NCBI RefSeq assembly: GCF_017357105.1
Contig: NZ_CP071596.1
Location: 2,914,001 to 2,978,000, forward strand
DNA from: Natronosalvus caseinilyticus
GTDB lineage: Archaea > Halobacteriota > Halobacteria > Halobacteriales > Natrialbaceae
Length of the DNA stretch: 64,000 bases
Reading direction: 5' to 3'
Shown here: one piece after another, positions 1 to 64,000 of the stretch
Layout: the number at the start of each line of letters is the position of its first letter
Position numbering within the stretch: position 1 is the stretch's first letter
Program-made: the position numbers and the translations under genes
Notes under the pieces: model-generated
Seen by the model: the letters and a program-made list of their open reading frames with translations, nothing else
What the model was told of the DNA's origin: nothing
Database searches by the model: none

Positions 1-614
1 GCGCCGACGCGGCCGTCGTCGTCTCGCCGTACTACTTGAACACGACACAGCGCGGTCTCGCGCGATTTTTCACGATGATCGCGGACGAGAGCCCGCTCCC
101 GCTGTTGCTCTACAATATCCCCGGCCTCACCGGCAACGAGATCTCGGTGGACACCGTTGCCACGATGGCCGAACACGACGCCATCGTCGGCCTGAAAGAC
201 ACGTCAGGGGATCTCATCTACCAGCATCGAGTGATCGAAGCAACGCCCGAGTCGTTCGCGGTCTTCAACGGAATGACGGCTACTGCCGCCCCCTCGCTCG
301 ACGTCGGGATCGACGGCCTCATCGCCGGACCGGCGAACGTGTTTCCGGAAGCGCTCGCCGAACTGTACGCGGCCTACGACCGCGGTGACGACCGGACGGT
401 CACTCGCCTCACTCGAGACCTCGTCATGCCGCTGGTCAGCGCCTACCAGGATCTCCCAACGGCGGCGGCCATCAAGTACCTCGTGCAACTCGAGGGGCTG
501 GACCTCGGCGAACCGCTGCCGCCGCTCGCGCCGCTCTCGGGCGAGCAGCGGCGACGCCTCAAAGCGTGCCACCAGGAGGTCGTCGACGCGGTCGACGTCA
601 GCGTGGTCAAGTAA
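1..614 (+). CDS. DHDPS-family aldolase (2-keto-3-deoxy sugar acid aldolase-like), 5' partial
   Basis: The C-terminal two thirds (about 203 residues) of a dihydrodipicolinate synthase / N-acetylneuraminate lyase family TIM barrel; the reading frame is open from base 3, so the true start lies outside the window. Visible marks are the VVVSPYY strand with the family tyrosine and the IVGLKDTSGD segment whose Lys forms the Schiff base with the keto acid. The family splits or joins pyruvate and an aldehyde; haloarchaeal KDG/KDPG aldolases belong to it. Next to a sugar-acid dehydratase and a sugar ABC transporter, cleavage of a 2-keto-3-deoxy sugar acid is likelier than lysine synthesis. The exact substrate is inference. 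Confidence 0.85.
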   Translation, partial: ADAAVVVSPYYLNTTQRGLARFFTMIADESPLPLLLYNIPGLTGNEISVDTVATMAEHDAIVGLKDTSGDLIYQHRVIEATPESFAVFNGMTATAAPSLDVGIDGLIAGPANVFPEALAELYAAYDRGDDRTVTRLTRDLVMPLVSAYQDLPTAAAIKYLVQLEGLDLGEPLPPLAPLSGEQRRRLKACHQEVVDAVDVSVVK

Positions 615-813
615 CGCAGCGTTCGTCGCGGGTCGGGTTCTGATTCACGTTCTACTGCGATAGCACACTTCGACGTACGCGTACCGACGACGTGGCGTCT
701 GACAAACAGTAGGAGATGCCGGATCGAGATTCGTTCGAATCCGCCTCGAGACCGAGAGCGACACTCGAGGTGCGAGCGATTCCGCAACGAATAATTCGCG
801 CAGAATCCCGCGG

Positions 814-1758
814 TCAGGCCTTCCCGACGCCGGCGGTCATCCCCTCGACGATCTTCTTCTGGAAGACGAGCATGAACACCATGAGCGGCACGAGCGACAT
901 GAACACCGCCGCCGTGATCGTTCCCCAGGGGGAGTTGAACTGGCCGCCGAAGAGTGCGATCCCCACCGTGATCGTTCGTTTCGAATCCTGCGTCATGAAC
1001 GTCAGGGCGAACAGGAACTCGTTCCAGGCGTAGATGAACACGATGATCGCCGTCGTCGCCATGGCGGGCATCGACACCGGGAGGATGATACGAAACAGCA
1101 CGCCGACGCGCGAGAGCCCATCCATGAGGCCGGCTTCCTCGAGTGAGGCGGGAAGCTCGTTGAAGTACGCCTGGAAGATCCACACCGCGAACGGCATCTG
1201 GAAGGCCGCGTAGGGGAGGATCAGGCCCAGGTACTGGTTGAGGCCGAAGAACGGCCCGAACGCCGTTCCCTGGAGATCGATCGCCAGCTTGTACAGCGGG
1301 ATGAGCCGGGAGATGAACGGGAGCAGCGCCGCGAACAGGATGATCAACAGCACCTGTAGCTTGTAGGGGAACCGGAGTCGCGAGAGCGCGTACCCGGCCA
1401 TCGCGCCGAGGACGACGTCGATGAACGCCGTCGCCGACGCGACGATGGCGCTGTTGATCAGGTACCGACCGACGGGACGCTCTTGCAAGGCCGTTCGATA
1501 GTTCTCGAGCGTGAGAGGGAACTGCTGGACGAGGGTTGGTTGGCCGTCCTCGATCGCGATGGTGTAGGGGAGGAACTCCTGCGGAAAGACGAACAGCTCT
1601 GATGGCGGCTTCAGGGAACTGAGCAGGATCCAGAAGACCGGGAACATCGAGATCGACACCATAGCCAGGATGGAGCCGTAGAATCCAAGCCGCTTTCCGA
1701 CATCCCAGAGGGCGACGTCTTCGAGCCTCGTCTCGCGAACTGAATCGACGATGCTCAT
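814..1758 (-). CDS. CUT1 sugar ABC transporter permease, MalG type
   Basis: A 314-residue inner permease of a carbohydrate ABC importer. About six membrane segments are visible, beginning near residue 27. The ATPase-docking EAA loop reads EEAGLMDG followed by FRIILP near residues 205-225, as in MalG/UgpE proteins. Its ATG lies one base after the stop codon of the MalF-type gene, so the two are translationally coupled. Partners are the MalF-type permease (1760-2743), the binding protein (2885-4189) and probably the ATPase at 11792-12922, which is encoded 9 kb away on the other strand. The sugar is not readable from the permease. Confidence 0.92.
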   Translation of the reverse strand: MSIVDSVRETRLEDVALWDVGKRLGFYGSILAMVSISMFPVFWILLSSLKPPSELFVFPQEFLPYTIAIEDGQPTLVQQFPLTLENYRTALQERPVGRYLINSAIVASATAFIDVVLGAMAGYALSRLRFPYKLQVLLIILFAALLPFISRLIPLYKLAIDLQGTAFGPFFGLNQYLGLILPYAAFQMPFAVWIFQAYFNELPASLEEAGLMDGLSRVGVLFRIILPVSMPAMATTAIIVFIYAWNEFLFALTFMTQDSKRTITVGIALFGGQFNSPWGTITAAVFMSLVPLMVFMLVFQKKIVEGMTAGVGKA

Positions 1759-1759
1759 C

Positions 1760-2743
1760 TCACCGCACCTCCGGTTCGTAGAGGGTGGCGACGTAGATCA
1801 GTGCGATCACCAGCGCGATCATGGTGATGACCGTCGCGGCCGCAGAGCCCAGCGCGAATCCGCCGTTGGTCGGTCCAGGATTGTTGTAGGCGGCCTGCTG
1901 GGTGTAGAGGACGAGCGTCGTCGTCGCCTCTCCGGGACCGCCGCCGGTGAGTCCGTACGGAAGCCCGAACGCCTGGAACGCGGGCAACGTCCGGAAGATC
2001 AGCGCGACCAGGATGGTGGGTTTGAGCAACGGAAGCGTGATGTCTCGGAATCGACGCCACCTCGAGGCGCCGTCCATCCGCGCCGATTCGTAGAGATGGT
2101 CGGGGATGCTCGAGAGGCCGGCGAGCATGATGAGCGCCATGAAGGAGGTCGTCTTCCAGATCGTGATACTCGTCATGGCGTACAGCGCGACATCGGGCTT
2201 CGAAAGGAACGGGTACGGCGCGCTGAGTATCCCCACCCGAACGAGAATGTCGCTGATGACGCCGTAGTCGGGATTCAACAGCCACGCCCAGATCTTCGCG
2301 TTGATGACCGTCGGAAGCGCCCAGGGGAAGAGTATCGCCGCTTGCGCGAAGTACTTGCCCTTGAAGTCGGCCTTGAGGAGCAGAGCCAATCCGAGGCCGA
2401 AGACCAGCTCGATCGGGACGCTCACGAAGGTGTAAAAGAGGCTCACACCCAGGGCGTTCCAGAAGCTCCCGTCAGAGAAGAGCTTCCGATAGTTTTCGAT
2501 ACCGACGAACTCGGTCGACTGGGTGGGGAGTTGAATGACGTAGCCCGTGTGCAAGCTCGCCCAGACCGTGTCCACGATTGGGTAAAACGAGACGGCGAGC
2601 AAGAAGAGCATCACCGGGGTCAACAGCGCGATCGCGAGCTCCTCTTCGGTGATCCTGAGCTCGCGGTAGCGCTCGAGGCGCCCGCGTAATCCCTCCTCAC
2701 CGAATCGGGTGATATTCTGTTCTCCAGTGGTCGAGTCTGCCAT
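1760..2743 (-). CDS. CUT1 sugar ABC transporter permease, MalF type
   Basis: A 327-residue MalF/UgpA-type permease with six to seven membrane segments and the EAA loop ESARMDGASR...ITLP. An upstream in-frame ATG at 2764 is rejected: a TATA-like element (TTTATGG on the minus strand, about 2768-2776) is too close to it, but lies about 29 bases before the ATG at 2743, the expected spacing for leaderless transcription. It pairs with the MalG-type permease, whose start is one base downstream. The binding-protein gene ends upstream of this promoter, so permeases and binding protein may be separate transcripts. Confidence 0.9.
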   Translation of the reverse strand: MADSTTGEQNITRFGEEGLRGRLERYRELRITEEELAIALLTPVMLFLLAVSFYPIVDTVWASLHTGYVIQLPTQSTEFVGIENYRKLFSDGSFWNALGVSLFYTFVSVPIELVFGLGLALLLKADFKGKYFAQAAILFPWALPTVINAKIWAWLLNPDYGVISDILVRVGILSAPYPFLSKPDVALYAMTSITIWKTTSFMALIMLAGLSSIPDHLYESARMDGASRWRRFRDITLPLLKPTILVALIFRTLPAFQAFGLPYGLTGGGPGEATTTLVLYTQQAAYNNPGPTNGGFALGSAAATVITMIALVIALIYVATLYEPEVR

Positions 2744-2884
2744 TGCTTTTCGTTGTGGCTTCATAAGCCATAAATGTGTCTAATGATACCATGAGACACG
2801 CAAAACCTGGACTCTCGACTGGGCGAACGATTGCAAGCGTCTGCGAGAGGACGGCGGTTCGCGATCCGCGGTGTCAGTGGTTTC

Positions 2885-4189
2885 TCAGGCGTCGTTGATG
2901 TCGCTGTCGATCTGATCCTGGGCGTCGTCGAGCGCCTGCTGTGGGGATTTCTGTTCCGTGAGTGCGTTGTTACACTCTGTGTAGACGATGTTCGACCACT
3001 GTGAGTAGTTCGGAATCGCCGGGCGGGCGCTCGTCTGGTCGAGGATTTCGCTGAACCGGTCGAGGAATGCGGGCTTGTCGGCGTCGCTGTCCTCCCAGTA
3101 ACCGTCCTCGTAGAGTTCCTGACGGACGGGGAGCCGGCTTCGCTCGGCGGCCAGTTGCTCCTGGGCTTCGGGAGAGCCGACGTAGTTCGCTAGCTCCTGG
3201 GCCGCGCTCTGGTTCTCGGAGAAGCTGTTGATGAACAGGCTCCACCCGCCGATACACGAGTTGGGCGCGTCCTCGTTGCCCTCGGCTTTCGGCATCGTCG
3301 TCACGGCGAAGTTGTCAGTGACCGGCGTGTCGTCCTGGAAGAGCGCGTACGCGTACGGCCAGTTGCGCATGAAGATCGTGTTCCCTTGCTGGAACGTCTG
3401 GCGGTTACCGTCGGTCCCGCTCGAGGGGATCGATTCGGGCGTAATCTCGTACTCGTAGATGAGGTCGACGGCGTGTTGCAACGCCTCGACGCCTTCCTCC
3501 GAGTTGACGACGAGGTTTCCGTCGTCACCCTGGACCGAGCCACCCATGCCCCAGAGCCAGTTGAGCCACATGATCGTCAACCCCTCGTTGGCACCGCCCT
3601 GCCAGATGTAGCCGTTGAGGTCCTCGTCGGACTGGTCCATAATGTCCTGAGCCATGTCGACGAGTTCCATGTACGTGGACGGCGGTTCGTCGTATCCGGC
3701 CTCCTCGAGTAGGTCGGTTCGATAGTAGAGCCCGTTCGCGTCCGTGAACATGGGCATGCCGTACAGCGAGTCGTCGATGGTGACCGTCTCGACCGGCGTC
3801 TCGAGCATCTCGTCGGTGAGCCCGTCCGGGTCGTCGACTTCCGCGGCCCAGCCCGCGTCGACGAACTCCGCCGGCCAGACGACGTCCATCATCCCGACGT
3901 CGAACTCCGAAGACTGGGCGGCGAACTGGTTGACGTAGTACTCGCGACTCGAGCTCGATTCCGCGGGCGTCGCCTGAACCTCGAGGGTCGCGTCGGACTG
4001 GCTATCGTAGGCCTCCTTGAAGTCGTTCGCGGAGGGTTCGAACGAGGCGATGTGAACGAAGTTTATCGATCCGCCTCCATCTTCCTCCCCGCCACCACCA
4101 CCGAGACAGCCAGCTACGAACGCGCTACCGCCTGCAGCAGCCCCTTTGATAATCTGACGTCGTCTGATAGCACTGTCTTCCCATGCCAT
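2885..4189 (-). CDS. Extracellular sugar-binding lipoprotein of the CUT1 ABC transporter
   Basis: A 434-residue solute-binding protein (SBP_bac_1 type). The N-terminus carries a twin-arginine signal (RRRQIIKGAAAGGSAFVAGC) ending in a lipobox cysteine, followed by a Gly-rich linker, so it is exported folded and tethered to the outer face of the membrane. The mature part is very acidic and Trp-rich in the substrate-binding half (e.g. MWLNWLWGMGG), typical of carbohydrate binders. A strong TATA box (4214-4221) lies about 29 bases before the ATG. It delivers sugar to the permeases encoded just downstream. Confidence 0.93.
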   Translation of the reverse strand: MAWEDSAIRRRQIIKGAAAGGSAFVAGCLGGGGGEEDGGGSINFVHIASFEPSANDFKEAYDSQSDATLEVQATPAESSSSREYYVNQFAAQSSEFDVGMMDVVWPAEFVDAGWAAEVDDPDGLTDEMLETPVETVTIDDSLYGMPMFTDANGLYYRTDLLEEAGYDEPPSTYMELVDMAQDIMDQSDEDLNGYIWQGGANEGLTIMWLNWLWGMGGSVQGDDGNLVVNSEEGVEALQHAVDLIYEYEITPESIPSSGTDGNRQTFQQGNTIFMRNWPYAYALFQDDTPVTDNFAVTTMPKAEGNEDAPNSCIGGWSLFINSFSENQSAAQELANYVGSPEAQEQLAAERSRLPVRQELYEDGYWEDSDADKPAFLDRFSEILDQTSARPAIPNYSQWSNIVYTECNNALTEQKSPQQALDDAQDQIDSDINDA

Positions 4190-4221
4190 GTTAACGTCAT
4201 ACAGTCATGTTAACTATATAC
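4187..4221 (-). promoter_or_regulatory. Promoter of the sugar-binding protein with a direct repeat
   Basis: Minus-strand TATA box GTATATAG at 4214-4221 placed for leaderless transcription from 4189. The nonamer CATGTTAAC occurs twice, at 4187-4195 and 4206-4214, 19 bases apart and so roughly two helical turns; the first copy includes the start codon. It could be a regulator site, or partly chance because of the start codon. Confidence 0.5.
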
Positions 4222-4266
4222 TTTTTCATTAAAGGCTTGATACGAGTGGATACGAGTGCGGCGTCC

Positions 4267-5247
4267 TCACAGTAGCGTCACGACGGCGAGATACGCGAGC
4301 CCCGTGACCGTCACGAACTGGGCGAGGACGACCGCGACCGGTCGGAGCCCGGTCGTTCGGAACTGGCGCGGGTTCAGGTCGATTCCGAGGCCGACGAACG
4401 CGAGCGTGAACAACCAGTCGCCGACGAGCGAAACGGACGTACGTGCGGACTCGTCCAGTACGTTCAGATTCGCTAGCATCGCGACGAGAACGAACCCGAT
4501 AAGGAATTTCGGAAACCGGGACCACACCTGCGAGACGTTCGTTCGCTTGGCGTCGGCGACGTGATATACCGTGTACGCGACCGCCAGAACGCCGATGAAC
4601 GTATTTCGGATCAGTTTCGTGACCGTCGCCCACTGGCCGGCGGTCTCGGACATCGAGAAGCCGACGGCCGCGGCCGGCCCGGTGCTGAAGAGACTCAACC
4701 CCGCCCACACGCCGAAGAGGCGATCCGGGACGCCCAGCAGGGAGCCGACGATTGGGAACGCGACGAGCGTAACCGCGTCGAAGAGGAGGATCGTACCGGC
4801 AGCGTACGTGATCGCGCTTTCGTCGCTGTCGATGCTGCTCCCGACGGCCACGACCGCCGAGACACCACAGACGCTCCCGCCGGCCGCCAGCAGCGGGCGC
4901 AACTCCCGTCCAATACCAAGCAGGCGGCCGATTACTTCCGTAAACCCGACGCCCACTGCGATGACCGCGACGGCAAGAACGACGATGACTGGCCCGGTCG
5001 CGACCAACTGATCGACGGCGAGACTCGCCCCGAGTAGCACGATTCCGGTCTCCAGCAGCAATTTATATCGACCGACGCCGGGTTCGGCCCACGAAGGTAC
5101 GCCGACGAAAACCGCCACGAGGACGCCGAGGACGATGGCCACGACGAGCGGGTTGACCACCGTCGCGCCGCCGATGATCCTGGCGAGGATACCGAGCACT
5201 GCCAGGACGACGAGCCCCGGAAGAACGCGATTCCCGACGGGCGACAT
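4267..5247 (-). CDS. YeiH/UPF0324-family membrane permease (putative sulfate or anion exporter)
   Basis: A 326-residue hydrophobic protein with about ten membrane segments matching the YeiH (UPF0324) family: the inner GGSVCGVSAVVAV loop and LFSTGPAAAVGFSMS are family-typical. Family members are called putative sulfate exporters; the substrate is not firmly known. A longer frame exists to 5307, but the ATG at 5247 is chosen because it overlaps the stop codon of the small gene 5247-5384 (TGATG), which implies coupling. Its position inside the sugar island has no obvious metabolic link. Confidence 0.85.
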   Translation of the reverse strand: MSPVGNRVLPGLVVLAVLGILARIIGGATVVNPLVVAIVLGVLVAVFVGVPSWAEPGVGRYKLLLETGIVLLGASLAVDQLVATGPVIVVLAVAVIAVGVGFTEVIGRLLGIGRELRPLLAAGGSVCGVSAVVAVGSSIDSDESAITYAAGTILLFDAVTLVAFPIVGSLLGVPDRLFGVWAGLSLFSTGPAAAVGFSMSETAGQWATVTKLIRNTFIGVLAVAYTVYHVADAKRTNVSQVWSRFPKFLIGFVLVAMLANLNVLDESARTSVSLVGDWLFTLAFVGLGIDLNPRQFRTTGLRPVAVVLAQFVTVTGLAYLAVVTLL

Positions 5248-5384
5248 CAGGGCAGACCCACTGCAAAAACGAGCGAGATTCCGAGTCCGATTACCGTCGC
5301 CTGCCATCCCCGATCACCAGAGACGAGCTGGCGAAAAAGTCGACAGATATCCCCGGTGGTACGAGCTATCGGCAATTTACTCAT
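5247..5384 (-). CDS. Small 45-residue single-pass membrane protein, coupled to the YeiH-type gene
   Basis: An ORF of 46 codons with a basic N-terminal half (RLFRQLVSGDRGW) and a hydrophobic C-terminal helix (ATVIGLGISLVFAVGLP). Its stop overlaps the ATG of the permease gene in TGATG, and a minus-strand TATA box (ATTTATG, about 5413-5420) lies about 32 bases before its own ATG. Promoter, start and coupling together argue for a real first gene of a two-gene operon. It could be a small partner subunit of the permease, or a leader ORF needed for its translation. I do not recognise a family. Confidence 0.55.
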   Translation of the reverse strand: MSKLPIARTTGDICRLFRQLVSGDRGWQATVIGLGISLVFAVGLP

Positions 5385-5591
5385 GCGCTGCCTGATCTTG
5401 TGCTCAGCGGACACATAAATCTACCTTCTCGAGGCGATGGCTCGAGGGATCACTGGTGGCGAAAACCGGACGAGGACGTGGGGCTCTGATGCGATAGTGC
5501 CGGCAAAAAGTCGGGTTCCAGGATTCGGGCCCGGCTCGGAAACGAACAGGAGTGCGAAAGCGCTCGAGTTGAGCCAGACAGTGAGGGCGAC

Positions 5592-6854
5592 TCAGACGAT
5601 CAGTTCGGACCCGTCAGCCAGGTACTCCCGACAGAGGTCGCGGTTCAACCGAACGCCAAGGCCGGGGCCCTCGGGGAGGTCGATGTAGCCGTCCTCGAGA
5701 ATCGGACCGCTCCCCTCGACGCGTTCGACCATGTCGTTCCACCAGGGGACGTCGCGGGAGTGGTACTCCATCATCAGAAAGTTCGGAATGGACGCCGACG
5801 CGTGCGCTCCGGCGACGGTCCCGAGCGGGCTCGAGATGTTGTGGGAGGCCACGGGAACCCCGTAGAGGTCACAGATCATGGCGATCTTTCGGTACTCCCC
5901 GAGCCCGCCGCACTTGTTCACGTCCGGAGCAGCAATGTCGAAGACCCCGTCCCGGGCGGCCTTGTTGAACTGGTGAGGCTTCACGAGATTCTCACCGGTG
6001 AGCACCGGCAGATCCAGCGCCTGAGTGACCCGCTTCTGGGCCTCGAACTTCTCCGGCGGTACCGGGTCCTCGAGGAATGCCAGGTCGAATCGCTCGAGTT
6101 TCTTACCCAGGCGGATGGCGGTCTCGACGGTGAAGTTCCAGTGGAGATCCATCCCGAGGTCGATGTCGTAGCCGATCTCGTCGCGAACCGCCTCGACGAG
6201 TCGCACCTTGTGCTCGATGGCCGCATTGTCCATTCGACGGTTCGCCTCGTCGTAGGCAGCGTGCGTCGGCACGTCGAGATCGAGTTTCAGCGCGTCGAAG
6301 CCCTCGTCGACGACCTCGCGGGCCGCGCGGGCGTACGATTCCGGCGTGTAGACGTCCGTCGGATCGTAGGCGACGGCCTCGCCGAGGGACTCGCCGCCGT
6401 GGGTGTCGCAGTAGATCTTGATCTCGTCGCGGTACTTCCCACCGAGCAGTTCGTACACCGGAACGTCAAGCACCTTCCCCTTGATGTCGTAGCAGGCGGT
6501 TTCGATTGCGGTAAACGCCGCCTGACCGATGCGGCCGGTCGCGGTGTATCGCTGCTCGAGAAGTTCGACGATTCGATCGGTGTCGAGGGGATTCTCGCCC
6601 TCGAGGTCGATCGACATTCGCTCGGTCATGTCCAGCGCGGCCTCCGCCCGGAACGTCTCGCCGAGCCCGTAGACCCCCGAATCGGTCTCGACCTTGACGA
6701 TCCCCCAGGTAAAGTTTCCGGCGATGGCCATCGTCTTCACGTCCGTGATCTCGATGTCCCGATCCGCGGGTCGGTGTGACTCCTGCATGCCCATGTCCCG
6801 CCAGGGGACGCCGCCGCCCTGTGGGATACGGTAGTCTGGTTCGTCCTCGTGCAT
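5592..6854 (-). CDS. Enolase-superfamily sugar-acid dehydratase (mandelate racemase/muconate lactonizing type)
   Basis: A 420-residue MR/MLE protein. The N-terminal capping domain covers about residues 30-150, followed by the TIM barrel. The barrel shows the LKLDLD strand with the catalytic Lys, metal-binding acids in DLGMDLHWN, FLEDP and TGEN, and the DVNKCGG and ASHNISSPLG strands. In haloarchaea, gluconate and xylonate dehydratases belong to this family and make 2-keto-3-deoxy acids. With the aldolase at 1-614 it would form a semi-phosphorylative or Dahms-type route. Which sugar acid it uses cannot be told. The start fits a TATA box 30 bases upstream. Confidence 0.88.
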   Translation of the reverse strand: MHEDEPDYRIPQGGGVPWRDMGMQESHRPADRDIEITDVKTMAIAGNFTWGIVKVETDSGVYGLGETFRAEAALDMTERMSIDLEGENPLDTDRIVELLEQRYTATGRIGQAAFTAIETACYDIKGKVLDVPVYELLGGKYRDEIKIYCDTHGGESLGEAVAYDPTDVYTPESYARAAREVVDEGFDALKLDLDVPTHAAYDEANRRMDNAAIEHKVRLVEAVRDEIGYDIDLGMDLHWNFTVETAIRLGKKLERFDLAFLEDPVPPEKFEAQKRVTQALDLPVLTGENLVKPHQFNKAARDGVFDIAAPDVNKCGGLGEYRKIAMICDLYGVPVASHNISSPLGTVAGAHASASIPNFLMMEYHSRDVPWWNDMVERVEGSGPILEDGYIDLPEGPGLGVRLNRDLCREYLADGSELIV

Positions 6855-6868
6855 CGTCTAACCGATGT

Positions 6869-6882
6869 TCGAAGCTTCGAAT
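6869..6882 (-). promoter_or_regulatory. Perfect 14-bp palindrome (operator) in the dehydratase promoter
   Basis: TTCGAAGCTTCGAA is a perfect palindrome lying between the minus-strand TATA box (TTTATT, 6881-6886) and the start codon at 6854; it overlaps the edge of the TATA box by two bases. This is where an archaeal repressor would block TBP/TFB or polymerase. The likely binder is the IclR regulator at 12977-13756. Confidence 0.6.
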
Positions 6883-6949
6883 AAACCTTGTGGTGTGTAG
6901 GTACGGGTCTCGATCGGACGACCGACGACGGAGAGCAATTAGCGCCGGC

Positions 6950-9198
6950 CTAGCGATTCCCCATCGAATCCATCACGGCGACCGGCGACGACGGCGGCGA
7001 CCGCTCGCCCGTCACCGTCACGGTCTCACGGAGCCGGATATCGGCCGACGATTGCCCGACTTGCACCTCGAACGATCCCGGTTCGACGACCCACTCGGCG
7101 TCCCGATCGAGAAGCGTGAGCGCGTCAGTCGGGAGCGAAAACGAGACCCGTCGACGCACGCCTGGCGGGAGCAAGAGGCGCCGGAACCCGCGGAGTTCCC
7201 CGAACTGGGCGCGTCACGCTAACTTCGCGGTCGCGCACGTAGAGTTGCACCACCTCGACGCCCGAGCGGTCGGCAGCGTTCGTCACGTCCAGCGAGAGGT
7301 CGATTGCCCCGCCGATCGGTACCGACGCCGATTCTACCTCGAGATTCGCATACTCGAAGGCCGCGTAACTCTCGCCGTGGCCGAACGGGAACCACGGGTC
7401 CGCGGGTTCGTCGACGTAGCCCTGTTTCGCCGAAAGGGGTGTCCGGCGGTAGTGAACCGGAAGCTGTCCGGCCGATCGCGGGATCGATACGGGGAGGCGT
7501 CCGGTCGCGTCAACGACGCCGAACAACACGTCCGCAATCGCGAGTCCACCGGCCTGGCCGGGAAGCCACGCCTCGAGAACGGCCGCGGGCGAGTCGAGAG
7601 ATGCCAGCGAGAGGGGACGTCCGTTGACGAGCACGACGACGAGCGGCGTCCCGGTTTCGGCGACCGCTTCGAGTAATCCCTGCTGCCGCCCGGGCAACGA
7701 TAGCGACGTCCGGTCAAGGCCTTCCCCCGCGGTACCGGTCGCGTCCCGTTCCACGTCGATCCCGGATCGGCCCCCGACGCAGGCCACGACGACGTCGGCG
7801 TTCCTGGCAGCGGCCGTCGCGGCATCGAAGTCGCGCGACTCGCCGTCGGTCGCATCGTCCTCGACGCGAACCGCACACCCGCGCTCGTACCGAACAGATC
7901 GCGTTTGTAGGCGATCACGAATGGCCTCGAGCGGCGTGACCACGTCGAGGGCGCTCTCGTCCGATTCCGCAGCCGCGTAGGTGTAGTTGCCGAGCAGGTG
8001 TCGGGGACTGTCAGCGTTCGGTCCGATGACTGCGATGGTCGCGTCCGCCGAGAGCGGCAGGACGCCGTCGTTCTCGAGCAGCTCGTCGAGCGAGGCGACG
8101 ATGCTCCTCGCTGTCGAAGGCCTCCCCGGCTCGGTCCGGGTCGGGGGCCGCCGACTCGAAGAGGCCGAGTCGAGACTTCTGCTCGAGGTGGCGACGGGCG
8201 GCTCGGTCGACGAGCGCCTCGCGGACCTCCCCGTCGCGAACCGCCTCGAGAAGAGCGGAACCATAGCATTCGCGTTCCGGGAGTTCGACGTCGGTACCGG
8301 CGCGTAACGCAGTCTTCCCAGCTGTCGCACGGTCGGGGACGACGCGGTGATCGTCACAGAGCAGTTCGATCCCGCGGCCGTCGGAGACGACCGTGCCGTC
8401 GAATCCCCACTCGTCCCGGAGGACGTCGGTGAGGAGCCGTTCGTCGGCGTGACAGGGGACGCCTTCGACGGCGTGGTAGGCCGCCATGACCGATTCGACG
8501 CCACCCCGTTCGACAGCGACATGGAACGGTCGGAGGTCGTTCGCCTCGAGCGTTCGAAACGAGCAGGAGGCGGGAGCGCGGTTTCGGCCGCCTTCGGGCC
8601 GTCCATGGCCGGCGAAGTGCTTTGCGGTCGCCACGACCGGCTCTCCGCTCCCGCCCTGGAACCCTTCGATGGCGACGAGCCCCATTTGGGCGACGAGTGC
8701 AGGATCCTCGCCGTAGGTCTCCTCGATTCGTCCCCACCGGGGATCCAGCCCCAGGTCGAGAACCGGCGCGAGCGTTGCCCGACAACCGATCGCGCGAAGT
8801 TGGCTCGAGATCCCGTCTGCTACGCGTCCGACGAGTTCGGGATTCCAGGTGCTGGCCATCCCGATGCTCTGCGGAAAGGCGGTTCCCCCTCGCCCGGCGT
8901 ACCCATAGAGGGCTTCCTCGCGGAAAATAGCGGGAATACCGGGTCGCGTCTTGGCCTCGAGAAACGACTGGACGTCGCGCACGACGCGAGCGAGCGCCGC
9001 GGGCTCGAGGCGGCTCTCTCGGCCGACGCGCGTGACGCGACCGATGCCGTGGGGAATCTCCTCGAGGGCGCGTTCCCGGGAGAACGACCCGTCCTCGAGG
9101 AGCGATCCGATCCGTACCGTGCCGAGCTGGGCGACCTTCTCCTCGAGGGAGAGCGTCTCAAGCAGTGCGGCGACCTGCTCCGTGTTGGACTCTTGCAT
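6950..9198 (-). pseudogene. GH3 beta-glucosidase, disrupted by two frameshifts
   Basis: A glycoside hydrolase family 3 enzyme spread over three frames. Frame one (ATG 9198 down to about 8078) holds the (beta/alpha)8 domain with AKHFAGHG and the nucleophile motif VVSDGRG (Asp near residue 273). Frame two (to about 7201) holds the alpha/beta sandwich and the start of the C-terminal FnIII-like domain. Frame three (to 6950) holds the rest of that domain. Break one, at 8071-8078, lacks the family's ESIVLLEN region as expected from a 20-bp deletion between two CTCGAGAA copies. Break two, at about 7198-7201, is one extra base in a C run. The pieces are otherwise well conserved, so the loss looks recent, unless it is a sequence error. 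Confidence 0.85.
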
Positions 9199-9316
9199 GG
9201 AACGTCGATGGAGGGCGCTTCGCGGAACGGGCGTAAATAGTTCCGGGCGAGGGGCCTGTCGAACGGGTGTGGAGAGGAGGACCGAACAGCGACGTTTCGA
9301 CGAAGCTCGACGGGGT

Positions 9317-9326
9317 ACATTTATTA
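9317..9326 (+). promoter_or_regulatory. TATA box of the GH31 gene
   Basis: TTTATTA at 9320-9326 is about 31 bases before the ATG at 9354. This supports that start over an upstream in-frame GTG-type start at 9267, which would precede the promoter. Confidence 0.55.
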
Positions 9327-9353
9327 GCCAGAGCCACACCACTCCAGGTATCG

Positions 9354-11693
9354 ATGCAACGCGAGCGACTGACGGTTTCGGCGGTCGAGTCGTACGATCT
9401 CGAGGATGACACGGTTCGGTTCGAGTGCGCGGTCGACGGTCCCCCGGACGCCACCGAGCGGACCTGGCCCGTGACGCTTCAGTTCTACGACGATCGGACG
9501 TTCCGGTTCGAACTCGAGACGAATCCCGAGGTCCGTGCCGAACGCACGTACCCGGAGTACGACGAGTCGGCGCTGGGGTCGTCGGTCGACGTCGAAGCGA
9601 CGGAACGGGACGGGTCCCTGCATCTCGAGACTGGTGTTCTCACCGTCGTCGTCGGCCTTGACGAGTGGAGTTTTCGGATAGAGGATGAGGACGGCACGGT
9701 CTTCGAGGAACAGCGCGAGGATCTCGACGTCTTCGGTGAGGACCGCGTCGCCCCCCTCGGCGGCGTACAGGAGAAAATCAATCACAATCCCCGTCGAATG
9801 GCCGAAACGGGAACCGGATTCCGTCTTCGCCCCGACGAGAAGTTCTACGGCGTCGGCGAGCAGTTCGTCGAGTTCGACCGCCGCGGCCGGACGATCGAGG
9901 CCTGGCACGAGGAACCACTCGGAACCGAGACTCAGCGGGCGTACAAGAACATCCCGTTTCACCTCTCGACCGAGGGCTACGGCTTCCTCGTCGATACGAC
10001 CGCCAGAGTCACCTACGACTTCGGCACGGAATCGACCGCCAGCGGGACGGTCACCGTCGATGACGATCGGTTCGCGTTCGTCTTCTTCTACGGCCCGACG
10101 CTGAAGGAGATCGTTCGCCAGTACACCGCGTTCACCGGCCGACCCGAACGGCCGCCGAAGTGGAGTTTCGGGACGTGGATGTCACGCCTCGGCTACGAAT
10201 CGCGGGACGAACTCGAGGCCATCGCTGACCGGCTTCGCGAGGAGGAGATTCCCTGTGACGTCCTCCACTTGGACCCGTTCTGGATGCCCCCCAGCGAGTC
10301 CTGCACGCTCGAGTGGGACACCGATCAGTTCCCCGAGCCGGAAGGGATGATGGCGGAACTGCGCGAGCGGAACTTCCGGCTCTCCCTCTGGGAACACCCT
10401 CACGTCCCGGTGGGGACGGACGCGTTCCTCGAAGGGGCCGAGAATGGGTACTTCGTCACCGACGGCTCTGGCAAGCCGTACGTGATGGATCACACCTGCC
10501 AAGGGGACTATCGCGGGTCGCTGGTCGACTTCACGAACCCCGACGCCGTCGAGTGGTGGAAGGACAAACACCGACGGCTGCTCGAGATGGGCGTGACCGT
10601 CTTCAAGACGGACTACGGCGAGTACGTCCCCGAAGACGCCGTCTTCGCCAACGGGAAGAGCGGTCGACTGATGCACAACCTCTACCCCTATCTCTACAAC
10701 CGCGCGGTATACGAGACGGTCGGCGAGGTCAACGGCGACGAGGAGGCCCTCGTCTGGGGGCGAGCGGCCTGGACGGGGAGCCAGAAATTCCCGATGCACT
10801 GGGGCGGCGACCCCCAGACGTCCTGGAACGGGATGGCCGCGGCGCTTCGAGGCGGGTTGTCAGCCTCCCTCTCGGGAATCGCGTTCTGGAGTCACGACAT
10901 CGGCGGCTTCCGCGGAACCCCGAGCGACAACCTGTACGTCCGGTGGGCCCAGTTCGGCCTGCTCTCGAGCAACAGCCGGTGTCACGGCACAACGCCCCGC
11001 GAGCCCTGGGCCTTCGGTGAGGAGGCGCTCGACATCTTCCGGACGTACGCCCGGCTCCGGTACCGGCTGCTCCCGTACCTGTACACCTACGCCGAAATCG
11101 CCGCCCGGACGGGGCTGCCGGAGGTTCGTCCGCTGGTGCTCGAGTACCAGGACGACCCGCGAACGCATCGGCTGGATACGGAGTACCTCGTCGGCGAGGA
11201 CCTGCTCGTCGCGCCGGTCTTCGAATCCGAGACGACCCGTGACGTCTACCTTCCGCGAGGCGAGTGGCGTCACCTCTGGGACGGCGAGCGGTACGATGGC
11301 GAGCAAACCGTCGCCATCGACGCGCCACTCGAGATAATGCCGATCTTCGTTCGTGCAGGGAGCGTCCTTCCGCAACGAGAGCCAACGCCGTACGTCGAAC
11401 CGGGAACGCCGGACGAACTCTCCTTCCGGGTTACTCTCAAGGACGGCGCGGCGAGTGGGCGGTACTACGACGAGAGCGCGGACGAGCTCGTGACGATTTC
11501 AGGCGAAGTTCGCGACGGATCCCTCTCCCTTAAGGTGCCCCCACTCTCGGCGGACCAGGTGACGGTCGAGATCGTCGATACGCCCGCAGTTTCGGATGTC
11601 GTCGTCGACGGGGAATCGCTCTCTCGTACCGACGGCGATCCGGCTCCGGGCGAATGGGTGGACGCGAACGGGTCGCTGATTGCCATGTTGTAA
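9354..11693 (+). CDS. yicI: GH31 alpha-xylosidase (YicI type)
   Basis: A 779-residue family 31 glycoside hydrolase. The nucleophile lies in FKTDYGE (Asp420) and the acid/base in FPMHWGGD (Asp486). The 66-residue spacing and the surrounding residues match the E. coli alpha-xylosidase YicI (Asp416/Asp482, 772 residues) better than alpha-glucosidases of the WxDMNE type. An N-terminal beta-sandwich precedes the barrel and C-terminal beta domains follow. No signal peptide is seen, so it acts in the cytoplasm on imported oligosaccharides, removing alpha-linked xylose (or glucose). It lies next to the ATPase and IclR genes in the same direction. Confidence 0.88.
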   Translation: MQRERLTVSAVESYDLEDDTVRFECAVDGPPDATERTWPVTLQFYDDRTFRFELETNPEVRAERTYPEYDESALGSSVDVEATERDGSLHLETGVLTVVVGLDEWSFRIEDEDGTVFEEQREDLDVFGEDRVAPLGGVQEKINHNPRRMAETGTGFRLRPDEKFYGVGEQFVEFDRRGRTIEAWHEEPLGTETQRAYKNIPFHLSTEGYGFLVDTTARVTYDFGTESTASGTVTVDDDRFAFVFFYGPTLKEIVRQYTAFTGRPERPPKWSFGTWMSRLGYESRDELEAIADRLREEEIPCDVLHLDPFWMPPSESCTLEWDTDQFPEPEGMMAELRERNFRLSLWEHPHVPVGTDAFLEGAENGYFVTDGSGKPYVMDHTCQGDYRGSLVDFTNPDAVEWWKDKHRRLLEMGVTVFKTDYGEYVPEDAVFANGKSGRLMHNLYPYLYNRAVYETVGEVNGDEEALVWGRAAWTGSQKFPMHWGGDPQTSWNGMAAALRGGLSASLSGIAFWSHDIGGFRGTPSDNLYVRWAQFGLLSSNSRCHGTTPREPWAFGEEALDIFRTYARLRYRLLPYLYTYAEIAARTGLPEVRPLVLEYQDDPRTHRLDTEYLVGEDLLVAPVFESETTRDVYLPRGEWRHLWDGERYDGEQTVAIDAPLEIMPIFVRAGSVLPQREPTPYVEPGTPDELSFRVTLKDGAASGRYYDESADELVTISGEVRDGSLSLKVPPLSADQVTVEIVDTPAVSDVVVDGESLSRTDGDPAPGEWVDANGSLIAML

Positions 11694-11748
11694 GGGCGAA
11701 CGACGACGCTCGACGTCACGGACCATCAACCTCCACCGAGGAAAGAAG

Positions 11749-11791
11749 TTTAATACCATGCCCAGAAACTCTATAGTCACGACTGAGGATC
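11749..11791 (+). promoter_or_regulatory. Promoter and short leader of the sugar ABC ATPase
   Basis: TATA-like TTTAATA at 11749-11755, about 40 bases before the ATG, leaves a leader of roughly 10-13 bases holding a GAGG Shine-Dalgarno-like motif a few bases before the ATG. Most other genes here are leaderless. Confidence 0.4.
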
Positions 11792-12922
11792 ATGGGCAAA
11801 CTCGAATTACGCGACTTGACGAAGGTATTCGACGGAGGCGGTAACGACATCGTCGCCGTCGACGAATTGAACGTCACGATCGAAGACGGCGACTTTCTGG
11901 TCCTCGTGGGACCCTCCGGCTGTGGGAAGTCGACGACGCTCCGATGCATCGCCGGCCTGGAGCGGGCGACCAGCGGCGAGATACGGCTCGACGGCCGGAA
12001 CATCACTGACGCCAAACCGAAGGATCGGGACATGGCGATGGTGTTCCAGAACTACGCACTGTATCCCCACATGACGGTCCGGAAAAACATCGGGTACGGA
12101 CTGAAGATCACGACGGACCTCTCGAGCGACGAAATCGACAAACGCGTGGAATCGACGGCCAAACTCCTCGAAATTAGCGACCTCCTCGATCAGAAGCCAA
12201 AGGAGCTCTCTGGCGGCCAGCAACAGCGCGTGGCGCTGGGACGGGCAATCATCCGTGAACCTGAAGTATTCTTGATGGACGAGCCGCTGTCGAACCTCGA
12301 CGCCAAGCTTCGAACGCAAATGCGGACGGAGATCCAGCAACTCCAGCAGAACATGGACGTCACCACGATCTACGTCACGCACGACCAGACCGAGGCGATG
12401 ACCATGGGCGACAAAATCGCCATCCTCAACGGCGGGAAACTGCAACAGATCGGTACGCCGCTCGAGTGTTACCACAAACCCGACAACCAGTTCGTCGCCG
12501 GGTTCATCGGTTCGCCGTCGATGAACTTTCTCGACGTAACCCGTGACGGGGATCGATTGATCAACGACGCGTTCGAGTACGAACTGTCCGAAGAGACAGT
12601 ATCGTTGCTCGAAGAAGCGGCCGACCAGCTGACCCTCGGCATTCGACCCGAACACATCGAACTGACCGATGGAAGCGAACCGAACGCGATCGTGACCCAG
12701 GTAGACGTCGTCGAACCGATGGGGGAAGTGACCTATGCCTACATCGAACTTGGAGATCAGATTTACACGCTTAGCGTCGATGGCGAGACGCGTATCGGTG
12801 CGGGAGACGACATCGCCGTAGTGTTTCCGGAGGAGAAGATTCACCTCTTCGACGACCGGTCGGGGGTATCGATCAAGAATAGTACGACGGCGGACCACGT
12901 CGAACCGGCCCAGCATCTCTAG
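11792..12922 (+). CDS. Sugar ABC transporter ATP-binding protein, MalK/UgpC type
   Basis: A 376-residue ABC ATPase: Walker A GPSGCGKST near residue 37, signature LSGGQQQRV, Walker B VFLMDEPLSNLD, and a C-terminal TOBE-type regulatory region (about 240-365) that separates MalK/UgpC sugar-importer ATPases from other ABC ATPases. It most probably energises the permeases at 814-2743, since no other CUT1 permeases are in view. It is cytoplasmic and would bind the EAA loops of both permeases. It is followed 54 bases later by the IclR regulator. Confidence 0.93.
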   Translation: MGKLELRDLTKVFDGGGNDIVAVDELNVTIEDGDFLVLVGPSGCGKSTTLRCIAGLERATSGEIRLDGRNITDAKPKDRDMAMVFQNYALYPHMTVRKNIGYGLKITTDLSSDEIDKRVESTAKLLEISDLLDQKPKELSGGQQQRVALGRAIIREPEVFLMDEPLSNLDAKLRTQMRTEIQQLQQNMDVTTIYVTHDQTEAMTMGDKIAILNGGKLQQIGTPLECYHKPDNQFVAGFIGSPSMNFLDVTRDGDRLINDAFEYELSEETVSLLEEAADQLTLGIRPEHIELTDGSEPNAIVTQVDVVEPMGEVTYAYIELGDQIYTLSVDGETRIGAGDDIAVVFPEEKIHLFDDRSGVSIKNSTTADHVEPAQHL

Positions 12923-12976
12923 CGTTCGTTTGGTCCTTGCAAACAGTTAAGGTGGTTCTCCAGCGTATAGCTAACT

Positions 12977-13756
12977 ATGAGCGAGCAATCGACGCCAACG
13001 AAAGGGGGACGCCGGATACAGGCGGTGGAAACCACGTGTGAACTGCTCGATGCACTTCGTGAACGAGGCGGTTCGGGCGTCTCCGAACTCGCTCGAGAGA
13101 CCGGCTACTCCAAGGCGACCGTTCACTCCCATCTGGCGACGCTCCTGGATAACGAGTTCGTGGTCAAACGCGGAAACGGCTACGAAATCAGCCTCAAATT
13201 CGTCGATTTCGGCGAGTTCGCGAAGAACGGCGTTGCGATTCACGAGATCGCCAGACAGGAGGTCGATAAACTGGCCGAACAGACCGGTGAAGTAGCGCAG
13301 TTCATGGTCGAAGAGCACGGCCGTGGCGTCTACCTCCACAAGGCCCGCGGAGCGAACGCTATTCGAACCGCCTCCTACACCGGTGAACGAAAGGATCTTC
13401 ACTGCACCGCACTGGGGAAGGCGATTCTCGCCCAACTCCCGCGAGACCGCGTCGAGGAGATTATCGAGGAGCACGGTTTGCCCGCACACACCGAGAACAC
13501 GGTGTCGACGCGGGAAGCGCTGTTCGACCAACTCGAGAGGATCCGTCAGGAGAATGTGGCCTATGACGACGAGGAGGTCCTCTCCGGTCTCCGATGCGTT
13601 GCGGCGCCGATCGTGTACAAGAACGGAGACATACAGGGTGCGATCAGCATTTCGGGGCCGACCAGTCGGTTCAAACGGGATCGCTTTCGCGAGGAGTTGC
13701 CGGAAATCGTCCGAAGTGCGGCGAACGTAATCGAAGTGAACTCGACGCAGGTGTGA
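12977..13756 (+). CDS. IclR-family transcriptional regulator (sugar island)
   Basis: A 259-residue IclR protein. An N-terminal winged helix (about 12-75, ELARETGYSKATVHSHLATL as recognition region) is followed by the effector-binding domain (about 85-255) with the family's LHCTALGKAILA and GAISISGP segments. IclR proteins such as Haloferax XacR control pentose catabolism in haloarchaea, so this one probably controls the island, with the palindrome at 6869-6882 a candidate site. It shares the same architecture with the regulator at 14544-15344 but is clearly a different paralog. Confidence 0.92.
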   Translation: MSEQSTPTKGGRRIQAVETTCELLDALRERGGSGVSELARETGYSKATVHSHLATLLDNEFVVKRGNGYEISLKFVDFGEFAKNGVAIHEIARQEVDKLAEQTGEVAQFMVEEHGRGVYLHKARGANAIRTASYTGERKDLHCTALGKAILAQLPRDRVEEIIEEHGLPAHTENTVSTREALFDQLERIRQENVAYDDEEVLSGLRCVAAPIVYKNGDIQGAISISGPTSRFKRDRFREELPEIVRSAANVIEVNSTQV

Positions 13757-14389
13757 TTCGCTCCTCGCAAACGACCTCCTTGCCGCCTGCTCCCCTCAAG
13801 TGGTAGTAATCCCGAATACGACGCCTTTCACTGCTATTCTGGATCGGTGATGAAAAAGTGTTGAACATCATATTGGATACAGATCGTTTGCAGTGGACAA
13901 ACAGGTTTCCGGGACGCGCAAACAGCCGTGTTCTGGCACCTTGTGTTACACACATAAGCTCGTAATACTGGTGTCGCGTCTTCGTGCCGCTTCGTCGAAA
14001 TCTGATCTGTACCGGCGGAAGCGACCCCTTTCGAACGTGTACTATAGTAGTGATAATCCATTATGGGTGCGTTTGACCTCGCGTTCACGGCCAGATACAC
14101 GGATAGTTTTCGAGGACTTCACTTCAACATACGTTTAGTACCGATTCTACTCTACCCGAGCCTTCGCGGTTCGTTTCCCTTGAGACACCAACCCATCGTG
14201 GATGGAACGTACCCGGTCGTACGCAGTCGTACACGGATCTCGTTTCTTATATTTTCATTCGCCAAATTGAAGGTATCACTCCCAGTTTCGTGTTACAGAG
14301 CGTTATAGCGTACAGTTCAAAGCGGACAGGTTCCAGAATATATCTAATTCTAGTATGTGGTCGCTTCTCGCATATCGAAGGCATACTCG

Positions 14390-14521
14390 ATGCCCGGCAT
14401 TGACTGCCCCTGCGGTCATCAGAGACTGACGAACGGACGATGGCGGCCCGTCACACCTGAATCCGAAGGTGTTCGTGAAATGCGAACAACAAACCCTCTG
14501 GGCGAGGCATTACACGAATAA
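14390..14521 (+). CDS. Possible 43-residue protein with a CPCGH motif
   Basis: A short ATG-started frame with one CPCGH motif near its N-terminus and a charged remainder. A TATA-like sequence lies about 45 bases upstream. There is no second metal-binding motif, and the inverted repeat at 14471-14487 lies inside the frame. It is recorded because the spacing to the promoter is plausible; it may equally be non-coding. Confidence 0.2.
   Translation: MPGIDCPCGHQRLTNGRWRPVTPESEGVREMRTTNPLGEALHE
14471..14487. promoter_or_regulatory. 17-bp inverted repeat, second copy of the IclR-associated site
   Basis: GTTCGTGAAATGCGAAC matches the reverse complement of the site at 15375-15391 at 15 of 17 positions. 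The arms GTTCG/CGAAC are intact, and only the two central positions 6-7 differ. Confidence 0.5.
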
Positions 14522-14543
14522 GCACGTAACGGCCGTAGCTCGC

Positions 14544-15344
14544 TCACAGAGTTTCGCTGGCAGTGGACATGTTGATACTCGCTTCGGTCACGTTCGCGCT
14601 CTCCATGACCATGTGGGGTAATTCGTCGTGGTAGTACTCGCCGTTGAGTCGACTGGTCGGGCCCGACACGCTGATCGCCCCGAGCACCTCGCCGTTCGCG
14701 CTTCGGATTGGGGCACCGACAGCACGAATGCCCTTGATCTCCTCCTCGTCGTTGACCGCGTATCCGCGTTGGCGTATCGACTCGAGCTCCGCGAGCAACG
14801 CGTCCAGGTCGGTGATGGTGTGTTCTGTCTTCCGGACTAGCCCGTAGCTGTCGACGATCGATCGAACCCGAGTCTCGGGGAGGTGTGCGAGAACGGCCTT
14901 CCCGGTCGACGTGAAGTGGAGAAAGTCCGGTTTCTGTTCCTTCGCCGTGTGGTAGTCGTCGCCAACGGCGTTCTCCCCCGGGACTTTATAGATGTTTCGC
15001 TCGAGGCCGTGCTGTTCGCACATCAGGTGGGCGTACTCGCCGCTCCGCTCGGCGAGGCGGTCGACCGTCGACTTGCCGTGCTCGAAGAGGACGTGCCGAT
15101 GGCGAACCGATTTGCCGAGATAGAGGAACTCGAGGCTGAGGTGGTAGGTGTCGCCGCGTTTGACCACCAGCCGTTTCTCCCGAAGCGTGTTGAGGTAGGA
15201 GTGGGCCGAACTCTTCGAGAGGTCGAGCGCCGTCGCCAGTTCGGTCACCCCGACGCCGTCGCGTTTCTCGAGCGTTTCGATCACGTCACAGGCTCGAGCG
15301 ACGGTCTCGAGGGTCCGGGCGGAACCGGTTTCGTGGTCGTTCAT
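14544..15344 (-). CDS. IclR-family transcriptional regulator (peptide/amide locus)
   Basis: A 266-residue IclR protein: winged helix at about 8-70 (ELATALDLSKSSAHSYLNTL) and effector domain with FTSTGKAVLAHLPE and GAISVSGPTSR. The frame is open to 15494, but the ATG at 15344 is used because earlier codons do not look like coding haloarchaeal sequence and a weak TATA (near 15366-15373) fits this start. A perfect inverted repeat sits just upstream. It probably governs the divergent carbamoylase and dpp operon, perhaps also itself. Confidence 0.9.
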   Translation of the reverse strand: MNDHETGSARTLETVARACDVIETLEKRDGVGVTELATALDLSKSSAHSYLNTLREKRLVVKRGDTYHLSLEFLYLGKSVRHRHVLFEHGKSTVDRLAERSGEYAHLMCEQHGLERNIYKVPGENAVGDDYHTAKEQKPDFLHFTSTGKAVLAHLPETRVRSIVDSYGLVRKTEHTITDLDALLAELESIRQRGYAVNDEEEIKGIRAVGAPIRSANGEVLGAISVSGPTSRLNGEYYHDELPHMVMESANVTEASINMSTASETL

Positions 15345-15374
15345 ATGTGTCACTCGTGAGCACACCTCAAAACT

Positions 15375-15391
15375 GTTCGCATTTGGCGAAC
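15375..15391. promoter_or_regulatory. Perfect 17-bp inverted repeat upstream of the second IclR gene
   Basis: GTTCGC-ATTTG-GCGAAC has 6-bp perfect arms and lies 31-47 bases before the IclR start, adjoining the probable TATA/BRE position. Its location suits autoregulation. A near copy lies at 14471-14487. Confidence 0.6.
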
Positions 15392-15563
15392 CGCTGGTAG
15401 CGTTAGCCGGTGGTCGGCTCAATCCGGAGAACTGCTCGGGTGCACACGCTTGCGATGACCCTCCCAGCAATCGAACGAACGCCGGCGTTCTCATTTCGAA
15501 GGGAGTAACAATCGAAGTCGACCCGACGATATCGATGGTTCAGCCGGCAACGTCGGCGACGAC

Positions 15564-16256
15564 TCAGTCCACGACGTACTGCTCGAGGAAGCGCGTGTAG
15601 AGTCGTCTGGACTCCTGTGCCTTCGCGTACCGGTCGGGCGTGGCCGAGCGCGAGAGGTGCTGGCGACACCGGTCCGAAGCCAGCCGGTCGCGGAGGATGA
15701 TCTCGACCATGGACCGATCGAATTCGGGGTGGAACTGAATGCCGAGAGCGGGCACCCTGGTCGATTCGAACGCCTGTACGCCAGTTCGATTCGTCGCGAG
15801 GACTCGCGCGTCCAGTGGCGGTTCCCGAACGTGGTCGCGGTGCCAGCAAAACGACGTGATGGTGCGGTCGAAACCGGCGAACAGGTCGTGGTTCGATCCC
15901 GCTTCGGTCAGGTCGATGTCCTCGAATCCGGCCGAACGCTCCGGGAGCGTCTCGATCGTGCCGCCGAGCACCGACGTAACGACTTGGTGGCCGAAACACA
16001 CGCCGAGGATCGGAATCGCTTCGGCGATGGCGGCGCGGGTCGCGTCCTCGAGGTGGACGAGGAACGGGGGCCGTCGGTTGATGCGCGCGTGAGAGCCGGT
16101 GACGATCACCGCATCGGCATTGACTACTGAGTGCAACTGATCGCGTCGGGGGTCGAGGACGCGAAACTCGACGTCCGGGAATCGATCGGTAACGATGCGC
16201 TGGATCGCCGTTGCGTAGTCGAACCGGTTGGGGGGTTGAATGCACGCGAGTCTCAT
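15564..16256 (-). CDS. Class I glutamine amidotransferase-like protein (GATase domain)
   Basis: A 230-residue stand-alone class I GATase domain. The nucleophile elbow is GVCFGHQ and the His-Glu pair is in IQFHPE, so the catalytic triad is complete. In the family this domain hydrolyses glutamine or gamma-glutamyl amides; stand-alone members include gamma-glutamyl hydrolases of peptides and polyamines. It is divergent from the M20 carbamoylase, next to an IclR regulator and a peptide ABC operon, so hydrolysis of an imported amide is plausible. The ATG at 16256 is preferred over an upstream start at 16349, whose extension is Arg-rich and non-conserved in type. Confidence 0.83.
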   Translation of the reverse strand: MRLACIQPPNRFDYATAIQRIVTDRFPDVEFRVLDPRRDQLHSVVNADAVIVTGSHARINRRPPFLVHLEDATRAAIAEAIPILGVCFGHQVVTSVLGGTIETLPERSAGFEDIDLTEAGSNHDLFAGFDRTITSFCWHRDHVREPPLDARVLATNRTGVQAFESTRVPALGIQFHPEFDRSMVEIILRDRLASDRCRQHLSRSATPDRYAKAQESRRLYTRFLEQYVVD

Positions 16257-16461
16257 GGTGGGCGTTCGTGGTCGTCTCGACCTCGACCCGCGACGGCCGG
16301 TGACAGTCCACTCCCGTGGATGCCGTCTGGGTTCGGATTCACGGCTCAATCGATGGCCGAGGCCTCGAGTGTACGCAACGCTCTAACGGAACGTCCCATA
16401 ACTGTTCGGGTGCCGTCGAACGCGGACGGCTCGATACCGTGGGTGCTGTCAAACGCAAACA

Positions 16462-16467
16462 CTTAAC
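16462..16467 (+). promoter_or_regulatory. TATA-like element of the carbamoylase gene
   Basis: CTTAAC in an AT-richer stretch (16452-16470), about 32 bases before the ATG at 16497, consistent with leaderless transcription. Confidence 0.35.
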
Positions 16468-16496
16468 ACAGCAGGCTTCGCATCGGTCAGGTGTAC

Positions 16497-17747
16497 ATGA
16501 TGGTCTCCGAGGAGAGGCTTCGGGCCGACATCGAAGCGAACGCCCGGTTCGGCGCGTTAGCGGACGTCGACGGCCGCGGGCGAACGGTACTGACGGGAAC
16601 GGAAGCGAACGAACTGGCGCGCGATCGGTTCGTCGACCGACTCGAGGACGCAGGTCTCGAGGTACGAATCGACGCCGTCGGCAACGTCGTCGGCCGGTGG
16701 GACCCGCCCGAAGCCGATTCGACGGCGGCCCCTGTCGCGTCGGGAAGCCACCTGGACTCGGTGCCGGTCGGCGGCATCTTCGATGGCCCACTCGGCGTCT
16801 ACGCGGCGCTCGAGGCCGTCCGGGCGATCCGGGAGTCAGACCAATCCCTCGACCGGCCGATCGACGTGGTGTGCTTCTCCGAGGAGGAAGGACAGCGATT
16901 TGGCAACGGATTGCTCGGTTCGTCGGTCGCGACGGGCCGGACGACCGTCGACGAGGCGCTCGCCTTCGAGGACGATTCGGGGACGGTGCTCGAGGACGCT
17001 CTCGAGCACATTGGCTATCGCGGCTCGGGACGCCTCAACGCTGCCGCGTGGGACGCCTGGCTCGAACTGCACGTTGAACAGGGGACGAAACTCGAGCGGG
17101 CGGGAGCGTCGGCGGGCGTCGTCACGTCGATCACGGGAATCACCCACTGTTACGTCGACGTCGCCGGCGAAGCCGACCACGCGGGATCGACGCCGATGGA
17201 CGACCGGAGCGACGCCCTCGCCGCCGCGAGCGAAATCGTCCTCGACGTCGAGGACGCAGCCAATCGAATCGTCGCCGACCACTCGGCGTCCGCGGTCGGC
17301 ACCGTCGGAAAGGCGTCAGTCTCGCCGAACGCGACGAACGTCATTCCGGGGTCGGTCCGGCTGGGGGTCGACGTCCGGGACGTCGAACCCGAATCGATGG
17401 AGTCACTCGTCGAGGCGCTCGAGGAGAGTGCGCGGCGGGTCGAGGCCGAGCGCGTCGTCGACGTAACGGTGACCCGACCGTACGACATCCCGCCGGAACC
17501 GATGGCTCCCCGGTGTCGTGACGCGATGCTCGAGGCGGGCGCGGCGTCCGGCGTCGAGACCCTCCGGATGCACTCCGGCGCGGCTCACGACACGATGAAC
17601 GTCGCGCGGGTAACCGATGCGGGACTGTTGTTCGCCCCGTCTCGAGATGGGCTCTCCCACAACCCCCAGGAGTGGACCGAATGGACGGATTGTGCCAGGG
17701 CGACGGCCGTCCTCGCGGAGGCGATTGCTCGACTGGCCGATTCTTGA
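16497..17747 (+). CDS. M20-family Zn-dependent amidohydrolase (N-carbamoyl-L-amino acid hydrolase / allantoate amidohydrolase type)
   Basis: About 416 residues of the hydantoinase/carbamoylase subfamily of M20. Metal and catalytic motifs in order: SGSHLDSVPVGGIFDGPLGV (His, Asp), FSEEEGQRFGNG (Glu pair), LHVEQG (His), the dimerisation lid with HAGSTPMDDR, and MHSGAAHDT near the end. Such enzymes release ammonia and CO2 from N-carbamoyl amino acids or ureides. Start codons at 16491 (GTG), 16497 and 16500 are possible; an ATG is preferred. It precedes the dpp operon by about 125 bases. Confidence 0.87.
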   Translation: MMVSEERLRADIEANARFGALADVDGRGRTVLTGTEANELARDRFVDRLEDAGLEVRIDAVGNVVGRWDPPEADSTAAPVASGSHLDSVPVGGIFDGPLGVYAALEAVRAIRESDQSLDRPIDVVCFSEEEGQRFGNGLLGSSVATGRTTVDEALAFEDDSGTVLEDALEHIGYRGSGRLNAAAWDAWLELHVEQGTKLERAGASAGVVTSITGITHCYVDVAGEADHAGSTPMDDRSDALAAASEIVLDVEDAANRIVADHSASAVGTVGKASVSPNATNVIPGSVRLGVDVRDVEPESMESLVEALEESARRVEAERVVDVTVTRPYDIPPEPMAPRCRDAMLEAGAASGVETLRMHSGAAHDTMNVARVTDAGLLFAPSRDGLSHNPQEWTEWTDCARATAVLAEAIARLADS

Positions 17748-17771
17748 ACGAATCGGAGACCATCTCGGCGA

Positions 17772-17843
17772 GCGAATTTCGCGTCTCGAGTGGCTGAGAC
17801 ACCCGTCTTCAGTATTCGAACGAAATAATGCGTACATTTATAT
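17772..17843 (+). promoter_or_regulatory. dpp operon promoter region
   Basis: TATA box ATTTATAT at 17836-17843, about 32 bases before the dppA ATG. A perfect 11-bp inverted repeat GCGAATTTCGC lies at 17772-17782, about 55 bases further upstream and just after the carbamoylase stop. Its half sites resemble those near the IclR gene (GCGAAC). Confidence 0.5.
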
Positions 17844-17871
17844 GTGATGAGTGTGGTACTCACAGGCAGGC

Positions 17872-19509
17872 ATGGCAAGTCATAACAGTAGCCCGGAGAC
17901 TGCCGATTCGTCGACGGGTCCGAGCCGTCGGCTCTTCGTGAAGGCGGCCGCCGCCGGGGTGCCGATCGCGTTCGCCGGGTGTCTCGGCGGCGGTGGCAAT
18001 GGGAATGGAAACGGAAATGGCCTCGGCAACGGGAACGGCAACCAGACCGGACCCGACGCCGAGGAAGACGATCCGGTCGAGGGCGGGGAGCTTCTCTGGG
18101 GTGGCAGCGTTCCCGTCCAGAGCCTCGATCCGCACTTCGAGAGCGCAGCGGCGAGCGCACGCGTCCTCGAGAACATCACGCAGGGGCTGGTGCGAGTGAA
18201 CTGGGACTACGAACTCGAGCCGCTGCTGGCCGAGAACTGGGAGAGTTCGGACGACAACCTCGAGTTGACGTTCGACATCCGCCAGGGGGTCCAGTTCCAC
18301 GACGGCACCGAACTGACCGCCAACGACGTGCTCGCCTCTTTCACCCGAATCGAGGAGAACGAGGGACTGGCCGCGGATTACATGGCGCTGGTCGACTCGA
18401 TGGAGGCGCCGGATGACCACACGTTCGTCATGCAACTCAGCGAACCGTTCGCGCCGATGCTCTCGCGGATGGCGACCTCGCACATGCACGTCCTTACCGC
18501 CGAGCAGGCCGAACAGGACTCGATTAGCGAACCAATCGGGACCGGCCCGTTTCAGTTCGAGAGCATGGAACTCGACTCCGAGTTCGTGATGACGACGTTC
18601 GACGACTACTGGGACGACGAACTCCCCTACCTCGACAGGGTCACCAAGTCCGAGATTTCGGACGACGACAACCGCCTCAATACGTTCGAAGCCGGCGAGG
18701 TCGACTTCATCAACGACGTCCCGCCGCGACACGCCGAATCCCTCGAGAGCGACTCGAGCGTCGACTTCATCAGCCGGTTCCCGAAGTCGCTCGTCTACCT
18801 GGGCGTCAACTGCACGGAGGAGCCGTTCGACAGCCAGGACGCTCGACTGGCCCTCGAGTACGCCATCGACAAGAACGAAGTCATGGAGGCGGCGCTGTAC
18901 GGCCAGGGGCAGGTCGCGACCAGTCCCGCCGCGCCGGGAAGTGAGTGGGAGCACCCGGACCTGGAGCCGCGGCCGCAGGACTACGAACTCGCCCAGGAGC
19001 ACCTCGACGCCGCCGGGTACTCGGACGGGTTCGAGGCGACGTTCCAGATTCCGGAGCAGTACAACGACCAGGTGACTGCCGCGCAGGTCATCGAATCCCA
19101 GGCGGCCGAGGTCGGGATCGACCTCAACATTCAGCTCATCACCTGGAGCAACTGGCTCAGCGACGTCTACACCGACCGGAACTTCCAGGCGACGACGAGT
19201 TCGTACCTGGCGTTGTGGTTCCCGGACGCCGGCTTCCACCGACCGCTCCACTCCGAGGGGGCGTTCTTCTTCACCGGCTGGGAGGACGAGGAGTACGACG
19301 GCCTCATCGACGAGGCGCGGCAACTCTACGAAATCGAGGAACGTGCGCCGCTGTACCACGAGGCCGCGGAGATCCTGCAAGAACGCCGGTCGGGCCACAT
19401 CCTGCTGTACTGGATGCCGACACTGATGGCCCGTCAACCCAATTACAAGGGCGAGGTCATGTCGCCCGACGGCTCGACCTTCAGATTCGAAAACACCTGG
19501 ATGGAGTAA
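17872..19509 (+). CDS. dppA: Dipeptide/oligopeptide ABC transporter substrate-binding lipoprotein
   Basis: A 545-residue SBP_bac_5 family protein. The Tat lipoprotein signal is SRRLFVKAAAAGVPIAFAGC, followed by an unusual spacer of Gly-Asn repeats (GNGNGNGLGNGNGN) before the folded part. Family marks include SLDPHFE near the mature start and VQFHDGTELTANDVLASF. It binds peptides, nickel chelates or similar small nitrogen compounds outside the cell. It is the first gene of dppA-B-C-DF-DUF1028. Confidence 0.92.
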   Translation: MASHNSSPETADSSTGPSRRLFVKAAAAGVPIAFAGCLGGGGNGNGNGNGLGNGNGNQTGPDAEEDDPVEGGELLWGGSVPVQSLDPHFESAAASARVLENITQGLVRVNWDYELEPLLAENWESSDDNLELTFDIRQGVQFHDGTELTANDVLASFTRIEENEGLAADYMALVDSMEAPDDHTFVMQLSEPFAPMLSRMATSHMHVLTAEQAEQDSISEPIGTGPFQFESMELDSEFVMTTFDDYWDDELPYLDRVTKSEISDDDNRLNTFEAGEVDFINDVPPRHAESLESDSSVDFISRFPKSLVYLGVNCTEEPFDSQDARLALEYAIDKNEVMEAALYGQGQVATSPAAPGSEWEHPDLEPRPQDYELAQEHLDAAGYSDGFEATFQIPEQYNDQVTAAQVIESQAAEVGIDLNIQLITWSNWLSDVYTDRNFQATTSSYLALWFPDAGFHRPLHSEGAFFFTGWEDEEYDGLIDEARQLYEIEERAPLYHEAAEILQERRSGHILLYWMPTLMARQPNYKGEVMSPDGSTFRFENTWME

Positions 19510-19567
19510 TCCGTGACTTCACGTGCGCACCACGACCAATCCCACGCGACACAGATCACTCGCATAG

Positions 19568-20527
19568 ATGGCGTTCGTTAGCTACCTGGCCAAGCGCCTC
19601 GGGTTCATGGCGATCACGCTGTTCCTCGTATCGCTCATCACCTTCGGGCTCACGAACATCCTGCCCGGGAACGTGGCGCTGTTGATCCTCGGTCCGAACG
19701 CAAACGATGCGTCGATCGCCCAGCTCGAGGCGCAGCTGGGGCTCGATCAGCCGCTGTATTTGCAGTACGTCGACTGGGTCGTCGGCATGCTCCAGGGAGA
19801 CATGGGCACGTCCCTCCGGTACGGGACGCCGGTCGTCGACCTGATCGGCGTCAGACTGCCGCGGTCGTTACTCCTCGCCGTCTCCGCGACGATCGTGTCG
19901 GTGAGTCTGTCGATCCCGCTCGGCGTCATCGCCGCGGTCAAGAAGAACACGCCGACTGACCTGACGGCGTCGATGCTCGCGTTCGTCGGCCTCTCGCTTC
20001 CCATCTTCCTGTGGGGACTGGTGTTCATCTACGTGTTCGCGCTCACCCTCGGCGGCTTCCCGACCCGCGGGTACGTCTCGCCGATGGAGGATCCCGTAGC
20101 GGCAGCCCACCACCTCGCACTGCCCGCGAGCGCGATGGGCGTCGCACTGACGGCCTACATCATGCGCATGACGCGCTCGAGCATGATCGACGAACTGAGC
20201 GAGGACTACGTCGAATTCGCCCGGTCGAAAGGGCTCAGCGAGCGGGCGGTCGTGATTCGCCACGCGCTGAAAAATGCCGCAATTCCCGTCATCACGGTCA
20301 TCGCGTTCCAGTTCAGTTACGCCTTCGGGGGCGTCGTCGTCCTCGAGCAGGTGTTCTCCTGGCCGGGCATCGGTCAGTTGACGCTGACGGCCATCGAGAA
20401 CCGCGACATTCCCCTCTTGCAGGGGTGTATCATCGTGATTGCACTGATCTACATGGTCTCGAACTTCCTCGCGGACACGTTCTACGCGTACGTCGATCCA
20501 CGAATCCGCTACGGAGGCTCGGAGTAA
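19568..20527 (+). CDS. dppB: Peptide ABC transporter permease DppB
   Basis: A 319-residue permease of the DppB/OppB family with six membrane segments, the N-terminal LVSLITFGLTNILPGN segment and the EAA-type loop DYVEFARSKGLSERAV...RHALKNAAIPV. It starts 58 bases after dppA. Its stop and the next start overlap by one base (TAATG), so it is coupled to dppC. Confidence 0.93.
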   Translation: MAFVSYLAKRLGFMAITLFLVSLITFGLTNILPGNVALLILGPNANDASIAQLEAQLGLDQPLYLQYVDWVVGMLQGDMGTSLRYGTPVVDLIGVRLPRSLLLAVSATIVSVSLSIPLGVIAAVKKNTPTDLTASMLAFVGLSLPIFLWGLVFIYVFALTLGGFPTRGYVSPMEDPVAAAHHLALPASAMGVALTAYIMRMTRSSMIDELSEDYVEFARSKGLSERAVVIRHALKNAAIPVITVIAFQFSYAFGGVVVLEQVFSWPGIGQLTLTAIENRDIPLLQGCIIVIALIYMVSNFLADTFYAYVDPRIRYGGSE

Positions 20528-21408
20528 TGTCGACCGAACGTTTCCGGCTGACGGACGAAAAGAAGGCCCACTACGGCCGATTCGCCCGCCAGTTCCGCCG
20601 GAACCAGAAGGCGATAATCGGGTTGCTCATCGTCGTCGCGCTCTTCACGACGGCCATACTCGCGCCGTTCGTCGTTCCCCACGACCCCGAGGCGACGAAC
20701 GTCCAGGACCGAGAGCTCGCGCCGTCGCTCGAGCACCCGATGGGGACCGACGACCTCGGCCGCGACATCTTCAGTCGCGTAATGATGGGGGCCCGGATCT
20801 CGTTATACGTCGGGTTCACCTCGATCAGCGCGGCGATGGTCATGGGGACGACCATCGGCGTCGTCGCCGGCTACTACCAGGGGCTGATCGACGAGGGACT
20901 CATGCGCGGCATGGACGCGATGATGTCGTTCCCGCCGATCCTGCTGGCGCTGACCATCGTCGCCGTCCTCGAGCCGAGTCTCAACAACGTGATCCTCGCG
21001 CTCACGTTCGTGTACACGCCGTTCATCGCCAGGGTCGCCCGCAGCGCGGCGCTGTCGGTGCGCAACGAATCGTTCGTCGAAGCCGCCGTCGCCCGCGGGG
21101 AGAGCGACGGTTACATCATCTTCCGGGAGGTGCTGCCCAACTGCGTCGGCCCGCTGCTCGTCCAGGGATCAATCAACGTCGCGTTCACCATGTTGCTCGA
21201 GGCGAGCCTCTCGTTCCTCGGGCTGGGCGTCCAGCCGCCGACCCCCTCGTGGGGCCTGATGATCAACCAGGGCTGGTCGTTCATGGGCGACGCGCCGTGG
21301 CTCGTGTTCTTCCCGGCGGGAGCGATCGCCGTCGCCGTCATCGGGTTCAACCTGCTGGGTGACGGCCTCCGCGACGTCCTCGATCCCAAGGGGGAGATCA
21401 TCGAATGA
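20527..21408 (+). CDS. dppC: Peptide ABC transporter permease DppC
   Basis: A 293-residue DppC/OppC permease. An N-terminal OppC-type helix (RRNQKAIIGLLIVVALF) precedes the transport domain, with HPMGTDDLGRDIFSRVMMGARISL and the EAA loop FVEAAVARGESDGYIIFREVLPN. The frame is open far upstream through dppB, but the start at 20527 gives a normal N-terminus and overlaps the dppB stop. It ends in ATGA overlap with the ATPase gene. Confidence 0.93.
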   Translation: MSTERFRLTDEKKAHYGRFARQFRRNQKAIIGLLIVVALFTTAILAPFVVPHDPEATNVQDRELAPSLEHPMGTDDLGRDIFSRVMMGARISLYVGFTSISAAMVMGTTIGVVAGYYQGLIDEGLMRGMDAMMSFPPILLALTIVAVLEPSLNNVILALTFVYTPFIARVARSAALSVRNESFVEAAVARGESDGYIIFREVLPNCVGPLLVQGSINVAFTMLLEASLSFLGLGVQPPTPSWGLMINQGWSFMGDAPWLVFFPAGAIAVAVIGFNLLGDGLRDVLDPKGEIIE

Positions 21409-23603
21409 CCTCTAGACACACTATCGACAGCACTGACGGCTCTGGCGGCACCGACGATACAGTGACGGCAACTGGCGACGCCATCGCCAGCGACCCGCTC
21501 CTCGCCGTCGAGGACCTCCGCACGCAGTTCCGGACCGAGGACGGGGTCGTTACCGCAGTCGACGACGTCTCGTTCGACCTAGAGCGCGGGGAGGTGATGG
21601 GTATCGTCGGCGAGTCGGGGGCGGGAAAGAGCGTGACGGCGAAGTCGATCATGCGCCTGATCCGCTACCCGGGCGAAATCGTCTCCGGGTCGGTCACCTT
21701 CGACGGGACCGACCTCCTCACGCTCACCGAGAAGGAGATGCGGAGCGTCCGCGGGAACAGGATCACGCTGATCCCGCAGGATCCGATGACCTCGCTCAAT
21801 CCCGTGCTCACCGTGGGCCAGCAGATCGTCGAGACGATCCGGCTCCACCAGGACGTCGGCGAGAGCGAGGCGCGCGAAATCGCCATCGAGGCGATGGAGG
21901 AAGTCGAGATTCCGGACCCGGCGTCGCGCATCGACGAGTACCCCCACGAGTTCTCCGGGGGGATGCGCCAGCGGGTGCTGATCGCCATCGGGCTGGCCTG
22001 CGAGCCGGACCTGATCATCGCCGACGAGCCGACGACGGCGCTCGACGTGACGACCCAGGCGAAGATCCTGGACCTGCTGAACGACCTCCGCGAGGAGCGC
22101 GGCGTCTCGATCCTGATGATTACCCACAACCTGGGCGTCGTCGCCCAGACCTGTGACCGCGTCGGCGTCATGTACGCCGGCAACCTCGTCGAGACGGGCC
22201 GCGTCGACGACGTCTTCGAGCAGCCGAGACACCCTTACACGCGCACGCTGATCGACGCGATTCCGGCGGTCGACTCGGACCGGAACCGCCTCTACGCGCT
22301 CGGTGGATCGATGCCCGACCTCAAGGCCTTGCCCGATGGCTGTAACTTCGCCGACCGGTGTCCACACGCCGTCGAGGCGTGCCGTTCCGGCCGTGACCCA
22401 CCTCTCGAGCCGGTCGTTGGTGCCCCGCCGGGCGCCCAGGCGGCGTGCATTCGAACCGACGAACTCGACCTCTCGGAGCCCGCCGTCGAGGAGGGTGTCG
22501 AACGTCGACACCGCGAGACGCGCTCGGACGCGGAGCCGTTACTCGAGGTTCGCGACCTGCAGAAGCACTTCTCGGCGGGGGACGGATTCTTCGGGAATCT
22601 CTCGCTGGCCCGAACCGAGAGCGGCGGGCTGACGCTCGAGCGCCGGTACGTCGAGGCGGTCGACGGTGTGAGCTTCACGATCGACCGCTGCGAGACGGTC
22701 GGTCTGGTCGGCGAGAGCGGCTGTGGCAAGTCGACGGTCGCCAGGACCGTGATGCAGCTGCTCGAGCCCACCGGCGGCGAGGTCTACTTCGACGGTCACC
22801 CGTTGCACGAACTCGGGAAGAAGGAGATTCGGAGCCTCCGCAAGGAGATGCAGATCATCTTCCAGGACCCCAAGAGTTCGCTCAATCCGCGCAAGACGGT
22901 CGCCCAGATCATCGGCAGAGGGATGGCGAAACACGGCATCGCGACGGGGGACGACAAGCGCGCACGGATCGAGGAGCTGCTCGAGCGCGTCGGTCTCTCT
23001 GGGTCCGACGCCGACAAGTATCCCCACCAGTTCTCCGGCGGCCAGCAACAGCGGATCGCCATCGCGAACGCGCTCGCGGTCGAACCCGACCTCATCGTCT
23101 GTGACGAGCCCGTCTCCGCGCTGGACGTGAGCGTCCAGGCACAGATCCTCAACCTGCTCGACGACATCCAGGACGAGTTCGGCCTCTCGTACCTGTTCAT
23201 CTCCCACAACATCAGCGTCGTCCAGCACCTCTGTGACCGCGTGGCGGTGATGTACCTCGGCAAAATCGCCGAGTTCGGCACCGTCGAGGAGGTGTTCGAG
23301 CCGCCGTATCACCCCTACACGGAGAGCCTGCTGTCGGCGGTCCCGCACGCGAATCCGAACCGGGAGACCGAGCGTATCCTGCTCGAGGGGACGGTCCCGA
23401 GCCCGATCGATCCGCCGACCGGCTGTCCGTTCCACACGCGCTGTCCGAAGAAGATCGGTGAGGTGTGCGAGACGGACGAGCCGCTTCCCGAGCCGGTCAC
23501 CGCGGAGAGCGATCACCGGATCGCCTGTCACCTGTCGCTCGAGGAGATGAGCCACCCCGTGCACGGTCGGTCGCCCGCACCGTCGGAGACGGACCGATCG
23601 TGA
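21405..23603 (+). CDS. Fused DppD-DppF peptide ABC transporter ATPase
   Basis: A 732-residue protein carrying both ATPases of a Dpp importer in one chain. Module one: [29 protein letters not shown], then a Cys-containing oligopeptide C-terminal domain ([14 protein letters not shown]). Module two: [30 protein letters not shown], and a second domain [15 protein letters not shown]. Most bacteria encode these separately; fusion fixes one-to-one stoichiometry. The start overlaps dppC by 4 bases and the stop overlaps the next gene (GTGA). Confidence 0.94.
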
Positions 23604-24271
23604 CGTTCTCCATCTGCGCGACGGTCGACGGTCGCCATGGCGTCGTGGTCGCGACGAAGGCCATCGCCGTCGGGTCGACCGCACCGTTCGTCTGCCGGCG
23701 AGGAGCCGTCTGCACGCAGGCGACGACCAGCACGCCCCTGGGTGTACGAGCGATTCGTGCACTCGAGGCAGGAACGCCCGTCGAATACGCCGTCGAATCG
23801 CAGCTCGCGGACGACCCACACGCCACCGTCCGGCAGGTTCACGGTGTCGACGCTGGTGGCGACACGGTCGCGGTGACCGGTTCAGAGTGCGTCCCCGTCG
23901 CCGGTGACCTCGAGGGGGAGGGGTACACCGTCGCGGGAAACATGCTGGGATCGGCCGACGTACTGGCAACCGTGGCCGACGCGTTCGAAGCCTCGAGCGG
24001 GAGTCCACTGGACCGGCGACTTCTGGACGCCCTTCGGGCGGGCGAGGACGCCGGGGGCGACAAGCGCGGCGAACACGCCCAGAGCGCTGCCCTGTGCGTA
24101 TTCGACCCCGACGAACCCCGTCTCGCTCACGACCTCCGGGTCGACGAGCACGACGACGCGATCGCGGAACTCGAGCGGATTCACGACCTCGCGACGACCG
24201 CGGGAAACGAGTGGGAAGAAGCGTATTCTCGAGCAGACGTACAACGATATCCCGAACGCATATCTCAGTAG
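23600..24271 (+). CDS. DUF1028 family protein (Ntn-hydrolase-like)
   Basis: A 223-residue DUF1028 protein, started at GTG 23600, which overlaps the ATPase stop (GTGA). Family marks: the beginning [19 protein letters not shown], the VTGSECVPVAGD strand, GNMLGSADV and GGDKRG. DUF1028 proteins have an Ntn-hydrolase-like fold and are often found beside peptidases and amidases; the activity is not established. As the last gene of the transporter operon it probably processes the imported compound. Confidence 0.85.
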   Translation: MTFSICATVDGRHGVVVATKAIAVGSTAPFVCRRGAVCTQATTSTPLGVRAIRALEAGTPVEYAVESQLADDPHATVRQVHGVDAGGDTVAVTGSECVPVAGDLEGEGYTVAGNMLGSADVLATVADAFEASSGSPLDRRLLDALRAGEDAGGDKRGEHAQSAALCVFDPDEPRLAHDLRVDEHDDAIAELERIHDLATTAGNEWEEAYSRADVQRYPERISQ

Positions 24272-24303
24272 ACAACTATACTCTAATAATATATATTAGT
24301 TGT
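24272..24303 (+). terminator. AT-rich inverted repeat after the dpp operon
   Basis: ACAACTA (24272-24278) pairs with TAGTTGT (24297-24303), with a nested pair CTAATA/TATTAG (24283-24288, 24294-24299). It begins directly after the DUF1028 stop codon. A T-rich haloarchaeal terminator is likely; the hairpin itself is weak. Confidence 0.45.
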
Positions 24304-24606
24304 GAGCTGTGTTCGAACTGAGGAAGCCAGATTATGGGTAGGCCCCCGTATTTCACCAATATAGGCGACTTCAATCTTTTCGCCCCGTCCCATAGCCTAT
24401 TTCTAAATAGTCACCTATTGTTGTCGTTTATGGGCATTAGAGCGCCGTATTGGGCAATATTCGAGTTTTGATGGGTTTTGAGAGAAACCTCTAAAAAATG
24501 AGGTACTTTAGACTATAGATAATTAAAATTGTACGACTAGCAGCTAGGCGATTCACCGCCCAGCGGCGCTCAGACAGCCGGAGAAAACGAAGCGAAGCGG
24601 ACGGGT
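24272..24606. other. AT-rich intergenic stretch with terminator-like hairpin
   Basis: No gene seen. Composition is clearly more AT-rich than either flank (e.g. 24280-24300 and 24490-24540). It separates the dpp operon from the convergent hydrolase gene, so it must hold terminators for both. Confidence 0.6.
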
Positions 24607-25518
24607 TCAGAACGTCGCGACGACCTCGTGGATGCACCCGTCGGGCTTGTAGTGGGTGAAGTGATCCGGAACGTAGTCGACGTTGTGGTCGGTGTAGTTC
24701 CACGGCGGTGTGCCATCGATCGTCGTCGCACCGATCGCGGTCCCCATCTCGGCAGTGCCGTAGGCCCAGTCGAGTACGGCGTCGTCGTTCATCCAGAAGT
24801 TGTCGAGGCGGCCAGTCGAATTCGCGATCGCGGAGCCGTAACTCCCCTCGAGCGACGGTGCGTCGTCGTCGGCGGCGCCACCCAGGAGGGTCACGCTCTC
24901 GAGGAGGTCGTGGTACCCCCACGACGAGAGCGTCGCGACCGCGCTGAGGACGACTCGCGCACCGAGCGAGTGCGAGCACAGGCGGAGCGTCACGTCGGGA
25001 TTCTGGGCACGATAGTCGACCAGGAAATTCGCGAGTTTGGCTCCGTTTCGTTCGGCGATTTCGGTCGCGTTGTACCAGCCGTAGTCGGCGTCCCAGGTGT
25101 AGCCGACGACCGGCTGGTCGTACCCCTCGAGGTCGAACGTGTTCGCGGCGGTGCTGGTCGAGCAGACGCCGCCCTCGCGGTCGTTGTTCCAGCCGTGGGC
25201 GTGGATCAGGAGTTCCCCGAACGCCGGTTGGCCGACTCCAGGGATCGGATCACCCGCGAGGTCGTAGTTCGTGTCGGTGTTTCCGTCGGTGATGTAGACG
25301 CTCCCGTACCAGGTCGTGTCGAAGTGACCTCGAGTGCTCACGCGCGGGAAGTCCATCGGCGGGTACTCGCAGGAGTCGCCTTTCCCTGCCTGGACGGACG
25401 ATGTCGCCGCGCCGAGCGTGCCGATACCGACGGCGGAGATGCCGAGACCGCGGAGGAGGGTTCGTCGCGAAACGGGTCGACCGGTCGTGCCATCGTCACT
25501 CGTGTGTCGTGGTGGCAT
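24607..25518 (-). CDS. Tat-exported alpha/beta-hydrolase (lipase-like)
   Basis: A 303-residue protein with a twin-arginine signal (SRRTLLRGLGISAVGIGTLG, cleavage after an Ala-rich stretch near residue 45). The nucleophile elbow is CSHSLGARV, a serine hydrolase elbow in which the first Gly of GxSxG is Ser; HAHGWNN is the likely oxyanion strand. DUF900-like haloarchaeal esterases look similar. The ATG at 25518 has a TATA (AATATTTA, 25539-25546) 25 bases upstream, so the longer frame to 25587 is rejected. The substrate is unknown; it acts outside the cell. Confidence 0.78.
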   Translation of the reverse strand: MPPRHTSDDGTTGRPVSRRTLLRGLGISAVGIGTLGAATSSVQAGKGDSCEYPPMDFPRVSTRGHFDTTWYGSVYITDGNTDTNYDLAGDPIPGVGQPAFGELLIHAHGWNNDREGGVCSTSTAANTFDLEGYDQPVVGYTWDADYGWYNATEIAERNGAKLANFLVDYRAQNPDVTLRLCSHSLGARVVLSAVATLSSWGYHDLLESVTLLGGAADDDAPSLEGSYGSAIANSTGRLDNFWMNDDAVLDWAYGTAEMGTAIGATTIDGTPPWNYTDHNVDYVPDHFTHYKPDGCIHEVVATF

Positions 25519-25948
25519 AGGTCGCGATTCAACACACCTAAATATTAATGTTATTGTGAGTATTCCCGTAGAATAAATCCGAGACAACGTGCGAGACGTT
25601 TATTCTATCCACTCGTCTGAATGAGTGTATTTCGGATACGGCCAAAGATATCCGTAGCCCTCTACTCGAGCGACAGCCGTTGTGTTCATCGACAGTCAGT
25701 GGTGTACCCGCACCGATCGGTCGTCGAACCCACGGACTTTATACTACCTGGGTGTGTAGACGGGGGTAGCGAAACCCGCGGGCAAGTGCGTTCGCGCGAC
25801 GTGGACACGGCCTCGCCGTGTTCGACGTCCGGAATCGATCCCGAACGCATAGCGGGACCCCGACCGACGCGACACCGTGGCGGTCTTTCGTACCCGGCAG
25901 TCCGCGGACCGTTTCGATGAGCGCTGAACGCGCTCAGTGTATACAACC
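25519..25948. other. Divergent promoter region and long putative 5' leader of rnj
   Basis: Contains the leaderless promoter of the hydrolase (minus strand). On the plus strand a clear TATTA-box-like TTTATACT at 25738-25745 would start RNA near 25768, leaving about 180 bases before the rnj ATG. No ORF in that leader looks real. Near the ATG is a perfect hairpin, GAGCGC-TGAAC-GCGCTC (25919-25935). It may be a leader or a separate small RNA. Confidence 0.4.
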
Positions 25949-27298
25949 ATGGAAATCGAAATTGCAACCATCGGCGGTTACGAGGAGGTCGGACGGCAGA
26001 TGACTGCCGTTCGCGCAGGAAACGATGTCGTCATCTTCGACATGGGTCTGAACCTCTCACAGGTTCTCATCCACGACAACGTCGAGACCGAACGCATGCA
26101 CAGCCTCGACCTGATCGACATGGGCGCCATCCCCGACGATCGGATCATGAGCGACCTCGAGGGCGACGTCCAGGCGATCGTCCCGACCCACGGCCACCTC
26201 GACCACATCGGCGCGATCTCGAAACTCGCCCACCGCTACGACGCCCCCGTCGTCGCGACCCCGTTCACCATCGAACTGACCAAACAGCAAATCGAGAGCG
26301 AACAGAAGTTCGGCGTCGAGAACGACCTGATCAAGATGGATCCCGGCGAGTCGATGACCATCGGCGACCACGGGTGTGAACTCGAGTTCGTCAACGTCAC
26401 CCACTCGATCATCGACGCGATCAACCCGGTCTTACACACGCCCGAGGGCGCCATCGTCTACGGCCTGGACAAGCGTATGGACCACACGCCCGTCATCGGC
26501 GACCCCATCGACATGAAGCGCTTCCGTGAGATTGGTCGCGAGGGCGAAGGCGTCCTCTGTTACATCGAGGACTGCACCAACGCCAACAAGAAGGGGCGCA
26601 CCCCCTCCGAGAACGTCGCCCGCGAACACCTTCGCGACGTCCTCCACAGCATGGAAGACTACGACGGCGGCATCGTCGCCACCACGTTCTCGAGCCACAT
26701 CGCCCGTGTCAAGAGCCTCGTCGAGTTCGCCGACGACATCGGCCGACAGCCCGTCCTGCTCGGGCGCTCGATGGAGAAGTACTCCGGCACCGCCGAGCGA
26801 CTCGACTTCATCGACTTCCCGAGCGACCTCGGGATGTTCGGCCACCGGAAGTCCGTCGACCGGACGTTCAAGCGGATTATGAACGAGGGAAAAGAGAACT
26901 TCCTGCCCGTCGTGACGGGCCACCAGGGCGAACCCCGCGCGATGCTCACGCGTATGGCCCGCGGCGAGACGCCGTACGAACTGGACGACGGCGACAAGGT
27001 CGTCTTCTCCGCCCGCGTCATCCCCGAACCGACCAACGAGGGGCAACGCTACCAGGCCGAGAAATTGCTCGGCATGCAGGGTGCGCGCATCTACGACGAC
27101 ATCCACGTCTCGGGCCACCTCTGTCAGGAGGGCCACTACCAGATGCTCGATGCGCTCCAGCCCCAGCACGTCATCCCCGCCCACCAGGACGTCAAGGGCT
27201 TCTCGGGATACGTCGGACTCGCCGGAAACGAGGGCTACAAACTGGGCCGGGACATCCACATCACCGCGAACGGCAACCTGATCCAACTTGTCGACTGA
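25949..27298 (+). CDS. rnj: Archaeal RNase J (metallo-beta-lactamase/beta-CASP exonuclease)
   Basis: A 449-residue beta-CASP ribonuclease. The zinc motif is HGHLDHIG near residue 77. Other metallo-beta-lactamase and beta-CASP motifs follow ([43 protein letters not shown]). Archaeal RNase J is a 5'-3' exonuclease in RNA decay. The ATG at 25949 follows the frame's first GTG-type start by four codons. It is followed at once by idsA (2 bases between stop and ATG), a pairing common in haloarchaea. Confidence 0.93.
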
Positions 27299-27299
27299 C

Positions 27300-28349
27300 A
27301 TGACATCACCCGAGGCACGCGAGAAAGCGGTGCTCGAGGCCGTCGGCGAGCGACGCGAACTCGTCAACGAGGCCATCCCCGAAGAGCTACCGATCACGCG
27401 ACCGGAACGGCTCTACGAGGCGTCCCGGTACCTGCTCGACGCCGGCGGTAAGCGGCTTCGGCCGACGGTCCTACTGGCCACCGGGGAAGCACTCGCCGAC
27501 GTCGAGCCGCTGTCGACGCCCTACCGGGAGTTCCCGACGCTCCAGTCGACGACCGTCGACCTCATGGCCGCCGCAGTCAGCGTCGAGGTTATTCAGTCCT
27601 TCACGCTCATCCACGACGACATCATGGACGACGACGACCTCCGACGCGGCGTGCCCGCCGTCCACAAGGCCTACGACCTCGAGACAGCGATTCTCGCTGG
27701 CGACACGCTGTACTCGAAAGCCTTCGAGATCATGCTCGAGACGGGCGCCGAATCCGACCGAACGGTGCAGGCGCTCGACGTTCTCGCGAACACCTGTACC
27801 CAGATCTGTGAGGGGCAGTCACTCGACGTGAGCTTCGAATCGCGCGAGGACGTCACGCCCGAGGAGTACCTCGAGATGGTCGAGCAGAAGACTGCCGTCC
27901 TTTACGCGGCCTCGGCGGCCCTCCCGGCAATCTTGCTGGGAGCCGATCAGGACACCGTCGACGCGCTCTACGGCTACGGACTCGACGTCGGACGCGCCTT
28001 CCAGATTCAAGACGACGTGCTCGACCTGACCGTTCCCAGTGAAAAGCTCGGCAAGCAGCGCGGAAGCGACCTCGTCGAGAACAAGCAGACGCTCATCACG
28101 GTCCACGCCCGCGAGCAGGGCGTCGACGTCGAGTCGCTGGTCGACACCACCGACGTCGACGCCGTCACCGAGGCCGAGATCGACGACGCTGTCGCCACGC
28201 TCGAGGACTCCGGGTCGATCTCCTACGCGAACGACAAGGCGCGCGACCTCGTCGACCGCGGGAAGAACCGCCTCGAGGTGCTCCCCGACAACGAGGCTCG
28301 CGAACTGCTCCTCCAGGTGGCCGATTACCTGATTGAACGCGGTTACTGA
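27300..28349 (+). CDS. idsA: Geranylgeranyl/farnesylgeranyl diphosphate synthase
   Basis: A 349-residue short-chain trans-prenyltransferase. The first Asp-rich motif is DDIMDDDDLRRG and the second IQDDVLD; GGKRLRP binds IPP. It condenses IPP units to C20 (possibly C25) diphosphate for archaeal ether lipids and carotenoids. The start sits one base after the rnj stop, so the two genes form an operon. The residues before the first Asp motif that set chain length do not let me decide C20 against C25. Confidence 0.93.
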   Translation: MTSPEAREKAVLEAVGERRELVNEAIPEELPITRPERLYEASRYLLDAGGKRLRPTVLLATGEALADVEPLSTPYREFPTLQSTTVDLMAAAVSVEVIQSFTLIHDDIMDDDDLRRGVPAVHKAYDLETAILAGDTLYSKAFEIMLETGAESDRTVQALDVLANTCTQICEGQSLDVSFESREDVTPEEYLEMVEQKTAVLYAASAALPAILLGADQDTVDALYGYGLDVGRAFQIQDDVLDLTVPSEKLGKQRGSDLVENKQTLITVHAREQGVDVESLVDTTDVDAVTEAEIDDAVATLEDSGSISYANDKARDLVDRGKNRLEVLPDNEARELLLQVADYLIERGY

Positions 28350-28386
28350 GGCAGCGATTGGGCCGTTCGTCGGCGATTTTTCGCTG

Positions 28387-28439
28387 CTCGAGTTGATCGA
28401 CGACTCACCGCTCGAGTTGATCGACGACTCACCGCTCGA
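28387..28439 (+). repeat. Tandem repeat, 24-bp unit, 2.2 copies
   Basis: Unit beginning CTCGAGTTGATCGACGACTC, 28387-28410 and 28411-28434 identical, then a partial CTCGA. It lies between idsA and the lipoprotein gene and looks like a recent duplication. Confidence 0.9.
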
Positions 28440-28481
28440 AATGGAACGGAGGTTTTTGCCCGTGTTGTCGCTACGAAGAGT

Positions 28482-29144
28482 ATGGACAACTCGAACGGTT
28501 CGCTCTCTCGCCGCCGCCTGCTGGGCGGTATCGGGGCGGCGGGGCTGACTGGCCTCGCCGGCTGTCTCGGCTCGTTTCTCGGCAGCTCCGGCCGGAACTT
28601 CCGACCGACCGAACCATCCGATCCACCGCAGGGCACGCCGGAGGAATTCTACTACGTCCTCGAGAACGGCATCCAGGGTTACGACATCACCGTCGAAGCG
28701 CTCTACGAGAACGACGGCGACCTCATCCTCGAGTATCAGTCGACTGTCGGCGACGACCTCGAGCGGGGTTCGAACTCGTCGGACGGCGAATCTGCTACCG
28801 AGTCGGACAGCGACTCCGCCGACGAGTCTACCAACGAGTCAGATGACTCGCCGGCGACCGGCGTCGACCACGACCTCTACCAGGCCACCCTCGACGAGAT
28901 GGGCGTCATCGTCCAGGCGTACAACCAGACGGTCGTCGCGAACGGCGACAGCGACTATAGCATGCTCGTCGGCGACATCGTCAACCCGCTCGAGGGGCAG
29001 GCCTACGGCTGGGGCGTCAAGAACGAGTGGCTCGAGGCCCACAACGAGGGCGAGATGCAGCAGATGGCACTGTGGATGAACATTCAGCAGATGATCGTCT
29101 ACGAGGAGGACGTCGCCGAGGCGTCGAACGTCTCCGAGGACTAA
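28482..29144 (+). CDS. Haloarchaeal Tat lipoprotein of unknown function
   Basis: A 220-residue protein with Tat lipoprotein signal LSRRRLLGGIGAAGLTGLAGC. A short Pro/Gly linker is followed by a globular part starting EEFYYVLENGIQGYDITVEALY. A Ser/Glu/Asp low-complexity insert (about 93-125) splits this part, then LYQATLDEMGVIVQAYNQ resumes. No catalytic motif is seen. It resembles small haloarchaeal lipoproteins of unknown role. The insert looks like a surface loop and may vary between species. Confidence 0.75.
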   Translation: MDNSNGSLSRRRLLGGIGAAGLTGLAGCLGSFLGSSGRNFRPTEPSDPPQGTPEEFYYVLENGIQGYDITVEALYENDGDLILEYQSTVGDDLERGSNSSDGESATESDSDSADESTNESDDSPATGVDHDLYQATLDEMGVIVQAYNQTVVANGDSDYSMLVGDIVNPLEGQAYGWGVKNEWLEAHNEGEMQQMALWMNIQQMIVYEEDVAEASNVSED

Positions 29145-29149
29145 TCAGA

Positions 29150-29209
29150 GCGTTCGAGGGCCGGTCGGAACGCTCGAGGACCGGTCGGAACGCTCGAGGA
29201 CTGACCGGC
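29150..29209 (+). repeat. Tandem repeat, 20-bp unit, three imperfect copies
   Basis: Units GCGTTCGAGGGCCGGTCGGA, ACGCTCGAGGACCGGTCGGA and a diverged third (29190-29209), lying between the lipoprotein stop and gltX. The CTCGAGG core is shared. Confidence 0.85.
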
Positions 29210-29277
29210 GCGTTCGAGCACGGACTCGGGCGCACACCGCGGCTGTTTTGAACGCGCGGGCGAAACTGTTCGTCAAC

Positions 29278-31002
29278 ATGGACGAGGAGTTACGAGGCCG
29301 CGTCGAGCGCGAGGCCGAGAAACACGCACTGCTGAACGCGGTCAAACACGGGAGCGAGGCCAACGTCGGCGCCGTCATGGGGCCGCTGATGGGCGACAAC
29401 CCCGACTTCCGAGAGCACGCCGACGACGTCCCCGGCGTCGTCGGTGGCGTCGTGTCTCGAGTCAACGGCTTCGACCCCGACGAGCGCCGCGCCAGACTCG
29501 AGGAACTGGCACCCGAGGAGCTGGCCGAACTCGAGGCCGAGGACGAAGAGGACGACACGGTCCTCCCGGACCTCCCGAACGCCGACGAGTACGACGAGAT
29601 CCGGATGCGCTGCGCGCCGAATCCCAACGGCCCCTGGCACATCGGTCACGCGCGGATGCCCGCCGTCATCGGGACCTACAAGGAGCGCTACGACGGCTGG
29701 TTCTGCGTTCGATTCGACGACACCGACCCCGAGACGAAGCGGCCGAACCTCGAGGCCTACGACTGGATTCTCGAGGACATCGAGTATCTGGGGTTCGAGC
29801 CCGACGCGATCTACCGCGCGAGCGACCGGGTCGAGAGCTACTACGATCACGCTCGAGAGCTCATCGAGATGGGCGGGGCCTACACCTGCTCGTGTCCGGG
29901 CGACGAGTTTAGCGACCTGAAAAACGCCGGCGAGCCGTGTCCCCACCGCGACAAGGACCCGGAGACGGTCCTCGCGGAGTTCGAGGACATGGTCGCGGGC
30001 AAGTACGGAAGCGGCGAGATGGTTCTGCGAGTCAAGACGGACATCGAGCACAAGAACCCCGCCCTCCGCGACTGGGTCGCCTTCCGGATGGTCGACACGC
30101 CCCACCCACGCGAGCGGGCTGCCGACTATCGCTGCTGGCCGATGCTCGACTTCCAGTCCGGCGTCGACGATCACCGCATTGGCATTACCCACATCATCCG
30201 GGGTATCGACCTGCAGGACTCCGCGAAACGCCAGCGGTTCCTCTACGACTACTTCGACTGGACGTACCCGGAGGTCGTCCACTGGGGCCACGTGCAGGTC
30301 GACGCCTACGACGTGAAGATGAGCACCTCCCGCATCGGGGAGTTGATCGAGGCCGGCCACCTCGACGGCTGGGACGACCCGCGGGCGCCGACCATCCAGA
30401 GCCTCCGGCGCCGCGGGATCCGCGGCGAAGCGATCACCGACGCCATGATCCAGCTCGGCACCTCGACGAGCGACGTCGACCTCGCGATGAGTTCCATCTA
30501 CGCCGAAAACCGAAACCTGATCGACGAGGAGACCGACCGGCGGTTCTTCGTTCGCGAAGGCGCCGAAGTCGGGCTGGCCGGGAGTCCGCCCGACGAGGCG
30601 AACCCACCACTCCACCCGAACCACGAGGACCGCGGCGTGCGCCACATCCCCGTCGGTGACGCCGTCGTCCTCGAGCAAGACGACGTTCCCCAGCGAAAGG
30701 AGCGCATCTGGCTGAAGGGGCTCGGCTGTTTCCAGTACACCCGGGACGTCCTCCAGTACACGGGCGACTCCATCGACGTCGTTCGCGAGGGTGACGTCGA
30801 CGTGATCCACTGGGCGCCGGCGGCCGAGAGCGTCCCGCTCACGTTGCGAACGATGGACGGCGACGTCGAGGGGCGAGCCGAACCCGAGGTCGGGGACCTT
30901 TCTCCCGACGACGTCGTCCAGTTCGAGCGCGTGGGCTTCGCCCGGATCGACGAGGTCGACGAAGGCAGCGACGAGGTCGTCGCCTACTACGCGCACCCGT
31001 AA
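29278..31002 (+). CDS. gltX: Glutamyl-tRNA synthetase (archaeal, GlxRS type)
   Basis: A 574-residue class I synthetase. The N-terminal archaeal/eukaryal extension (about 1-95) precedes NGPWHIGHAR (HIGH motif near residue 118); the KMSKS-like motif is VKMSTSR. The anticodon-binding beta-barrels follow. It charges tRNA-Glu and, in archaea lacking GlnRS, also tRNA-Gln for later amidation. The ATG at 29278 is chosen over a TTG at 29248 because the N-terminus MDEELRGRVEREAEKHALL is the usual one. Confidence 0.95.
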   Translation: MDEELRGRVEREAEKHALLNAVKHGSEANVGAVMGPLMGDNPDFREHADDVPGVVGGVVSRVNGFDPDERRARLEELAPEELAELEAEDEEDDTVLPDLPNADEYDEIRMRCAPNPNGPWHIGHARMPAVIGTYKERYDGWFCVRFDDTDPETKRPNLEAYDWILEDIEYLGFEPDAIYRASDRVESYYDHARELIEMGGAYTCSCPGDEFSDLKNAGEPCPHRDKDPETVLAEFEDMVAGKYGSGEMVLRVKTDIEHKNPALRDWVAFRMVDTPHPRERAADYRCWPMLDFQSGVDDHRIGITHIIRGIDLQDSAKRQRFLYDYFDWTYPEVVHWGHVQVDAYDVKMSTSRIGELIEAGHLDGWDDPRAPTIQSLRRRGIRGEAITDAMIQLGTSTSDVDLAMSSIYAENRNLIDEETDRRFFVREGAEVGLAGSPPDEANPPLHPNHEDRGVRHIPVGDAVVLEQDDVPQRKERIWLKGLGCFQYTRDVLQYTGDSIDVVREGDVDVIHWAPAAESVPLTLRTMDGDVEGRAEPEVGDLSPDDVVQFERVGFARIDEVDEGSDEVVAYYAHP

Positions 31003-31006
31003 TCGG

Positions 31007-31066
31007 CGTCTCGAGCAGCCGCTTTCAGTCGAAGCTCGACGTCTCGAGCAGCCGCTTTCAGTCGAA
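31007..31066 (+). repeat. Tandem repeat, 33-bp period, two copies of a 27-bp identical core
   Basis: The core begins CGTCTCGAGCAGCCGCTTTC and occurs at 31007-31033 and 31040-31066. It lies in the convergent gap between gltX and the small zinc-protein gene, so it may affect termination. Confidence 0.9.
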
Positions 31067-31071
31067 ACACC

Positions 31072-31239
31072 TCACTCATCGAGCAGGTCCGCCCCGCTGT
31101 CCGGAAACGGGTCGGCGACGACGCCGTCCTGACGACCCAGGACGCGGGCGTGGGGCGCGCACACGACGCGGTTTTCGGCCCACGGGATGTGTAACTCTAC
31201 AGCGGCGTCCCGGTCGCAGCCGTCCTCGCTACAGCGCAT
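31072..31239 (-). CDS. Small 55-residue putative zinc-binding protein
   Basis: An ATG-started gene of 56 codons with MRCSEDGCDR at the start and VVCAPHARVLG in the middle. Cys3, Cys8, Cys27 and His30 form a plausible C-x4-C...C-x2-H zinc site. The acidic tail GADLLDE and codon use match the neighbours. It is convergent with gltX. The role is unknown; haloarchaea carry many such one-domain zinc proteins. Below usual ORF length cut-offs, so easily missed. Confidence 0.7.
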   Translation of the reverse strand: MRCSEDGCDRDAAVELHIPWAENRVVCAPHARVLGRQDGVVADPFPDSGADLLDE

Positions 31240-31308
31240 TATGCCGACTCTGGGCGATCCAGTGACACAATCGTTTCGGTGGTCAGCGATCCTGCACGTT
31301 CGGGGCGA

Positions 31309-31794
31309 TCAGAAGACGAACACGGCGAGGATGAACCCGACGAGAATCGCACTCGTCAACAGGACCTGGACCGCCGTCGACGCGAGCGTTCCAGCGGTGG
31401 CGTAGCCGGCCGCCCGAAGGCTGTCTTCGAGGTCGCGGTTCCCGACGAACTCGAGGGCGAACACGGTGCCGAAGAGGCCGACCAGGAAGCCGAGCGGCCC
31501 GGTCACGATCATCAGTGCGATGCCGACGGCAGCAGCGAGCGCGGTCGTTTGCCACGAGGCGCCGCCGGCGCGGGCAGCGATCGACCCGGCGAAGAACTCC
31601 GCGAACAGCGTTGCCAGGGCGAGGGCGGTCAACGCGACGAACGCGACGACGCCAGGTTCGCTGTACCCGCTGTGCCACCAGTAGAGAAAGAGTCCGGCCA
31701 GCGAGAGACCACCGCCGGGAACGAGCGGGACGACAGTGCCGGCGATACCGCCGATCAGAAGGACGACCGCGAGCACGGTGAGGGCGTCGACCAT
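31309..31794 (-). CDS. DUF456-family integral membrane protein
   Basis: A 161-residue protein almost wholly of hydrophobic helices: GTVVPLVPGGGLSLAGLFLYWW is the DUF456 start, and GPLGFLVGLFGTVFALEF the second glycine-rich hairpin. The ATG at 31794 gives the standard N-terminus; the longer frame to 31932 adds an Arg-rich non-membrane tail and would overlap the divergent CDGSH gene. Function unknown for the family. Confidence 0.85.
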   Translation of the reverse strand: MVDALTVLAVVLLIGGIAGTVVPLVPGGGLSLAGLFLYWWHSGYSEPGVVAFVALTALALATLFAEFFAGSIAARAGGASWQTTALAAAVGIALMIVTGPLGFLVGLFGTVFALEFVGNRDLEDSLRAAGYATAGTLASTAVQVLLTSAILVGFILAVFVF

Positions 31795-31925
31795 GGCACG
31801 ATTGTCGATCGGTAGGGAGAAAGGCGTGCTGCCTGCCGTGTTCCGATTTTCCCGATTTCGCGGCTCGAGCAATCGATCCGAACGACGTGGCCACCGTTTA
31901 GTACCGCGGAGCAGTCGCTCTCGAC

Positions 31926-32168
31926 ATGGCACGACTCGTCCGTCACGACGCGACCGGCCCGCGAAAACTCGAGGAAGACGACATCGATTCCGAGAAAGGG
32001 AACGTCGCGATCTGTCAGTGCGGTCTCGCGGAGACGTACCCGTTCTGTGACGGCACCCATCGAACGACGCGAGACGAACGAGCGGACGAACTCTACGTGT
32101 ACGAGACGGACGAGGACGACGATAGATCGCGGCGTGTCGTCGAGGACGTCGTTTGTAGTGACGAGTGA
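31926..32168 (+). CDS. CDGSH iron-sulfur domain protein
   Basis: An 80-residue protein with the [2Fe-2S] motif CQCGLAETYPFCDGTH (three Cys and one His ligands), residues about 30-45. The TATA-like TTTAGTA at 31897-31903 is about 27 bases before the ATG. CDGSH proteins are redox-active, labile Fe-S carriers; the partner is not visible here. The C-terminus is very acidic (TDEDDD). Confidence 0.9.
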   Translation: MARLVRHDATGPRKLEEDDIDSEKGNVAICQCGLAETYPFCDGTHRTTRDERADELYVYETDEDDDRSRRVVEDVVCSDE

Positions 32169-32172
32169 CGGT

Positions 32173-32221
32173 GGCCGGGTATCGTCGAGGAGATGGGTTC
32201 GGCCGGGTATCGTCGAGGAGA
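32173..32221 (+). repeat. Direct repeat, 21 bp, 28-bp spacing
   Basis: GGCCGGGTATCGTCGAGGAG followed by A occurs at 32173-32193 and 32201-32221, immediately after the CDGSH stop. Confidence 0.85.
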
Positions 32222-32349
32222 AGGGCCCACGACCGGCCGACGGTACACTCGCCAATCAGCGAGAGCGTCGACTGCTCGTTCGGCTCGGTCCAGTATTATA
32301 AGCCAGTCGTACCGAACGAAAGGATTTACAGACGGACGCGAATAGTTCA

Positions 32350-34710
32350 ATGGCAATGGATTCGAGTTCGGGTACAGATAGCGAACTCCGCACGAGGGTC
32401 CACCAGCAGGAAGTCGTCGCCGAATTCGGCCAGCGGGCGCTCGAGACCGACGACCTCGACGAGTTGCTACACGACGCCGCAGTCGCCGTCGCGGAGACGC
32501 TCGACGTCGAGTACTGTAAGGTGCTCGAACTGCTCCCCGGTGGTGACGAGGTCCTTCTTCGGCAGGGGGTCGGCTGGCAAGACGGACTCGTCGGAACGGC
32601 GACGGCGCCCACCGATCTGGACTCGCAGGCGGGCTATACGCTCCTCTCTGAGGAGCCCGTCGTCGTCGACGACCTGCGGACCGAAGACCGCTTCTCCGGG
32701 CCCGACCTGCTGGTCGACCACGACGTCGTCAGCGGAATTAGCGTCATCATCGGCTCGCTCGAGGACCCGTGGGGCGTCCTGGGTACGCACACGACGGACC
32801 GCCGGGCATTCACCGAGTACGACGTGAATTTCGTCCAGAGCATCGCGAACGTGCTCGCCGCCGCCATCGAAACCAGGCGGGCGAAACGATCCCTCGAGGC
32901 TGAAAAGGAGGTCAAAGAACAGATCGTCGAGACCAGCCCCGTCGGGATCGTGGTATTCGACGCGAAAGGCGACCTGCAGTTCGCGAACGAACACGCCGAG
33001 GACATCCTCGGACGAGACCGCAAAGAGATCCAGTCGGTCGCGTACGACGACCCGCGCTGGCGGCTGACCGACGCCGACGGAACTCCTCTCTCCGGAGACG
33101 AAACGCCGTTCATGCGGGTAATCGAAACCGGTGAGCCGATCTTCGACATGGAGGTTGGGCTGCGCCGTCCCGACGGCGAACGCATCTGGGTGACGGTGAA
33201 CGGCGCCCCGCTGGACGTGGATGGCGACGGCAGCGACGCGACCGGTGCCGTTCTCGCGCTTACCGACGTCACCGACCAGAAGCGCCTCGAGAGCGAATTC
33301 GAGGAGATGCTCGAACGAGTTACCGACGCGTTCTACGCCGTCGACGACGAATTCCGGTTCACACACGTCAACGAGCGCGCCGCGGAACTACTCCAGCGAC
33401 CGAGAGCGGAGTTACTCGGCGAGAACCTCTGGGAAATGTACCCCGAAGCGGCGGCGGTGGACGAGGTCTGGGACGCGTTTCACACGGCGCTGAACGACCA
33501 GGTACCGACCAGCTTCGACCTGTACTTCGACCCACTCGACTTCTGGGTGGAGGCGAGCCTCTACCCCTCCGAAACGGGCGTCTCCGTCTACTTTCGCGAC
33601 ATCACCGAGAGTAAACAGCACGAACTGGAACTCGAGCGGTACCGGGCGCTGACGGAGGCGGCCAACGATGTCATCGTGACGATCGACGCCGAGAGCACGA
33701 TCCGCTCGGTGAACCCCGCCGTCGAGGACGTCTTCGGCTACGAACCCGACGAACTGGTCGGTGAGTCGCTTACGACGCTCATGCGCGACGACCTCGCGGT
33801 TCGTCATCGGGCGGGGCTGCAGCGGTATCTCGAGACCGACGAGCGGACCCTCGACTGGGACTACGTCGAACTCGACGGTCAGCACGCCGACGGTTCGGTG
33901 GTGTCATTGTCGATCACGTTCAGCGAAATCGTCTACGAGAACGACCGCTACTTCACCGGCGTCATCCGGGACATCACGAACCGGAAAAAACGGGAACGAC
34001 AACTCGAGCGAGCGAACGAGCGGCTAACACGGTCGAACAAACGCCTCGAGCAGTTCGCCCACGCGGCCAGCCACGACCTGCAAGAGCCCCTGCGGATGGT
34101 CTCGAGTTACCTCCAGTTGATCGAACAGCGCTACGAAGACGACCTGGACGCCAACGGGATGGACTACCTCGAGTTCGCCGTCGATGGGGCCGACCGGATG
34201 CGGGCGATGATCGAGGGGCTGCTCGAGTACTCCCGTATCGAGACGGAAGGAAAGCCACTCGAGCCGACCGATCTCGACGCCGTCTTCGAGGACGTACTCG
34301 ACGACCTCGAGGTACAGATCGAACGGAGCGACGCCACCATCACGTCCGATTCGCTTCCCCAGGTCCGAGGAGACCGTACGCAACTCCGCCAGCTGTTCCA
34401 GAACCTCCTGGACAACGCGATGACCTACAGCGGCGACGAACCGCCACAGATACGCGTCGCAGCCGAACGAGACGGGGAGGAGTGGGTCGTGTCCGTGTGC
34501 GACGAGGGGATCGGACTGGACCCGTCACACGGCAGTCGAGTCTTCGAGGTCTTCCAGCGGCTCCACAGCCGCGAGGAGTACTCGGGGTCCGGTATCGGCC
34601 TGGCGCTCTGTAAGCGCATCGTCGAGCGTCACGGCGGCGACATCTGGGTCGATGCCGAACCCGGAGAAGGGGCGACGTTCTCGGTTACACTCCCGGCCCC
34701 TGAGACGTGA
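32350..34710 (+). CDS. Multi-sensor histidine kinase (GAF-PAS-PAS-PAS-HisKA-HATPase)
   Basis: A 786-residue soluble kinase with no membrane segment. An N-terminal GAF domain (about 20-180) is followed by three PAS domains (about 190-300, 305-430, 435-555), the last containing GYEPDELVGESL. Then come a short coiled coil, HisKA with the phospho-accepting His575 in AASHDLQEPL, and a HATPase domain with NLLDNAMTYSG, CDEGIGLDP and GSGIGLALCKRI. It senses cytoplasmic cues, perhaps redox or light through PAS cofactors. No response regulator is adjacent; the receiver at 43140-43598 is 8 kb away and lacks the acceptor Asp. Confidence 0.93.
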   Translation: MAMDSSSGTDSELRTRVHQQEVVAEFGQRALETDDLDELLHDAAVAVAETLDVEYCKVLELLPGGDEVLLRQGVGWQDGLVGTATAPTDLDSQAGYTLLSEEPVVVDDLRTEDRFSGPDLLVDHDVVSGISVIIGSLEDPWGVLGTHTTDRRAFTEYDVNFVQSIANVLAAAIETRRAKRSLEAEKEVKEQIVETSPVGIVVFDAKGDLQFANEHAEDILGRDRKEIQSVAYDDPRWRLTDADGTPLSGDETPFMRVIETGEPIFDMEVGLRRPDGERIWVTVNGAPLDVDGDGSDATGAVLALTDVTDQKRLESEFEEMLERVTDAFYAVDDEFRFTHVNERAAELLQRPRAELLGENLWEMYPEAAAVDEVWDAFHTALNDQVPTSFDLYFDPLDFWVEASLYPSETGVSVYFRDITESKQHELELERYRALTEAANDVIVTIDAESTIRSVNPAVEDVFGYEPDELVGESLTTLMRDDLAVRHRAGLQRYLETDERTLDWDYVELDGQHADGSVVSLSITFSEIVYENDRYFTGVIRDITNRKKRERQLERANERLTRSNKRLEQFAHAASHDLQEPLRMVSSYLQLIEQRYEDDLDANGMDYLEFAVDGADRMRAMIEGLLEYSRIETEGKPLEPTDLDAVFEDVLDDLEVQIERSDATITSDSLPQVRGDRTQLRQLFQNLLDNAMTYSGDEPPQIRVAAERDGEEWVVSVCDEGIGLDPSHGSRVFEVFQRLHSREEYSGSGIGLALCKRIVERHGGDIWVDAEPGEGATFSVTLPAPET

Positions 34711-34822
34711 GCGCCTTCTGCCGTACGCTGCGAGACGTCGGTACGGCCGATGGATGCACCGATTGTTGGTCAGTGACTGCTCGAGTCAACACGACTATAC
34801 CCTCGACGCCGAATGCACGTCC

Positions 34823-35572
34823 ATGTCCACGACTCGAGGCGCAATCGTCGTCGGCGCCTCATCCGGTATCGGAGAAGCACTTGCCCGCGAACTCGCCGCG
34901 GAAGGGTACGAACTCGGACTCGCGGCGAGGCGAACCGAACGGCTGTCGTCGATCGGCGAATCCCTGCCGACGAGTGCCTACGTCGCAACGATGGACGTCA
35001 CCGACGTCGAGGACGCCAGGGCCGGCTTCGACGAGTTGATCGAGGCCATGCCCCCGGTCGACCTCGTCGTCCTCAGTGCCGGCGTCGGCGGCCCCAACCG
35101 TGGCCTCGAGTGGGACCACGAACGGGAGACGATCGACGTCAACGTCCGCGGCTTCACCGCGCTGGCGTCGGCGGCGATGGATCACTTCGAGAATCGCCAG
35201 GCGTTCGAGAGCGAGCGCGACGGCCACCTCGTCGGCATCTCGTCGGTGGCCTCCCGGTTCGGAAACCCCAGTTCGCCCGCCTACAACGCTTCGAAGGCGT
35301 TCGTCTCGACGTACCTCGAGGGACTCCGATATCGGCAATCGAAGCGGGCGGCCGACGTGACGATCACGACCGTCGAACCCGGGTACGTCGACACCGACCT
35401 CATGCTCGCGGAGGACCCGTTCTGGGTCAGTTCGCCGGAGACCGCGGCCGCACAAATCGCTCGAGCGATTCGCCGAGAGCGTTCACACGTCTACGTCACC
35501 CAGCGCTGGCGGCTGGTCGCGTGGCTGTTCGAGGCGTTGCCCGAGCCGGTAGTTCGGCGAATAATGACCTGA
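34823..35572 (+). CDS. Short-chain dehydrogenase/reductase (SDR)
   Basis: A 249-residue Rossmann-fold oxidoreductase: cofactor loop GASSGIGEALA, LSAGVGG (NAG-like), catalytic Ser in GISSVAS, Tyr-Lys in YNASK, and PGYVDTDLM after the active site. The basic residues AARRTERL suggest NADP(H) preference. The frame extends upstream into the kinase gene, but the ATG at 34823 gives a standard N-terminus. Substrate unknown. Confidence 0.9.
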   Translation: MSTTRGAIVVGASSGIGEALARELAAEGYELGLAARRTERLSSIGESLPTSAYVATMDVTDVEDARAGFDELIEAMPPVDLVVLSAGVGGPNRGLEWDHERETIDVNVRGFTALASAAMDHFENRQAFESERDGHLVGISSVASRFGNPSSPAYNASKAFVSTYLEGLRYRQSKRAADVTITTVEPGYVDTDLMLAEDPFWVSSPETAAAQIARAIRRERSHVYVTQRWRLVAWLFEALPEPVVRRIMT

Positions 35573-35662
35573 ACCTGCGTCGAAGCGCGAGGCTACTTGC
35601 TCGAGAGCAACGTCGGTAACAGGTCACTCGAGACCGAAAACGAAATCAGAACCGGTCGCAAC

Positions 35663-36787
35663 TCACTCGAGACCGAGCACCGCGGGCCGCTCGAGTTCGA
35701 GGTCGTACTCGCCGACCGCCTCGACCTCGATGGTCGGCCAGTCGTCGTCGGTACTGGTTCCAGTTCCGGCATCGGTCAGCGTTTCGAAGCCGTCGTCCGA
35801 GACCAGGACGGTGTCCTCGCTCTTGGCACCCTGGACGGTCGGATTCCAGGCGAAGGCCATCGGCGCAATCACAGGCGCCTCGTGACCTAGGGTCGCGATC
35901 CACTCGCGTCCGGCGAAGCCGGCGGCACCACCCTGGTGGTGGCGTTCCCACTCGCCGGCGTGGCCGAGGGCGTCGTAGGCCGCCTGAATCTCGGCGAAGA
36001 CGTCACCGGCGGTGCCGCCCGCTGCGGCAGCGTCCTGGGTTGCGGCCAGGGCGGTCGTCTCGACGCGGGCGGCGTGACGGTGGCGTTCCTCGAGCCATTC
36101 CGGCGGGTCGAAGGCGACGGCGCGGGTGCAACTGGCGTGCAGGCCGTGGCGCTGGGTGGTCACCGAGACGAGGGCGTAGTCGCCGAACTCGACGGATTTG
36201 GGAGTGTAGTGGCGGTACTTTTGTGCGCGTTCGGACCCGCCCACGAGGACGACGGGTGCTTCGATATTGCGGGCGGCGAGCGAGACGGTGAGCGCCGCGG
36301 TGACCTCGTCTTCCGTATCGCCGGGCTGGAGCTCCCGGCAGACGGCCTCGACCGCCGCCGCCGTCTCCCGGCCGAGGTCGCGGTAGCGCTCGCGGTCGGT
36401 CGCCGTCAGGGGCTGGCGAACCGTCGCGGGGTCAAGGCGCTCGAGGCCGGGGACGTCGACGTCTACGGCCGCAGGTTCCTCGACGCGGTCGGCGAGAGCC
36501 TCCACGAGCGAGCGTTCGTACCAGGGGAACGCTTCGCGGGTCACCGATACACCTGTGGCCTCGAGGTCGGGCAGTTCCTCCTCGTAGAGACGGTCGATCT
36601 CGATGGTGTTCGCGAGAAGCGTCACCTCGTCGCCGTCGTAGCCGAGGGCCCCGACGCCGACGTCACCCTCGCGGTCGACGACCGAGCTGCCGCCGCTCAA
36701 CCACGCGAACGAGTTCGGGTGGGCGAACCAGACCGACGCCAGGTCCTTCGCCTCGAGGGTGGCGTCCAGTCGTTCGAGTTTTTCCAT
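35663..36787 (-). CDS. M24 (pita-bread fold) protein lacking most metal ligands, creatinase-like
   Basis: A 374-residue protein with a creatinase/prolidase N-terminal domain (about 1-125) and the pita-bread domain (about 130-360). Where metallo-M24 enzymes have Asp, Asp, His, Glu, Glu, this protein shows Ser208 (YALVSV), Ser219 (HASCTR), His283/284, Asn315 (FAWNPT) and Glu324 (KSEDTVLV). So only the His and last Glu stay. Creatinase is a known metal-free member that uses His and Glu. It may hydrolyse a C-N bond without metal or be non-enzymatic. It is annotated in relatives simply as M24 peptidase. Confidence 0.8.
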   Translation of the reverse strand: MEKLERLDATLEAKDLASVWFAHPNSFAWLSGGSSVVDREGDVGVGALGYDGDEVTLLANTIEIDRLYEEELPDLEATGVSVTREAFPWYERSLVEALADRVEEPAAVDVDVPGLERLDPATVRQPLTATDRERYRDLGRETAAAVEAVCRELQPGDTEDEVTAALTVSLAARNIEAPVVLVGGSERAQKYRHYTPKSVEFGDYALVSVTTQRHGLHASCTRAVAFDPPEWLEERHRHAARVETTALAATQDAAAAGGTAGDVFAEIQAAYDALGHAGEWERHHQGGAAGFAGREWIATLGHEAPVIAPMAFAWNPTVQGAKSEDTVLVSDDGFETLTDAGTGTSTDDDWPTIEVEAVGEYDLELERPAVLGLE

Positions 36788-36941
36788 GCCGGTGGGTCGG
36801 GTGGCGGGTTCTTGAATCCGACGAAGGGCGCGTCTCGATGTCGCTGGCGCTTCGTGTCGACGGTGTTCAGCCCGGTTCCCACGCGGTGGGACGAACGCGG
36901 ACGATTCAAATACGGGCGCACCTAACCCCCGCTGAAAGACC

Positions 36942-37826
36942 GTGTCGTACGATACTCACACGTCCGATTCCTCGCGATTACCGATCGACATCGGTCGACG
37001 GGGATTCTCCGCTCTGCTCACCGTGACGGTCGCGCTCGTGGCGGGAACGATCGTTCTCGGCGTCGCCACGCGAACGACCGGTTCCGGACTGGCCTGTGAC
37101 GCCAACTGGCCGGTCTGTGACGGCGGCTTCCTGAACCTGCTCCCGCAGGGACGGCCGAGTTTCTGGGAGTGGTTCCACCGCCTCGTTGCGATGTTCGCCG
37201 GGTTCACCATCGTTGCCTCCGCGCTCGTCGGGTACTTCGACGAGGCCGTCGATCGACGGATCACGGGTCTCGTCGTCGCCGGCGCCCTGTTGACGCCGAT
37301 CCAGGTGTTGCTCGGTCGAGAAACCGTCCTCACCTACGAGTACGAGATTCTCAATCTCCACTTCTGGACGGCCATCGTAATCTTCGTCTGCTTCGTCCTC
37401 GCGCTCGTCATCGCCCTGCACCGCCGGCTTACGGGCCGGCACCTCGTCGCCGCGCTCGTCGTCGCGGCCCTCACGGTCCCGGCCCAGGTAATCCTGAGCC
37501 CGCTGTTCATTTCGCAGAACACGCCCACGACCCTGACGATCCAGATGGTGTTGCTCCTGACGCTCGTCGGCGCCGTCGTGCTGGCGACGGTCGTCGGCCG
37601 CGCCGTTCTCGAGGGACGGCTCCCTCGCGTGGCGATCGGTTCCGGCGTCGTGCTGACCGCGGTGACGCTGTTCCTCAGCCGCGAGTCCGTGATGACCGTC
37701 TCGCCGGCGCTCGACCTGCTTTACGTGCTCGCCGCGGGCGCCTTGATCGTGACGCTCCTCGCCGGAGCCTGGGCGAGTCGAGCGGACCTGCGGGGCGAAC
37801 GGTCCGGTGCGCCGCACTCGAGTTGA
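36942..37826 (+). CDS. ctaA: Heme A synthase (COX15/CtaA family)
   Basis: A 294-residue protein with eight membrane segments and GTG start. TRTTGSGLACDANWPVCDG is the typical first loop, with the paired Cys. Conserved His ligands are in WFHRLVAMFAG, NLHFWTA and others in the second half. It oxidises heme O to heme A for aa3-type oxidases in the membrane. No ctaB or oxidase genes are in view. An AT-rich ATTCAAATAC lies about 38 bases upstream. Confidence 0.9.
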   Translation: MSYDTHTSDSSRLPIDIGRRGFSALLTVTVALVAGTIVLGVATRTTGSGLACDANWPVCDGGFLNLLPQGRPSFWEWFHRLVAMFAGFTIVASALVGYFDEAVDRRITGLVVAGALLTPIQVLLGRETVLTYEYEILNLHFWTAIVIFVCFVLALVIALHRRLTGRHLVAALVVAALTVPAQVILSPLFISQNTPTTLTIQMVLLLTLVGAVVLATVVGRAVLEGRLPRVAIGSGVVLTAVTLFLSRESVMTVSPALDLLYVLAAGALIVTLLAGAWASRADLRGERSGAPHSS

Positions 37827-38044
37827 TTCGCAGGCATCGTCGGAATCCCTGGGGCGTGATAGCGTGTCGGTCGTGTCCGATTTGAACCCTCGAGGAGGGC
37901 ATGATCGATCTCGTCGAAACCGTCGATAGCGGTAACCTCGTTTGATTTCTGCCAGATCCAACGGACTGACTGCTCGGTAATCCGGCGAACGTAGTAGGGT
38001 GTGCGTCCCGAATCAGAATGAAACGCGGATTTCGTACTGTTCCA

Positions 38045-38890
38045 TCACCTCGTTCGTCGTCCCCACATCCCGGCGAGTAGTCCCGAAAGAACGACGCCAA
38101 CGAACGAAAACGCAAGGACGACCATCAGAACGTCCGGATCGGAAAAGCTGGTCGTCGCGATAAAGAGTGCAATCGCAGCGTTTCGAGCGGTGGTCGTCGT
38201 CGCCAGCACTTCTCGTGTGTTCCGTCCCGGTCCGCCGAGTACGTACCCGAGAAATAACGACACACAGATGACGACGACCGAAATGAACAGCGTTCCCGTT
38301 CCGATGAGCGTGATCATCTCGTCGCTATAGACGACCAAGAGGAGTACGATCAAGAAGAGAAACGAGACGTCGGACAGCCGTTGGACAGGAGGATGCAGCC
38401 AGTTCGTCACGGAGGGGTACCGGGAATCGAGCCCGATTCCCGCTAGCAACGGGAGAAGTTGAATGCCACAGATCATCCATCCGATTCCAAGCGGATCTAC
38501 GGTGACGTCCCCGGGCAGAAACAGTGCCAGACTTACCGGTATCGTCACGACCGAGATGATCCCGAGAACGGCCATCAGACCGCTTGCAAACTCGATATCG
38601 CTCTTCGATATTTCCGCAAACTTTGGCCCAAAAGGGGCCCCAGGCGCCACAGCTATCAAGACGATCCCTGCCGCATATCCCGGCTCCACGGGAACCGGAC
38701 GGACGAATAGATAGGCAAGCACTGGGACTGCCACGAGATTGAGTAGCAATGCTTTCGCCATCAACCGTCGCTTGTTGAGGGCGATCAGCAACTGCTCGAG
38801 TGATAGTTCCATCCCGATAGAGAACATCGTCGCGAGGACGAAAATCGTCGTAGCGACCTCGACGACCGTCTCAACTGAAACCGCTACCAT
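38045..38890 (-). CDS. Bile acid:sodium symporter family (BASS) transporter
   Basis: A 281-residue membrane protein with about nine to ten helices. FSIGMELSLEQLL and APGAPFGPKFAEI are BASS/ArsB-ACR3-fold features, as is the broken helix with TTTARNAAIALFI near the end. Family members move organic anions with sodium. The ATG at 38890 is used; the frame continues to 39091 with an implausible soluble extension. GC is somewhat lower than its neighbours and rare codons are more frequent, so transfer is possible. Confidence 0.85.
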   Translation of the reverse strand: MVAVSVETVVEVATTIFVLATMFSIGMELSLEQLLIALNKRRLMAKALLLNLVAVPVLAYLFVRPVPVEPGYAAGIVLIAVAPGAPFGPKFAEISKSDIEFASGLMAVLGIISVVTIPVSLALFLPGDVTVDPLGIGWMICGIQLLPLLAGIGLDSRYPSVTNWLHPPVQRLSDVSFLFLIVLLLVVYSDEMITLIGTGTLFISVVVICVSLFLGYVLGGPGRNTREVLATTTTARNAAIALFIATTSFSDPDVLMVVLAFSFVGVVLSGLLAGMWGRRTR

Positions 38891-39164
38891 GGAGTGCTCA
38901 CAGTCTGCTCGGGAGGTTCGAAGTGCTACAATATGGGTCCCCTGTTTCGTATCCGGCGAACGAACTGGAACTGCAGTGATCGATAGAATCCCCGAACTGG
39001 ATTGCCACGCTCGCACAATCGGACGAATCTCGGATCCGCTCGCCTCGTGTTCGACTCGAGTCGCAAAAATCGGCATTCGCTGAGGTTTCAACGAGCCATG
39101 CTTCCATATTGGCCGGATTTCCGCCTCGAGAACCCTTTTCCACCGCGCTCGCTAGCCTCGAGAC

Positions 39165-40187
39165 ATGGACCTCTCCATCGTCGACCTCTCACCCGTTCGC
39201 GAGGGGGAGACGGCAACCGACGCCTACGAGAACACGGTCTCGCTCGCGACACTGGCCGAACGAGTGGGCTACGAGCGGTTCTGGGTCGCCGAGCACCACG
39301 GGATGGCCGATTCCATCGCAGGAACGACCCCCGAGGTGCTGATCGGCCACCTCGCTGCCCGAACCGAGGAGATCAGGCTCGGGTCCGGAACGGTCCTGCT
39401 CAACCACTACAGCCCGTTCAAGGTCGCCGAGGCGTTCGGCGTCCTCGATTCGCTCGCCCCCGGGCGGATCGACCTCGGCCTCGGTCGGGCAACCGGAATC
39501 CCGGCCGCCGACAGCGCGCTCCAGACCTCGCGGGTGAGCGAGAATCCCGACCGCGATCACGCCGAGAAGATCGAAGCCGTCGCGAACCACCTCTACGACG
39601 GGTTCGGGGACGACCACGCCTACGCCGACCTCACACTAGCGCGCTCCGGCGCCGGTCCGCCCGACCTCTGGGTGCTCGGCTCGAGTCCCTCGAGTGCGAA
39701 GATTGCCGGCAAACTCGGCCTCCGCTACTGCTTCGCGGCGTTCATCAGGCCGACGCTCGCCGAGCGAGCGTTCGATGTCTACCGGGACACGTTCGACCCC
39801 TCCTCGATCGGCGCCGGTCCCGACGACCCCCACGGAATGCTGGCGGTCAACGCCGCGTGCGCCGAGACCGATCGGGAGGCGGCCCGCCTTCGAGCGACCG
39901 CGGAAGCCTCCTACAAGCGGATGCAACGCGGCGTCGTCGGCTCCATGCCGTCGGTCGAGACGGCGATTTCGGAGCTCGGTGGCGTGCCCGACCCGACGCC
40001 ACGAGAACTCGAGGACGGACAGTGGCCGCGAGCGCTCTCCGGCGACCCGGACACGCTGGCGGGACTCCTCGAGCAACTGACCGACCGCGTCGGCGTCTCC
40101 GAGGTGATGGTCCAGAACCTCGTCGCCGACCACGAGGACGTGCTGCAGTCCCACGAACTCCTGGCCGAGGGCGTCGGCCTCGAGTGA
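39165..40187 (+). CDS. Luciferase-like flavin monooxygenase (LLM class)
   Basis: A 340-residue TIM-barrel protein of the bacterial luciferase superfamily, LuxA-like one-component subgroup: N-terminal DLSIVDLSPVREG, RFWVAEHHGM, LGSGTVLLNHYSP and GRIDLGLGRATG are standard. Family members oxidise substrates with reduced FMN or F420; haloarchaeal relatives are uncharacterised. It is an isolated gene with an unrelated transporter on each side. Confidence 0.9.
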   Translation: MDLSIVDLSPVREGETATDAYENTVSLATLAERVGYERFWVAEHHGMADSIAGTTPEVLIGHLAARTEEIRLGSGTVLLNHYSPFKVAEAFGVLDSLAPGRIDLGLGRATGIPAADSALQTSRVSENPDRDHAEKIEAVANHLYDGFGDDHAYADLTLARSGAGPPDLWVLGSSPSSAKIAGKLGLRYCFAAFIRPTLAERAFDVYRDTFDPSSIGAGPDDPHGMLAVNAACAETDREAARLRATAEASYKRMQRGVVGSMPSVETAISELGGVPDPTPRELEDGQWPRALSGDPDTLAGLLEQLTDRVGVSEVMVQNLVADHEDVLQSHELLAEGVGLE

Positions 40188-40285
40188 GTCGCCACCAGCA
40201 AAGTGGTGGATCGTGGGCGCACGCTCCTCGGGACACGAGATGGATGCCCGAAACGAGGGCATGAAACCGACGCTCGAGAGTACCG

Positions 40286-41566
40286 CTATCCGTCCGCGGG
40301 GCGGCGTTCGTCTACGACCCGCATCACGGGACTGGCCACAAACCCGTGAACGAACACCGAGACGAGGACGACGAAGCCGACGAAGGCCCACAACCACTCC
40401 GCGGCGACGAGCAACTCGAGTTCATCGAACGACGCGTGGGCCAGCGCGAAGGACAGGTAGTAAAACGAGCCGATACCGCGAATGCCGAAGAACGAGACGA
40501 CGGCGCGGTCACCCGTCGGCGCGTCGGAACCGAGGAAGGCGATACCGCCGGCGAGGGGACGGATCACGAACAGGAAAGCGAGGCCGAGCGCTGCGCCATC
40601 CCACGTCAACGGCGTCAGTAGGCCGTCCGCGATCGCGCCGCCAAACAGCACCAGCACCGTCGCCATGAGGAGTCGTTCGACGATAGCGGCGAAGTCGTGT
40701 AAGTGTTGGTAGTAGTCGTGTTCCCACTCGAACCGACGGAGCTCGAGGGCGGCGACGAACACGGCGATGAATCCGTACCCGCCGAGCAACTCGGCCAATC
40801 CGTAGGCGAAGAGCGTCGCCGCGAGCGCCTCCGATCCGGCCATCACTTCCTCTCGCCGCGACAGCGACGGCGCGTAGAACACCACCCGGGCCATGACGTG
40901 TCCGACGACGTATCCCACGACGAGTCCCGCGCCGATCCTGTACAGCACGTCGACCAGGAACCAGTCGGCCAGCCAGCCGTACCCGGCCGTACTCGCTGAC
41001 GCGGTCGCAATCGCGAGGTACGTGAACGGAAAAGCCAGTCCGTCGTTGAGGCCCGCCTCCGACGTGAGCGAGAATCGAACGGATCCCCACTCGTGCTCGG
41101 CCGATCGTTCCTCCTCGAGTTCGGTGAGCGGGGCGCCGGACTCGACGTCCGACGCCAGAACGGGGTCGGTCGGCGCGAGAACCGCACCGAGGAGAATCGC
41201 CGTCGGGACGAGCAGCCCGGCGACGTACCACCCGAGAACGGCCAGCAGCGCGATGGACACCGGCATGGTGATCGCGAGGAGTCGCCAGGTCGATCCCCAC
41301 CCCAGCACGTCGAACGGACGGTCGATTTTCAACCCGGCCCCCATCAGCGCGATGATCACGACGAGTTCAGTGAGTCGCTCCGTCACGCCGGAGTTGGCGA
41401 CCGGATCGAGCGTCGGAAGACCGGGAACGATCCAGAACAGGGCCACGCCGAACCCGACGTAGATCATCGGGAGCGAGAGCGGTTTGTCTGTCAAAAACCG
41501 CGGGAGCAACACAGCGCCCACGATGGCGAAGGCGACGACGATCAACGCGATTTCGTAGGCGCTCAT
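40286..41566 (-). CDS. NhaP-type Na+(K+)/H+ antiporter (CPA1)
   Basis: A 426-residue cation:proton antiporter with about 12-13 helices. The ion-binding pair is in LAPTDPVLASD (TDP) and SEAGLNDG (ND), the CPA1 signature. The linker SDVESGAPLTELEEERSAEHE is acidic and cytoplasmic. In a halophile it expels sodium or adjusts potassium at the membrane. No C-terminal TrkA-like regulatory domain is present. Confidence 0.92.
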   Translation of the reverse strand: MSAYEIALIVVAFAIVGAVLLPRFLTDKPLSLPMIYVGFGVALFWIVPGLPTLDPVANSGVTERLTELVVIIALMGAGLKIDRPFDVLGWGSTWRLLAITMPVSIALLAVLGWYVAGLLVPTAILLGAVLAPTDPVLASDVESGAPLTELEEERSAEHEWGSVRFSLTSEAGLNDGLAFPFTYLAIATASASTAGYGWLADWFLVDVLYRIGAGLVVGYVVGHVMARVVFYAPSLSRREEVMAGSEALAATLFAYGLAELLGGYGFIAVFVAALELRRFEWEHDYYQHLHDFAAIVERLLMATVLVLFGGAIADGLLTPLTWDGAALGLAFLFVIRPLAGGIAFLGSDAPTGDRAVVSFFGIRGIGSFYYLSFALAHASFDELELLVAAEWLWAFVGFVVLVSVFVHGFVASPVMRVVDERRPADG

Positions 41567-41690
41567 CCGGCGTGTATTCCGACAACCGCGGTGAAAGGTA
41601 TCGGGGGTCTACGAGGAGAGATCGCCACCGATCGTCGACGAGTCCGAGCACCGGAACAACCGACTCGACGAGGCTGCCCCGCCGGACCGG

Positions 41691-42182
41691 CTACCAGCCA
41701 CCCGTCACGACGACGATCGACGCGACGCTCGCCGCGATCCCGAGCGCGAACAGGGCGTAGTTGGCGATCGGATTCTTCGCGGTAGTAACCCGGAGCGAGA
41801 CGTGGTACGAGGAGAGTGGCCAGAAGGGAGTGACTCCCATCGGCGTCAGCGCGTCGGCCAGCAGGTGTGAGCCGAGCGACAGTGCGGTAACGCCGTAGAC
41901 GAACCCCACGACGGTCGGATCGGGCGATCCCATCGTCACCTCGAGGGCCGCGTACGCTACGCCGGCGACTACGGCCGGGACCAGGAGGACGAACCCGATC
42001 GTGTGGGTGATCCCGCGGTGGGCGACGAACGGCAGGCCGTGGTCGCAGTCCGGAAGCGTCGAGAAGGAGAGACAGATGACGGCCCCTAGGAGGGCGACGA
42101 ACTCCTCGCCGGCGAAACCGAGCCAGACGGCGACGGGCGCGTAGAGGAGGAGGGCGACGCCGTAGTGACCGAGTTGGTACAT
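41691..42182 (-). CDS. DUF457/YdjM-family membrane metal-dependent hydrolase-like protein
   Basis: A 163-residue membrane protein with four or more helices. Conserved polar residues include LPDCDHGLPFVAHRGITHT and GSHLLADALTP, the His/Asp pattern of the YdjM/DUF457 family, thought to bind metal at the membrane. The exact reaction is unknown. Confidence 0.83.
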   Translation of the reverse strand: MYQLGHYGVALLLYAPVAVWLGFAGEEFVALLGAVICLSFSTLPDCDHGLPFVAHRGITHTIGFVLLVPAVVAGVAYAALEVTMGSPDPTVVGFVYGVTALSLGSHLLADALTPMGVTPFWPLSSYHVSLRVTTAKNPIANYALFALGIAASVASIVVVTGGW

Positions 42183-42367
42183 TAGCCTCTACTCGAGAGC
42201 ACGAACAGCCGTGGCATAATCTTTCTGAACCTTCGTCTCGATCCGACTCGAGGTTCCGAACGATCGGCTCGGGGTGTTCGATGATCGTGAGAGGTCGAAG
42301 TGCCGCCCTGACGACTCGGGCCCGACGGACCCGGAACGTTTTCCTCGAGGCGCCCGTCCTCGAGACC

Positions 42368-42940
42368 ATGACCGACGTCGATCCGATGACCCGGTTTTCG
42401 GTGCCAGACGTGAACGAGCTCCCTGAAGACCTTCGAGAACGCATCAAGGAGGAGACCGAACGCGCCGGCTTCACGCCGAACGTGTTCCTCGCCTACGCCT
42501 ACCGACCCTCCCACTTCCGGGCGTTCTTCCAGTACTACGACGCGCTCGTCGAGGACACCGAACTCACGCGGCTCGAGGTCGAGATGATCATCGTCGCCGT
42601 CAGCGGAGCCAACGACTGCTACTACTGCAACACGGCTCACGGGGCGCTCGTTCGCCTCTACGGAGACGATCCGATGCTGGCCGATCAACTGATTTCGAAC
42701 TACCGGAACGCCGACGTCAGCGACCGACACCGGGCAATGCTCGACCTGGCGGTCGCGCTCACGACCGACCAGGCGACCGTCGAGGAGGCGGACCTGGAGG
42801 CCCTCGAGGATCACGGGTTCAGCCGGAAGGCGATCTGGGACGTCGGTTCAGTGGCGGCGTTTTTCAACCTCTCGAATCGAATGGCCCAGCTCGCGGACAT
42901 GCGACCGAACGAGGAGTTTCACACACTGGGTCGTGAATAG
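42368..42940 (+). CDS. AhpD-like carboxymuconolactone decarboxylase family protein (peroxidase-related)
   Basis: A 190-residue all-helical protein with the redox motif NDCYYCNTAHGAL, i.e. CxxC followed by His, as in the peroxidase-related AhpD subgroup. TPNVFLAYAYRPSHF is the usual N-terminal segment. It likely acts in thiol peroxide reduction in the cytoplasm. The ATG at 42368 is used; the frame to 42281 adds an Arg-rich extension. Confidence 0.88.
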   Translation: MTDVDPMTRFSVPDVNELPEDLRERIKEETERAGFTPNVFLAYAYRPSHFRAFFQYYDALVEDTELTRLEVEMIIVAVSGANDCYYCNTAHGALVRLYGDDPMLADQLISNYRNADVSDRHRAMLDLAVALTTDQATVEEADLEALEDHGFSRKAIWDVGSVAAFFNLSNRMAQLADMRPNEEFHTLGRE

Positions 42941-43139
42941 TTGCCACGTGTTAGCCGATGTTTGTGCACGCCTCTGTTGAAACTCTTCGGTTCTGACAGG
43001 AGTCGCGTGCTGAACGCACAGCGCGAATAGGCACGAGAGTTTGCTCGATTACCGTAGTAGTGAGCGGTTAATACAGAGAAATCACAGATCATTGCCAACT
43101 GACCGCAGCCTTTTCACTGTTCGTCTAAAATCATCTACA

Positions 43140-43598
43140 ATGGCTTCAGACAGTGAGCACGAGGGGAGGCTGGTAACCGTATTACTGGTCGAACCAAATC
43201 CCGGAGATACCCGTCTCTTTACGGAATCGTTCAAAGATGCGAACCTCAAGAATAGCCTCTACACCGTCGCTGATGCCGACGCAGCCCTCGATTTTGTCAA
43301 TCAGCGAGGAGCGTATGCAGATGAACCGCGTCCTGATCTCATCCTGCTCGAACCGAAGTTACCCGGAAGAAGTGGTACGGACGTCCTAGCTGAACTGAAG
43401 AACGAACCCTCACTCCGTGAGATTCCGGTTGTCGTCCTCACGAGTTCGGAGGTTGGAGCGGACATTTTCAAATCGCAGGGGCTCGACGTGGATCACTTCG
43501 TCCAGAAGCCAGTTGAACCGGAGGATTATATCGAATTCGTCCAGGAAATCGAGGGGTTTTGGATGGCGCTCATTCAAGAGGAACCCGAAGAAGCCTGA
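43140..43598 (+). CDS. Stand-alone receiver-like domain with Glu in place of the phospho-acceptor Asp
   Basis: A 152-residue Rcp1-like CheY-fold protein without an output domain. The fold marks are all there: VTVLLVEPN at strand 1, PDLILLEPKLPG at strand 3, VVVLTSSE (switch Thr) and FVQKPV (Lys). But the acceptor is Glu71 and one Asp of the metal pocket is Pro19 (LVEPNPGD where relatives have LVEDNPGD). It is thus probably not phosphorylated and may mimic the active state. The start at 43140 is used; upstream codons of the same frame look non-coding. Confidence 0.85.
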   Translation: MASDSEHEGRLVTVLLVEPNPGDTRLFTESFKDANLKNSLYTVADADAALDFVNQRGAYADEPRPDLILLEPKLPGRSGTDVLAELKNEPSLREIPVVVLTSSEVGADIFKSQGLDVDHFVQKPVEPEDYIEFVQEIEGFWMALIQEEPEEA

Positions 43599-43700
43599 GT
43601 GTCTACCGACAATTCGATATCTGAGGGTTTCACGTCTGGCAGAAAAGAACTATACTGTGCACGGCCGGTGCGCACGTGTGGCGTGCGGCTACCCACACCG

Positions 43701-44121
43701 TCACTCGAGATCTCGCCCCGACTCGAGTTCGTCGAATAGCGCGATGACCCGTCGCCGGACGTCCTCGCGAATCTCGTGTACTCGCTCGAGTGTTTTTCCC
43801 GTGAGGGTCCTCGAGGGCCCAGTCGCGAACGTCGACCTCGGCGTCGAGGTCGAGCGTCGAACAGCCCATCGTCGCCACGACCTCACAGGTCTCGAGTTCG
43901 TCGGTGGTGATCGACGTCGGCGTCCGCCCGGCGAGGTCGAAGCCCTCCTCGGCCATGGCTTCCTGCACTTCGTCGTGGACTGCGTCGGCCGGGTGGGTTC
44001 CGCCGGAGAGAATCTCGACCTCGTCCTCGAGCCCGCGGGCCGCCCGTTCCCGTTCGGCGTAGGCGGTCGCCATCTGACTGCGGCCGGCGTTCTGTACGCA
44101 CACCAGTGCGATTCGCGTCAT
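43701..44121 (-). pseudogene. Low-molecular-weight phosphatase / arsenate reductase (ArsC) family gene with a frameshift
   Basis: The N-terminal part starts MTRIALVCVQNAGRSQMA, the CX5R P-loop of LMW protein tyrosine phosphatases and thioredoxin-linked arsenate reductases. At VRDWALEDP the frame must change: after GGGAAAAAC (five A, expected four) the -1 frame continues GKTLERVHEIRED to the natural stop at 43701. One extra base in an A5 run (43793-43797 as T5 on the plus strand) explains it. Without the shift the protein has a wrong 60-residue tail. Either a recent mutation, a sequencing error, or slippage-dependent expression; the P-loop is intact. Confidence 0.8.
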
Positions 44122-44289
44122 GGTCGACGTCGTCGCTCGAGGAACCTAACGGTTCATATGAGCCGTACCGTGTAATATGGTTGCATAGGGAGTCGATAGT
44201 GCGGCGACGTTTCGAAGGGAATAGTCGGGCAGACCGGGGAATAGTACGGAGGCGGGCGCGACCCGTGTCCGGCGACTCACCGTATTGAT

Positions 44290-44994
44290 TCACTGCGAGA
44301 ACAAGTTGCGCAGACGAGCGAGCAGTCCGTTCGAGTCCGCCCGGTCGTCGGCTTCGTCGCTCGAGGGAGAAGGGTCGTCGGCCCGGTTGGAAGGAGAAGC
44401 GGCGGTCGACCCGGACGTCGCGGACTCGGACGCCTGGCTCGTCTCGAGATCGTCGAGCGAAAGGTCAATCTCGTCGATGTCCGGGGTTCGTTCCCGGCCC
44501 TCGCCGGCTTCGGCGGCCCGGACGTCGGCGCCCGTCACGGCTCCGCGCTCGACGCGACTCGAGAGGTCGTCCTGGCTCGAGGGTCTCGGGATCGGTTCGT
44601 CGTTCGGTACCTGCTCGGTTTTCGCTGTTCGACCGTTTTCGTCGGCGGTCTCCAATTGCTCGGTTTCCGCTTCTCTATCGCTGCCTTCGACGGCCCCCGT
44701 CCCCTCCTCTTCGACAGCCCCCGTTCCCTCTCCTTCGGCCTCATCGAGGCTCGTCTCGTCCTCGAGTCGTTCCCTCGAGTCAGCGGATGGGTCGGGTTGA
44801 GCGCGAGTGTCGCCAGCATTCGTCCCGTTCAGCGAGTCGAGAATGTCGTCGACGCTCGTGTTCGAGACGACTCGTCTCGGCCCACCGCCGGGTCCCTCCC
44901 GTTTCCTTCCGTCCCTCTGCTCCCCCAGGTCGTTGTCTTCGCTTTCGGCCCCCTGCTCCCCCGAATCGTCGTCCGCGCCGTCGTGCTCGCTCAT
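44290..44994 (-). CDS. Acidic low-complexity protein with a C-terminal amphipathic helix
   Basis: A 234-residue protein very rich in Glu, Asp, Ser and Gly, probably disordered for most of its length. A near-perfect internal duplication GTGAVEEEGTGAVEG occurs around residues 90-104. The only hydrophobic part is the last residues, LLARLRNLF, which would form an amphipathic helix that could touch the membrane. Ordered islets are VDDILDSLNG and DIDEIDLSLDDLE. It precedes no obvious partner except the YihY gene, 100 bases upstream in the same direction. Function unknown. Confidence 0.65.
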   Translation of the reverse strand: MSEHDGADDDSGEQGAESEDNDLGEQRDGRKREGPGGGPRRVVSNTSVDDILDSLNGTNAGDTRAQPDPSADSRERLEDETSLDEAEGEGTGAVEEEGTGAVEGSDREAETEQLETADENGRTAKTEQVPNDEPIPRPSSQDDLSSRVERGAVTGADVRAAEAGEGRERTPDIDEIDLSLDDLETSQASESATSGSTAASPSNRADDPSPSSDEADDRADSNGLLARLRNLFSQ

Positions 44995-45094
44995 CGCTCA
45001 CGTCTGGCGCTCGAGCCGGCATAAATTTTCCCCGTTCGGGAGGGACGAAACTCGCCCCTCGCCCTCCGGTCGCCTGCCGTTCCTGCGGCCGCGG

Positions 45095-45898
45095 CTACGT
45101 CGGGACGAGTCGCGGTCGGGACATCACCACGTTGATGACCGCCCCCAGCAGGATCAGGATGCCGGCGAAGTAGAGCCAGGTGACGAACAACAGGATGGCG
45201 CCGATCGCTCCGTAGGCCTCGTACTGCCCGGCGTTCGCGGCGTAGAGCTGGAAGCCAGCCTGGAGGAGCACCCAGCCGATCGCTGCGAAGAACGCGCCCG
45301 GAATCACCTCACGAATGTCGACGGGAATCGGGGGCAACACGTAGTAAAGCGGCAGGAACACCAGGACGAGCCCAAGGAGCAAGCCGAGCCAGCTGAGGAC
45401 CCCGACGTAGGGAACCCGCCCGGCGAGGAGGCCGATCACCGCCCCGATGAGGATCATGAGCAAGAGCGCGAGGACGATGGTCAGGATGACCGTGATCCCG
45501 TCGCGAATCTGCTCGAGCAGCGAGTCCTCGGCGACGGTATCGTAGACGCGGTCGAACGCGAGGCTCAGCCCGCGAAAGACCTTCAACGCACCCCACGTCG
45601 AGACGGCGAGGGCGACGACGGTCGCCTCGGTTCGCCCCGACTCGGCGGTGAGCGCCTCGAGCACGAGGTCCTCGCCGGCGTCGGGAAGGAAGTCGCCGGC
45701 CAGCACGATCAGGTCCTCCGCGACCTGCTGGCCGCCGACGAGGGTGCCGACGACGAGCGCCAGCACGATCATCGGAAAGAGCGAGACGAACGCGTAGTAG
45801 GCGAATCCGGCGGCGAGGAACGTTATCTCTCGCTCTTTTGCGGTTCCGACGACTCCTCGTACGATGGTACGAACGTCGCGGTCCGACGGGTGGCTCAT
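45095..45898 (-). CDS. YihY/BrkB-family membrane protein
   Basis: A 267-residue protein with six membrane helices. Family marks are FLAAGFAYYAFVSLFPMIVLAL, STWGALKVFRGL and the GAIGAILLFVTWLYF C-terminal pair. Members were once called ribonuclease BN or virulence factor BrkB; a transport role is likely but unproven. ATG 45898 is preferred over a start eight codons upstream. Confidence 0.88.
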   Translation of the reverse strand: MSHPSDRDVRTIVRGVVGTAKEREITFLAAGFAYYAFVSLFPMIVLALVVGTLVGGQQVAEDLIVLAGDFLPDAGEDLVLEALTAESGRTEATVVALAVSTWGALKVFRGLSLAFDRVYDTVAEDSLLEQIRDGITVILTIVLALLLMILIGAVIGLLAGRVPYVGVLSWLGLLLGLVLVFLPLYYVLPPIPVDIREVIPGAFFAAIGWVLLQAGFQLYAANAGQYEAYGAIGAILLFVTWLYFAGILILLGAVINVVMSRPRLVPT

Positions 45899-45955
45899 GC
45901 CGTCGGCTTCCACGAGGAGCACTTAAGAGTATGTGAAGTATCGACGACGTAGGTG

Positions 45956-46714
45956 TTACCAGTCGAAGGGTTTGCGCACCGTACAGAAGTTATGGGTCGC
46001 GAACACCCGCCCGTCGTCGTCGATGTAGACGCCGACGCCGCCCCGGTCCCAGCCCTCGATCCCGTCGCTCTCCTCGAGGATCGTCGCCCGGTGTTCCGCT
46101 GAGTGCATCCACTGCTCGACGAGCCCTTCGGCGAGTTCGTCCGCGGTCTGGTACTCGACGTGTTCGCCGTCGTGAGAGCGTTCGACCGTCGTGCCTACGC
46201 TGGTGAGGGCGATGTTCTCGCCGTAGGCGCGACAGTAGTCGGCGACATCGCCGAACCGGTCGTACGGCGACTCGCCGTCTGCGTTGACGTGGGCGAATCG
46301 ATCGTCCGCGTGCATGTCCTGGCTGTGGGCGCGGGACACCGAGGCGACCGTCCCGTCCCACCCGAGCGGCTCGAGACCGTGTTCGGCGCGCCGTTCGTTG
46401 ACGAGTTCGTGGACTCGGTCCTCGACGGCGCTCGAGTCGACCCGTTCAGTCTCGGTTTCGTAGCTCGAGTGGCCGGGGTCGTCGGGATCGGTGACAGGCG
46501 GGTTTCGGTCGCCCGGTTCCGGCGGGTCGACGGAAGGGCCGAGTTCGTCCTCGACGAACGCGATGGCCTGCGGGGCGAGCACGACGCCCGCGAGAACGAT
46601 CGCGCCGATCAGAACGGCGGTCATCACGAGCGACGTGAGGTTCAGACTCGCTCTGTTCGTCTGGCGCTCGTTGGACGACCTCGTCCGCTCGAGTCGGCGA
46701 CCGCGTCTGCTCAT
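45956..46714 (-). CDS. Membrane-anchored CAP (SCP/PR-1) domain protein
   Basis: A 252-residue protein. An N-terminal positively charged segment and one membrane helix (about 28-55, LVMTAVLIGAIVLAGVVL) are followed by a Pro/Asp linker and a CAP domain from about residue 95. CAP marks: LVNERRAEHGL, HSQDMHADDRFAH, YGENIA, WMHSAEHRATIL and GVGVYID. The CAP domain is outside the cell. The role in archaea is unknown; in bacteria, envelope or protease-inhibitor functions have been suggested. Confidence 0.88.
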   Translation of the reverse strand: MSRRGRRLERTRSSNERQTNRASLNLTSLVMTAVLIGAIVLAGVVLAPQAIAFVEDELGPSVDPPEPGDRNPPVTDPDDPGHSSYETETERVDSSAVEDRVHELVNERRAEHGLEPLGWDGTVASVSRAHSQDMHADDRFAHVNADGESPYDRFGDVADYCRAYGENIALTSVGTTVERSHDGEHVEYQTADELAEGLVEQWMHSAEHRATILEESDGIEGWDRGGVGVYIDDDGRVFATHNFCTVRKPFDW

Positions 46715-46818
46715 GGGTACAGGTATATCTCCACGAACGACAGTAACTAACTACCGATTGTGAGTGTCGTCTGGCGAGAGAGGTCGCGTCGAGGCAGTCG
46801 TTCGCGACGACGCGCGGA

Positions 46819-47163
46819 CTACCGCTCGGCTGACGATGGGTCGTCCTCGAGACGGGTGGCCGCACTCGAGCCGAAAATCGTCTCGTGGAAGGCGATGACG
46901 AGGCCGGGGACGACCGCCATGAACAGGTGTTCCTCGATCGGGATGCCGCCGACTTCGTAGCCCGTTCGCAACTGAATGTCGAAGACGCCGACCTCGAGCG
47001 TGTACCAGTCCCAGAAATAGGCGATCGGGTACAACGCGAGGATGGTCACGGCGGCCCGTTTGAGCGCGCCGGCCCGTCGCAACAGTACGAACGCGACGGC
47101 ACCCCAGAAAATCTCCGTCGCGAGGTAGGTGTACCGGCCGAAGACGGAAATGTCTCGAGCCAT
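46819..47163 (-). CDS. Small lycopene cyclase-domain (CrtYc/d-like) membrane protein
   Basis: About 114 residues with three membrane helices and the heterodimeric lycopene cyclase domain pattern GIPIEEHLFMAVVPGLVIAF. Full haloarchaeal CrtY has two such domains; this is a single one. The ATG at 47187 lies inside the TATA box (GTTTTTATGT, 47184-47193), so 47163, about 26 bases downstream, is the real start of a leaderless mRNA. It may act as part of a cyclase or have another isoprenoid role. Confidence 0.78.
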   Translation of the reverse strand: MARDISVFGRYTYLATEIFWGAVAFVLLRRAGALKRAAVTILALYPIAYFWDWYTLEVGVFDIQLRTGYEVGGIPIEEHLFMAVVPGLVIAFHETIFGSSAATRLEDDPSSAER

Positions 47164-47265
47164 GTCACGACCAGAACGGCGGTACATAAAAACACCCGGT
47201 AGTCACGGGTTACAGGGGCGGGCGGTACGTTAAATAGTCCAGCGAGAGAAGGGGCAGGTGGAACG

Positions 47266-48423
47266 ATGAATATCGCCGATATCGCCACCACGGAGTACAT
47301 CGAGGTCGACGTCGGGACGCGAATGGGGAAAGTCCGTTCGACGTTCGAGGACGGCAACCCCAAGGGCCTGATCGTAACCGACGACGGAGAGTACGCTGGC
47401 GTCATCAGCGAACGCGAGGTGCTCCAGTCACACGTCGAAGACGACGCCAAGGTGGCGGCGTTGATCAAGCCGAGTCGCAACGACCCGGCCCCGAAAGTCG
47501 ACCGGCACGAGGACGTCCGGGAGGTCGCCCGCATGCTCGTCGAGGGCAACACCAAGGTCGCGCCGGTGTTCGAGGGCGACAACCTCTGGGGCGTCATCAC
47601 CGAGGACGACCTCCTCACCGCCGTCCTCGAGAACCTCGACGCGATCACCGTCGGCGACATCTACACCACCGACCCGATCACGCTCGCTGAGGACGACGGC
47701 GTCGGGAAGGCGATCAACCACCTGCGCGAACACGGCATCTCCCGACTCCCCGTGGTCAACGAGAACGGCTACCTGACCGGCGTCGTGACGACCCACGACA
47801 TCGCCGACTTCGTCATCCGGGAGAACGAGCGCATGACGACCGGCGACCGCGTCGGCGACAACCAGCGGATGCTCGACGTCCCGATCTACGACATCATGAA
47901 TAGCCCCGTGGTGACCACGACGGCGGACAAGACCGCTCGAGAGGCCGTCGAAACCATGCTCGAGAACGATTACGCCGGCCTCGTCGTCACGCCGACGGAC
48001 GACGACCGACTCATCGACGGCGTGATCACCAAGACCGACGTGCTCCGGGCGCTGACGTTCACCGAGGAAGAGCACATGGACGTCCAGATCACGAACATCT
48101 CGCTCATGGACACCATCTCCCGGGAGTCCATCGTCCAGAGCATCGAGCAGGTCTCCGACAAGTACGCGGACATGCAGGTCCACCACGCCCACGTCCGATT
48201 CCACGAGCACAAGGAGAAGCTCCGCGGCACGCCCCTGATCCAGTGTCAGATTCGCCTCCGGACGAACAAATCGCAGGTCGCCGGCTCCGGCGAGGGCTAC
48301 GGCGCGGAGAACTCGTTCCGCGTCGCCCTGGACAAACTCGAGCGAAACGTCTTAGAGCTCAAGGGCGTCCGCAGCGACGAGGAGTACCGCGGCCAGTTGC
48401 TCCGGAAGTTGAACGAACTCTAG
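47266..48423 (+). CDS. Four-CBS-domain protein with a C-terminal HPF/S30AE-like domain
   Basis: A 385-residue protein. Two CBS pairs cover about residues 1-60, 68-122, 128-187 and 205-265, with loops such as VITEDDLL, VVTTHDIA and VITKTDVL that bind adenine nucleotides. The last 115 residues (about 271-385) do not look like CBS. MDVQITNISLMDTISRESIV, HHAHVRFHEH, LIQCQIRLRT and AENSFRVALDKLERNVLELK follow the strand-helix-strand-strand-strand-helix order of the ribosome hibernation factor (RaiA/HPF) fold. It could couple ATP/AMP level to ribosome shut-down. The domain call is by eye. Confidence 0.8.
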   Translation: MNIADIATTEYIEVDVGTRMGKVRSTFEDGNPKGLIVTDDGEYAGVISEREVLQSHVEDDAKVAALIKPSRNDPAPKVDRHEDVREVARMLVEGNTKVAPVFEGDNLWGVITEDDLLTAVLENLDAITVGDIYTTDPITLAEDDGVGKAINHLREHGISRLPVVNENGYLTGVVTTHDIADFVIRENERMTTGDRVGDNQRMLDVPIYDIMNSPVVTTTADKTAREAVETMLENDYAGLVVTPTDDDRLIDGVITKTDVLRALTFTEEEHMDVQITNISLMDTISRESIVQSIEQVSDKYADMQVHHAHVRFHEHKEKLRGTPLIQCQIRLRTNKSQVAGSGEGYGAENSFRVALDKLERNVLELKGVRSDEEYRGQLLRKLNEL

Positions 48424-48470
48424 GACCGGAGTACAGTAAGAGCTCGGACGGGATCTGCAGACCTTATACA

Positions 48471-48477
48471 TTTTTAT
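48471..48477 (+). promoter_or_regulatory. TATA box of the 59-residue membrane protein gene
   Basis: TTTTTAT at 48471-48477, preceded by TTATACA, about 32 bases before the ATG at 48507. It supports that the short ORF is a gene. Confidence 0.5.
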
Positions 48478-48506
48478 CACGTTAGGGCTCGTCGTCTCGG
48501 GTAGCT

Positions 48507-48686
48507 ATGCCCGCATTCAGAGATCAATCCTCCATCGTCAGCGTGCTCGGCTTGCTCGTCGCCATCGTCGCCATCGTCGGCACCCAGGTGCTCGGGTGGG
48601 AGTGGGGGTCCGGTCAGCTCGTGCCGACGATCATCGGCGTCGTCGCCACCATCGCCGTGCTCGTCGTCGTGCGGCGACTGGCATAA
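48507..48686 (+). CDS. Small 59-residue two-helix membrane protein
   Basis: ATG frame with two hydrophobic helices (about 10-28 and 40-56) separated by GWEWGSGQ, and a basic end RRLA. Codon use is haloarchaeal and it has its own promoter. It is convergent with radB, 4 bases apart. No known family recognised. Confidence 0.7.
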   Translation: MPAFRDQSSIVSVLGLLVAIVAIVGTQVLGWEWGSGQLVPTIIGVVATIAVLVVVRRLA

Positions 48687-48690
48687 GCCG

Positions 48691-49389
48691 CTACGGCCGA
48701 GCGTCGTCACTTCCCTCGAGTCCCGACCCCGTGATTCGGAACGTCACCGACTCGCCCGCCGGTTTCGAGCGGTGTTTCGTGAGCGTCGCCCGACGATTGC
48801 CGCCGCGGAACCGCTCGAGGCGGACCACCACGCCCGTCCAGTGCTCTAAGGTATTCCCACCGAGCGGGCGCGTCCGGTCGCTGTCCGGATCGGCGAACAC
48901 CTGATTCGTGACGACCACCGCGAGGTCGTGCTTGCGCGCGAGCGAGAGCAGATGGGTGATCTGGCTGGCCACCTGCCGGAGGGCGTCACCCGCCTCGCCG
49001 TCTTCGGCGCGCTCGATTCGGTAGAAGCCGGTCGCGCTGTCGAGGACGATCAGGTCGGCCTGGGTCGCGAAGTCCGCGGCGTCGCGGACGGCCTCGGCCT
49101 GTTCGTCGAAGTCGTAGGCGTCCTCGATGATGATCCGGGAGGCGACCGACTCGACGTCGTCGGTGCGAGCGGAGAGGAGTTGTTCGAACCGGTCGACCGA
49201 GACGCCCTCGGTGTCGATGAAGACGGCCGTGCCACCGGCGGCGGCCGTCTCGACGGCGGCCGACAGCGCGAGGTTCGTCTTACCCGACGCTGGCGGGCCG
49301 TACAACTGCGTGACGGCTCCGCGTTCGAACCCGCCCTCGAGCAACGCGTCGACCGGGGGACAGCCGGTCGATATCGCCTCGTCGTTCAC
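48691..49389 (-). CDS. radB: DNA repair and recombination protein RadB
   Basis: A 232-residue RecA-fold ATPase without the N-terminal helix-hairpin-helix domain of RadA. Walker A is GPPASGKTN and Walker B LIVLDSAT. RadB is an archaeal RadA paralog that helps RadA in recombination. GTG 49389 is chosen as start (VNDEAISTGCPPVDALLEGG), since that matches the family N-terminus; upstream codons in the frame run into the divergent promoter. It is divergent from a predicted RNase H-fold nuclease. Confidence 0.93.
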   Translation of the reverse strand: MNDEAISTGCPPVDALLEGGFERGAVTQLYGPPASGKTNLALSAAVETAAAGGTAVFIDTEGVSVDRFEQLLSARTDDVESVASRIIIEDAYDFDEQAEAVRDAADFATQADLIVLDSATGFYRIERAEDGEAGDALRQVASQITHLLSLARKHDLAVVVTNQVFADPDSDRTRPLGGNTLEHWTGVVVRLERFRGGNRRATLTKHRSKPAGESVTFRITGSGLEGSDDARP

Positions 49390-49454
49390 GCGCTCAGTTG
49401 GGAGGTAGCGGGCAAAAACCCCCCGGAACCGATCGCTCGTCCGGAGACGGAGCA

Positions 49455-49462
49455 ATTTATTC
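49455..49462 (+). promoter_or_regulatory. TATA box of the RuvC-like gene
   Basis: ATTTATTC, 26 bases before the ATG at 49484, within the 94-base gap to radB. It shows that a GTG at 49478 is not needed. Confidence 0.55.
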
Positions 49463-49483
49463 GGTGGCAGTCGAAGCGTGGGT

Positions 49484-50296
49484 ATGATCGTCGTCGCCAC
49501 CGCGGACTTCGAAGTGTACCACGAAGTCGTCGCCGACCTTCGCGATCGAGGCGCGACCTTCACGACGATCGAACCCGACGACCCGCTCCCGTCGAAAACC
49601 GTCGTCGTCCTCACCGGTGCGGAGCACGCCGAATCGTTCGCGGACGCCGACGCGCCGACTATCGTCGTGGACCCCGACGACAGCCGACAGGCGGTCGATC
49701 AGGCGCTCGCGACCATCCGCGGCGAGCACGGTCGAACCGTCGTCGGCGTCGATCCCGGACGCCAGCCCGGCATCGCCGTGCTCGCGGGGGAGACCGTCGT
49801 CGCCGCGTTCCAGGTGCCACTGGGCGACGCCGTCGACGTCGTCCTCGAGGAGGTCCGTGGCGACGACGCCGTCGACCCGGTCGTCCGCATCGGCGATGGG
49901 TCGCGCCTCGAGGGCGCCAAACTGATCAACGAACTCGAGGACGTCCGCGTCGAGATGGTCGACGAGACGGGGACGACGCCGTACCTCGGCACCGGTGCCA
50001 GAGGGATGGGTGACGTCCTCGCAGCGGTGAACATCGCCCGACTCGAGGGCGAGGCGATCGACACCCGCGAGATCGAACCGACGCCAGGAGAGCTCCAGGT
50101 GATCAAGGACCGCTCGCGCGAGCGAAGCGAGGCGAATCGGGCGATCGACGAGACCCTGGCCAGGCGAGTCGCGAGCGGCGAGTTGACGGTCGAGGAGGCG
50201 CTCGCGGTGCATCGAAACGATGTCGACGGTGAGGATAGCGGCGACGGGGGAGACAGCGCCGACGAAGAAGACGGCAGCGACGACGACGCGAACTGA
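49484..50296 (+). CDS. Predicted RNase H-fold (RuvC/YqgF-like) nuclease
   Basis: A 270-residue protein. After a small N-terminal alpha/beta domain (about 1-80), TVVGVDPGRQPGIAVL begins an RNase H-like fold with Asp90. Glu161 in MVDETGTT and Asp177 in GMGDVLAAVNIA fall where RuvC and YqgF have their other metal-binding acids, and DVLAAVNIA resembles the RuvC C-terminal helix. The tail (about 190-270) is charged and ends in an Asp/Gly/Ser-rich stretch. Next to radB, a role on recombination or replication intermediates is plausible. No biochemical data on this family are known to me. Confidence 0.75.
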   Translation: MIVVATADFEVYHEVVADLRDRGATFTTIEPDDPLPSKTVVVLTGAEHAESFADADAPTIVVDPDDSRQAVDQALATIRGEHGRTVVGVDPGRQPGIAVLAGETVVAAFQVPLGDAVDVVLEEVRGDDAVDPVVRIGDGSRLEGAKLINELEDVRVEMVDETGTTPYLGTGARGMGDVLAAVNIARLEGEAIDTREIEPTPGELQVIKDRSRERSEANRAIDETLARRVASGELTVEEALAVHRNDVDGEDSGDGGDSADEEDGSDDDAN

Positions 50297-50410
50297 TGTC
50301 GAGGTTGTGACTCGAGGCTACGTATAGAGACGAGATAACCAATACTGCAAAATATGTAGTATAATACTATAATAAATATATCAAATTCTATAATATGTGT
50401 AGTTTTGGCA
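50297..50410. terminator. AT-rich bidirectional terminator region
   Basis: Convergent gap between the RuvC-like gene and larC. 50341-50400 is almost pure A/T with runs such as TATAATACTATAATAAATATA, far from genome composition, and T-rich tracts on both strands suit archaeal termination. Confidence 0.5.
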
Positions 50411-51889
50411 TCAGGACGAACGCTCCGCCCAGAACGCCTGCTCGGCTCGAGCCACGATCGACTGAATCGGCTCGCCTGTCTCGGCGGCGACGGCCACGGC
50501 GTCGTCGTACTCCGCGCTCGCGTCGTAGACCTCGCCGGCTTCGTCGCTCGCCACCTTGACCGTCACCTCGTAGGCGTCGCCGCCGACATCAAGCGTCACC
50601 GTCTCGAACGCGCGCTGGGCGATCCAGCGATGAGTGACGCCGGCCTCGCGGATACCGAGGGTTCCCGTCTCCTCGGCGAGTTGCCGGGCGACGCGTTCCC
50701 GGTCGGCGGGTCTGCAGATCACCTTGACCAGGTGGCCCGGCCGGGACTTCTTCATCGTGACCGGGACGATGGAAACGTCTCGAGCGCCCGCATCCGAGAG
50801 CGTCTCCTGGAGGCCGCCGAGCACTTCGGGGGTCGCGTCGTCGAGGTTCGTCTCGAGAACGGCGATGTCCTCGCGCTGGAGGCCCCCTCGAGTCGTCCCG
50901 ACCAGCGCGCGGAGCACGTTCGGGTGGGGATCGAGGTCGTAGCCACCGGCGCCGTAGCCCGTGTTTTCGACGGTCATCGTCGGGAGGTCCTGGATTCCCT
51001 CGGCGACGTGAGCCAGGATAGCGGCTCCCGTCGGCGTCAGGAGTTCCGCCTCGACCGGGCCGCCGGAGAGTTCCCAGTCGGCCCGCTCCGCGACCTCGAG
51101 GACGGCCGGGGCGGGGATCGGGTACTCGCCGTGGCTCATCGAGACGGTGCCCCCGCCAGTCGAGATGGGCGTCGTCACGACGCGGTCGGCCTCGAGGTCG
51201 TGTAACAGCAAGACGGCGCCGACGATGTCTGCGATCGCGTCGTCGGCACCCACCTCGTGGAAGTGAATCGACTCGAGGTCGGTGCCGTGGACGGCGGCCT
51301 CCGCTTCGCCGAGTCGTTCGAAGATGGCGAGCGCGTGAGCTTCGACTGCCTCCTCGAGGTCCATGTTTCGGACGATGTCACAGACCTCGAGGTAGCTCCG
51401 GTGGGGGCCGTGGCCTTCGGCGTGGACGTGACCGTCGTCTCCGTGGTTGTGGTCGTGGTCGTCGTCTCCGTGGTCGTGGCTGTGATTGTGGCCGTTACCG
51501 TGGCTGTGATTGTGATCGTGACCATGGCCATTATCGGCGGCGTGGCCGTGTTCGTCTTCGTGTCCGTGGTGATGGTGACCACCCGTAACCTCACTTTCCG
51601 AACCTTGCTCGTGCACACCGTCGTCCTTATGCTCGTCCCCGCGCTCTCTATCGTCGTGACGGGCCACCTCAAGGTAGGCGTCCTGGCTGCTGGAGGTGGG
51701 GATCACGACGTCGACCGTCGTCGCGTGGATCCCACACTTCGAGGTGTGCCCGATACGATACTCGACGCCGAGCGCGTCTTCGACGGGCTCGAGGGCCGTC
51801 CGGTCGGCACCCGCAGCGAGCAGGGCGCCGAGTACCATGTCGCCGCTGGCGCCCATCCGGCCGTCGAATGCGAGCAGTCTCCTGGTCAT
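50411..51889 (-). CDS. larC: LarC: pyridinium-3,5-bisthiocarboxylic acid mononucleotide nickel insertion protein
   Basis: A 492-residue LarC protein, which inserts nickel into the nickel-pincer cofactor of lactate racemase and relatives. The start is AFDGRMGASGDMVLGALLAAGAD. A long His/Asp/Glu/Gly-rich segment (about 110-190, e.g. HHHHGHEDEHG) probably stores nickel. FHEVGADDAIADIVG and GGGTVSMSHGEYPIPAP are core LarC motifs. No larB, larE or racemase is in view. ATG 51889 is used; earlier codons lack family similarity. Confidence 0.92.
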   Translation of the reverse strand: MTRRLLAFDGRMGASGDMVLGALLAAGADRTALEPVEDALGVEYRIGHTSKCGIHATTVDVVIPTSSSQDAYLEVARHDDRERGDEHKDDGVHEQGSESEVTGGHHHHGHEDEHGHAADNGHGHDHNHSHGNGHNHSHDHGDDDHDHNHGDDGHVHAEGHGPHRSYLEVCDIVRNMDLEEAVEAHALAIFERLGEAEAAVHGTDLESIHFHEVGADDAIADIVGAVLLLHDLEADRVVTTPISTGGGTVSMSHGEYPIPAPAVLEVAERADWELSGGPVEAELLTPTGAAILAHVAEGIQDLPTMTVENTGYGAGGYDLDPHPNVLRALVGTTRGGLQREDIAVLETNLDDATPEVLGGLQETLSDAGARDVSIVPVTMKKSRPGHLVKVICRPADRERVARQLAEETGTLGIREAGVTHRWIAQRAFETVTLDVGGDAYEVTVKVASDEAGEVYDASAEYDDAVAVAAETGEPIQSIVARAEQAFWAERSS

Positions 51890-52119
51890 AGCTAGGACGG
51901 CGGGCAGCGTGACCAAAAACCCACGCACTCCCGCGCAGGGAAAGGCCGTCGTTCCGTCTCGGAAAACGACCGAGGCCGGTACATCTATGTAGCTCCCTGA
52001 CTCAGTCACATATGACAGGCGCTAGCACAGGTGCGTTCGCGGATCGATGCGTCTGCTGTGAGCAAAACACCTATCCGACATCGAGTCGGAGTCAGGAACA
52101 TCCCCGTCTACCCCAAACC

Positions 52120-54351
52120 ATGAACGAAGTGCAACTGGAGGTCGCGAAAGCGTACCCGAACGACTCGGGCCGCGGCATCGCCCGTCTCGACCCGGACACC
52201 TTGCTTCACCTGAAGCTGAGTCCGGGCGACATCATCGAGATCGAAGGGTCGGAGACGACCGCTGCGAAGGTCTGGCGTGCGGACCGGCAGGACTGGAACA
52301 CGGACACCGTCCGGATCGACGGCTTCACGCGCCAGAACGCCGACGTCGGCATCGGCGAGCGCGTCACGATCCGGAAGGCCGAGGCCACGAAGGCGAACAC
52401 GCTGGTGCTCGCTCCCCCGGAAGAGGCCTCCGTCCAGTTCGGCTCCGACGCCGCCGGCATGGTGAAACGCCAGATCCTCAAACGGCCGGTCGTCGGCCAC
52501 GACATCGTCCCCGTGATGAGCTCGACGAACCACCCGTTCATGCGCTCGCCGGGCCAGGCGATTCCGCTGATCGCCGTCGAAACCGATCCCGAAGGCGTCG
52601 TCCTCATCACCGAGGACACCGACGTCGAACTCCGCGAGGAGCCCATTTCCGGCTTCGAGAAGACCGGCGGCGGGATCACCTACGAGGACATCGGTGGCCT
52701 CCAGAACGAGATCCAGCGCGTCCGCGAGATGGTCGAGCTGCCGATGAAACACCCCCAGATCTTCAAGAAACTGGGGATCGAGCCCCCGCAAGGGGTGCTC
52801 CTGCACGGCCCGCCGGGGACCGGGAAGACGCTGCTCGCGAAGGCCGTCGCCAACGAGACCTCCGCCAGTTTCTTCTCCATCGCCGGCCCCGAGATCATCT
52901 CGAAGTACTACGGCGAGTCCGAACAGCAGTTACGGGAGATTTTCGAGGACGCCAGCGAGGAGTCACCCGCGATCATCTTCATCGACGAACTCGACTCGAT
53001 CGCGCCCAAGCGCGAAGACGTCACCGGCGAGGTCGAACGCCGCGTCGTCGCCCAGTTACTGACCATGATGGACGGCCTCGAGGCTCGCGGCCAGGTGATT
53101 GTCATCGCCGCGACCAACCGCGTCGACAGCGTCGACCCCGCGCTCCGACGACCGGGCCGGTTCGACCGCGAGATCGAGATCGGCGTCCCGGACGAGGTGG
53201 GCCGCGAGGAGATCCTCCAGATCCACACCCGGGGTATGCCACTCTCCGACGACGTTAACCTCTCGCACCTGGCCGACGAGACCCACGGCTTCGTCGGCGC
53301 GGACATCGAGTCGCTCACGAAAGAGTCAGCGATGAAGGCCCTGCGGCGCTACCTCCCCGAGATCGATCTCGACGAAGAGGACATCCCGCCGAGTTTGATC
53401 GACCGAATGATCGTCAAGCGCGAGGACTTCCGCGGCGCCCTCGCCGAGGTTGAACCGTCGGCGATGCGGGAAGTCCTCGTCGAATTGCCGAAGGTTAGCT
53501 GGGACGACGTCGGCGGTCTCGACGAGGCGAAAGAACAGGTCAAGGAGTCCGTCGAGTGGCCCCTGCGCGAGCCACAGAAATTCGAGCGGATGGGCATCGA
53601 TCCACCCGCGGGCGTCCTGCTCTACGGGCCGCCAGGCACCGGAAAGACGCTCATGGCGAAGGCCGTCGCCAACGAGACCAACGCCAACTTCATATCCGTA
53701 CGCGGCCCGCAACTGCTCAGCAAGTGGGTCGGCGAGTCCGAGAAGGCCATCCGTCAGACCTTCCGGAAGGCCCGGCAGGTCTCCCCGACGGTGATCTTCT
53801 TCGACGAACTCGACTCGCTCGCCCCCGGCCGCGGTGGCGAGGTCGGGTCGAACGTCTCCGAACGGGTCGTCAACCAGCTCCTGACCGAACTCGACGGACT
53901 CGAGGAGATGGAGGACGTGATGGTGATCGGCGCGACGAACCGGCCGGACATGATCGACCCCGCCCTCCTCCGGTCGGGTCGCTTCGACCGGCTGGTCATG
54001 CTCGGCGAACCAAACACCGAGGGTCGCGAACGGATCCTCGAGATCCACACCGACGACACCCCCCTGGCTGCGGACGTCAGCCTGCGCGAAATCGCCGAGA
54101 TCACGGAGGGGTACGTCGGCAGTGACCTCGAGTCGATCGGTCGAGAGGCCGCGATCGAAGCCCTTCGTGAGGACGACGACGCCGACCTCGTCGAGATGCG
54201 TCACTTCCGGAAAGCGATGGAAAACGTGCGCCCGACAATCAACGAGGACATCCTCGAGTACTACGACCAGATCGAACAGCAGTTCAAGGGTGGTGGAAAC
54301 CGAGTCGAACCCGGCACGGGTCGCCGGGGCAGTCGTATCGGGTTCCAGTAA
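52120..54351 (+). CDS. cdc48: Cdc48/VAT-type AAA+ ATPase
   Basis: A 743-residue p97-type ATPase. Order: N-domain (about 1-185, with [17 protein letters not shown]), D1 with GPPGTGKT near residue 230, [12 protein letters not shown], and D2 with a second GPPGTGKT near 505, [14 protein letters not shown] and arginine fingers. The C-terminal tail is short and lacks the HbYX-type end. It unfolds proteins for the proteasome and remodels complexes; psmA is nearby. ATG 52120 is chosen; the upstream 36 codons are not family-like. Confidence 0.95.
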
Positions 54352-54415
54352 ACGGACGACCGTACGACCGGCGTAATTCGGGTTCCCGCCGATCGTAATC
54401 AGTTCTTTCTCGAGG

Positions 54416-54430
54416 GAGTCGAATCGACTC
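54416..54430. other. Perfect 15-bp inverted repeat after cdc48
   Basis: GAGTCGA-A-TCGACTC, 65 bases past the cdc48 stop and about 105 bases before the next ATG. It may be a hairpin in the 3' end or a protein site. Confidence 0.4.
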
Positions 54431-54535
54431 AACCCAGTAATCACGGCTTACACCAGTGAACTGAATCGATTCCACTGAAACGCAGTATCCGATATTTACG
54501 CGTCCACGGCGTAGGTATCGGCGATCAGGTAACCA

Positions 54536-54829
54536 ATGCCAGGGCCTCGAGCGACACAGAACAGTCGCCTCGCAACCGACCAGGAAGCGCCCGTAGAAGC
54601 CGGTTCCACGTCCGAGCGAGAAAGCGAGCGGAGGCGGAGATCCACGACCGAGAGTTTCGTCGAACGCCTCCGCGTCGCGAGTTTCTGGACGGCAATCGTA
54701 CTGCCGATCGCGTACCTGCCGATACTGGCCATCGGTTCAGACGGGACACGAACGGGCCTGTTCGTTGCCCTCCTCGCCGTCCACCTGGTGGCGCTCTACG
54801 CCGGCCACGCACACGAACTCGAGCGATAG
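54536..54829 (+). CDS. Small two-helix membrane protein, unknown function
   Basis: A 97-residue protein. A polar, Arg/Glu-rich N-terminal 42 residues (RESERRRRSTTESF) precede two hydrophobic helices, ASFWTAIVLPIAYLPILAI and GLFVALLAVHLVALYAGHA. A TATA-like GATATTTACG lies about 40 bases upstream. No family recognised. Confidence 0.65.
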   Translation: MPGPRATQNSRLATDQEAPVEAGSTSERESERRRRSTTESFVERLRVASFWTAIVLPIAYLPILAIGSDGTRTGLFVALLAVHLVALYAGHAHELER

Positions 54830-54948
54830 TTCGCGGTGCCAATCCGCAATGTGGTCGTCGTCCATCCCCCGCTACAGTCACCCATCCGGTTCCCGGGAAT
54901 GTCCACCTACCACAAAAGTCATGGTAGCCGACTCGAATTCTCTCTAAC

Positions 54949-55254
54949 ATGGTCAATATCGATCCAACGGCCCTCGGACTCGAGTTCGGTGGTGGTGCAG
55001 CCATCGGCGCTCTCATGGGCTTCGCTGCAAAGAAAATCGCGAAACTCATCGCCGTCATCATCGGCGTCCAACTGGTCATCTTCCGGTACCTCGAGTCACA
55101 GGGGATCCTCATCGTCGACTGGAGCGCGCTCTCGAACGGACTGATCAAAACCTCAGAACACGCGGACCCGAGCTACCTCGAGTCGCTCATCTCGACGATG
55201 TCCGTCGGGGCTGGCTTCACGGCTGGCTTCCTGATCGGCTTCCGTCGCGGATAA
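54949..55254 (+). CDS. FUN14 domain membrane protein
   Basis: A 101-residue FUN14-family protein with glycine-rich membrane hairpins: GGGAAIGALMGFAAKKIAKL, a second helix and GAGFTAGFLIGFRRG. In eukaryotes FUN14 (FUNDC1) is mitochondrial; the archaeal role is unknown. Confidence 0.85.
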   Translation: MVNIDPTALGLEFGGGAAIGALMGFAAKKIAKLIAVIIGVQLVIFRYLESQGILIVDWSALSNGLIKTSEHADPSYLESLISTMSVGAGFTAGFLIGFRRG

Positions 55255-55287
55255 CTGTTCTTCCCCACTTCGCACGTCGAATTGTCG

Positions 55288-56013
55288 CTACCGCGTACTC
55301 AACTCTCCCTTGTCGCTGACGATCTGCGTTTCGGCTTCGCCGCTCGTGTTCTCGTTGACGACGTCGTAGAAGTCGTTCTGCAACCCCGCTGGGAACGTGA
55401 TGACGCCGATCCAGGAGCCGTCGGGTTGCCACTCCTCGCGCTCGAGGTCGCCGTACTGACGAATCTTCGCCTGGGCACTCCCGGCGTACTCCGGGGGGAT
55501 CTGGACGGCGATGGTGATCTCCTCGAACCGGATCGGGATGACGGGACGGAGGGCGTCGAGGGCGTCGTCGACCTGCTCGCTTGCCGGCTCCATCGGATCG
55601 ACCGTGAATCCGGCCTCCTCGAGGGCGTTCTCGATCCGCTCGGGGGGATGGGGCGCGTCGTCCATCTGCGGGTTGATGGCGTTTCGCGCGATAGTCGTGA
55701 TCAGTTCCCTTCGCTTCTGTTCTTGCATCTCGCGGCGCTGGTCGGCCGTGATCTGGATCTCTCCACGTTCGATGACTTCGGGGATAATCTCGAGGGGATC
55801 CGTGGTGTCGAACACGTCCTCGAGGTCGTTCTCGGCCGGCCGGTCGCCCGTCGAGGCGTTGTCGAAGACGTCCTCCGCGGCGATGACGTCCTCGAGGTCG
55901 CCGTCGAACTCGCCGCGTTTGATCGCCAGTGCCGCGTCCGGGTCGACAAGCACTTCGAAGCGCGCGCCGTGTGACTCGAGTCGCGCGGTGACTGCCTCGT
56001 CGAGCGATATCAT
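55288..56013 (-). CDS. Ribosome maturation protein SBDS (Sdo1)
   Basis: A 241-residue SBDS protein. The FYSH domain (about 1-90) includes FEVLVDPDAALAIKRGE, with LEIIPEVIERGEIQIT as the typical linker. The helical middle and the C-terminal ferredoxin-like domain (about 165-240) follow. SBDS helps release the anti-association factor aIF6 from 50S. ATG 56013 fits the family N-terminus. It is 140 bases downstream of psmA on the same strand, a conserved neighbourhood. Confidence 0.93.
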   Translation of the reverse strand: MISLDEAVTARLESHGARFEVLVDPDAALAIKRGEFDGDLEDVIAAEDVFDNASTGDRPAENDLEDVFDTTDPLEIIPEVIERGEIQITADQRREMQEQKRRELITTIARNAINPQMDDAPHPPERIENALEEAGFTVDPMEPASEQVDDALDALRPVIPIRFEEITIAVQIPPEYAGSAQAKIRQYGDLEREEWQPDGSWIGVITFPAGLQNDFYDVVNENTSGEAETQIVSDKGELSTR

Positions 56014-56084
56014 ACCCGAAGATATCCGCGGGCGGTTACAAGAGTGTTTCCCGTCGGGCGGTGACGGTGGGTTCGTCGGCGGTG

Positions 56085-56149
56085 GTTGCAGTCGAGGTTG
56101 CGGTTGTGGTCGCGGCCGCAGTTGCAATCGAGGTTGCGGTCGCGATGCG
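56085..56149. repeat. Imperfect direct repeat, 36-bp spacing, between sbds and psmA
   Basis: GTTGCAGTCGAGGTTGCGGT (56085-) is repeated at 56121- as GTTGCAATCGAGGTTGCGGT, with partial similarity continuing to about 56149. It sits in the short gap that should hold the SBDS promoter. Confidence 0.75.
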
Positions 56150-56153
56150 AAGG

Positions 56154-56915
56154 TTACTCGTCGGTCTCGTCTTCGTCGTCGCCTTCGTCGAGCAGTTCGT
56201 TCTCCACGAGGTACTCCTCGATACGGTCGTCGTCGAACTGGACGAACGACTCCGTCTCGGCGTCGATCGTCGCCAGGCCGACTTCGGTAGGCAGGAGGGA
56301 GTCGTCGTTGACCGACGCGAGCGCCTCGAGGGCGAGCGCGACGCCGCTGTCGAGGTCCGCCTCTTCGTCGTAGTTGTCCTCGAGGAAGCCCTGGAGTTCG
56401 CCGCGTTCGGCGCCGACGGCGAGGGCTTTCCACTCGTAGGGCGTTCCCGACGGGTCGGTCTCGAAGAGGCGGGGTTCGCCGTTCTCGATGCCGCCGACGA
56501 TGAGCGCGACGCCGAACGGGCGGGCGCCGCCGACCTGGGTATACTGCTGGATGTGGTCGGTGATCTCTTTGGTCAGGCTCTCGACGCCGATGGGTTCGCC
56601 GTAGCGGAGGTGGTTGACCTGTGCGCGCCGCCGGGCGAAGTCGATGAGCTGGCGGGCGTCGGCGACGTGGCCGGCGCTCGCGATGCCGATGTGGTCGTCG
56701 GCTTTGTGGATCTTCTCGACGCTCGAGTCCTCGAGCAGCGGCGACGGGATCCGCTTGTCGACGGCCAGGACGACGCCGCCAGCCGTTCGGATGCCGATGC
56801 TCGCGGTGCCACGTTTGACCGCCTCGCGGGCGTACTCTACCTGGTAGAGTCGGCCATCTGGCGAGAAGATCGTGATGCCGCGGTCGTACGCCTGCTGTTG
56901 GGCTTGTCCCTGCAT
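56154..56915 (-). CDS. psmA: Proteasome subunit alpha
   Basis: A 253-residue 20S alpha subunit. N-terminal gate YDRGITIFSPDGRLYQVEYA (alpha-annulus helix), GVVLAVDKRIPSPLLE, and IGIASAGHVADARQLIDFAR. The C-terminus is a Glu/Asp-rich tail. It forms the outer rings of the cytoplasmic protease and binds PAN or Cdc48. The neighbour order (SBDS, Pop5, Rpp30) is the archaeal RNA-processing / proteasome cluster. Confidence 0.97.
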   Translation of the reverse strand: MQGQAQQQAYDRGITIFSPDGRLYQVEYAREAVKRGTASIGIRTAGGVVLAVDKRIPSPLLEDSSVEKIHKADDHIGIASAGHVADARQLIDFARRRAQVNHLRYGEPIGVESLTKEITDHIQQYTQVGGARPFGVALIVGGIENGEPRLFETDPSGTPYEWKALAVGAERGELQGFLEDNYDEEADLDSGVALALEALASVNDDSLLPTEVGLATIDAETESFVQFDDDRIEEYLVENELLDEGDDEDETDE

Positions 56916-57333
56916 AGTATCACGTTAACGTTAGATCGGAATCGAGGGGTGTCGTGGTGTGACGGTCGCGTCATCGAGTCGCGGTGAAACGGCGCCGGCA
57001 CCGATTCCATCGGGCCGGGTGACTGCCCCCGGAAGACCGCTATCGGCACCAGTCATCGCCACAGGATGGAAACGACGCTCGTTCGCCCGACGACTCGGTC
57101 AGCGATGTCGAACACGACGAATCTCTCTACTCGACCTTACCGGCGGCGTCCTAAATAGTTTTCTTCCTCCGGTCTCGCTTACCGCGGTCCGGGGGTGTAT
57201 TCGTCTCGAGCGTTCGTCTCGAGCGTTCGTTTCGAGTGTTCGTCTCGAGCGGCGGTCACGGAGGGCGGAAGTCCCGCGAACGGAGACTGGGCGTCGGGCT
57301 CGAGAAACTGGGGCCTCGTCGACGAGCGGGCCG
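56916..57333. other. 418-base intergenic region upstream of psmA
   Basis: No gene on either strand that looks coding. A minus-strand TATA-like CTATTTAG (about 57152-57160) would give a 200-base leader to psmA. A closer weak promoter may lie near 56935-56950. The 13-bp tandem repeat at 57200-57251 is here. Confidence 0.45.
57200..57251 (+). repeat. Tandem repeat, 13-bp unit, four copies
   Basis: TTCGTCTCGAGCG at 57200-57212, 57213-57225, a variant TTCGTTTCGAGTG at 57226-57238 and a fourth copy at 57239-57251. The period is close to a DNA helical turn plus two bases. Confidence 0.9.
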
Positions 57334-57681
57334 TCACAGGTGCGATTCGGCCCCCCGGATCGTCCCGCTCACCCCTCGAACGACCAGACCCAGCGGCGCG
57401 TCGTCGACGCTGTGAACGCAGGCGACCGCGGCTCGAGCGCGTTCGATCTCGCCGTGGCGGACGCGGATGATCGCCTCCCCGCTCCCTGTATCGGCGTCGA
57501 AGCGAAACCGGACGACCGCCAGGTCGGCGTCCGCGCTCCCCGGATCGCCGAGGAGGTTCTGCCCGGCGTACCAGACCTCACGCTGGAAGGCCCGCCGACC
57601 GATGGCGACGTCGGGCCGGGTCTCGAGGGTGACGGCGAGGTACCGCCAGCGCGGCCGGAGGTGTTTGGGGAGGTGTTTCAT
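57334..57681 (-). CDS. rnp2: RNase P protein component 2 (Pop5 homolog)
   Basis: A 115-residue Pop5/Rnp2 protein: MKHLPKHLRPRWRYLAVTLE is the standard start, FQREVWYAGQNLLGDPGSADA the central helix, and RVRHGEIERARAAVACV the conserved C-terminal part. It pairs with Rpp30 in the catalytic half of archaeal RNase P. The start is 16 bases downstream of the methyltransferase stop. ATG 57681 is used rather than a start 16 codons upstream. Confidence 0.93.
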   Translation of the reverse strand: MKHLPKHLRPRWRYLAVTLETRPDVAIGRRAFQREVWYAGQNLLGDPGSADADLAVVRFRFDADTGSGEAIIRVRHGEIERARAAVACVHSVDDAPLGLVVRGVSGTIRGAESHL

Positions 57682-57697
57682 GGGTGGGTACAGCGAC

Positions 57698-58318
57698 TCA
57701 CGCCTCCTGGTTCTCGGCACGCTCGGCAACCAGGACGCCGACCTGGTCGTGAACGCGCTCGACCGCCGTCAGCGAGAAGCCGGCGTCGGTGAACGCGTCT
57801 GCCAGCGTACCGACCGTCGCCGGATCGTCGACCGATGGGTCGTAGAACGGCTCGCTCGGGTCCGGTTCGCCGAAGAACATCACGTCCCCGAGGACGAATC
57901 GTCGGGGCTCGAGGGCGGCGATGACGTCGATCGCCTCGCGTTTCTCGTCGTCTGCGAGGTGGTGCATGGCGAAGTTCGAGGTGACGATATCGACGGAGAC
58001 GCCGTCGACGTCGGGTTCGCGGAAGGTTCCGTAGTCGAAAGAGACGTTCTCGAGGCCGCGCTCCTCGGCTTTCGCGCGCGCTTCGTCCATCATGCCTTCA
58101 CTGATGTCCCGGCCAATCACGGCCTCGGCGTCGGGAGCGAGTGCGAGGGCGATAGCTCCGGTTCCGGCACCGAGGTCGAGGACCGAATCGTCGGATTCGG
58201 GGGCCGCGTGTTCGATAACCAGATTCGCGCACGCGCGATACTCCTCGCTGCCCGAGTCGTCGTACTCACTCGCCTTCTCGTCGAATCGAGCCGCGTGATC
58301 CGCCACGCTTCGTTTCAT
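57698..58318 (-). CDS. Class I SAM-dependent methyltransferase between two RNase P genes
   Basis: A 206-residue Rossmann-fold methyltransferase. Motif I VLDLGAGTGAIALAL, motif II VIGRDISEGMM and the acidic post motif VSVDIVTSNFAMHHL. It carries the generic methyltransferase-11 fold, so the substrate cannot be read. The ATG at 58318 overlaps the 3' end of the Rpp30 gene by 53 bases, so the two are likely co-expressed; an RNA or translation-related substrate is a reasonable guess. Confidence 0.85.
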   Translation of the reverse strand: MKRSVADHAARFDEKASEYDDSGSEEYRACANLVIEHAAPESDDSVLDLGAGTGAIALALAPDAEAVIGRDISEGMMDEARAKAEERGLENVSFDYGTFREPDVDGVSVDIVTSNFAMHHLADDEKREAIDVIAALEPRRFVLGDVMFFGEPDPSEPFYDPSVDDPATVGTLADAFTDAGFSLTAVERVHDQVGVLVAERAENQEA

Positions 58319-59027
58319 ATCGTCCACGTTCGACCCCCGGTTCAATGAACGAATCGGACTGGGTCCGTCGGTTGCGCGCCGCCAGTCGTCCCCACTCCGC
58401 GAGGCCGTCGACGATCCACTCGCGGTCGAAGCCGAGTTCGACGCCGAGCGCGCAGAGTTCCCTCGGCGCCCGTACCTCGAGTGGCCCCTCGGGATCGCCG
58501 CTGACGACGTACGGCGCGTCGTAGTAGTCGACGATCTCCCGGAGTTTGCGAAGAGACTGGATCGCTCGAACCCGCCGACCGCCCGTGGTCCGGAGGATCT
58601 CCGCGAAAGAGAACTCGAGGCGGACGCCGTTGGCCGCGGCGGCCTTCGCGAGTACGTGGTTGACGTCGCCGGAGCCGTCCATGGGGTGAGCGAGCACGTC
58701 GACTTTGTCGGTTTCGACGGCGAACCGGTTGAGCGCGTTCGTGCCGCCGTGGATCGCCAGGATCGTGTACTGCGGTCGGTAGTTCCCCACCGAACCGCTG
58801 GCCTGGTGCGGGTCGTCGGCCCGGATTTCGATGCCGTCGACGACGTCGATGCCGTGCTCGTCAGCCAGATCCTGGGCGTCGAACTCGAGTCTCGAGTCGT
58901 CGTGGTTTCGAACGACTACGCCCTCGAAGCCGTATCTTGCGGCGGTTTCGACGATGCGCGAGACGGCCTCGGCGACCGAGCCGCCGTCGGCCTCGAGGTC
59001 GGGGTCCACGCGAACGGCCTCGTACAT
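58266..59027 (-). CDS. rnp3: RNase P protein component 3 (Rpp30 homolog)
   Basis: A 253-residue TIM-barrel Rpp30 protein of the PHP-like type: MYEAVRVDPD, GVVVRNHDDSRLEF, IEIRADDPHQASGSVG, VDVLAHPM and VRLEFSFAEIL. It pairs with Pop5. The last 25 residues are Arg/Gly/Ser-rich and overlap the methyltransferase start; they may touch RNA. First gene of the rnp3-methyltransferase-rnp2 run. Confidence 0.93.
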   Translation of the reverse strand: MYEAVRVDPDLEADGGSVAEAVSRIVETAARYGFEGVVVRNHDDSRLEFDAQDLADEHGIDVVDGIEIRADDPHQASGSVGNYRPQYTILAIHGGTNALNRFAVETDKVDVLAHPMDGSGDVNHVLAKAAAANGVRLEFSFAEILRTTGGRRVRAIQSLRKLREIVDYYDAPYVVSGDPEGPLEVRAPRELCALGVELGFDREWIVDGLAEWGRLAARNRRTQSDSFIEPGVERGRYETKRGGSRGSIRREGE

Positions 59028-59356
59028 ACGCGTCTCAAGGGACGGCGGTGACTTGTGGTTTGCGACCGTATACGTGGAGAATTGCTACCGATGAGAACCG
59101 CTCTGGGCAACCGACGTGGCCGGACGCGGGGCTCGAGTATTGCGAGAGTCCCGCGTTTCGGGGGAGGGCAGGCCCCACACCAGTTTGTACCGCGAGCGAA
59201 GAAATGAGCGAGCGGGCCGACGACCGATGTGAGAGAACGGAGTGAACGAACGGAGGGAGGAGTGCTTTTGATCGAGCTTTTACCGAGTGCCAGCGCGTCG
59301 TGCGCCAGCTACGCAGGCGTCGACGCGAAACAATCGCAGCGTAAAAGGTCGGTTCT
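59028..59356. other. 329-base intergenic region
   Basis: Between rnp3 and the TbsP-like gene, both on the minus strand. I see no gene. It must hold the rnp3 promoter and a terminator for the upstream gene. A repeated GAGCGA motif (near 59200-59215) is the only visible structure. Confidence 0.5.
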
Positions 59357-60175
59357 CTAGTTCAGAATACTCTGAGCGACCGTCGCCAGCTGGCCGTTGT
59401 CGGCCTCGTCGAGGCGCTCGTCGCCGATCTTGAGGCGCAGGCGTGGACGACCGACGTCGATTGGGACCTTCTCGGTGTCGATCAGGCCCATATCCTCGAG
59501 CTTGGTCTTCGTTCGGCTGAACGTCGCCTTGCTGGCGATGCCGACGTCCTCGCCCCACTTGCTGATGTCGTAGAGCAGGGCCTCGTTCCTGGCAGCGACG
59601 AGCAGCGAGATGGTGACCTCGTCGAGGCCCTCACCGTCACCGCGGGCGGTCTCGAGCGAGTTGAGGATCGCCGTGAAGTCCTCCTCGGCCTCGGGGCTGA
59701 TCTCGTCGGTGAGCGTCTCGCGGACGCGCGTGATCGGCGGCGTCCGGAGGTTGAAGTCGTTGGCTTCCTCCCAGCGGCCGGCGTAGGTGTCGAACGCGGC
59801 CTCGACGAACTCCTCGTCCTCGGTGACGAGGCCGCCAACGCGGTCGCCCGCGTGGACGACGGCGACGACGCTGTCTTCGGTAATGAGCAGGGAGTTTTCG
59901 GGGGCCTGCTCGAGGGTTCGCAGCTCGAGGGCACCGTCGGCGATGAGGTCGGCGGCGTTCGAGGCGACGATGAAGTCGTCCATGACGTCCTTGAGCGTGC
60001 GGTCGTCCGCGAGCATGTGGACGGTCGGGAGATCGCCGTCGAAGGCCGTCGCGACGGTGACGAACTCGTCGATGGCGTCCCAGGACGGGTTGATCATGTA
60101 TACGTCGCCTGTCGTCTCCCCGAGAACGGACTCGAGGATATCGTCAATCTGGTGGTTGAGTAAATTCGATGCCAT
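59357..60175 (-). CDS. tbsP: TbsP-like haloarchaeal transcriptional regulator (DUF5821)
   Basis: A 272-residue protein. An N-terminal effector-like domain (about 1-150, MASNLLNHQIDDILESVLGE, VHMLADDRTLKDVMDDFI) is followed by a winged helix (about 185-250, LLYDISKWGEDVGIASKATF and MGLIDTEKVPIDVGRPRLRL). I recognise it from memory as the haloarchaeal family containing TbsP, which in Haloferax acts with TrmB on gluconeogenic genes; the match is not verified. ATG 60175 has a TATA (60204-60213) about 33 bases upstream, so the extension to 60187 is rejected. Confidence 0.75.
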   Translation of the reverse strand: MASNLLNHQIDDILESVLGETTGDVYMINPSWDAIDEFVTVATAFDGDLPTVHMLADDRTLKDVMDDFIVASNAADLIADGALELRTLEQAPENSLLITEDSVVAVVHAGDRVGGLVTEDEEFVEAAFDTYAGRWEEANDFNLRTPPITRVRETLTDEISPEAEEDFTAILNSLETARGDGEGLDEVTISLLVAARNEALLYDISKWGEDVGIASKATFSRTKTKLEDMGLIDTEKVPIDVGRPRLRLKIGDERLDEADNGQLATVAQSILN

Positions 60176-60554
60176 GCGTATACACAAGTAATTGATGGCC
60201 AGCTACTTAATATTGTTGGCCCCAATTCCGCCAAACCTTGTGGTTAACGCCCAGATGAGGTGATTTTTGTCGCTTTTCTCGGCATTTCTTCCGACCGACC
60301 GAGAGTTTAGCTAGCAAGACGCATACAGAAAGCCATCCGGCAACGGCCCGTCCTGCGTTCCGTCCCTCAGTGACGGATAGAGACGTACCTGTGCTAGATA
60401 GTCACACAATAGCAACAGTTAACTCCCCTGAATGCCATTCCTGTTGTCGTATGGGTGTCACGGATACGCGACCGTGGGGACGAGAGCGAGGATCCTTCGA
60501 ACAGCCGATTCAGGATCACGAGACGACGACCGACGCGTCCAGCCGAATCAGCAC
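60176..60554. other. 379-base intergenic region with the tbsP promoter
   Basis: Minus-strand TATA AATATTAAGT at 60204-60213 serves tbsP. The remainder holds the 3' end of the CHAT gene transcript. A 5-bp stem hairpin CCGTC...GACGG (60360-60376) is present. A plus-strand frame of 66 codons from 60370 has no promoter or family marks. Confidence 0.5.
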
Positions 60555-62633
60555 TTACGGAGGCCCCTGACCGCCGAACTTGCTGGCGAGTTCGGTCGAC
60601 CAGTAGACGTCACCGTCGTAGATGACCGCGACGTTCGATTCCGCGAGAAACGCCGCGAGTTCTGCTCGGTCGAGCGTAAACGTCGCTGGCGACCCACAGA
60701 GGTAGCTGTACTCGTTGTCGGCCGCGTGCGGGAAGTAGTAGAGGCCGTTGACCCGTGTGGAGTAACACTCGAGTTCGAGTACGTACCGGCCGTCCTCCAG
60801 CCGGTCGATGGTCGCCGTCGTCGGCAACTCGAGGTTGCCGCCCGTCAGCGCGTGTGTGCCGTCGCCGACGACGGCGTAGTCTTTGCCCATCATGATTCGC
60901 CGGCGTGCGAGTCCCATCGCGCGCTCGAAGCTAAAGCCGTGGACGAGGAGTTTTGCGAACGTCGCGCCGACTTTTAGTGCGTGCTCGTTGAGTACCTGCG
61001 TGAACGTCACCGCTCCCGCGACGCTCCCGCGTTCGATGAGCTCCATTCCCTCGTAGTATGAGCCACAGGCGTTCAGGAAGAACGTCTCGACGCGACACTG
61101 TTCGAGGCTCGAGACCGAGAGCGATCCGTCGGGACACCGGAACCCGCCGGTCTCGCAGTGACCGATGTAGTGGACGAACGCGTGGTCGTCCTCGAGCAAT
61201 CGAGCGAGCGCGTCGGTCGTGAGGTGTTCCTCGACGCGAACGTCGAGGGAGAGTTCCTCCGCTCGCTGTTGATAGATTTCGGCGACCCGTTCGCGTTCGC
61301 CGGCCATCTCGGGGTCGTTCAGGACGACACGGATCGACGTCGACTCGGTGTCGCGCTCGAGGAATCGGAGGCGATTCCGGTAGGCGCCGACTGTCGATTT
61401 GAAGACGTCGATGGGGACACCGTCTGCGAGCCAGCCGTGGGCGCGTCCACCGCGGAGTTCCGGTTTGACGATGTTGACTGAGGCGACCTTCCCGGTTCCT
61501 GACGACCCGCTGCGGTAGAAGTCGGTGAGCGACCGTTCGACCAGTTCTCGCCCCTCGAGCGTCGACGTCCTGGGCATGAAGATCAGACTGAGGCGGTCGA
61601 GCAGGTAGGGAATCGCTTCGACGCTCGCGGCGTTCGGCTCGACGTACGTCGAGAGGTGCCACTCCGGCAGGCGATGTTTGACCGCGGCGTACGGAACGTC
61701 GAGGTACGTCGATAGCCGTTCCTGGGGCGTCACGTGGTACAGTCGCTCTGCATCGAGGTTGAGGACATCCAGGAGACTCGATTCCGCGAGCGTGGTGCCG
61801 TAGGGACCGGCGTTGCGAACGAGACAGTCCAGGAAGAACCACTGCCGCAGGCACTGTTCGACGTCCCGCTCGAGGTCGGGCATCGGCGCGAGTTCGTGTT
61901 CACGGGCGACTGACGGGAAGCGAATTCGTGGTGTCGCATCGGGTTCGGTCCTGACCGTCGCCTGCAGATAGTACGCGAGCGGCGCCGTCACGAACAGCGT
62001 GTCGTAACACGGCGGGACGACGAGTTCGATGCCGGACCGGGACGCCTGCTCGAGGACCGAGTCGGGTGCCGAAAACGTGGGGCCGGTCTCGAGCAACGGT
62101 GGATGACCGCGGAGCGTCGGGTACGTACGATCAGGTGAGTCGGTCTTGATCGACGACGAGAGCGCAGAGAGGCCGCGAGCGAACCCGGCGGGCGTGTCCG
62201 GAATCGTGATCGTCTCGGCCGGCAATTCGTGACGGCTCCGGAAGCCCAGGATGGTTCGCGTGCGCTCGGGGAAGGAGACGACCAGCGAGGAATAGTCCGG
62301 TGCGCGCTGGACGACCGCCTCCCCCGAGAACCGGAGGTAGGTCTTGATGCCCGTGTCGATGTCAAGGACGTACTCACCGGGCGGAAGCGTCAACGAGTGT
62401 TGATCCGGCTCGAGGTGGAATCGTTCGTCGCGGCCGAGCGAGAACGCGTAGACGACGGCGTGGGGGAATCGGAAGGCGGTTGCCGTCACTGCGACGGTGT
62501 CGTCGACCGGCCGCGAGATGTCCGGGCCGGGGCCTTCGACGTCGAGGCCGATCCCCTGCACGCGGAGTTCGGCGTTGTCCGCGTCGACCACTCGCAGGTG
62601 GGTGTCGTCGTCGGCCACCTCCCACTCTATCAT
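60555..62633 (-). CDS. CHAT-domain caspase-like peptidase
   Basis: A 692-residue protein. The first 380 residues form a beta-rich region (about 1-150) and a helical middle with no recognised family. A CHAT domain follows (about 400-600): the catalytic His492 is in VHYIGHCETGG and Cys523 in TFFLNACGSYYEG, the separase/caspase-type His-Cys dyad. A C-terminal part (600-692) with AVVGDGTHALTGG may close the site. No signal peptide, so cytoplasmic. It is alone: tbsP is 380 bases downstream and glyA diverges upstream. CHAT proteases elsewhere act in immune or cell-death systems, but no partner is seen here. Confidence 0.85.
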   Translation of the reverse strand: MIEWEVADDDTHLRVVDADNAELRVQGIGLDVEGPGPDISRPVDDTVAVTATAFRFPHAVVYAFSLGRDERFHLEPDQHSLTLPPGEYVLDIDTGIKTYLRFSGEAVVQRAPDYSSLVVSFPERTRTILGFRSRHELPAETITIPDTPAGFARGLSALSSSIKTDSPDRTYPTLRGHPPLLETGPTFSAPDSVLEQASRSGIELVVPPCYDTLFVTAPLAYYLQATVRTEPDATPRIRFPSVAREHELAPMPDLERDVEQCLRQWFFLDCLVRNAGPYGTTLAESSLLDVLNLDAERLYHVTPQERLSTYLDVPYAAVKHRLPEWHLSTYVEPNAASVEAIPYLLDRLSLIFMPRTSTLEGRELVERSLTDFYRSGSSGTGKVASVNIVKPELRGGRAHGWLADGVPIDVFKSTVGAYRNRLRFLERDTESTSIRVVLNDPEMAGERERVAEIYQQRAEELSLDVRVEEHLTTDALARLLEDDHAFVHYIGHCETGGFRCPDGSLSVSSLEQCRVETFFLNACGSYYEGMELIERGSVAGAVTFTQVLNEHALKVGATFAKLLVHGFSFERAMGLARRRIMMGKDYAVVGDGTHALTGGNLELPTTATIDRLEDGRYVLELECYSTRVNGLYYFPHAADNEYSYLCGSPATFTLDRAELAAFLAESNVAVIYDGDVYWSTELASKFGGQGPP

Positions 62634-62781
62634 TCGGTTCGATGAATCTTCGTCCGTGAAGTTAGTTGTATCGCCGTACTAGTTGCATAGTTTATGTATT
62701 CTACGTCGCCGCCTTGCTGCACAGTTTCGAGGCACTCGCCCTCGAGTGGGGTTGCGGCCCACGTTGCCGGGGAGAGGTACA

Positions 62782-62788
62782 CTTATAC
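62782..62788 (+). promoter_or_regulatory. TATA box of glyA
   Basis: CTTATAC, 27 bases before the ATG at 62812, consistent with a leaderless mRNA. It fixes the glyA start. Confidence 0.6.
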
Positions 62789-62811
62789 AGCGTCCGGGCG
62801 CCACTGGAAAT

Positions 62812-64000
62812 ATGGACCACGACCACGTCCGGGGGGTCGACCCCGCCGTCGCCGACGCGCTCGAAGGTGAGATCGAACGACAGCAGGACACGCTGTCGAT
62901 GATCGCCAGCGAGAACCACGTCAGCCGCGCCGTTCTCGACGCCCAGGGGAGCGCGCTCACGAACAAGTACGCCGAGGGCTACCCCGGCGCGCGCTACTAC
63001 GGCGGCTGTCGGTACGCCGACGAGGTCGAACAGCTCGCCATCGACCGCGCGACGGAACTCTTCGGCGCCGAGCACGTCAACGTCCAGCCCCACTCCGGCA
63101 CCCAGGCCAACCAGGCCGTCTACTTCGCGATGCTCGAGCCCGGCGACAAGATCCTCTCGCTCGACCTGACCCACGGCGGCCACCTCAGTCACGGTCACCC
63201 GGCGAACTTCACCGGCCAGCTCTACGAGGTCGAGCAGTACGAGGTCGATCCCGAAACGGGGTACCTCGATTACGACGGCCTCGCCGACCACGCCGCCGAG
63301 TTCGAACCGGACGTCATCGTCTCGGGGTACTCCGCGTATCCGCGCGAGGTCGAGTGGGAACGCATCCAGGACGTCGCCGAGGAGGTCGACGCGCTCCACC
63401 TCGCCGACATCGCCCACATCACGGGTCTCGTGGCCGCGGGCGTCCACTCCTCGCCCGTGGGCGTCGCAGACTTCGTGACCGGCTCGACCCACAAGACGAT
63501 TCGTTCCGGACGTGGCGGCATCGTCATGACGAGCGAGGAGTACGCCGACGACGTCGATTCCGCCGTGTTCCCCGGCGGTCAGGGCGGCCCGCTCATGCAC
63601 AACATCGCCGGCAAGGCCGTCGGCTTCGGCGAGGCGCTCGAGCCCGAGTTCGAGACCTACGCCGAACGGACGGTCGCCAACGCGAAGGCCCTCGGCGAGA
63701 CGCTCACCGACCACGGGTTTTCGCTCGTTTCGGGCGGCACGGACAACCACCTCGTGCTCGTGGACCTCCGGGAGTCTCACCCCGATACGACCGGCGGTGA
63801 CGCCGAAGAGGCGCTCGAGGACGCCGGCATCGTCCTCAACGCGAACACCGTCCCCGGCGAGACGCGCTCGGCGTTCAACCCGAGCGGCATTCGGGCCGGG
63901 ACCCCGGCGCTGACGACCCGTGGCTTCGACGAGGACGACCTGCGGACCGTCGGCGACCTCATCGCGCGCGTGATCGATTCGCCCGAGGACAAGGACGTGA
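62812..64000 (+). CDS. glyA: Serine hydroxymethyltransferase, 3' partial
   Basis: The first 396 residues of SHMT, cut by the window end; the family is about 415 residues here, so only a short tail is missing. Marks: MIASENHVS, NKYAEGYPGARYYGG, VNVQPHSGTQANQAVYFA and the PLP Lys in TGSTHKTIRSGRGG. It interconverts serine and glycine using a folate or pterin carrier in the cytoplasm. It diverges from the CHAT gene with a 178-base gap. Confidence 0.95.
   Translation, partial: MDHDHVRGVDPAVADALEGEIERQQDTLSMIASENHVSRAVLDAQGSALTNKYAEGYPGARYYGGCRYADEVEQLAIDRATELFGAEHVNVQPHSGTQANQAVYFAMLEPGDKILSLDLTHGGHLSHGHPANFTGQLYEVEQYEVDPETGYLDYDGLADHAAEFEPDVIVSGYSAYPREVEWERIQDVAEEVDALHLADIAHITGLVAAGVHSSPVGVADFVTGSTHKTIRSGRGGIVMTSEEYADDVDSAVFPGGQGGPLMHNIAGKAVGFGEALEPEFETYAERTVANAKALGETLTDHGFSLVSGGTDNHLVLVDLRESHPDTTGGDAEEALEDAGIVLNANTVPGETRSAFNPSGIRAGTPALTTRGFDEDDLRTVGDLIARVIDSPEDKDV

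Follow-up and report, generated by a model that had tools for sequence, protein, structure and literature searches.

Archaeal ribosome hibernation was barely known before 2025-2026. The HibA family, described in Nat Commun on 27 April 2026, is defined by four CBS domains followed by an HPF/RaiA domain and is present in 47% of archaeal genomes (PMC13324472). Cryo-EM structures of the Pyrococcus abyssi protein are deposited as PDB entries 9SR9-9SRF and 9T7H. On the 30S subunit, the C-terminal domain occupies the mRNA/tRNA channel; on the 50S subunit, the CBS module is seen in three positions, in one of which a loop lies in the peptidyl-transferase centre (PTC). Most hibernating ribosomes of P. 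abyssi were found to carry HibA, and the factor inhibits translation in vitro; ribosome binding, translation inhibition and 70S preservation have been shown for the Thermococcales homologues. Deletion of hibA in Thermococcus barophilus lowered stationary-phase 70S ribosomes by ~60% and delayed regrowth (PMC13324472).

Two further systems are close to this family. HVO_2384 of Haloferax volcanii was described in October 2025 as a protein with tandem CBS domains and a ribosome hibernation domain; it is reported to carry two acetylated lysines in vivo, K311 and K313, and to co-purify with an inactive variant of Pat2 (PMC12607858). The hibernation factors Dri (Pyrobaculum) and SriA-D (Methanosarcina) also consist of CBS modules found on archaeal ribosomes, although by description they are without an HPF domain.

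The locus studied here lies in a stretch of 64,000 nucleotides from Natronosalvus caseinilyticus (the window). The open reading frame runs on the plus strand from an ATG at 47266 to a stop codon ending at 48423 and encodes 385 residues, exactly as in the original prediction. A phmmer search of the PDB returned two relatives over the whole length of the protein, 9l96_a (E 2.4e-63) and the P. abyssi HibA chain 9sr9_H (E 6.4e-47, residues 3-382). This full-length homology to a characterised member, read from sequence, indicates that the gene is very probably a haloarchaeal type A orthologue of hibA, whose product would silence and preserve idle 70S ribosomes as its homologues do. The proposed fusion of CBS and hibernation domains was borne out by four PF00571 matches, the HPF fold of the tail and the end-to-end alignment with P. 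abyssi HibA. The further suggestion of a new kind of control over haloarchaeal translation does not stand, because HibA (April 2026) and HVO_2384 (October 2025) had already been published. The family and the idea of a CBS/hibernation fusion are thus known, and the window protein adds a member. In a literature search, no haloarchaeal type A protein was seen to be described on ribosomes, and the solved haloarchaeal chain, 9L96, falls in the paralogous type B clade.

The window protein and the HibA of P. abyssi and T. barophilus have the same domain order, a similar length and the same PTC-loop length. The decoding-centre insertion and the TxxD motifs of CBS3 and CBS4 are common to the window and P. 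abyssi proteins. The window protein differs in being haloarchaeal and acidic, in its low identity to P. abyssi HibA, and in that it is known here from sequence; a T/S-x-D-like motif in CBS2 is kept in the haloarchaeal protein and absent from P. abyssi. HVO_2384 appears to be a type A orthologue by its size and by the presence of radB beside the Haloferax profundi orthologue. The latter (L092), the nearest Haloferax orthologue compared, is 66% identical to the window protein; its calculated mass and pI are 42,355 Da and 4.89, against the 42,521 and 4.87 reported for HVO_2384.

Upstream of the gene is a TATA-like box, TTAAATA (47230-47236, plus strand), and a similar element is found in several related loci. 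Its position ~30 bases 5′ of the start codon implies an mRNA that would be nearly leaderless.

The HPF/RaiA domain comprises residues 271-385 (48076-48420). The tail matched the Ribosomal_S30AE profile PF02482 with an E-value of 5.3e-4, but the score of 21.1 bits falls slightly short of the curated gathering cut-off of 23.7 bits. In the full protein the match covers residues 286-366 (E 0.0046, 18.1 bits), and the window protein was not among the listed matches of a whole-genome PF02482 scan. The NCBIfam HPF/YfiA family gave an E-value of 0.034 at best. PF02482 is also matched by 27 of 47 homologues (best E 3.3e-5), and a profile built from 37 archaeal tails placed bacterial HPF chains next after two archaeal ones in the PDB, with E-values from 0.0044. 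A generic profile search is insufficient by itself to recognise the HPF domain here.

Structure prediction gave the expected answer. When the full-length model was the Foldseek query, the CBS module dominated the matches, and the HPF domain was therefore modelled and searched alone. The AlphaFold2 model of the tail (pLDDT 83.9, pTM 0.74) has a strand at 272-276, a helix at 286-298, strands at 305-319, 322-333 and 337-345, and a helix at 347-384. HPF, YfiA, RaiA, RafH, MPY and PSRP1 chains head its Foldseek matches, with E-values of 4.5e-5 and upwards and TM-scores to 0.81 by target length. The closing HPF/RaiA pattern that had been named, AENSFRVALDKLER, is present as residues 347-360. The C-terminal domain of the window protein thus has the fold of bacterial HPF, RaiA and YfiA. 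These proteins differ in the absence of both a CBS module and the hairpin insertion at 318-324, and the sequence similarity of the window tail to bacterial HPF/RaiA is under the Pfam cut-off.

The CBS module (residues ~1-262, 47266-48051) contains four CBS stretches recognised by PF00571 (E 1.3e-43). Foldseek places its AlphaFold2 model close to the hibernation factors SriA-D and Dri of archaea, MJ1225 and AMPK gamma. A different origin for the protein, as a CBS-only archaeal regulator (a transcription factor, HhpR-like, CM-3) carrying an unrelated tail, would draw on the weak resemblance of the CBS region to HhpR in NCBIfam. That similarity scores 42 bits where the cut-off is 520, and with a tail of HPF fold on a protein homologous to HibA throughout, such a regulator is extremely improbable. 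As a transcription regulator made of CBS domains only, it was ruled out by the full-length HibA homology and the fold of the tail.

The PTC loop of the window protein, residues 187-204 of the third CBS domain (47824-47877; P. abyssi 190-207), is equal in length to that of P. abyssi, and its residues R195, G197, R201 and D204 are invariant in 128 type A sequences. The CBS3 ribose motif T175-x-x-D178 (47788-47799) and the CBS4 ribose motif T255-x-x-D258 (48028-48039) form the two halves of a predicted AMP/ATP site. T175 and D178 occur in all 128 type A sequences as well as in the P. abyssi protein, and neither T255 nor D258 varies among the 128 type A and the 20 type B sequences. The nucleotide of P. 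abyssi HibA is located between CBS3 and CBS4, and the module binds AMP, ADP and ATP with Kd values of 12, 65 and 113 uM, respectively (PMC13324472). A single AMP-preferring site between CBS3 and CBS4 may be expected in the window protein as well.

The same site bears on the idea of an energy-sensing ribosome silencer. The silencing half of that claim agrees with the behaviour of the HibA family, which is found on idle ribosomes and inhibits translation. The sensing half fared less well, as in P. abyssi no clear effect of AMP or ATP was seen, either on binding to ribosomes or on how the conformations were distributed (PMC13324472). A direct energy switch, with ribosome binding when the AMP/ATP ratio rises and release when it falls, is a refinement of the HibA explanation and not an alternative to it. 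The invariance of both TxxD motifs and the preference of the P. abyssi module for AMP speak for such a switch. Set against the P. abyssi binding results, in which ATP gave only a weak extra conformational state (PMC13324472), it is possible but rather doubtful.

By analogy with P. abyssi, the HPF/RaiA domain of the window protein would most likely lie in the 30S mRNA/tRNA channel, with its hairpin at 318-324 reaching uS12 and the decoding centre. On the 50S subunit, the CBS module would take tRNA sites that are vacant, and the loop at 187-204 would be able to reach into the peptidyl-transferase centre. In cells in stationary phase or under stress, the predicted outcome is that idle 70S ribosomes are silenced and preserved, with possible tuning by lysine acetylation at K316 and K318 and by partners such as RadB.

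The hairpin is an archaeal-specific insertion, 318-KLRGTPL-324 (48217-48237), which aligns with 324-KFRGVHL-330 of P. abyssi and is absent from bacterial HPF. In P. abyssi this insertion touches uS12 and the decoding centre (PMC13324472). The HPF domain is strongly conserved, most of all at this hairpin, and E317 and R320 rank among the most conserved residues. The region of the first archaeal-specific insertion (P. abyssi 283-SAL-285) is present in type A proteins, one residue shorter. The K311 and K313 of HVO_2384, reported as acetylated, correspond to K316 and K318 of the window protein (48211-48219), where the decoding-centre hairpin begins, as mapped through the close relative from H. profundi and not through HVO_2384 itself. 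Lysine is found at position 316 in 97 of the 128 type A sequences and at 318 in 109. Deletion of the insertions did not lower inhibition by P. abyssi HibA, and a regulatory role of the acetylated hairpin is therefore hypothetical.

The next recognised gene downstream of hibA in the window is radB, in convergent orientation (48691-49389, minus strand; NCBIfam RadB equivalog, E 1.7e-125). Its reading frame is open to 49614, with a likely GTG start at ~49389. A 59-residue hydrophobic reading frame between the two genes (48507-48686) was not conserved in related loci. On the other side of radB, a plus-strand neighbour (49478-50296) has no Pfam or NCBIfam match and carries the motif VGVDPGRQPGIAVLAG; it occurs in 49 of 80 loci, mostly by radB.

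Seven haloarchaeal families were sampled for this arrangement. In four of them, a convergent radB follows hibA at a distance of up to 6 kb in 36/36, 9/9, 45/47 and 5/5 of the genomes with both on the same contig, while in the other three it is so in 0/11, 0/3 and 0/1. Pab0961, the HibA of P. abyssi, was reported to co-purify with RadB, GINS23 and a Sir2 deacylase; for Hvo_2384, an in vivo interaction with RadA and RadB was noted as a personal communication (PMC3820547). Ribosomes may therefore not be the sole target of these proteins. The convergent synteny fits the reported HibA-RadB interactions; by itself, it is no proof of a functional link.

These interactions, together with the synteny in four families, would also suit a protein whose main role, as a CBS-type regulator, lies in DNA recombination or replication. 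Such a protein would bind RadB, RadA or GINS under modulation by adenine nucleotides, its HPF-like tail being a protein-binding relic. A relic is hard to reconcile with the strong conservation of the HPF domain, above all at the decoding-centre hairpin, and P. abyssi HibA, an inhibitor of translation, was detected on the majority of hibernating ribosomes (PMC13324472). The arrangement itself is seen in none of the 15 genomes of the three other families; genes in convergent orientation do not share a transcript, and gene order can outlast function. A main role in recombination or replication is consequently judged quite improbable, and ribosome hibernation by a HibA orthologue is the preferred reading of the locus.

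The C-terminal domain was found in 193 of 194 Halobacteria genomes, with at least two matches in 63, and hibA is therefore near-universal in this class. The class includes the genetically tractable Haloferax, in which the acetylated lysines, the interaction with RadB and the function of the plasmid-borne paralogue are open to direct testing. Near-universality together with a type B paralogue, the mapping of K316 and K318 and the radB synteny are the additions to published work. In the phylogenetic tree, type A (the window protein and its orthologues) is separated from type B (P0002, 9L96 and others) with an SH-aLRT of 100, both inside one haloarchaeal clade. This division was not found in the main texts consulted, though the supplementary data on Halobacteria of PMC13324472 may already give it. 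No paper behind PDB 9L96 was found in a literature search.

Type B proteins have the same architecture of four CBS domains and an HPF domain. They differ from type A in their separate clade (~40% identity), a longer loop, a longer basic C-terminal tail and a frequent location on megaplasmids. The stretch that contains the loop is 36-47 residues in type B against 22 in 126 of the 128 type A sequences, and the type B PTC loop is ~14-25 residues longer. One genome (L179) holds only a single B-like intermediate. A protein encoded by plasmid pHME505 of Haloferax mediterranei has the same sequence as 9L96 (100% identity); this species has a chromosomal type A gene and two type B genes on plasmids. 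Overall, 38 of the 40 plasmid records among the matches listed hold a full-length relative at 42-100% identity. Some type B copies sit on large chromosomal contigs. It is unusual for megaplasmids to carry a ribosome hibernation factor, and the point lends itself to immediate checking.

For type A, only one plasmid record was found at E < 1e-120, and a 13-kb stretch there is identical to the chromosome of the same organism. In Natronorubrum bangense (L020, L079), the hibA-radB region is present as an exact copy of 13,155 bases on the chromosome and on an 828-kb plasmid, which is either a recent duplication or an assembly artefact.

The two types could be arranged in two tiers. The first would be a universal chromosomal type A beside radB, with an acetylation-switched decoding-centre hairpin and hibernation linked to RadA/RadB-dependent recombination. 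The second would be an accessory, often megaplasmid-borne type B, whose Gly/Ser-rich loop (~14-25 residues longer) reaches further into the peptidyl-transferase centre or exit tunnel. As a whole, this scheme is speculative and considered unlikely.

The window genome has a second HibA of type B, P0002, which is 402 residues long and encoded on the minus strand of a 230-kb contig, C2 (L011:4245-5453). It carries a lengthened Gly/Ser-rich loop and a basic C-terminal tail. In one haloarchaeal genome, type B and type A hibA genes are in tandem, less than 100 bases apart (G049:C11:50225-52575). At ~2 kb from the type B paralogue of the window genome lies a long CRISPR-like array (L011:1-2500) of at least 30 repeats of GATTCAGACGTACCCTTGTGGGGTTGAAGC at a spacing of ~65.

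Follow-up and report, generated by a model that had tools for sequence, protein, structure and literature searches.

Facing radB in the window (the whole stretch of 64,000 nucleotides that was analysed) is a gene for a protein with a predicted RNase H fold and three acidic residues that are nearly invariant among its relatives. The preferred reading, with a chance of being right that seems about even, is that the protein family consists of nucleases of the YqgF/RuvX kind in RadA/RadB recombination, with a role on recombination intermediates. Counted in its favor are the conservation of the triad, the YqgF-like rows among the structural matches, the profile alignment to RuvX, the matches to PHROG 1770, and radB and FEN1 as neighbors. 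We infer the catalysis, the metal, the substrate and the partnership with RadB or its pathway. Searches of open-licence PMC papers brought up no description of this family. The features of the region are the following:

49484-50296, + strand: gene of the predicted YqgF/RuvX-type RNase H-fold protein, 270 aa, stop codon counted in the coordinates
49484-49729, + strand: N-terminal Rossmann-like domain, residues 1-82 (modelled alone: pLDDT 93.4, pTM 0.83; generic alpha/beta fold matches)
49730-50053, + strand: predicted RNase H-fold domain, residues 83-190 (structure model, structural matches, profile alignment)
49751-49753, + strand: codon of Asp90, end of beta-1, predicted metal ligand (125/125 distinct ORFs)
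49964-49966, + strand: codon of Glu161, directly after beta-5, predicted metal ligand at the YqgF position
50012-50014, + strand: codon of Asp177, last helix of the fold (model helix 175-186), predicted metal ligand
50066-50221, + strand: C-terminal conserved helical region, residues 195-246 (R212, S215, I221 and H243 near-invariant)
50222-50293, + strand: acidic low-complexity tail, residues 247-270, without conservation (pLDDT of the block 45-67)
49390-49483, no strand: divergent intergenic region of 94 bases, common to the nuclease-like gene and radB
49456-49461, + strand: TATA-like TTTATT, -28 to -23 of the start (AT-rich box in relatives)
48691-49389, - strand: radB, recombination mediator (RadA paralog), divergent partner (two RadB models above cut-off)

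Gene and Start Site

The reading frame opens with ATG at 49484 (protein start MIVVATADF) and ends with a stop codon at 50294-50296. It contains the motifs that the first-pass annotation had singled out, numbered as stated there: VGVDPGRQPGIAVL with Asp90, VEMVDETGTTP with Glu161 and GDVLAAVNIA with Asp177. The presence of relatives in 158 of 194 Halobacteria genomes and the conservation of the three acidic residues in 125 ORFs are beyond chance. A start codon occupies the aligned place in 38 of 40 GTDB Halobacteria loci (L031-L070); it is GTG in every one, and ATG in the window. These 38 relatives and the window have in common an AT-rich box, with its peak at about -30 to -25, which reads TTTATT in most of the closer relatives. 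Judged from sequence, this box supports the start given here and a promoter belonging to the gene itself, and it is in keeping with a gene that has a TATA box of its own and a leader that is short or missing.

Predicted Fold

The AlphaFold2 model of the whole protein, built on a 50-row alignment, has a mean pLDDT of 79.5 and a pTM of 0.48. An N-terminal alpha/beta domain (residues 1-80) is followed by residues 85-186 in the order beta-beta-beta-alpha-beta-alpha-beta-alpha, which is that of RNase H, then by helices and a disordered acidic tail. From this order of strands and helices and from the structural matches, residues 82-190 are predicted to adopt an RNase H fold.

No Foldseek match to the model of the protein reached E<=0.001, and a mixture of folds headed the list: terminase, Argonaute, pantothenate kinase, Ppx/GppA. 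The 1000 best Foldseek chains were realigned with VIA over residues 82-196, rows within 1 Z being tied. The YqgF domain of Tex (3bzk; Z 11.7, rmsd 3.5, 104 aligned residues, 25% identity) comes first, followed by YqgF of Deinococcus radiodurans (7w89; Z 11.6, rmsd 2.6, 101 aligned, 25%), the ISCro4/IS621 recombinases (Z 11.1-11.4, 12-13% identity) and MtRuvX (7ess; Z 11.0, rmsd 2.7, 106 aligned, 20%). A phage TerL nuclease (Z 10.4), RuvC (TthRuvC, 4ld0; Z 10.1, rmsd 3.5, 107 aligned, 19%) and Spt6 (Z 10.0) are next. Lower rows hold pantothenate kinase (9.5), E. coli YqgF (1nu0, 8.9), B. subtilis YqgF (8.8) and YeaZ/TsaB (8.8). Two true YqgF structures are hence placed no higher than non-nuclease folds, and the subtype is therefore not fixed by structure alone. 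The Foldseek null, the pTM of the whole model and the position of these two YqgF structures below pantothenate kinase count against the reading as a YqgF/RuvX-kind nuclease. Among the sequences of solved structures, phmmer found no match to the protein and a profile search three weak ones (best E 0.13).

The N-terminal domain has a single Foldseek match at E<=0.001, the PTS mannitol IIB protein 1vrv, and VIA places PurE best (Z 9.7), then receivers and PTS IIB. Only generic alpha/beta folds were thus matched by this domain. A comparison of the domain with the upstream regions of DUF460 proteins gave nothing (hhalign probability 2.6).

Active-Site Layout

Passages of a study on YqgF (PMC9601230) place the Glu of RuvC at the end of beta-4, whereas in YqgF this residue is lacking and the conserved Glu lies where beta-5 ends. 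The last helix carries one carboxylate in YqgF and two catalytic residues in RuvC. In the same passages, YqgF sites hold three carboxylates only and the reported activities vary by species, both of which count against the nuclease reading. Parts of a second study (PMC3985635) describe the same migration of the carboxylate to beta-5 in Tex and YqgF, with the third carboxylate missing in Tex; the migrated carboxylate of YqgF is judged there to be poorly placed. DUF460 has its Asp residues on beta-1, beta-4 and the C-terminal helix, according to these parts.

In the family, residue 138 at the end of beta-4 is D in 81 ORFs, H in 32, N in 10, S in one and R in one (n = 125), hence no conserved acid. 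Glu161 is assigned from its conservation in the 125 ORFs, from the model strand 156-159 that precedes it and from the profile alignment to the DER motif of YqgF. As predicted from the sequences and the model, the active-site layout is that of YqgF (Glu after beta-5), not that of RuvC (Glu on beta-4). The proposal of a RuvC/YqgF active site thus stands as to the predicted RNase H fold and the near-invariant triad, and is sharpened to the YqgF layout at the expense of the RuvC one.

Profile Comparisons

The RNase H-fold domain was aligned by hhalign with 11 RuvX sequences over 86 columns (probability 74, score 34.3; maximum score of 15.8 in 40 column-permuted control runs). The alignment spans the first motif through DETGTTP, which is paired with DERLSTV of YqgF. 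When the profile of the full-length family took the place of the domain, the probability fell to 47, over 84 columns. Against 27 DUF460 domains, the probability is 94 and the score 48.0 (control maximum 19.5), over 41 columns around the first motif alone. Against eight RuvC sequences, 18 columns were aligned (probability 39, score 29.9; control maximum 17.7). On the same scale, RuvX and RuvC align with each other at probability 37 and score 30.0, and DUF460 and RuvC at 83 and 39.2. DUF460 outscores RuvX through the first motif, while the alignment with RuvX covers more columns and extends into the second catalytic motif. Asp177 is outside all of these alignments.

The curated RuvX model of Pfam (PF03652) is missing from the matches of the window protein up to E 1 and from the families matched by 50 members at 0.1. 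The profile search against RuvC and YqgF proposed at first gave 86 aligned columns with RuvX, 18 with RuvC and no match to the Pfam RuvX model. PF04312 (DUF460) gives the window protein 14.2 bits against a cut-off of 28; 44 of 50 members match it weakly (best E 0.0017). Of 22 members, 17 match PHROG 1770, "Holliday junction resolvase", at E<=0.01 (best 1.4e-5). The window protein is one of those that do not, and in the three members viewed in detail the match begins at the first motif. Since E. coli RuvC and a DUF460 piece also match PHROG 1770 but E. coli YqgF fails to, these matches support an RNase H domain of resolvase type and leave the YqgF subtype unsupported. The higher DUF460 score, the fall of the RuvX probability with the full-length profile, the missing Pfam RuvX match, the absence of the window protein from the PHROG 1770 matches and the failure of E. 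coli YqgF to match that model all count against the preferred reading.

Two assignments were rejected: RuvC proper, for want of a beta-4 acid and with only 18 columns aligned, and membership of DUF460, which has a beta-4 Asp that the family lacks and a model score below cut-off, although the first motif is related. Weak Pfam matches to Csa3_N (14/50 members, best E 0.0076) and Big_3_3 (15/50, best E 0.0013), as well as weak NCBIfam matches (best E 0.0013), were not taken as real. The PADLOC defence models gave no match at E<=0.01. In our reading, the family works in the manner of the resolvase side of the RNase H superfamily (RuvC/YqgF/DUF460) and is probably derived from it, with a YqgF layout.

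Distribution and Conservation of the Family

Relatives of the window protein were found in 158 of 194 Halobacteria genomes, representing 58 of 65 genera. A profile search of the phylum gave matches at E<=0.001 in 122 of 392 genomes. These matches are strong (best E 3.5e-40 or smaller) in 89 genomes, of which 61 are Halobacteria and 28 belong to seven other family-level groups (f11, f16, f18, f21, f24, f33 and f37). In the remaining 33 genomes the matches are all weak (E 3.8e-5 to 9.8e-4), and most cover a short stretch at the first motif of a long ORF; those compared (e.g., in G219, G201 and G210) are DUF460 proteins. The genome_contigs scan, which reaches close relatives only, yielded 66 loci, all archaeal: 42 come from Halobacteria, and the other 24 are mostly from Methanoperedens and include one Thermoplasmata metagenome-assembled genome (MAG). 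Relatives of the family were not found in the viral_contigs scan, nor were relatives of YqgF. Natronorubrum bangense carries a plasmid-borne copy annotated as "hypothetical protein".

Conservation was followed in 125 distinct ORFs, the window's own included, from 144 loci, some of them of the same genome. Asp90 is kept in all 125; position 161 is Glu in 123, Asp in one and a gap in one; position 177 is Asp in 124 and a gap in one. Gly137 and Arg141 are also present in 125/125, and position 135 is Arg in 122 and Lys in three. The acidic triad is invariant across the 50-row family alignment, with identities down to 31%. Loss of the acidic residues in orthologs, named beforehand as a sign against a nuclease, did not occur in the 125 ORFs.

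The first-pass annotation had pointed to Hjc, rather than RuvC, as the archaeal resolvase. Hjc was indeed found in 194 of 194 Halobacteria genomes, and the family protein is no substitute for it. RadB is present in all 194 as well, while the family gene is absent from 36 of them, which counts against the preferred reading. Because RadB and Hjc are universal in this set and the family gene is found in 158 genomes, the gene is accessory; for the same reason, co-occurrence with RadB or Hjc is uninformative. For ten of the 36 gene-less genomes, the radB locus was searched with the family profile, and no stop-to-stop ORF of at least 60 aa matched it at E<=1.

Pairing with radB and Other Neighbors

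RadB is a recombination mediator in H. volcanii, according to parts of two papers (PMC5480776, PMC7776575). The claim of a 94-base region shared with a divergent RadA paralog was borne out: the gap is as described, and the RadB of the window passes both RadB models (NF006861, 418.5 bits vs. a cut-off of 278; TIGR02237, 261.6 vs. 172.4). Among 30 Halobacteria loci with flanks of about 1.5 kb, the window's own included, 26 have divergent radB upstream. In a second set that overlaps with the first in species, it is divergent in 37 of 42 GTDB Halobacteria loci, within 1.2 kb in 36 and at 3 kb in one. Of the five other loci, three are cut by a contig end less than 300 bases away, whereas L064 and L067 show no radB over 5 kb. 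The latter two are loci of halobacterial MAGs that do carry the nuclease-like gene.

Outside this class, 10 of 18 loci of other Halobacteriota have divergent radB, with gaps of 78-344 bases; these are 10 of the 10 loci from f11, f16, f18 and f24. All ten RadB partners, those of G201 and G251 included, pass TIGR02237, and the eight checked against the stricter NF006861 are below its cut-off. Adjacent radB was found in none of the eight loci of f21, f33 and f37 (some with short flanks, two of them with under 1.4 kb upstream), and in none of the 24 Methanoperedens, uncultured and Thermoplasmata loci. Conservation of the pairing consequently holds in Halobacteria and in four of the seven other Halobacteriota families, and fails in three families and at the 24 Methanoperedens and other loci. 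In one Methanoperedens locus (L084:3969-4772, - strand), the gene upstream on the opposite strand encodes a KaiC-like RecA-fold ATPase, not RadB.

In both f21 loci analysed, the same-strand upstream neighbor is FEN1, the flap endonuclease, identified by NCBIfam in L130 and by Pfam XPG domains in L140. Lying at L130:7133-8152 and L140:7121-8137, it takes the place of a facing radB and forms a second DNA-repair linkage.

LarC (nickel insertion) and CDC48 are encoded downstream in the window and in L141, and by eye at other distant loci. As they are also in the block, the block is conserved as a whole, and part of the radB linkage may be general synteny. In the f18 loci L131 and L133, LarC-like ORFs are 2-4 kb off (by eye) and radB is still adjacent. 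In Pyrococcales, radB and polD1 form one operon, as described in a part of PMC5480776; radB therefore has other partners elsewhere. The absence of radB at 24 + 8 loci and the possible general synteny count against the preferred reading.

Several further genes were noted around these loci. A DUF373 gene is close to the family gene in f33 (L139:2156-3259) and in Methanoperedens (L084:5744-6841), both by Pfam, and in others by eye. The LarC-like nickel insertion protein of the window (50411-52009, - strand) has a long His/Asp/Gly-rich insert, HGHDHNHSHGNGHNHSHDH, perhaps involved in metal binding. A CBS-domain protein with four matched stretches is encoded at 47266-48423 (+ strand); its C-terminal part is weakly S30AE-like (E 0.0046, below cut-off), and a relative of it is found in the radB region of seven of the ten genomes without the nuclease-like gene. 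The product of 45956-46714 (- strand) has, by eye, the look of a secreted CAP/SCP-domain protein.

Proposed Function

As a nuclease of the YqgF/RuvX kind, the protein would hold Mg2+ or Mn2+ with D90 (beta-1), E161 (after beta-5) and D177 (last helix), and the metal-bound triad would hydrolyze the phosphodiester in branched or hybrid nucleic acid. The N-terminal Rossmann-like domain and the C-terminal helical region may bind substrate or a partner. The enzyme would act in RadA/RadB homologous recombination, probably on strand-exchange intermediates (junctions, D-loops, flaps), in a role accessory to Hjc and Hef. It is conceivable, if rather doubtful, that the family is a class of archaeal YqgF-type enzymes without a name so far, resolving junctions or cutting branched DNA together with RadB; after Hjc and Hef, it would be the third enzyme of Halobacteriota to process recombination intermediates. 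Junction resolution with RadB in particular is as doubtful. No nuclease partner was found described in the portions of the RadB literature consulted. The family protein, with its predicted RNase H fold, its triad and its conserved divergent pairing, is a concrete candidate for such a partner, and the YqgF-type active site, of which the activity is debated in bacteria, would be extended to a separate three-domain archaeal family.

The main rival, supported by analogy with the bacterial YqgF homologs, is an RNA nuclease for rRNA trimming or for RNA cleavage linked to transcription, with radB as a promoter-sharing neighbor only; we consider it possible but somewhat unlikely. In passages of PMC9601230, E. 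coli YqgF is connected with the processing of 16S rRNA and has ssRNA and RNA/DNA hybrids as its substrates, and DrYqgF cuts RNA and none of the structured DNAs tested. The YqgF-type layout of the family agrees with such a role, as do the missing radB link at the 24 Methanoperedens and other loci and at eight further ones, and a tRNA synthetase of Glu/Gln type as the next downstream gene in the single Thermoplasmata locus. However, no recurring ribosomal or RNA-processing neighbor was seen by eye among the ORFs listed for sets of eight and 18 loci; what recurs next to the gene is radB, with four families beyond Halobacteria, and, in f21, FEN1.

A non-catalytic scaffold that binds nucleic acid, like the YqgF-like domain of Tex or Spt6, is improbable. 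The Tex domain is the first structural row, tied with YqgF, and the beta-5 carboxylate of YqgF is judged poorly placed in the part of PMC3985635 cited above. The same part reports the third carboxylate missing in Tex, whereas the family has Asp at position 177 in each of the 124 ORFs that are not gapped at this place, along with an invariant D90 and a nearly invariant E161. The retention of all three carboxylates makes an inactive scaffold of the Tex kind less likely.

An RNase H-fold ATPase or kinase of the TsaB or type III pantothenate kinase kind is very improbable: such folds are present in both the Foldseek and the VIA lists, and in the latter they score no lower than the YqgF of E. coli and of B. 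subtilis, but Z values above 10 belong to YqgF-like domains, nucleases and recombinases, the profile comparison pairs DETGTTP with the YqgF motif, and the window protein passes no Pfam cut-off of any ATPase family. The confident match to a non-nuclease ATPase of this fold named at the outset as a counter-sign did not appear.

Comparison with Known Systems

Hjc (PF01870) would share with the family the role of an archaeal recombination nuclease, if the YqgF/RuvX-kind nuclease reading is right. It is absent from the Pfam matches of the window protein and its relatives, and is a separate gene in 194 genomes. RuvC (PF02075) has the fold and the first motif in common with the family, together with a weak match to PHROG 1770. 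It differs in its beta-4 Glu and its two catalytic residues on the last helix, as the family has no beta-4 Glu and a single conserved Asp in that helix.

DUF460/COG2433 (PF04312) is archaeal, like the family, and its first motif is similar. Its second Asp is on beta-4, where no acid is conserved in the family. A DUF460 gene is co-resident in the window genome (G000:C1:642072). The protein from this region (L160) has, by eye, a seeming second N-terminal set of RNase H-like motifs (VFGVDV, IVATDN).

The YqgF-like domain of Tex and Spt6 provides the top structural row and the same carboxylate after beta-5. The third carboxylate, missing in Tex, is kept in the family (D177 in 124/125). In Tex and Spt6, HtH, HhH and S1 modules surround this domain, and Pfam matches to HtH, HhH or S1 are not listed for the window protein.

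With YqgF/RuvX (PF03652, COG0816), the family shares the predicted RNase H fold, the Asp on beta-1, the Glu at the end of beta-5 and the single Asp on the last helix. It differs by its extra N-terminal Rossmann-like domain and C-terminal helical region, by its length (270 aa for the window protein vs. 138 aa for E. coli YqgF) and by the curated model, which the window protein leaves unmatched. Two tests of YqgF membership, the curated model and the single-domain length, came out negative, and we read the family as a three-domain variant of the YqgF/RuvX kind.
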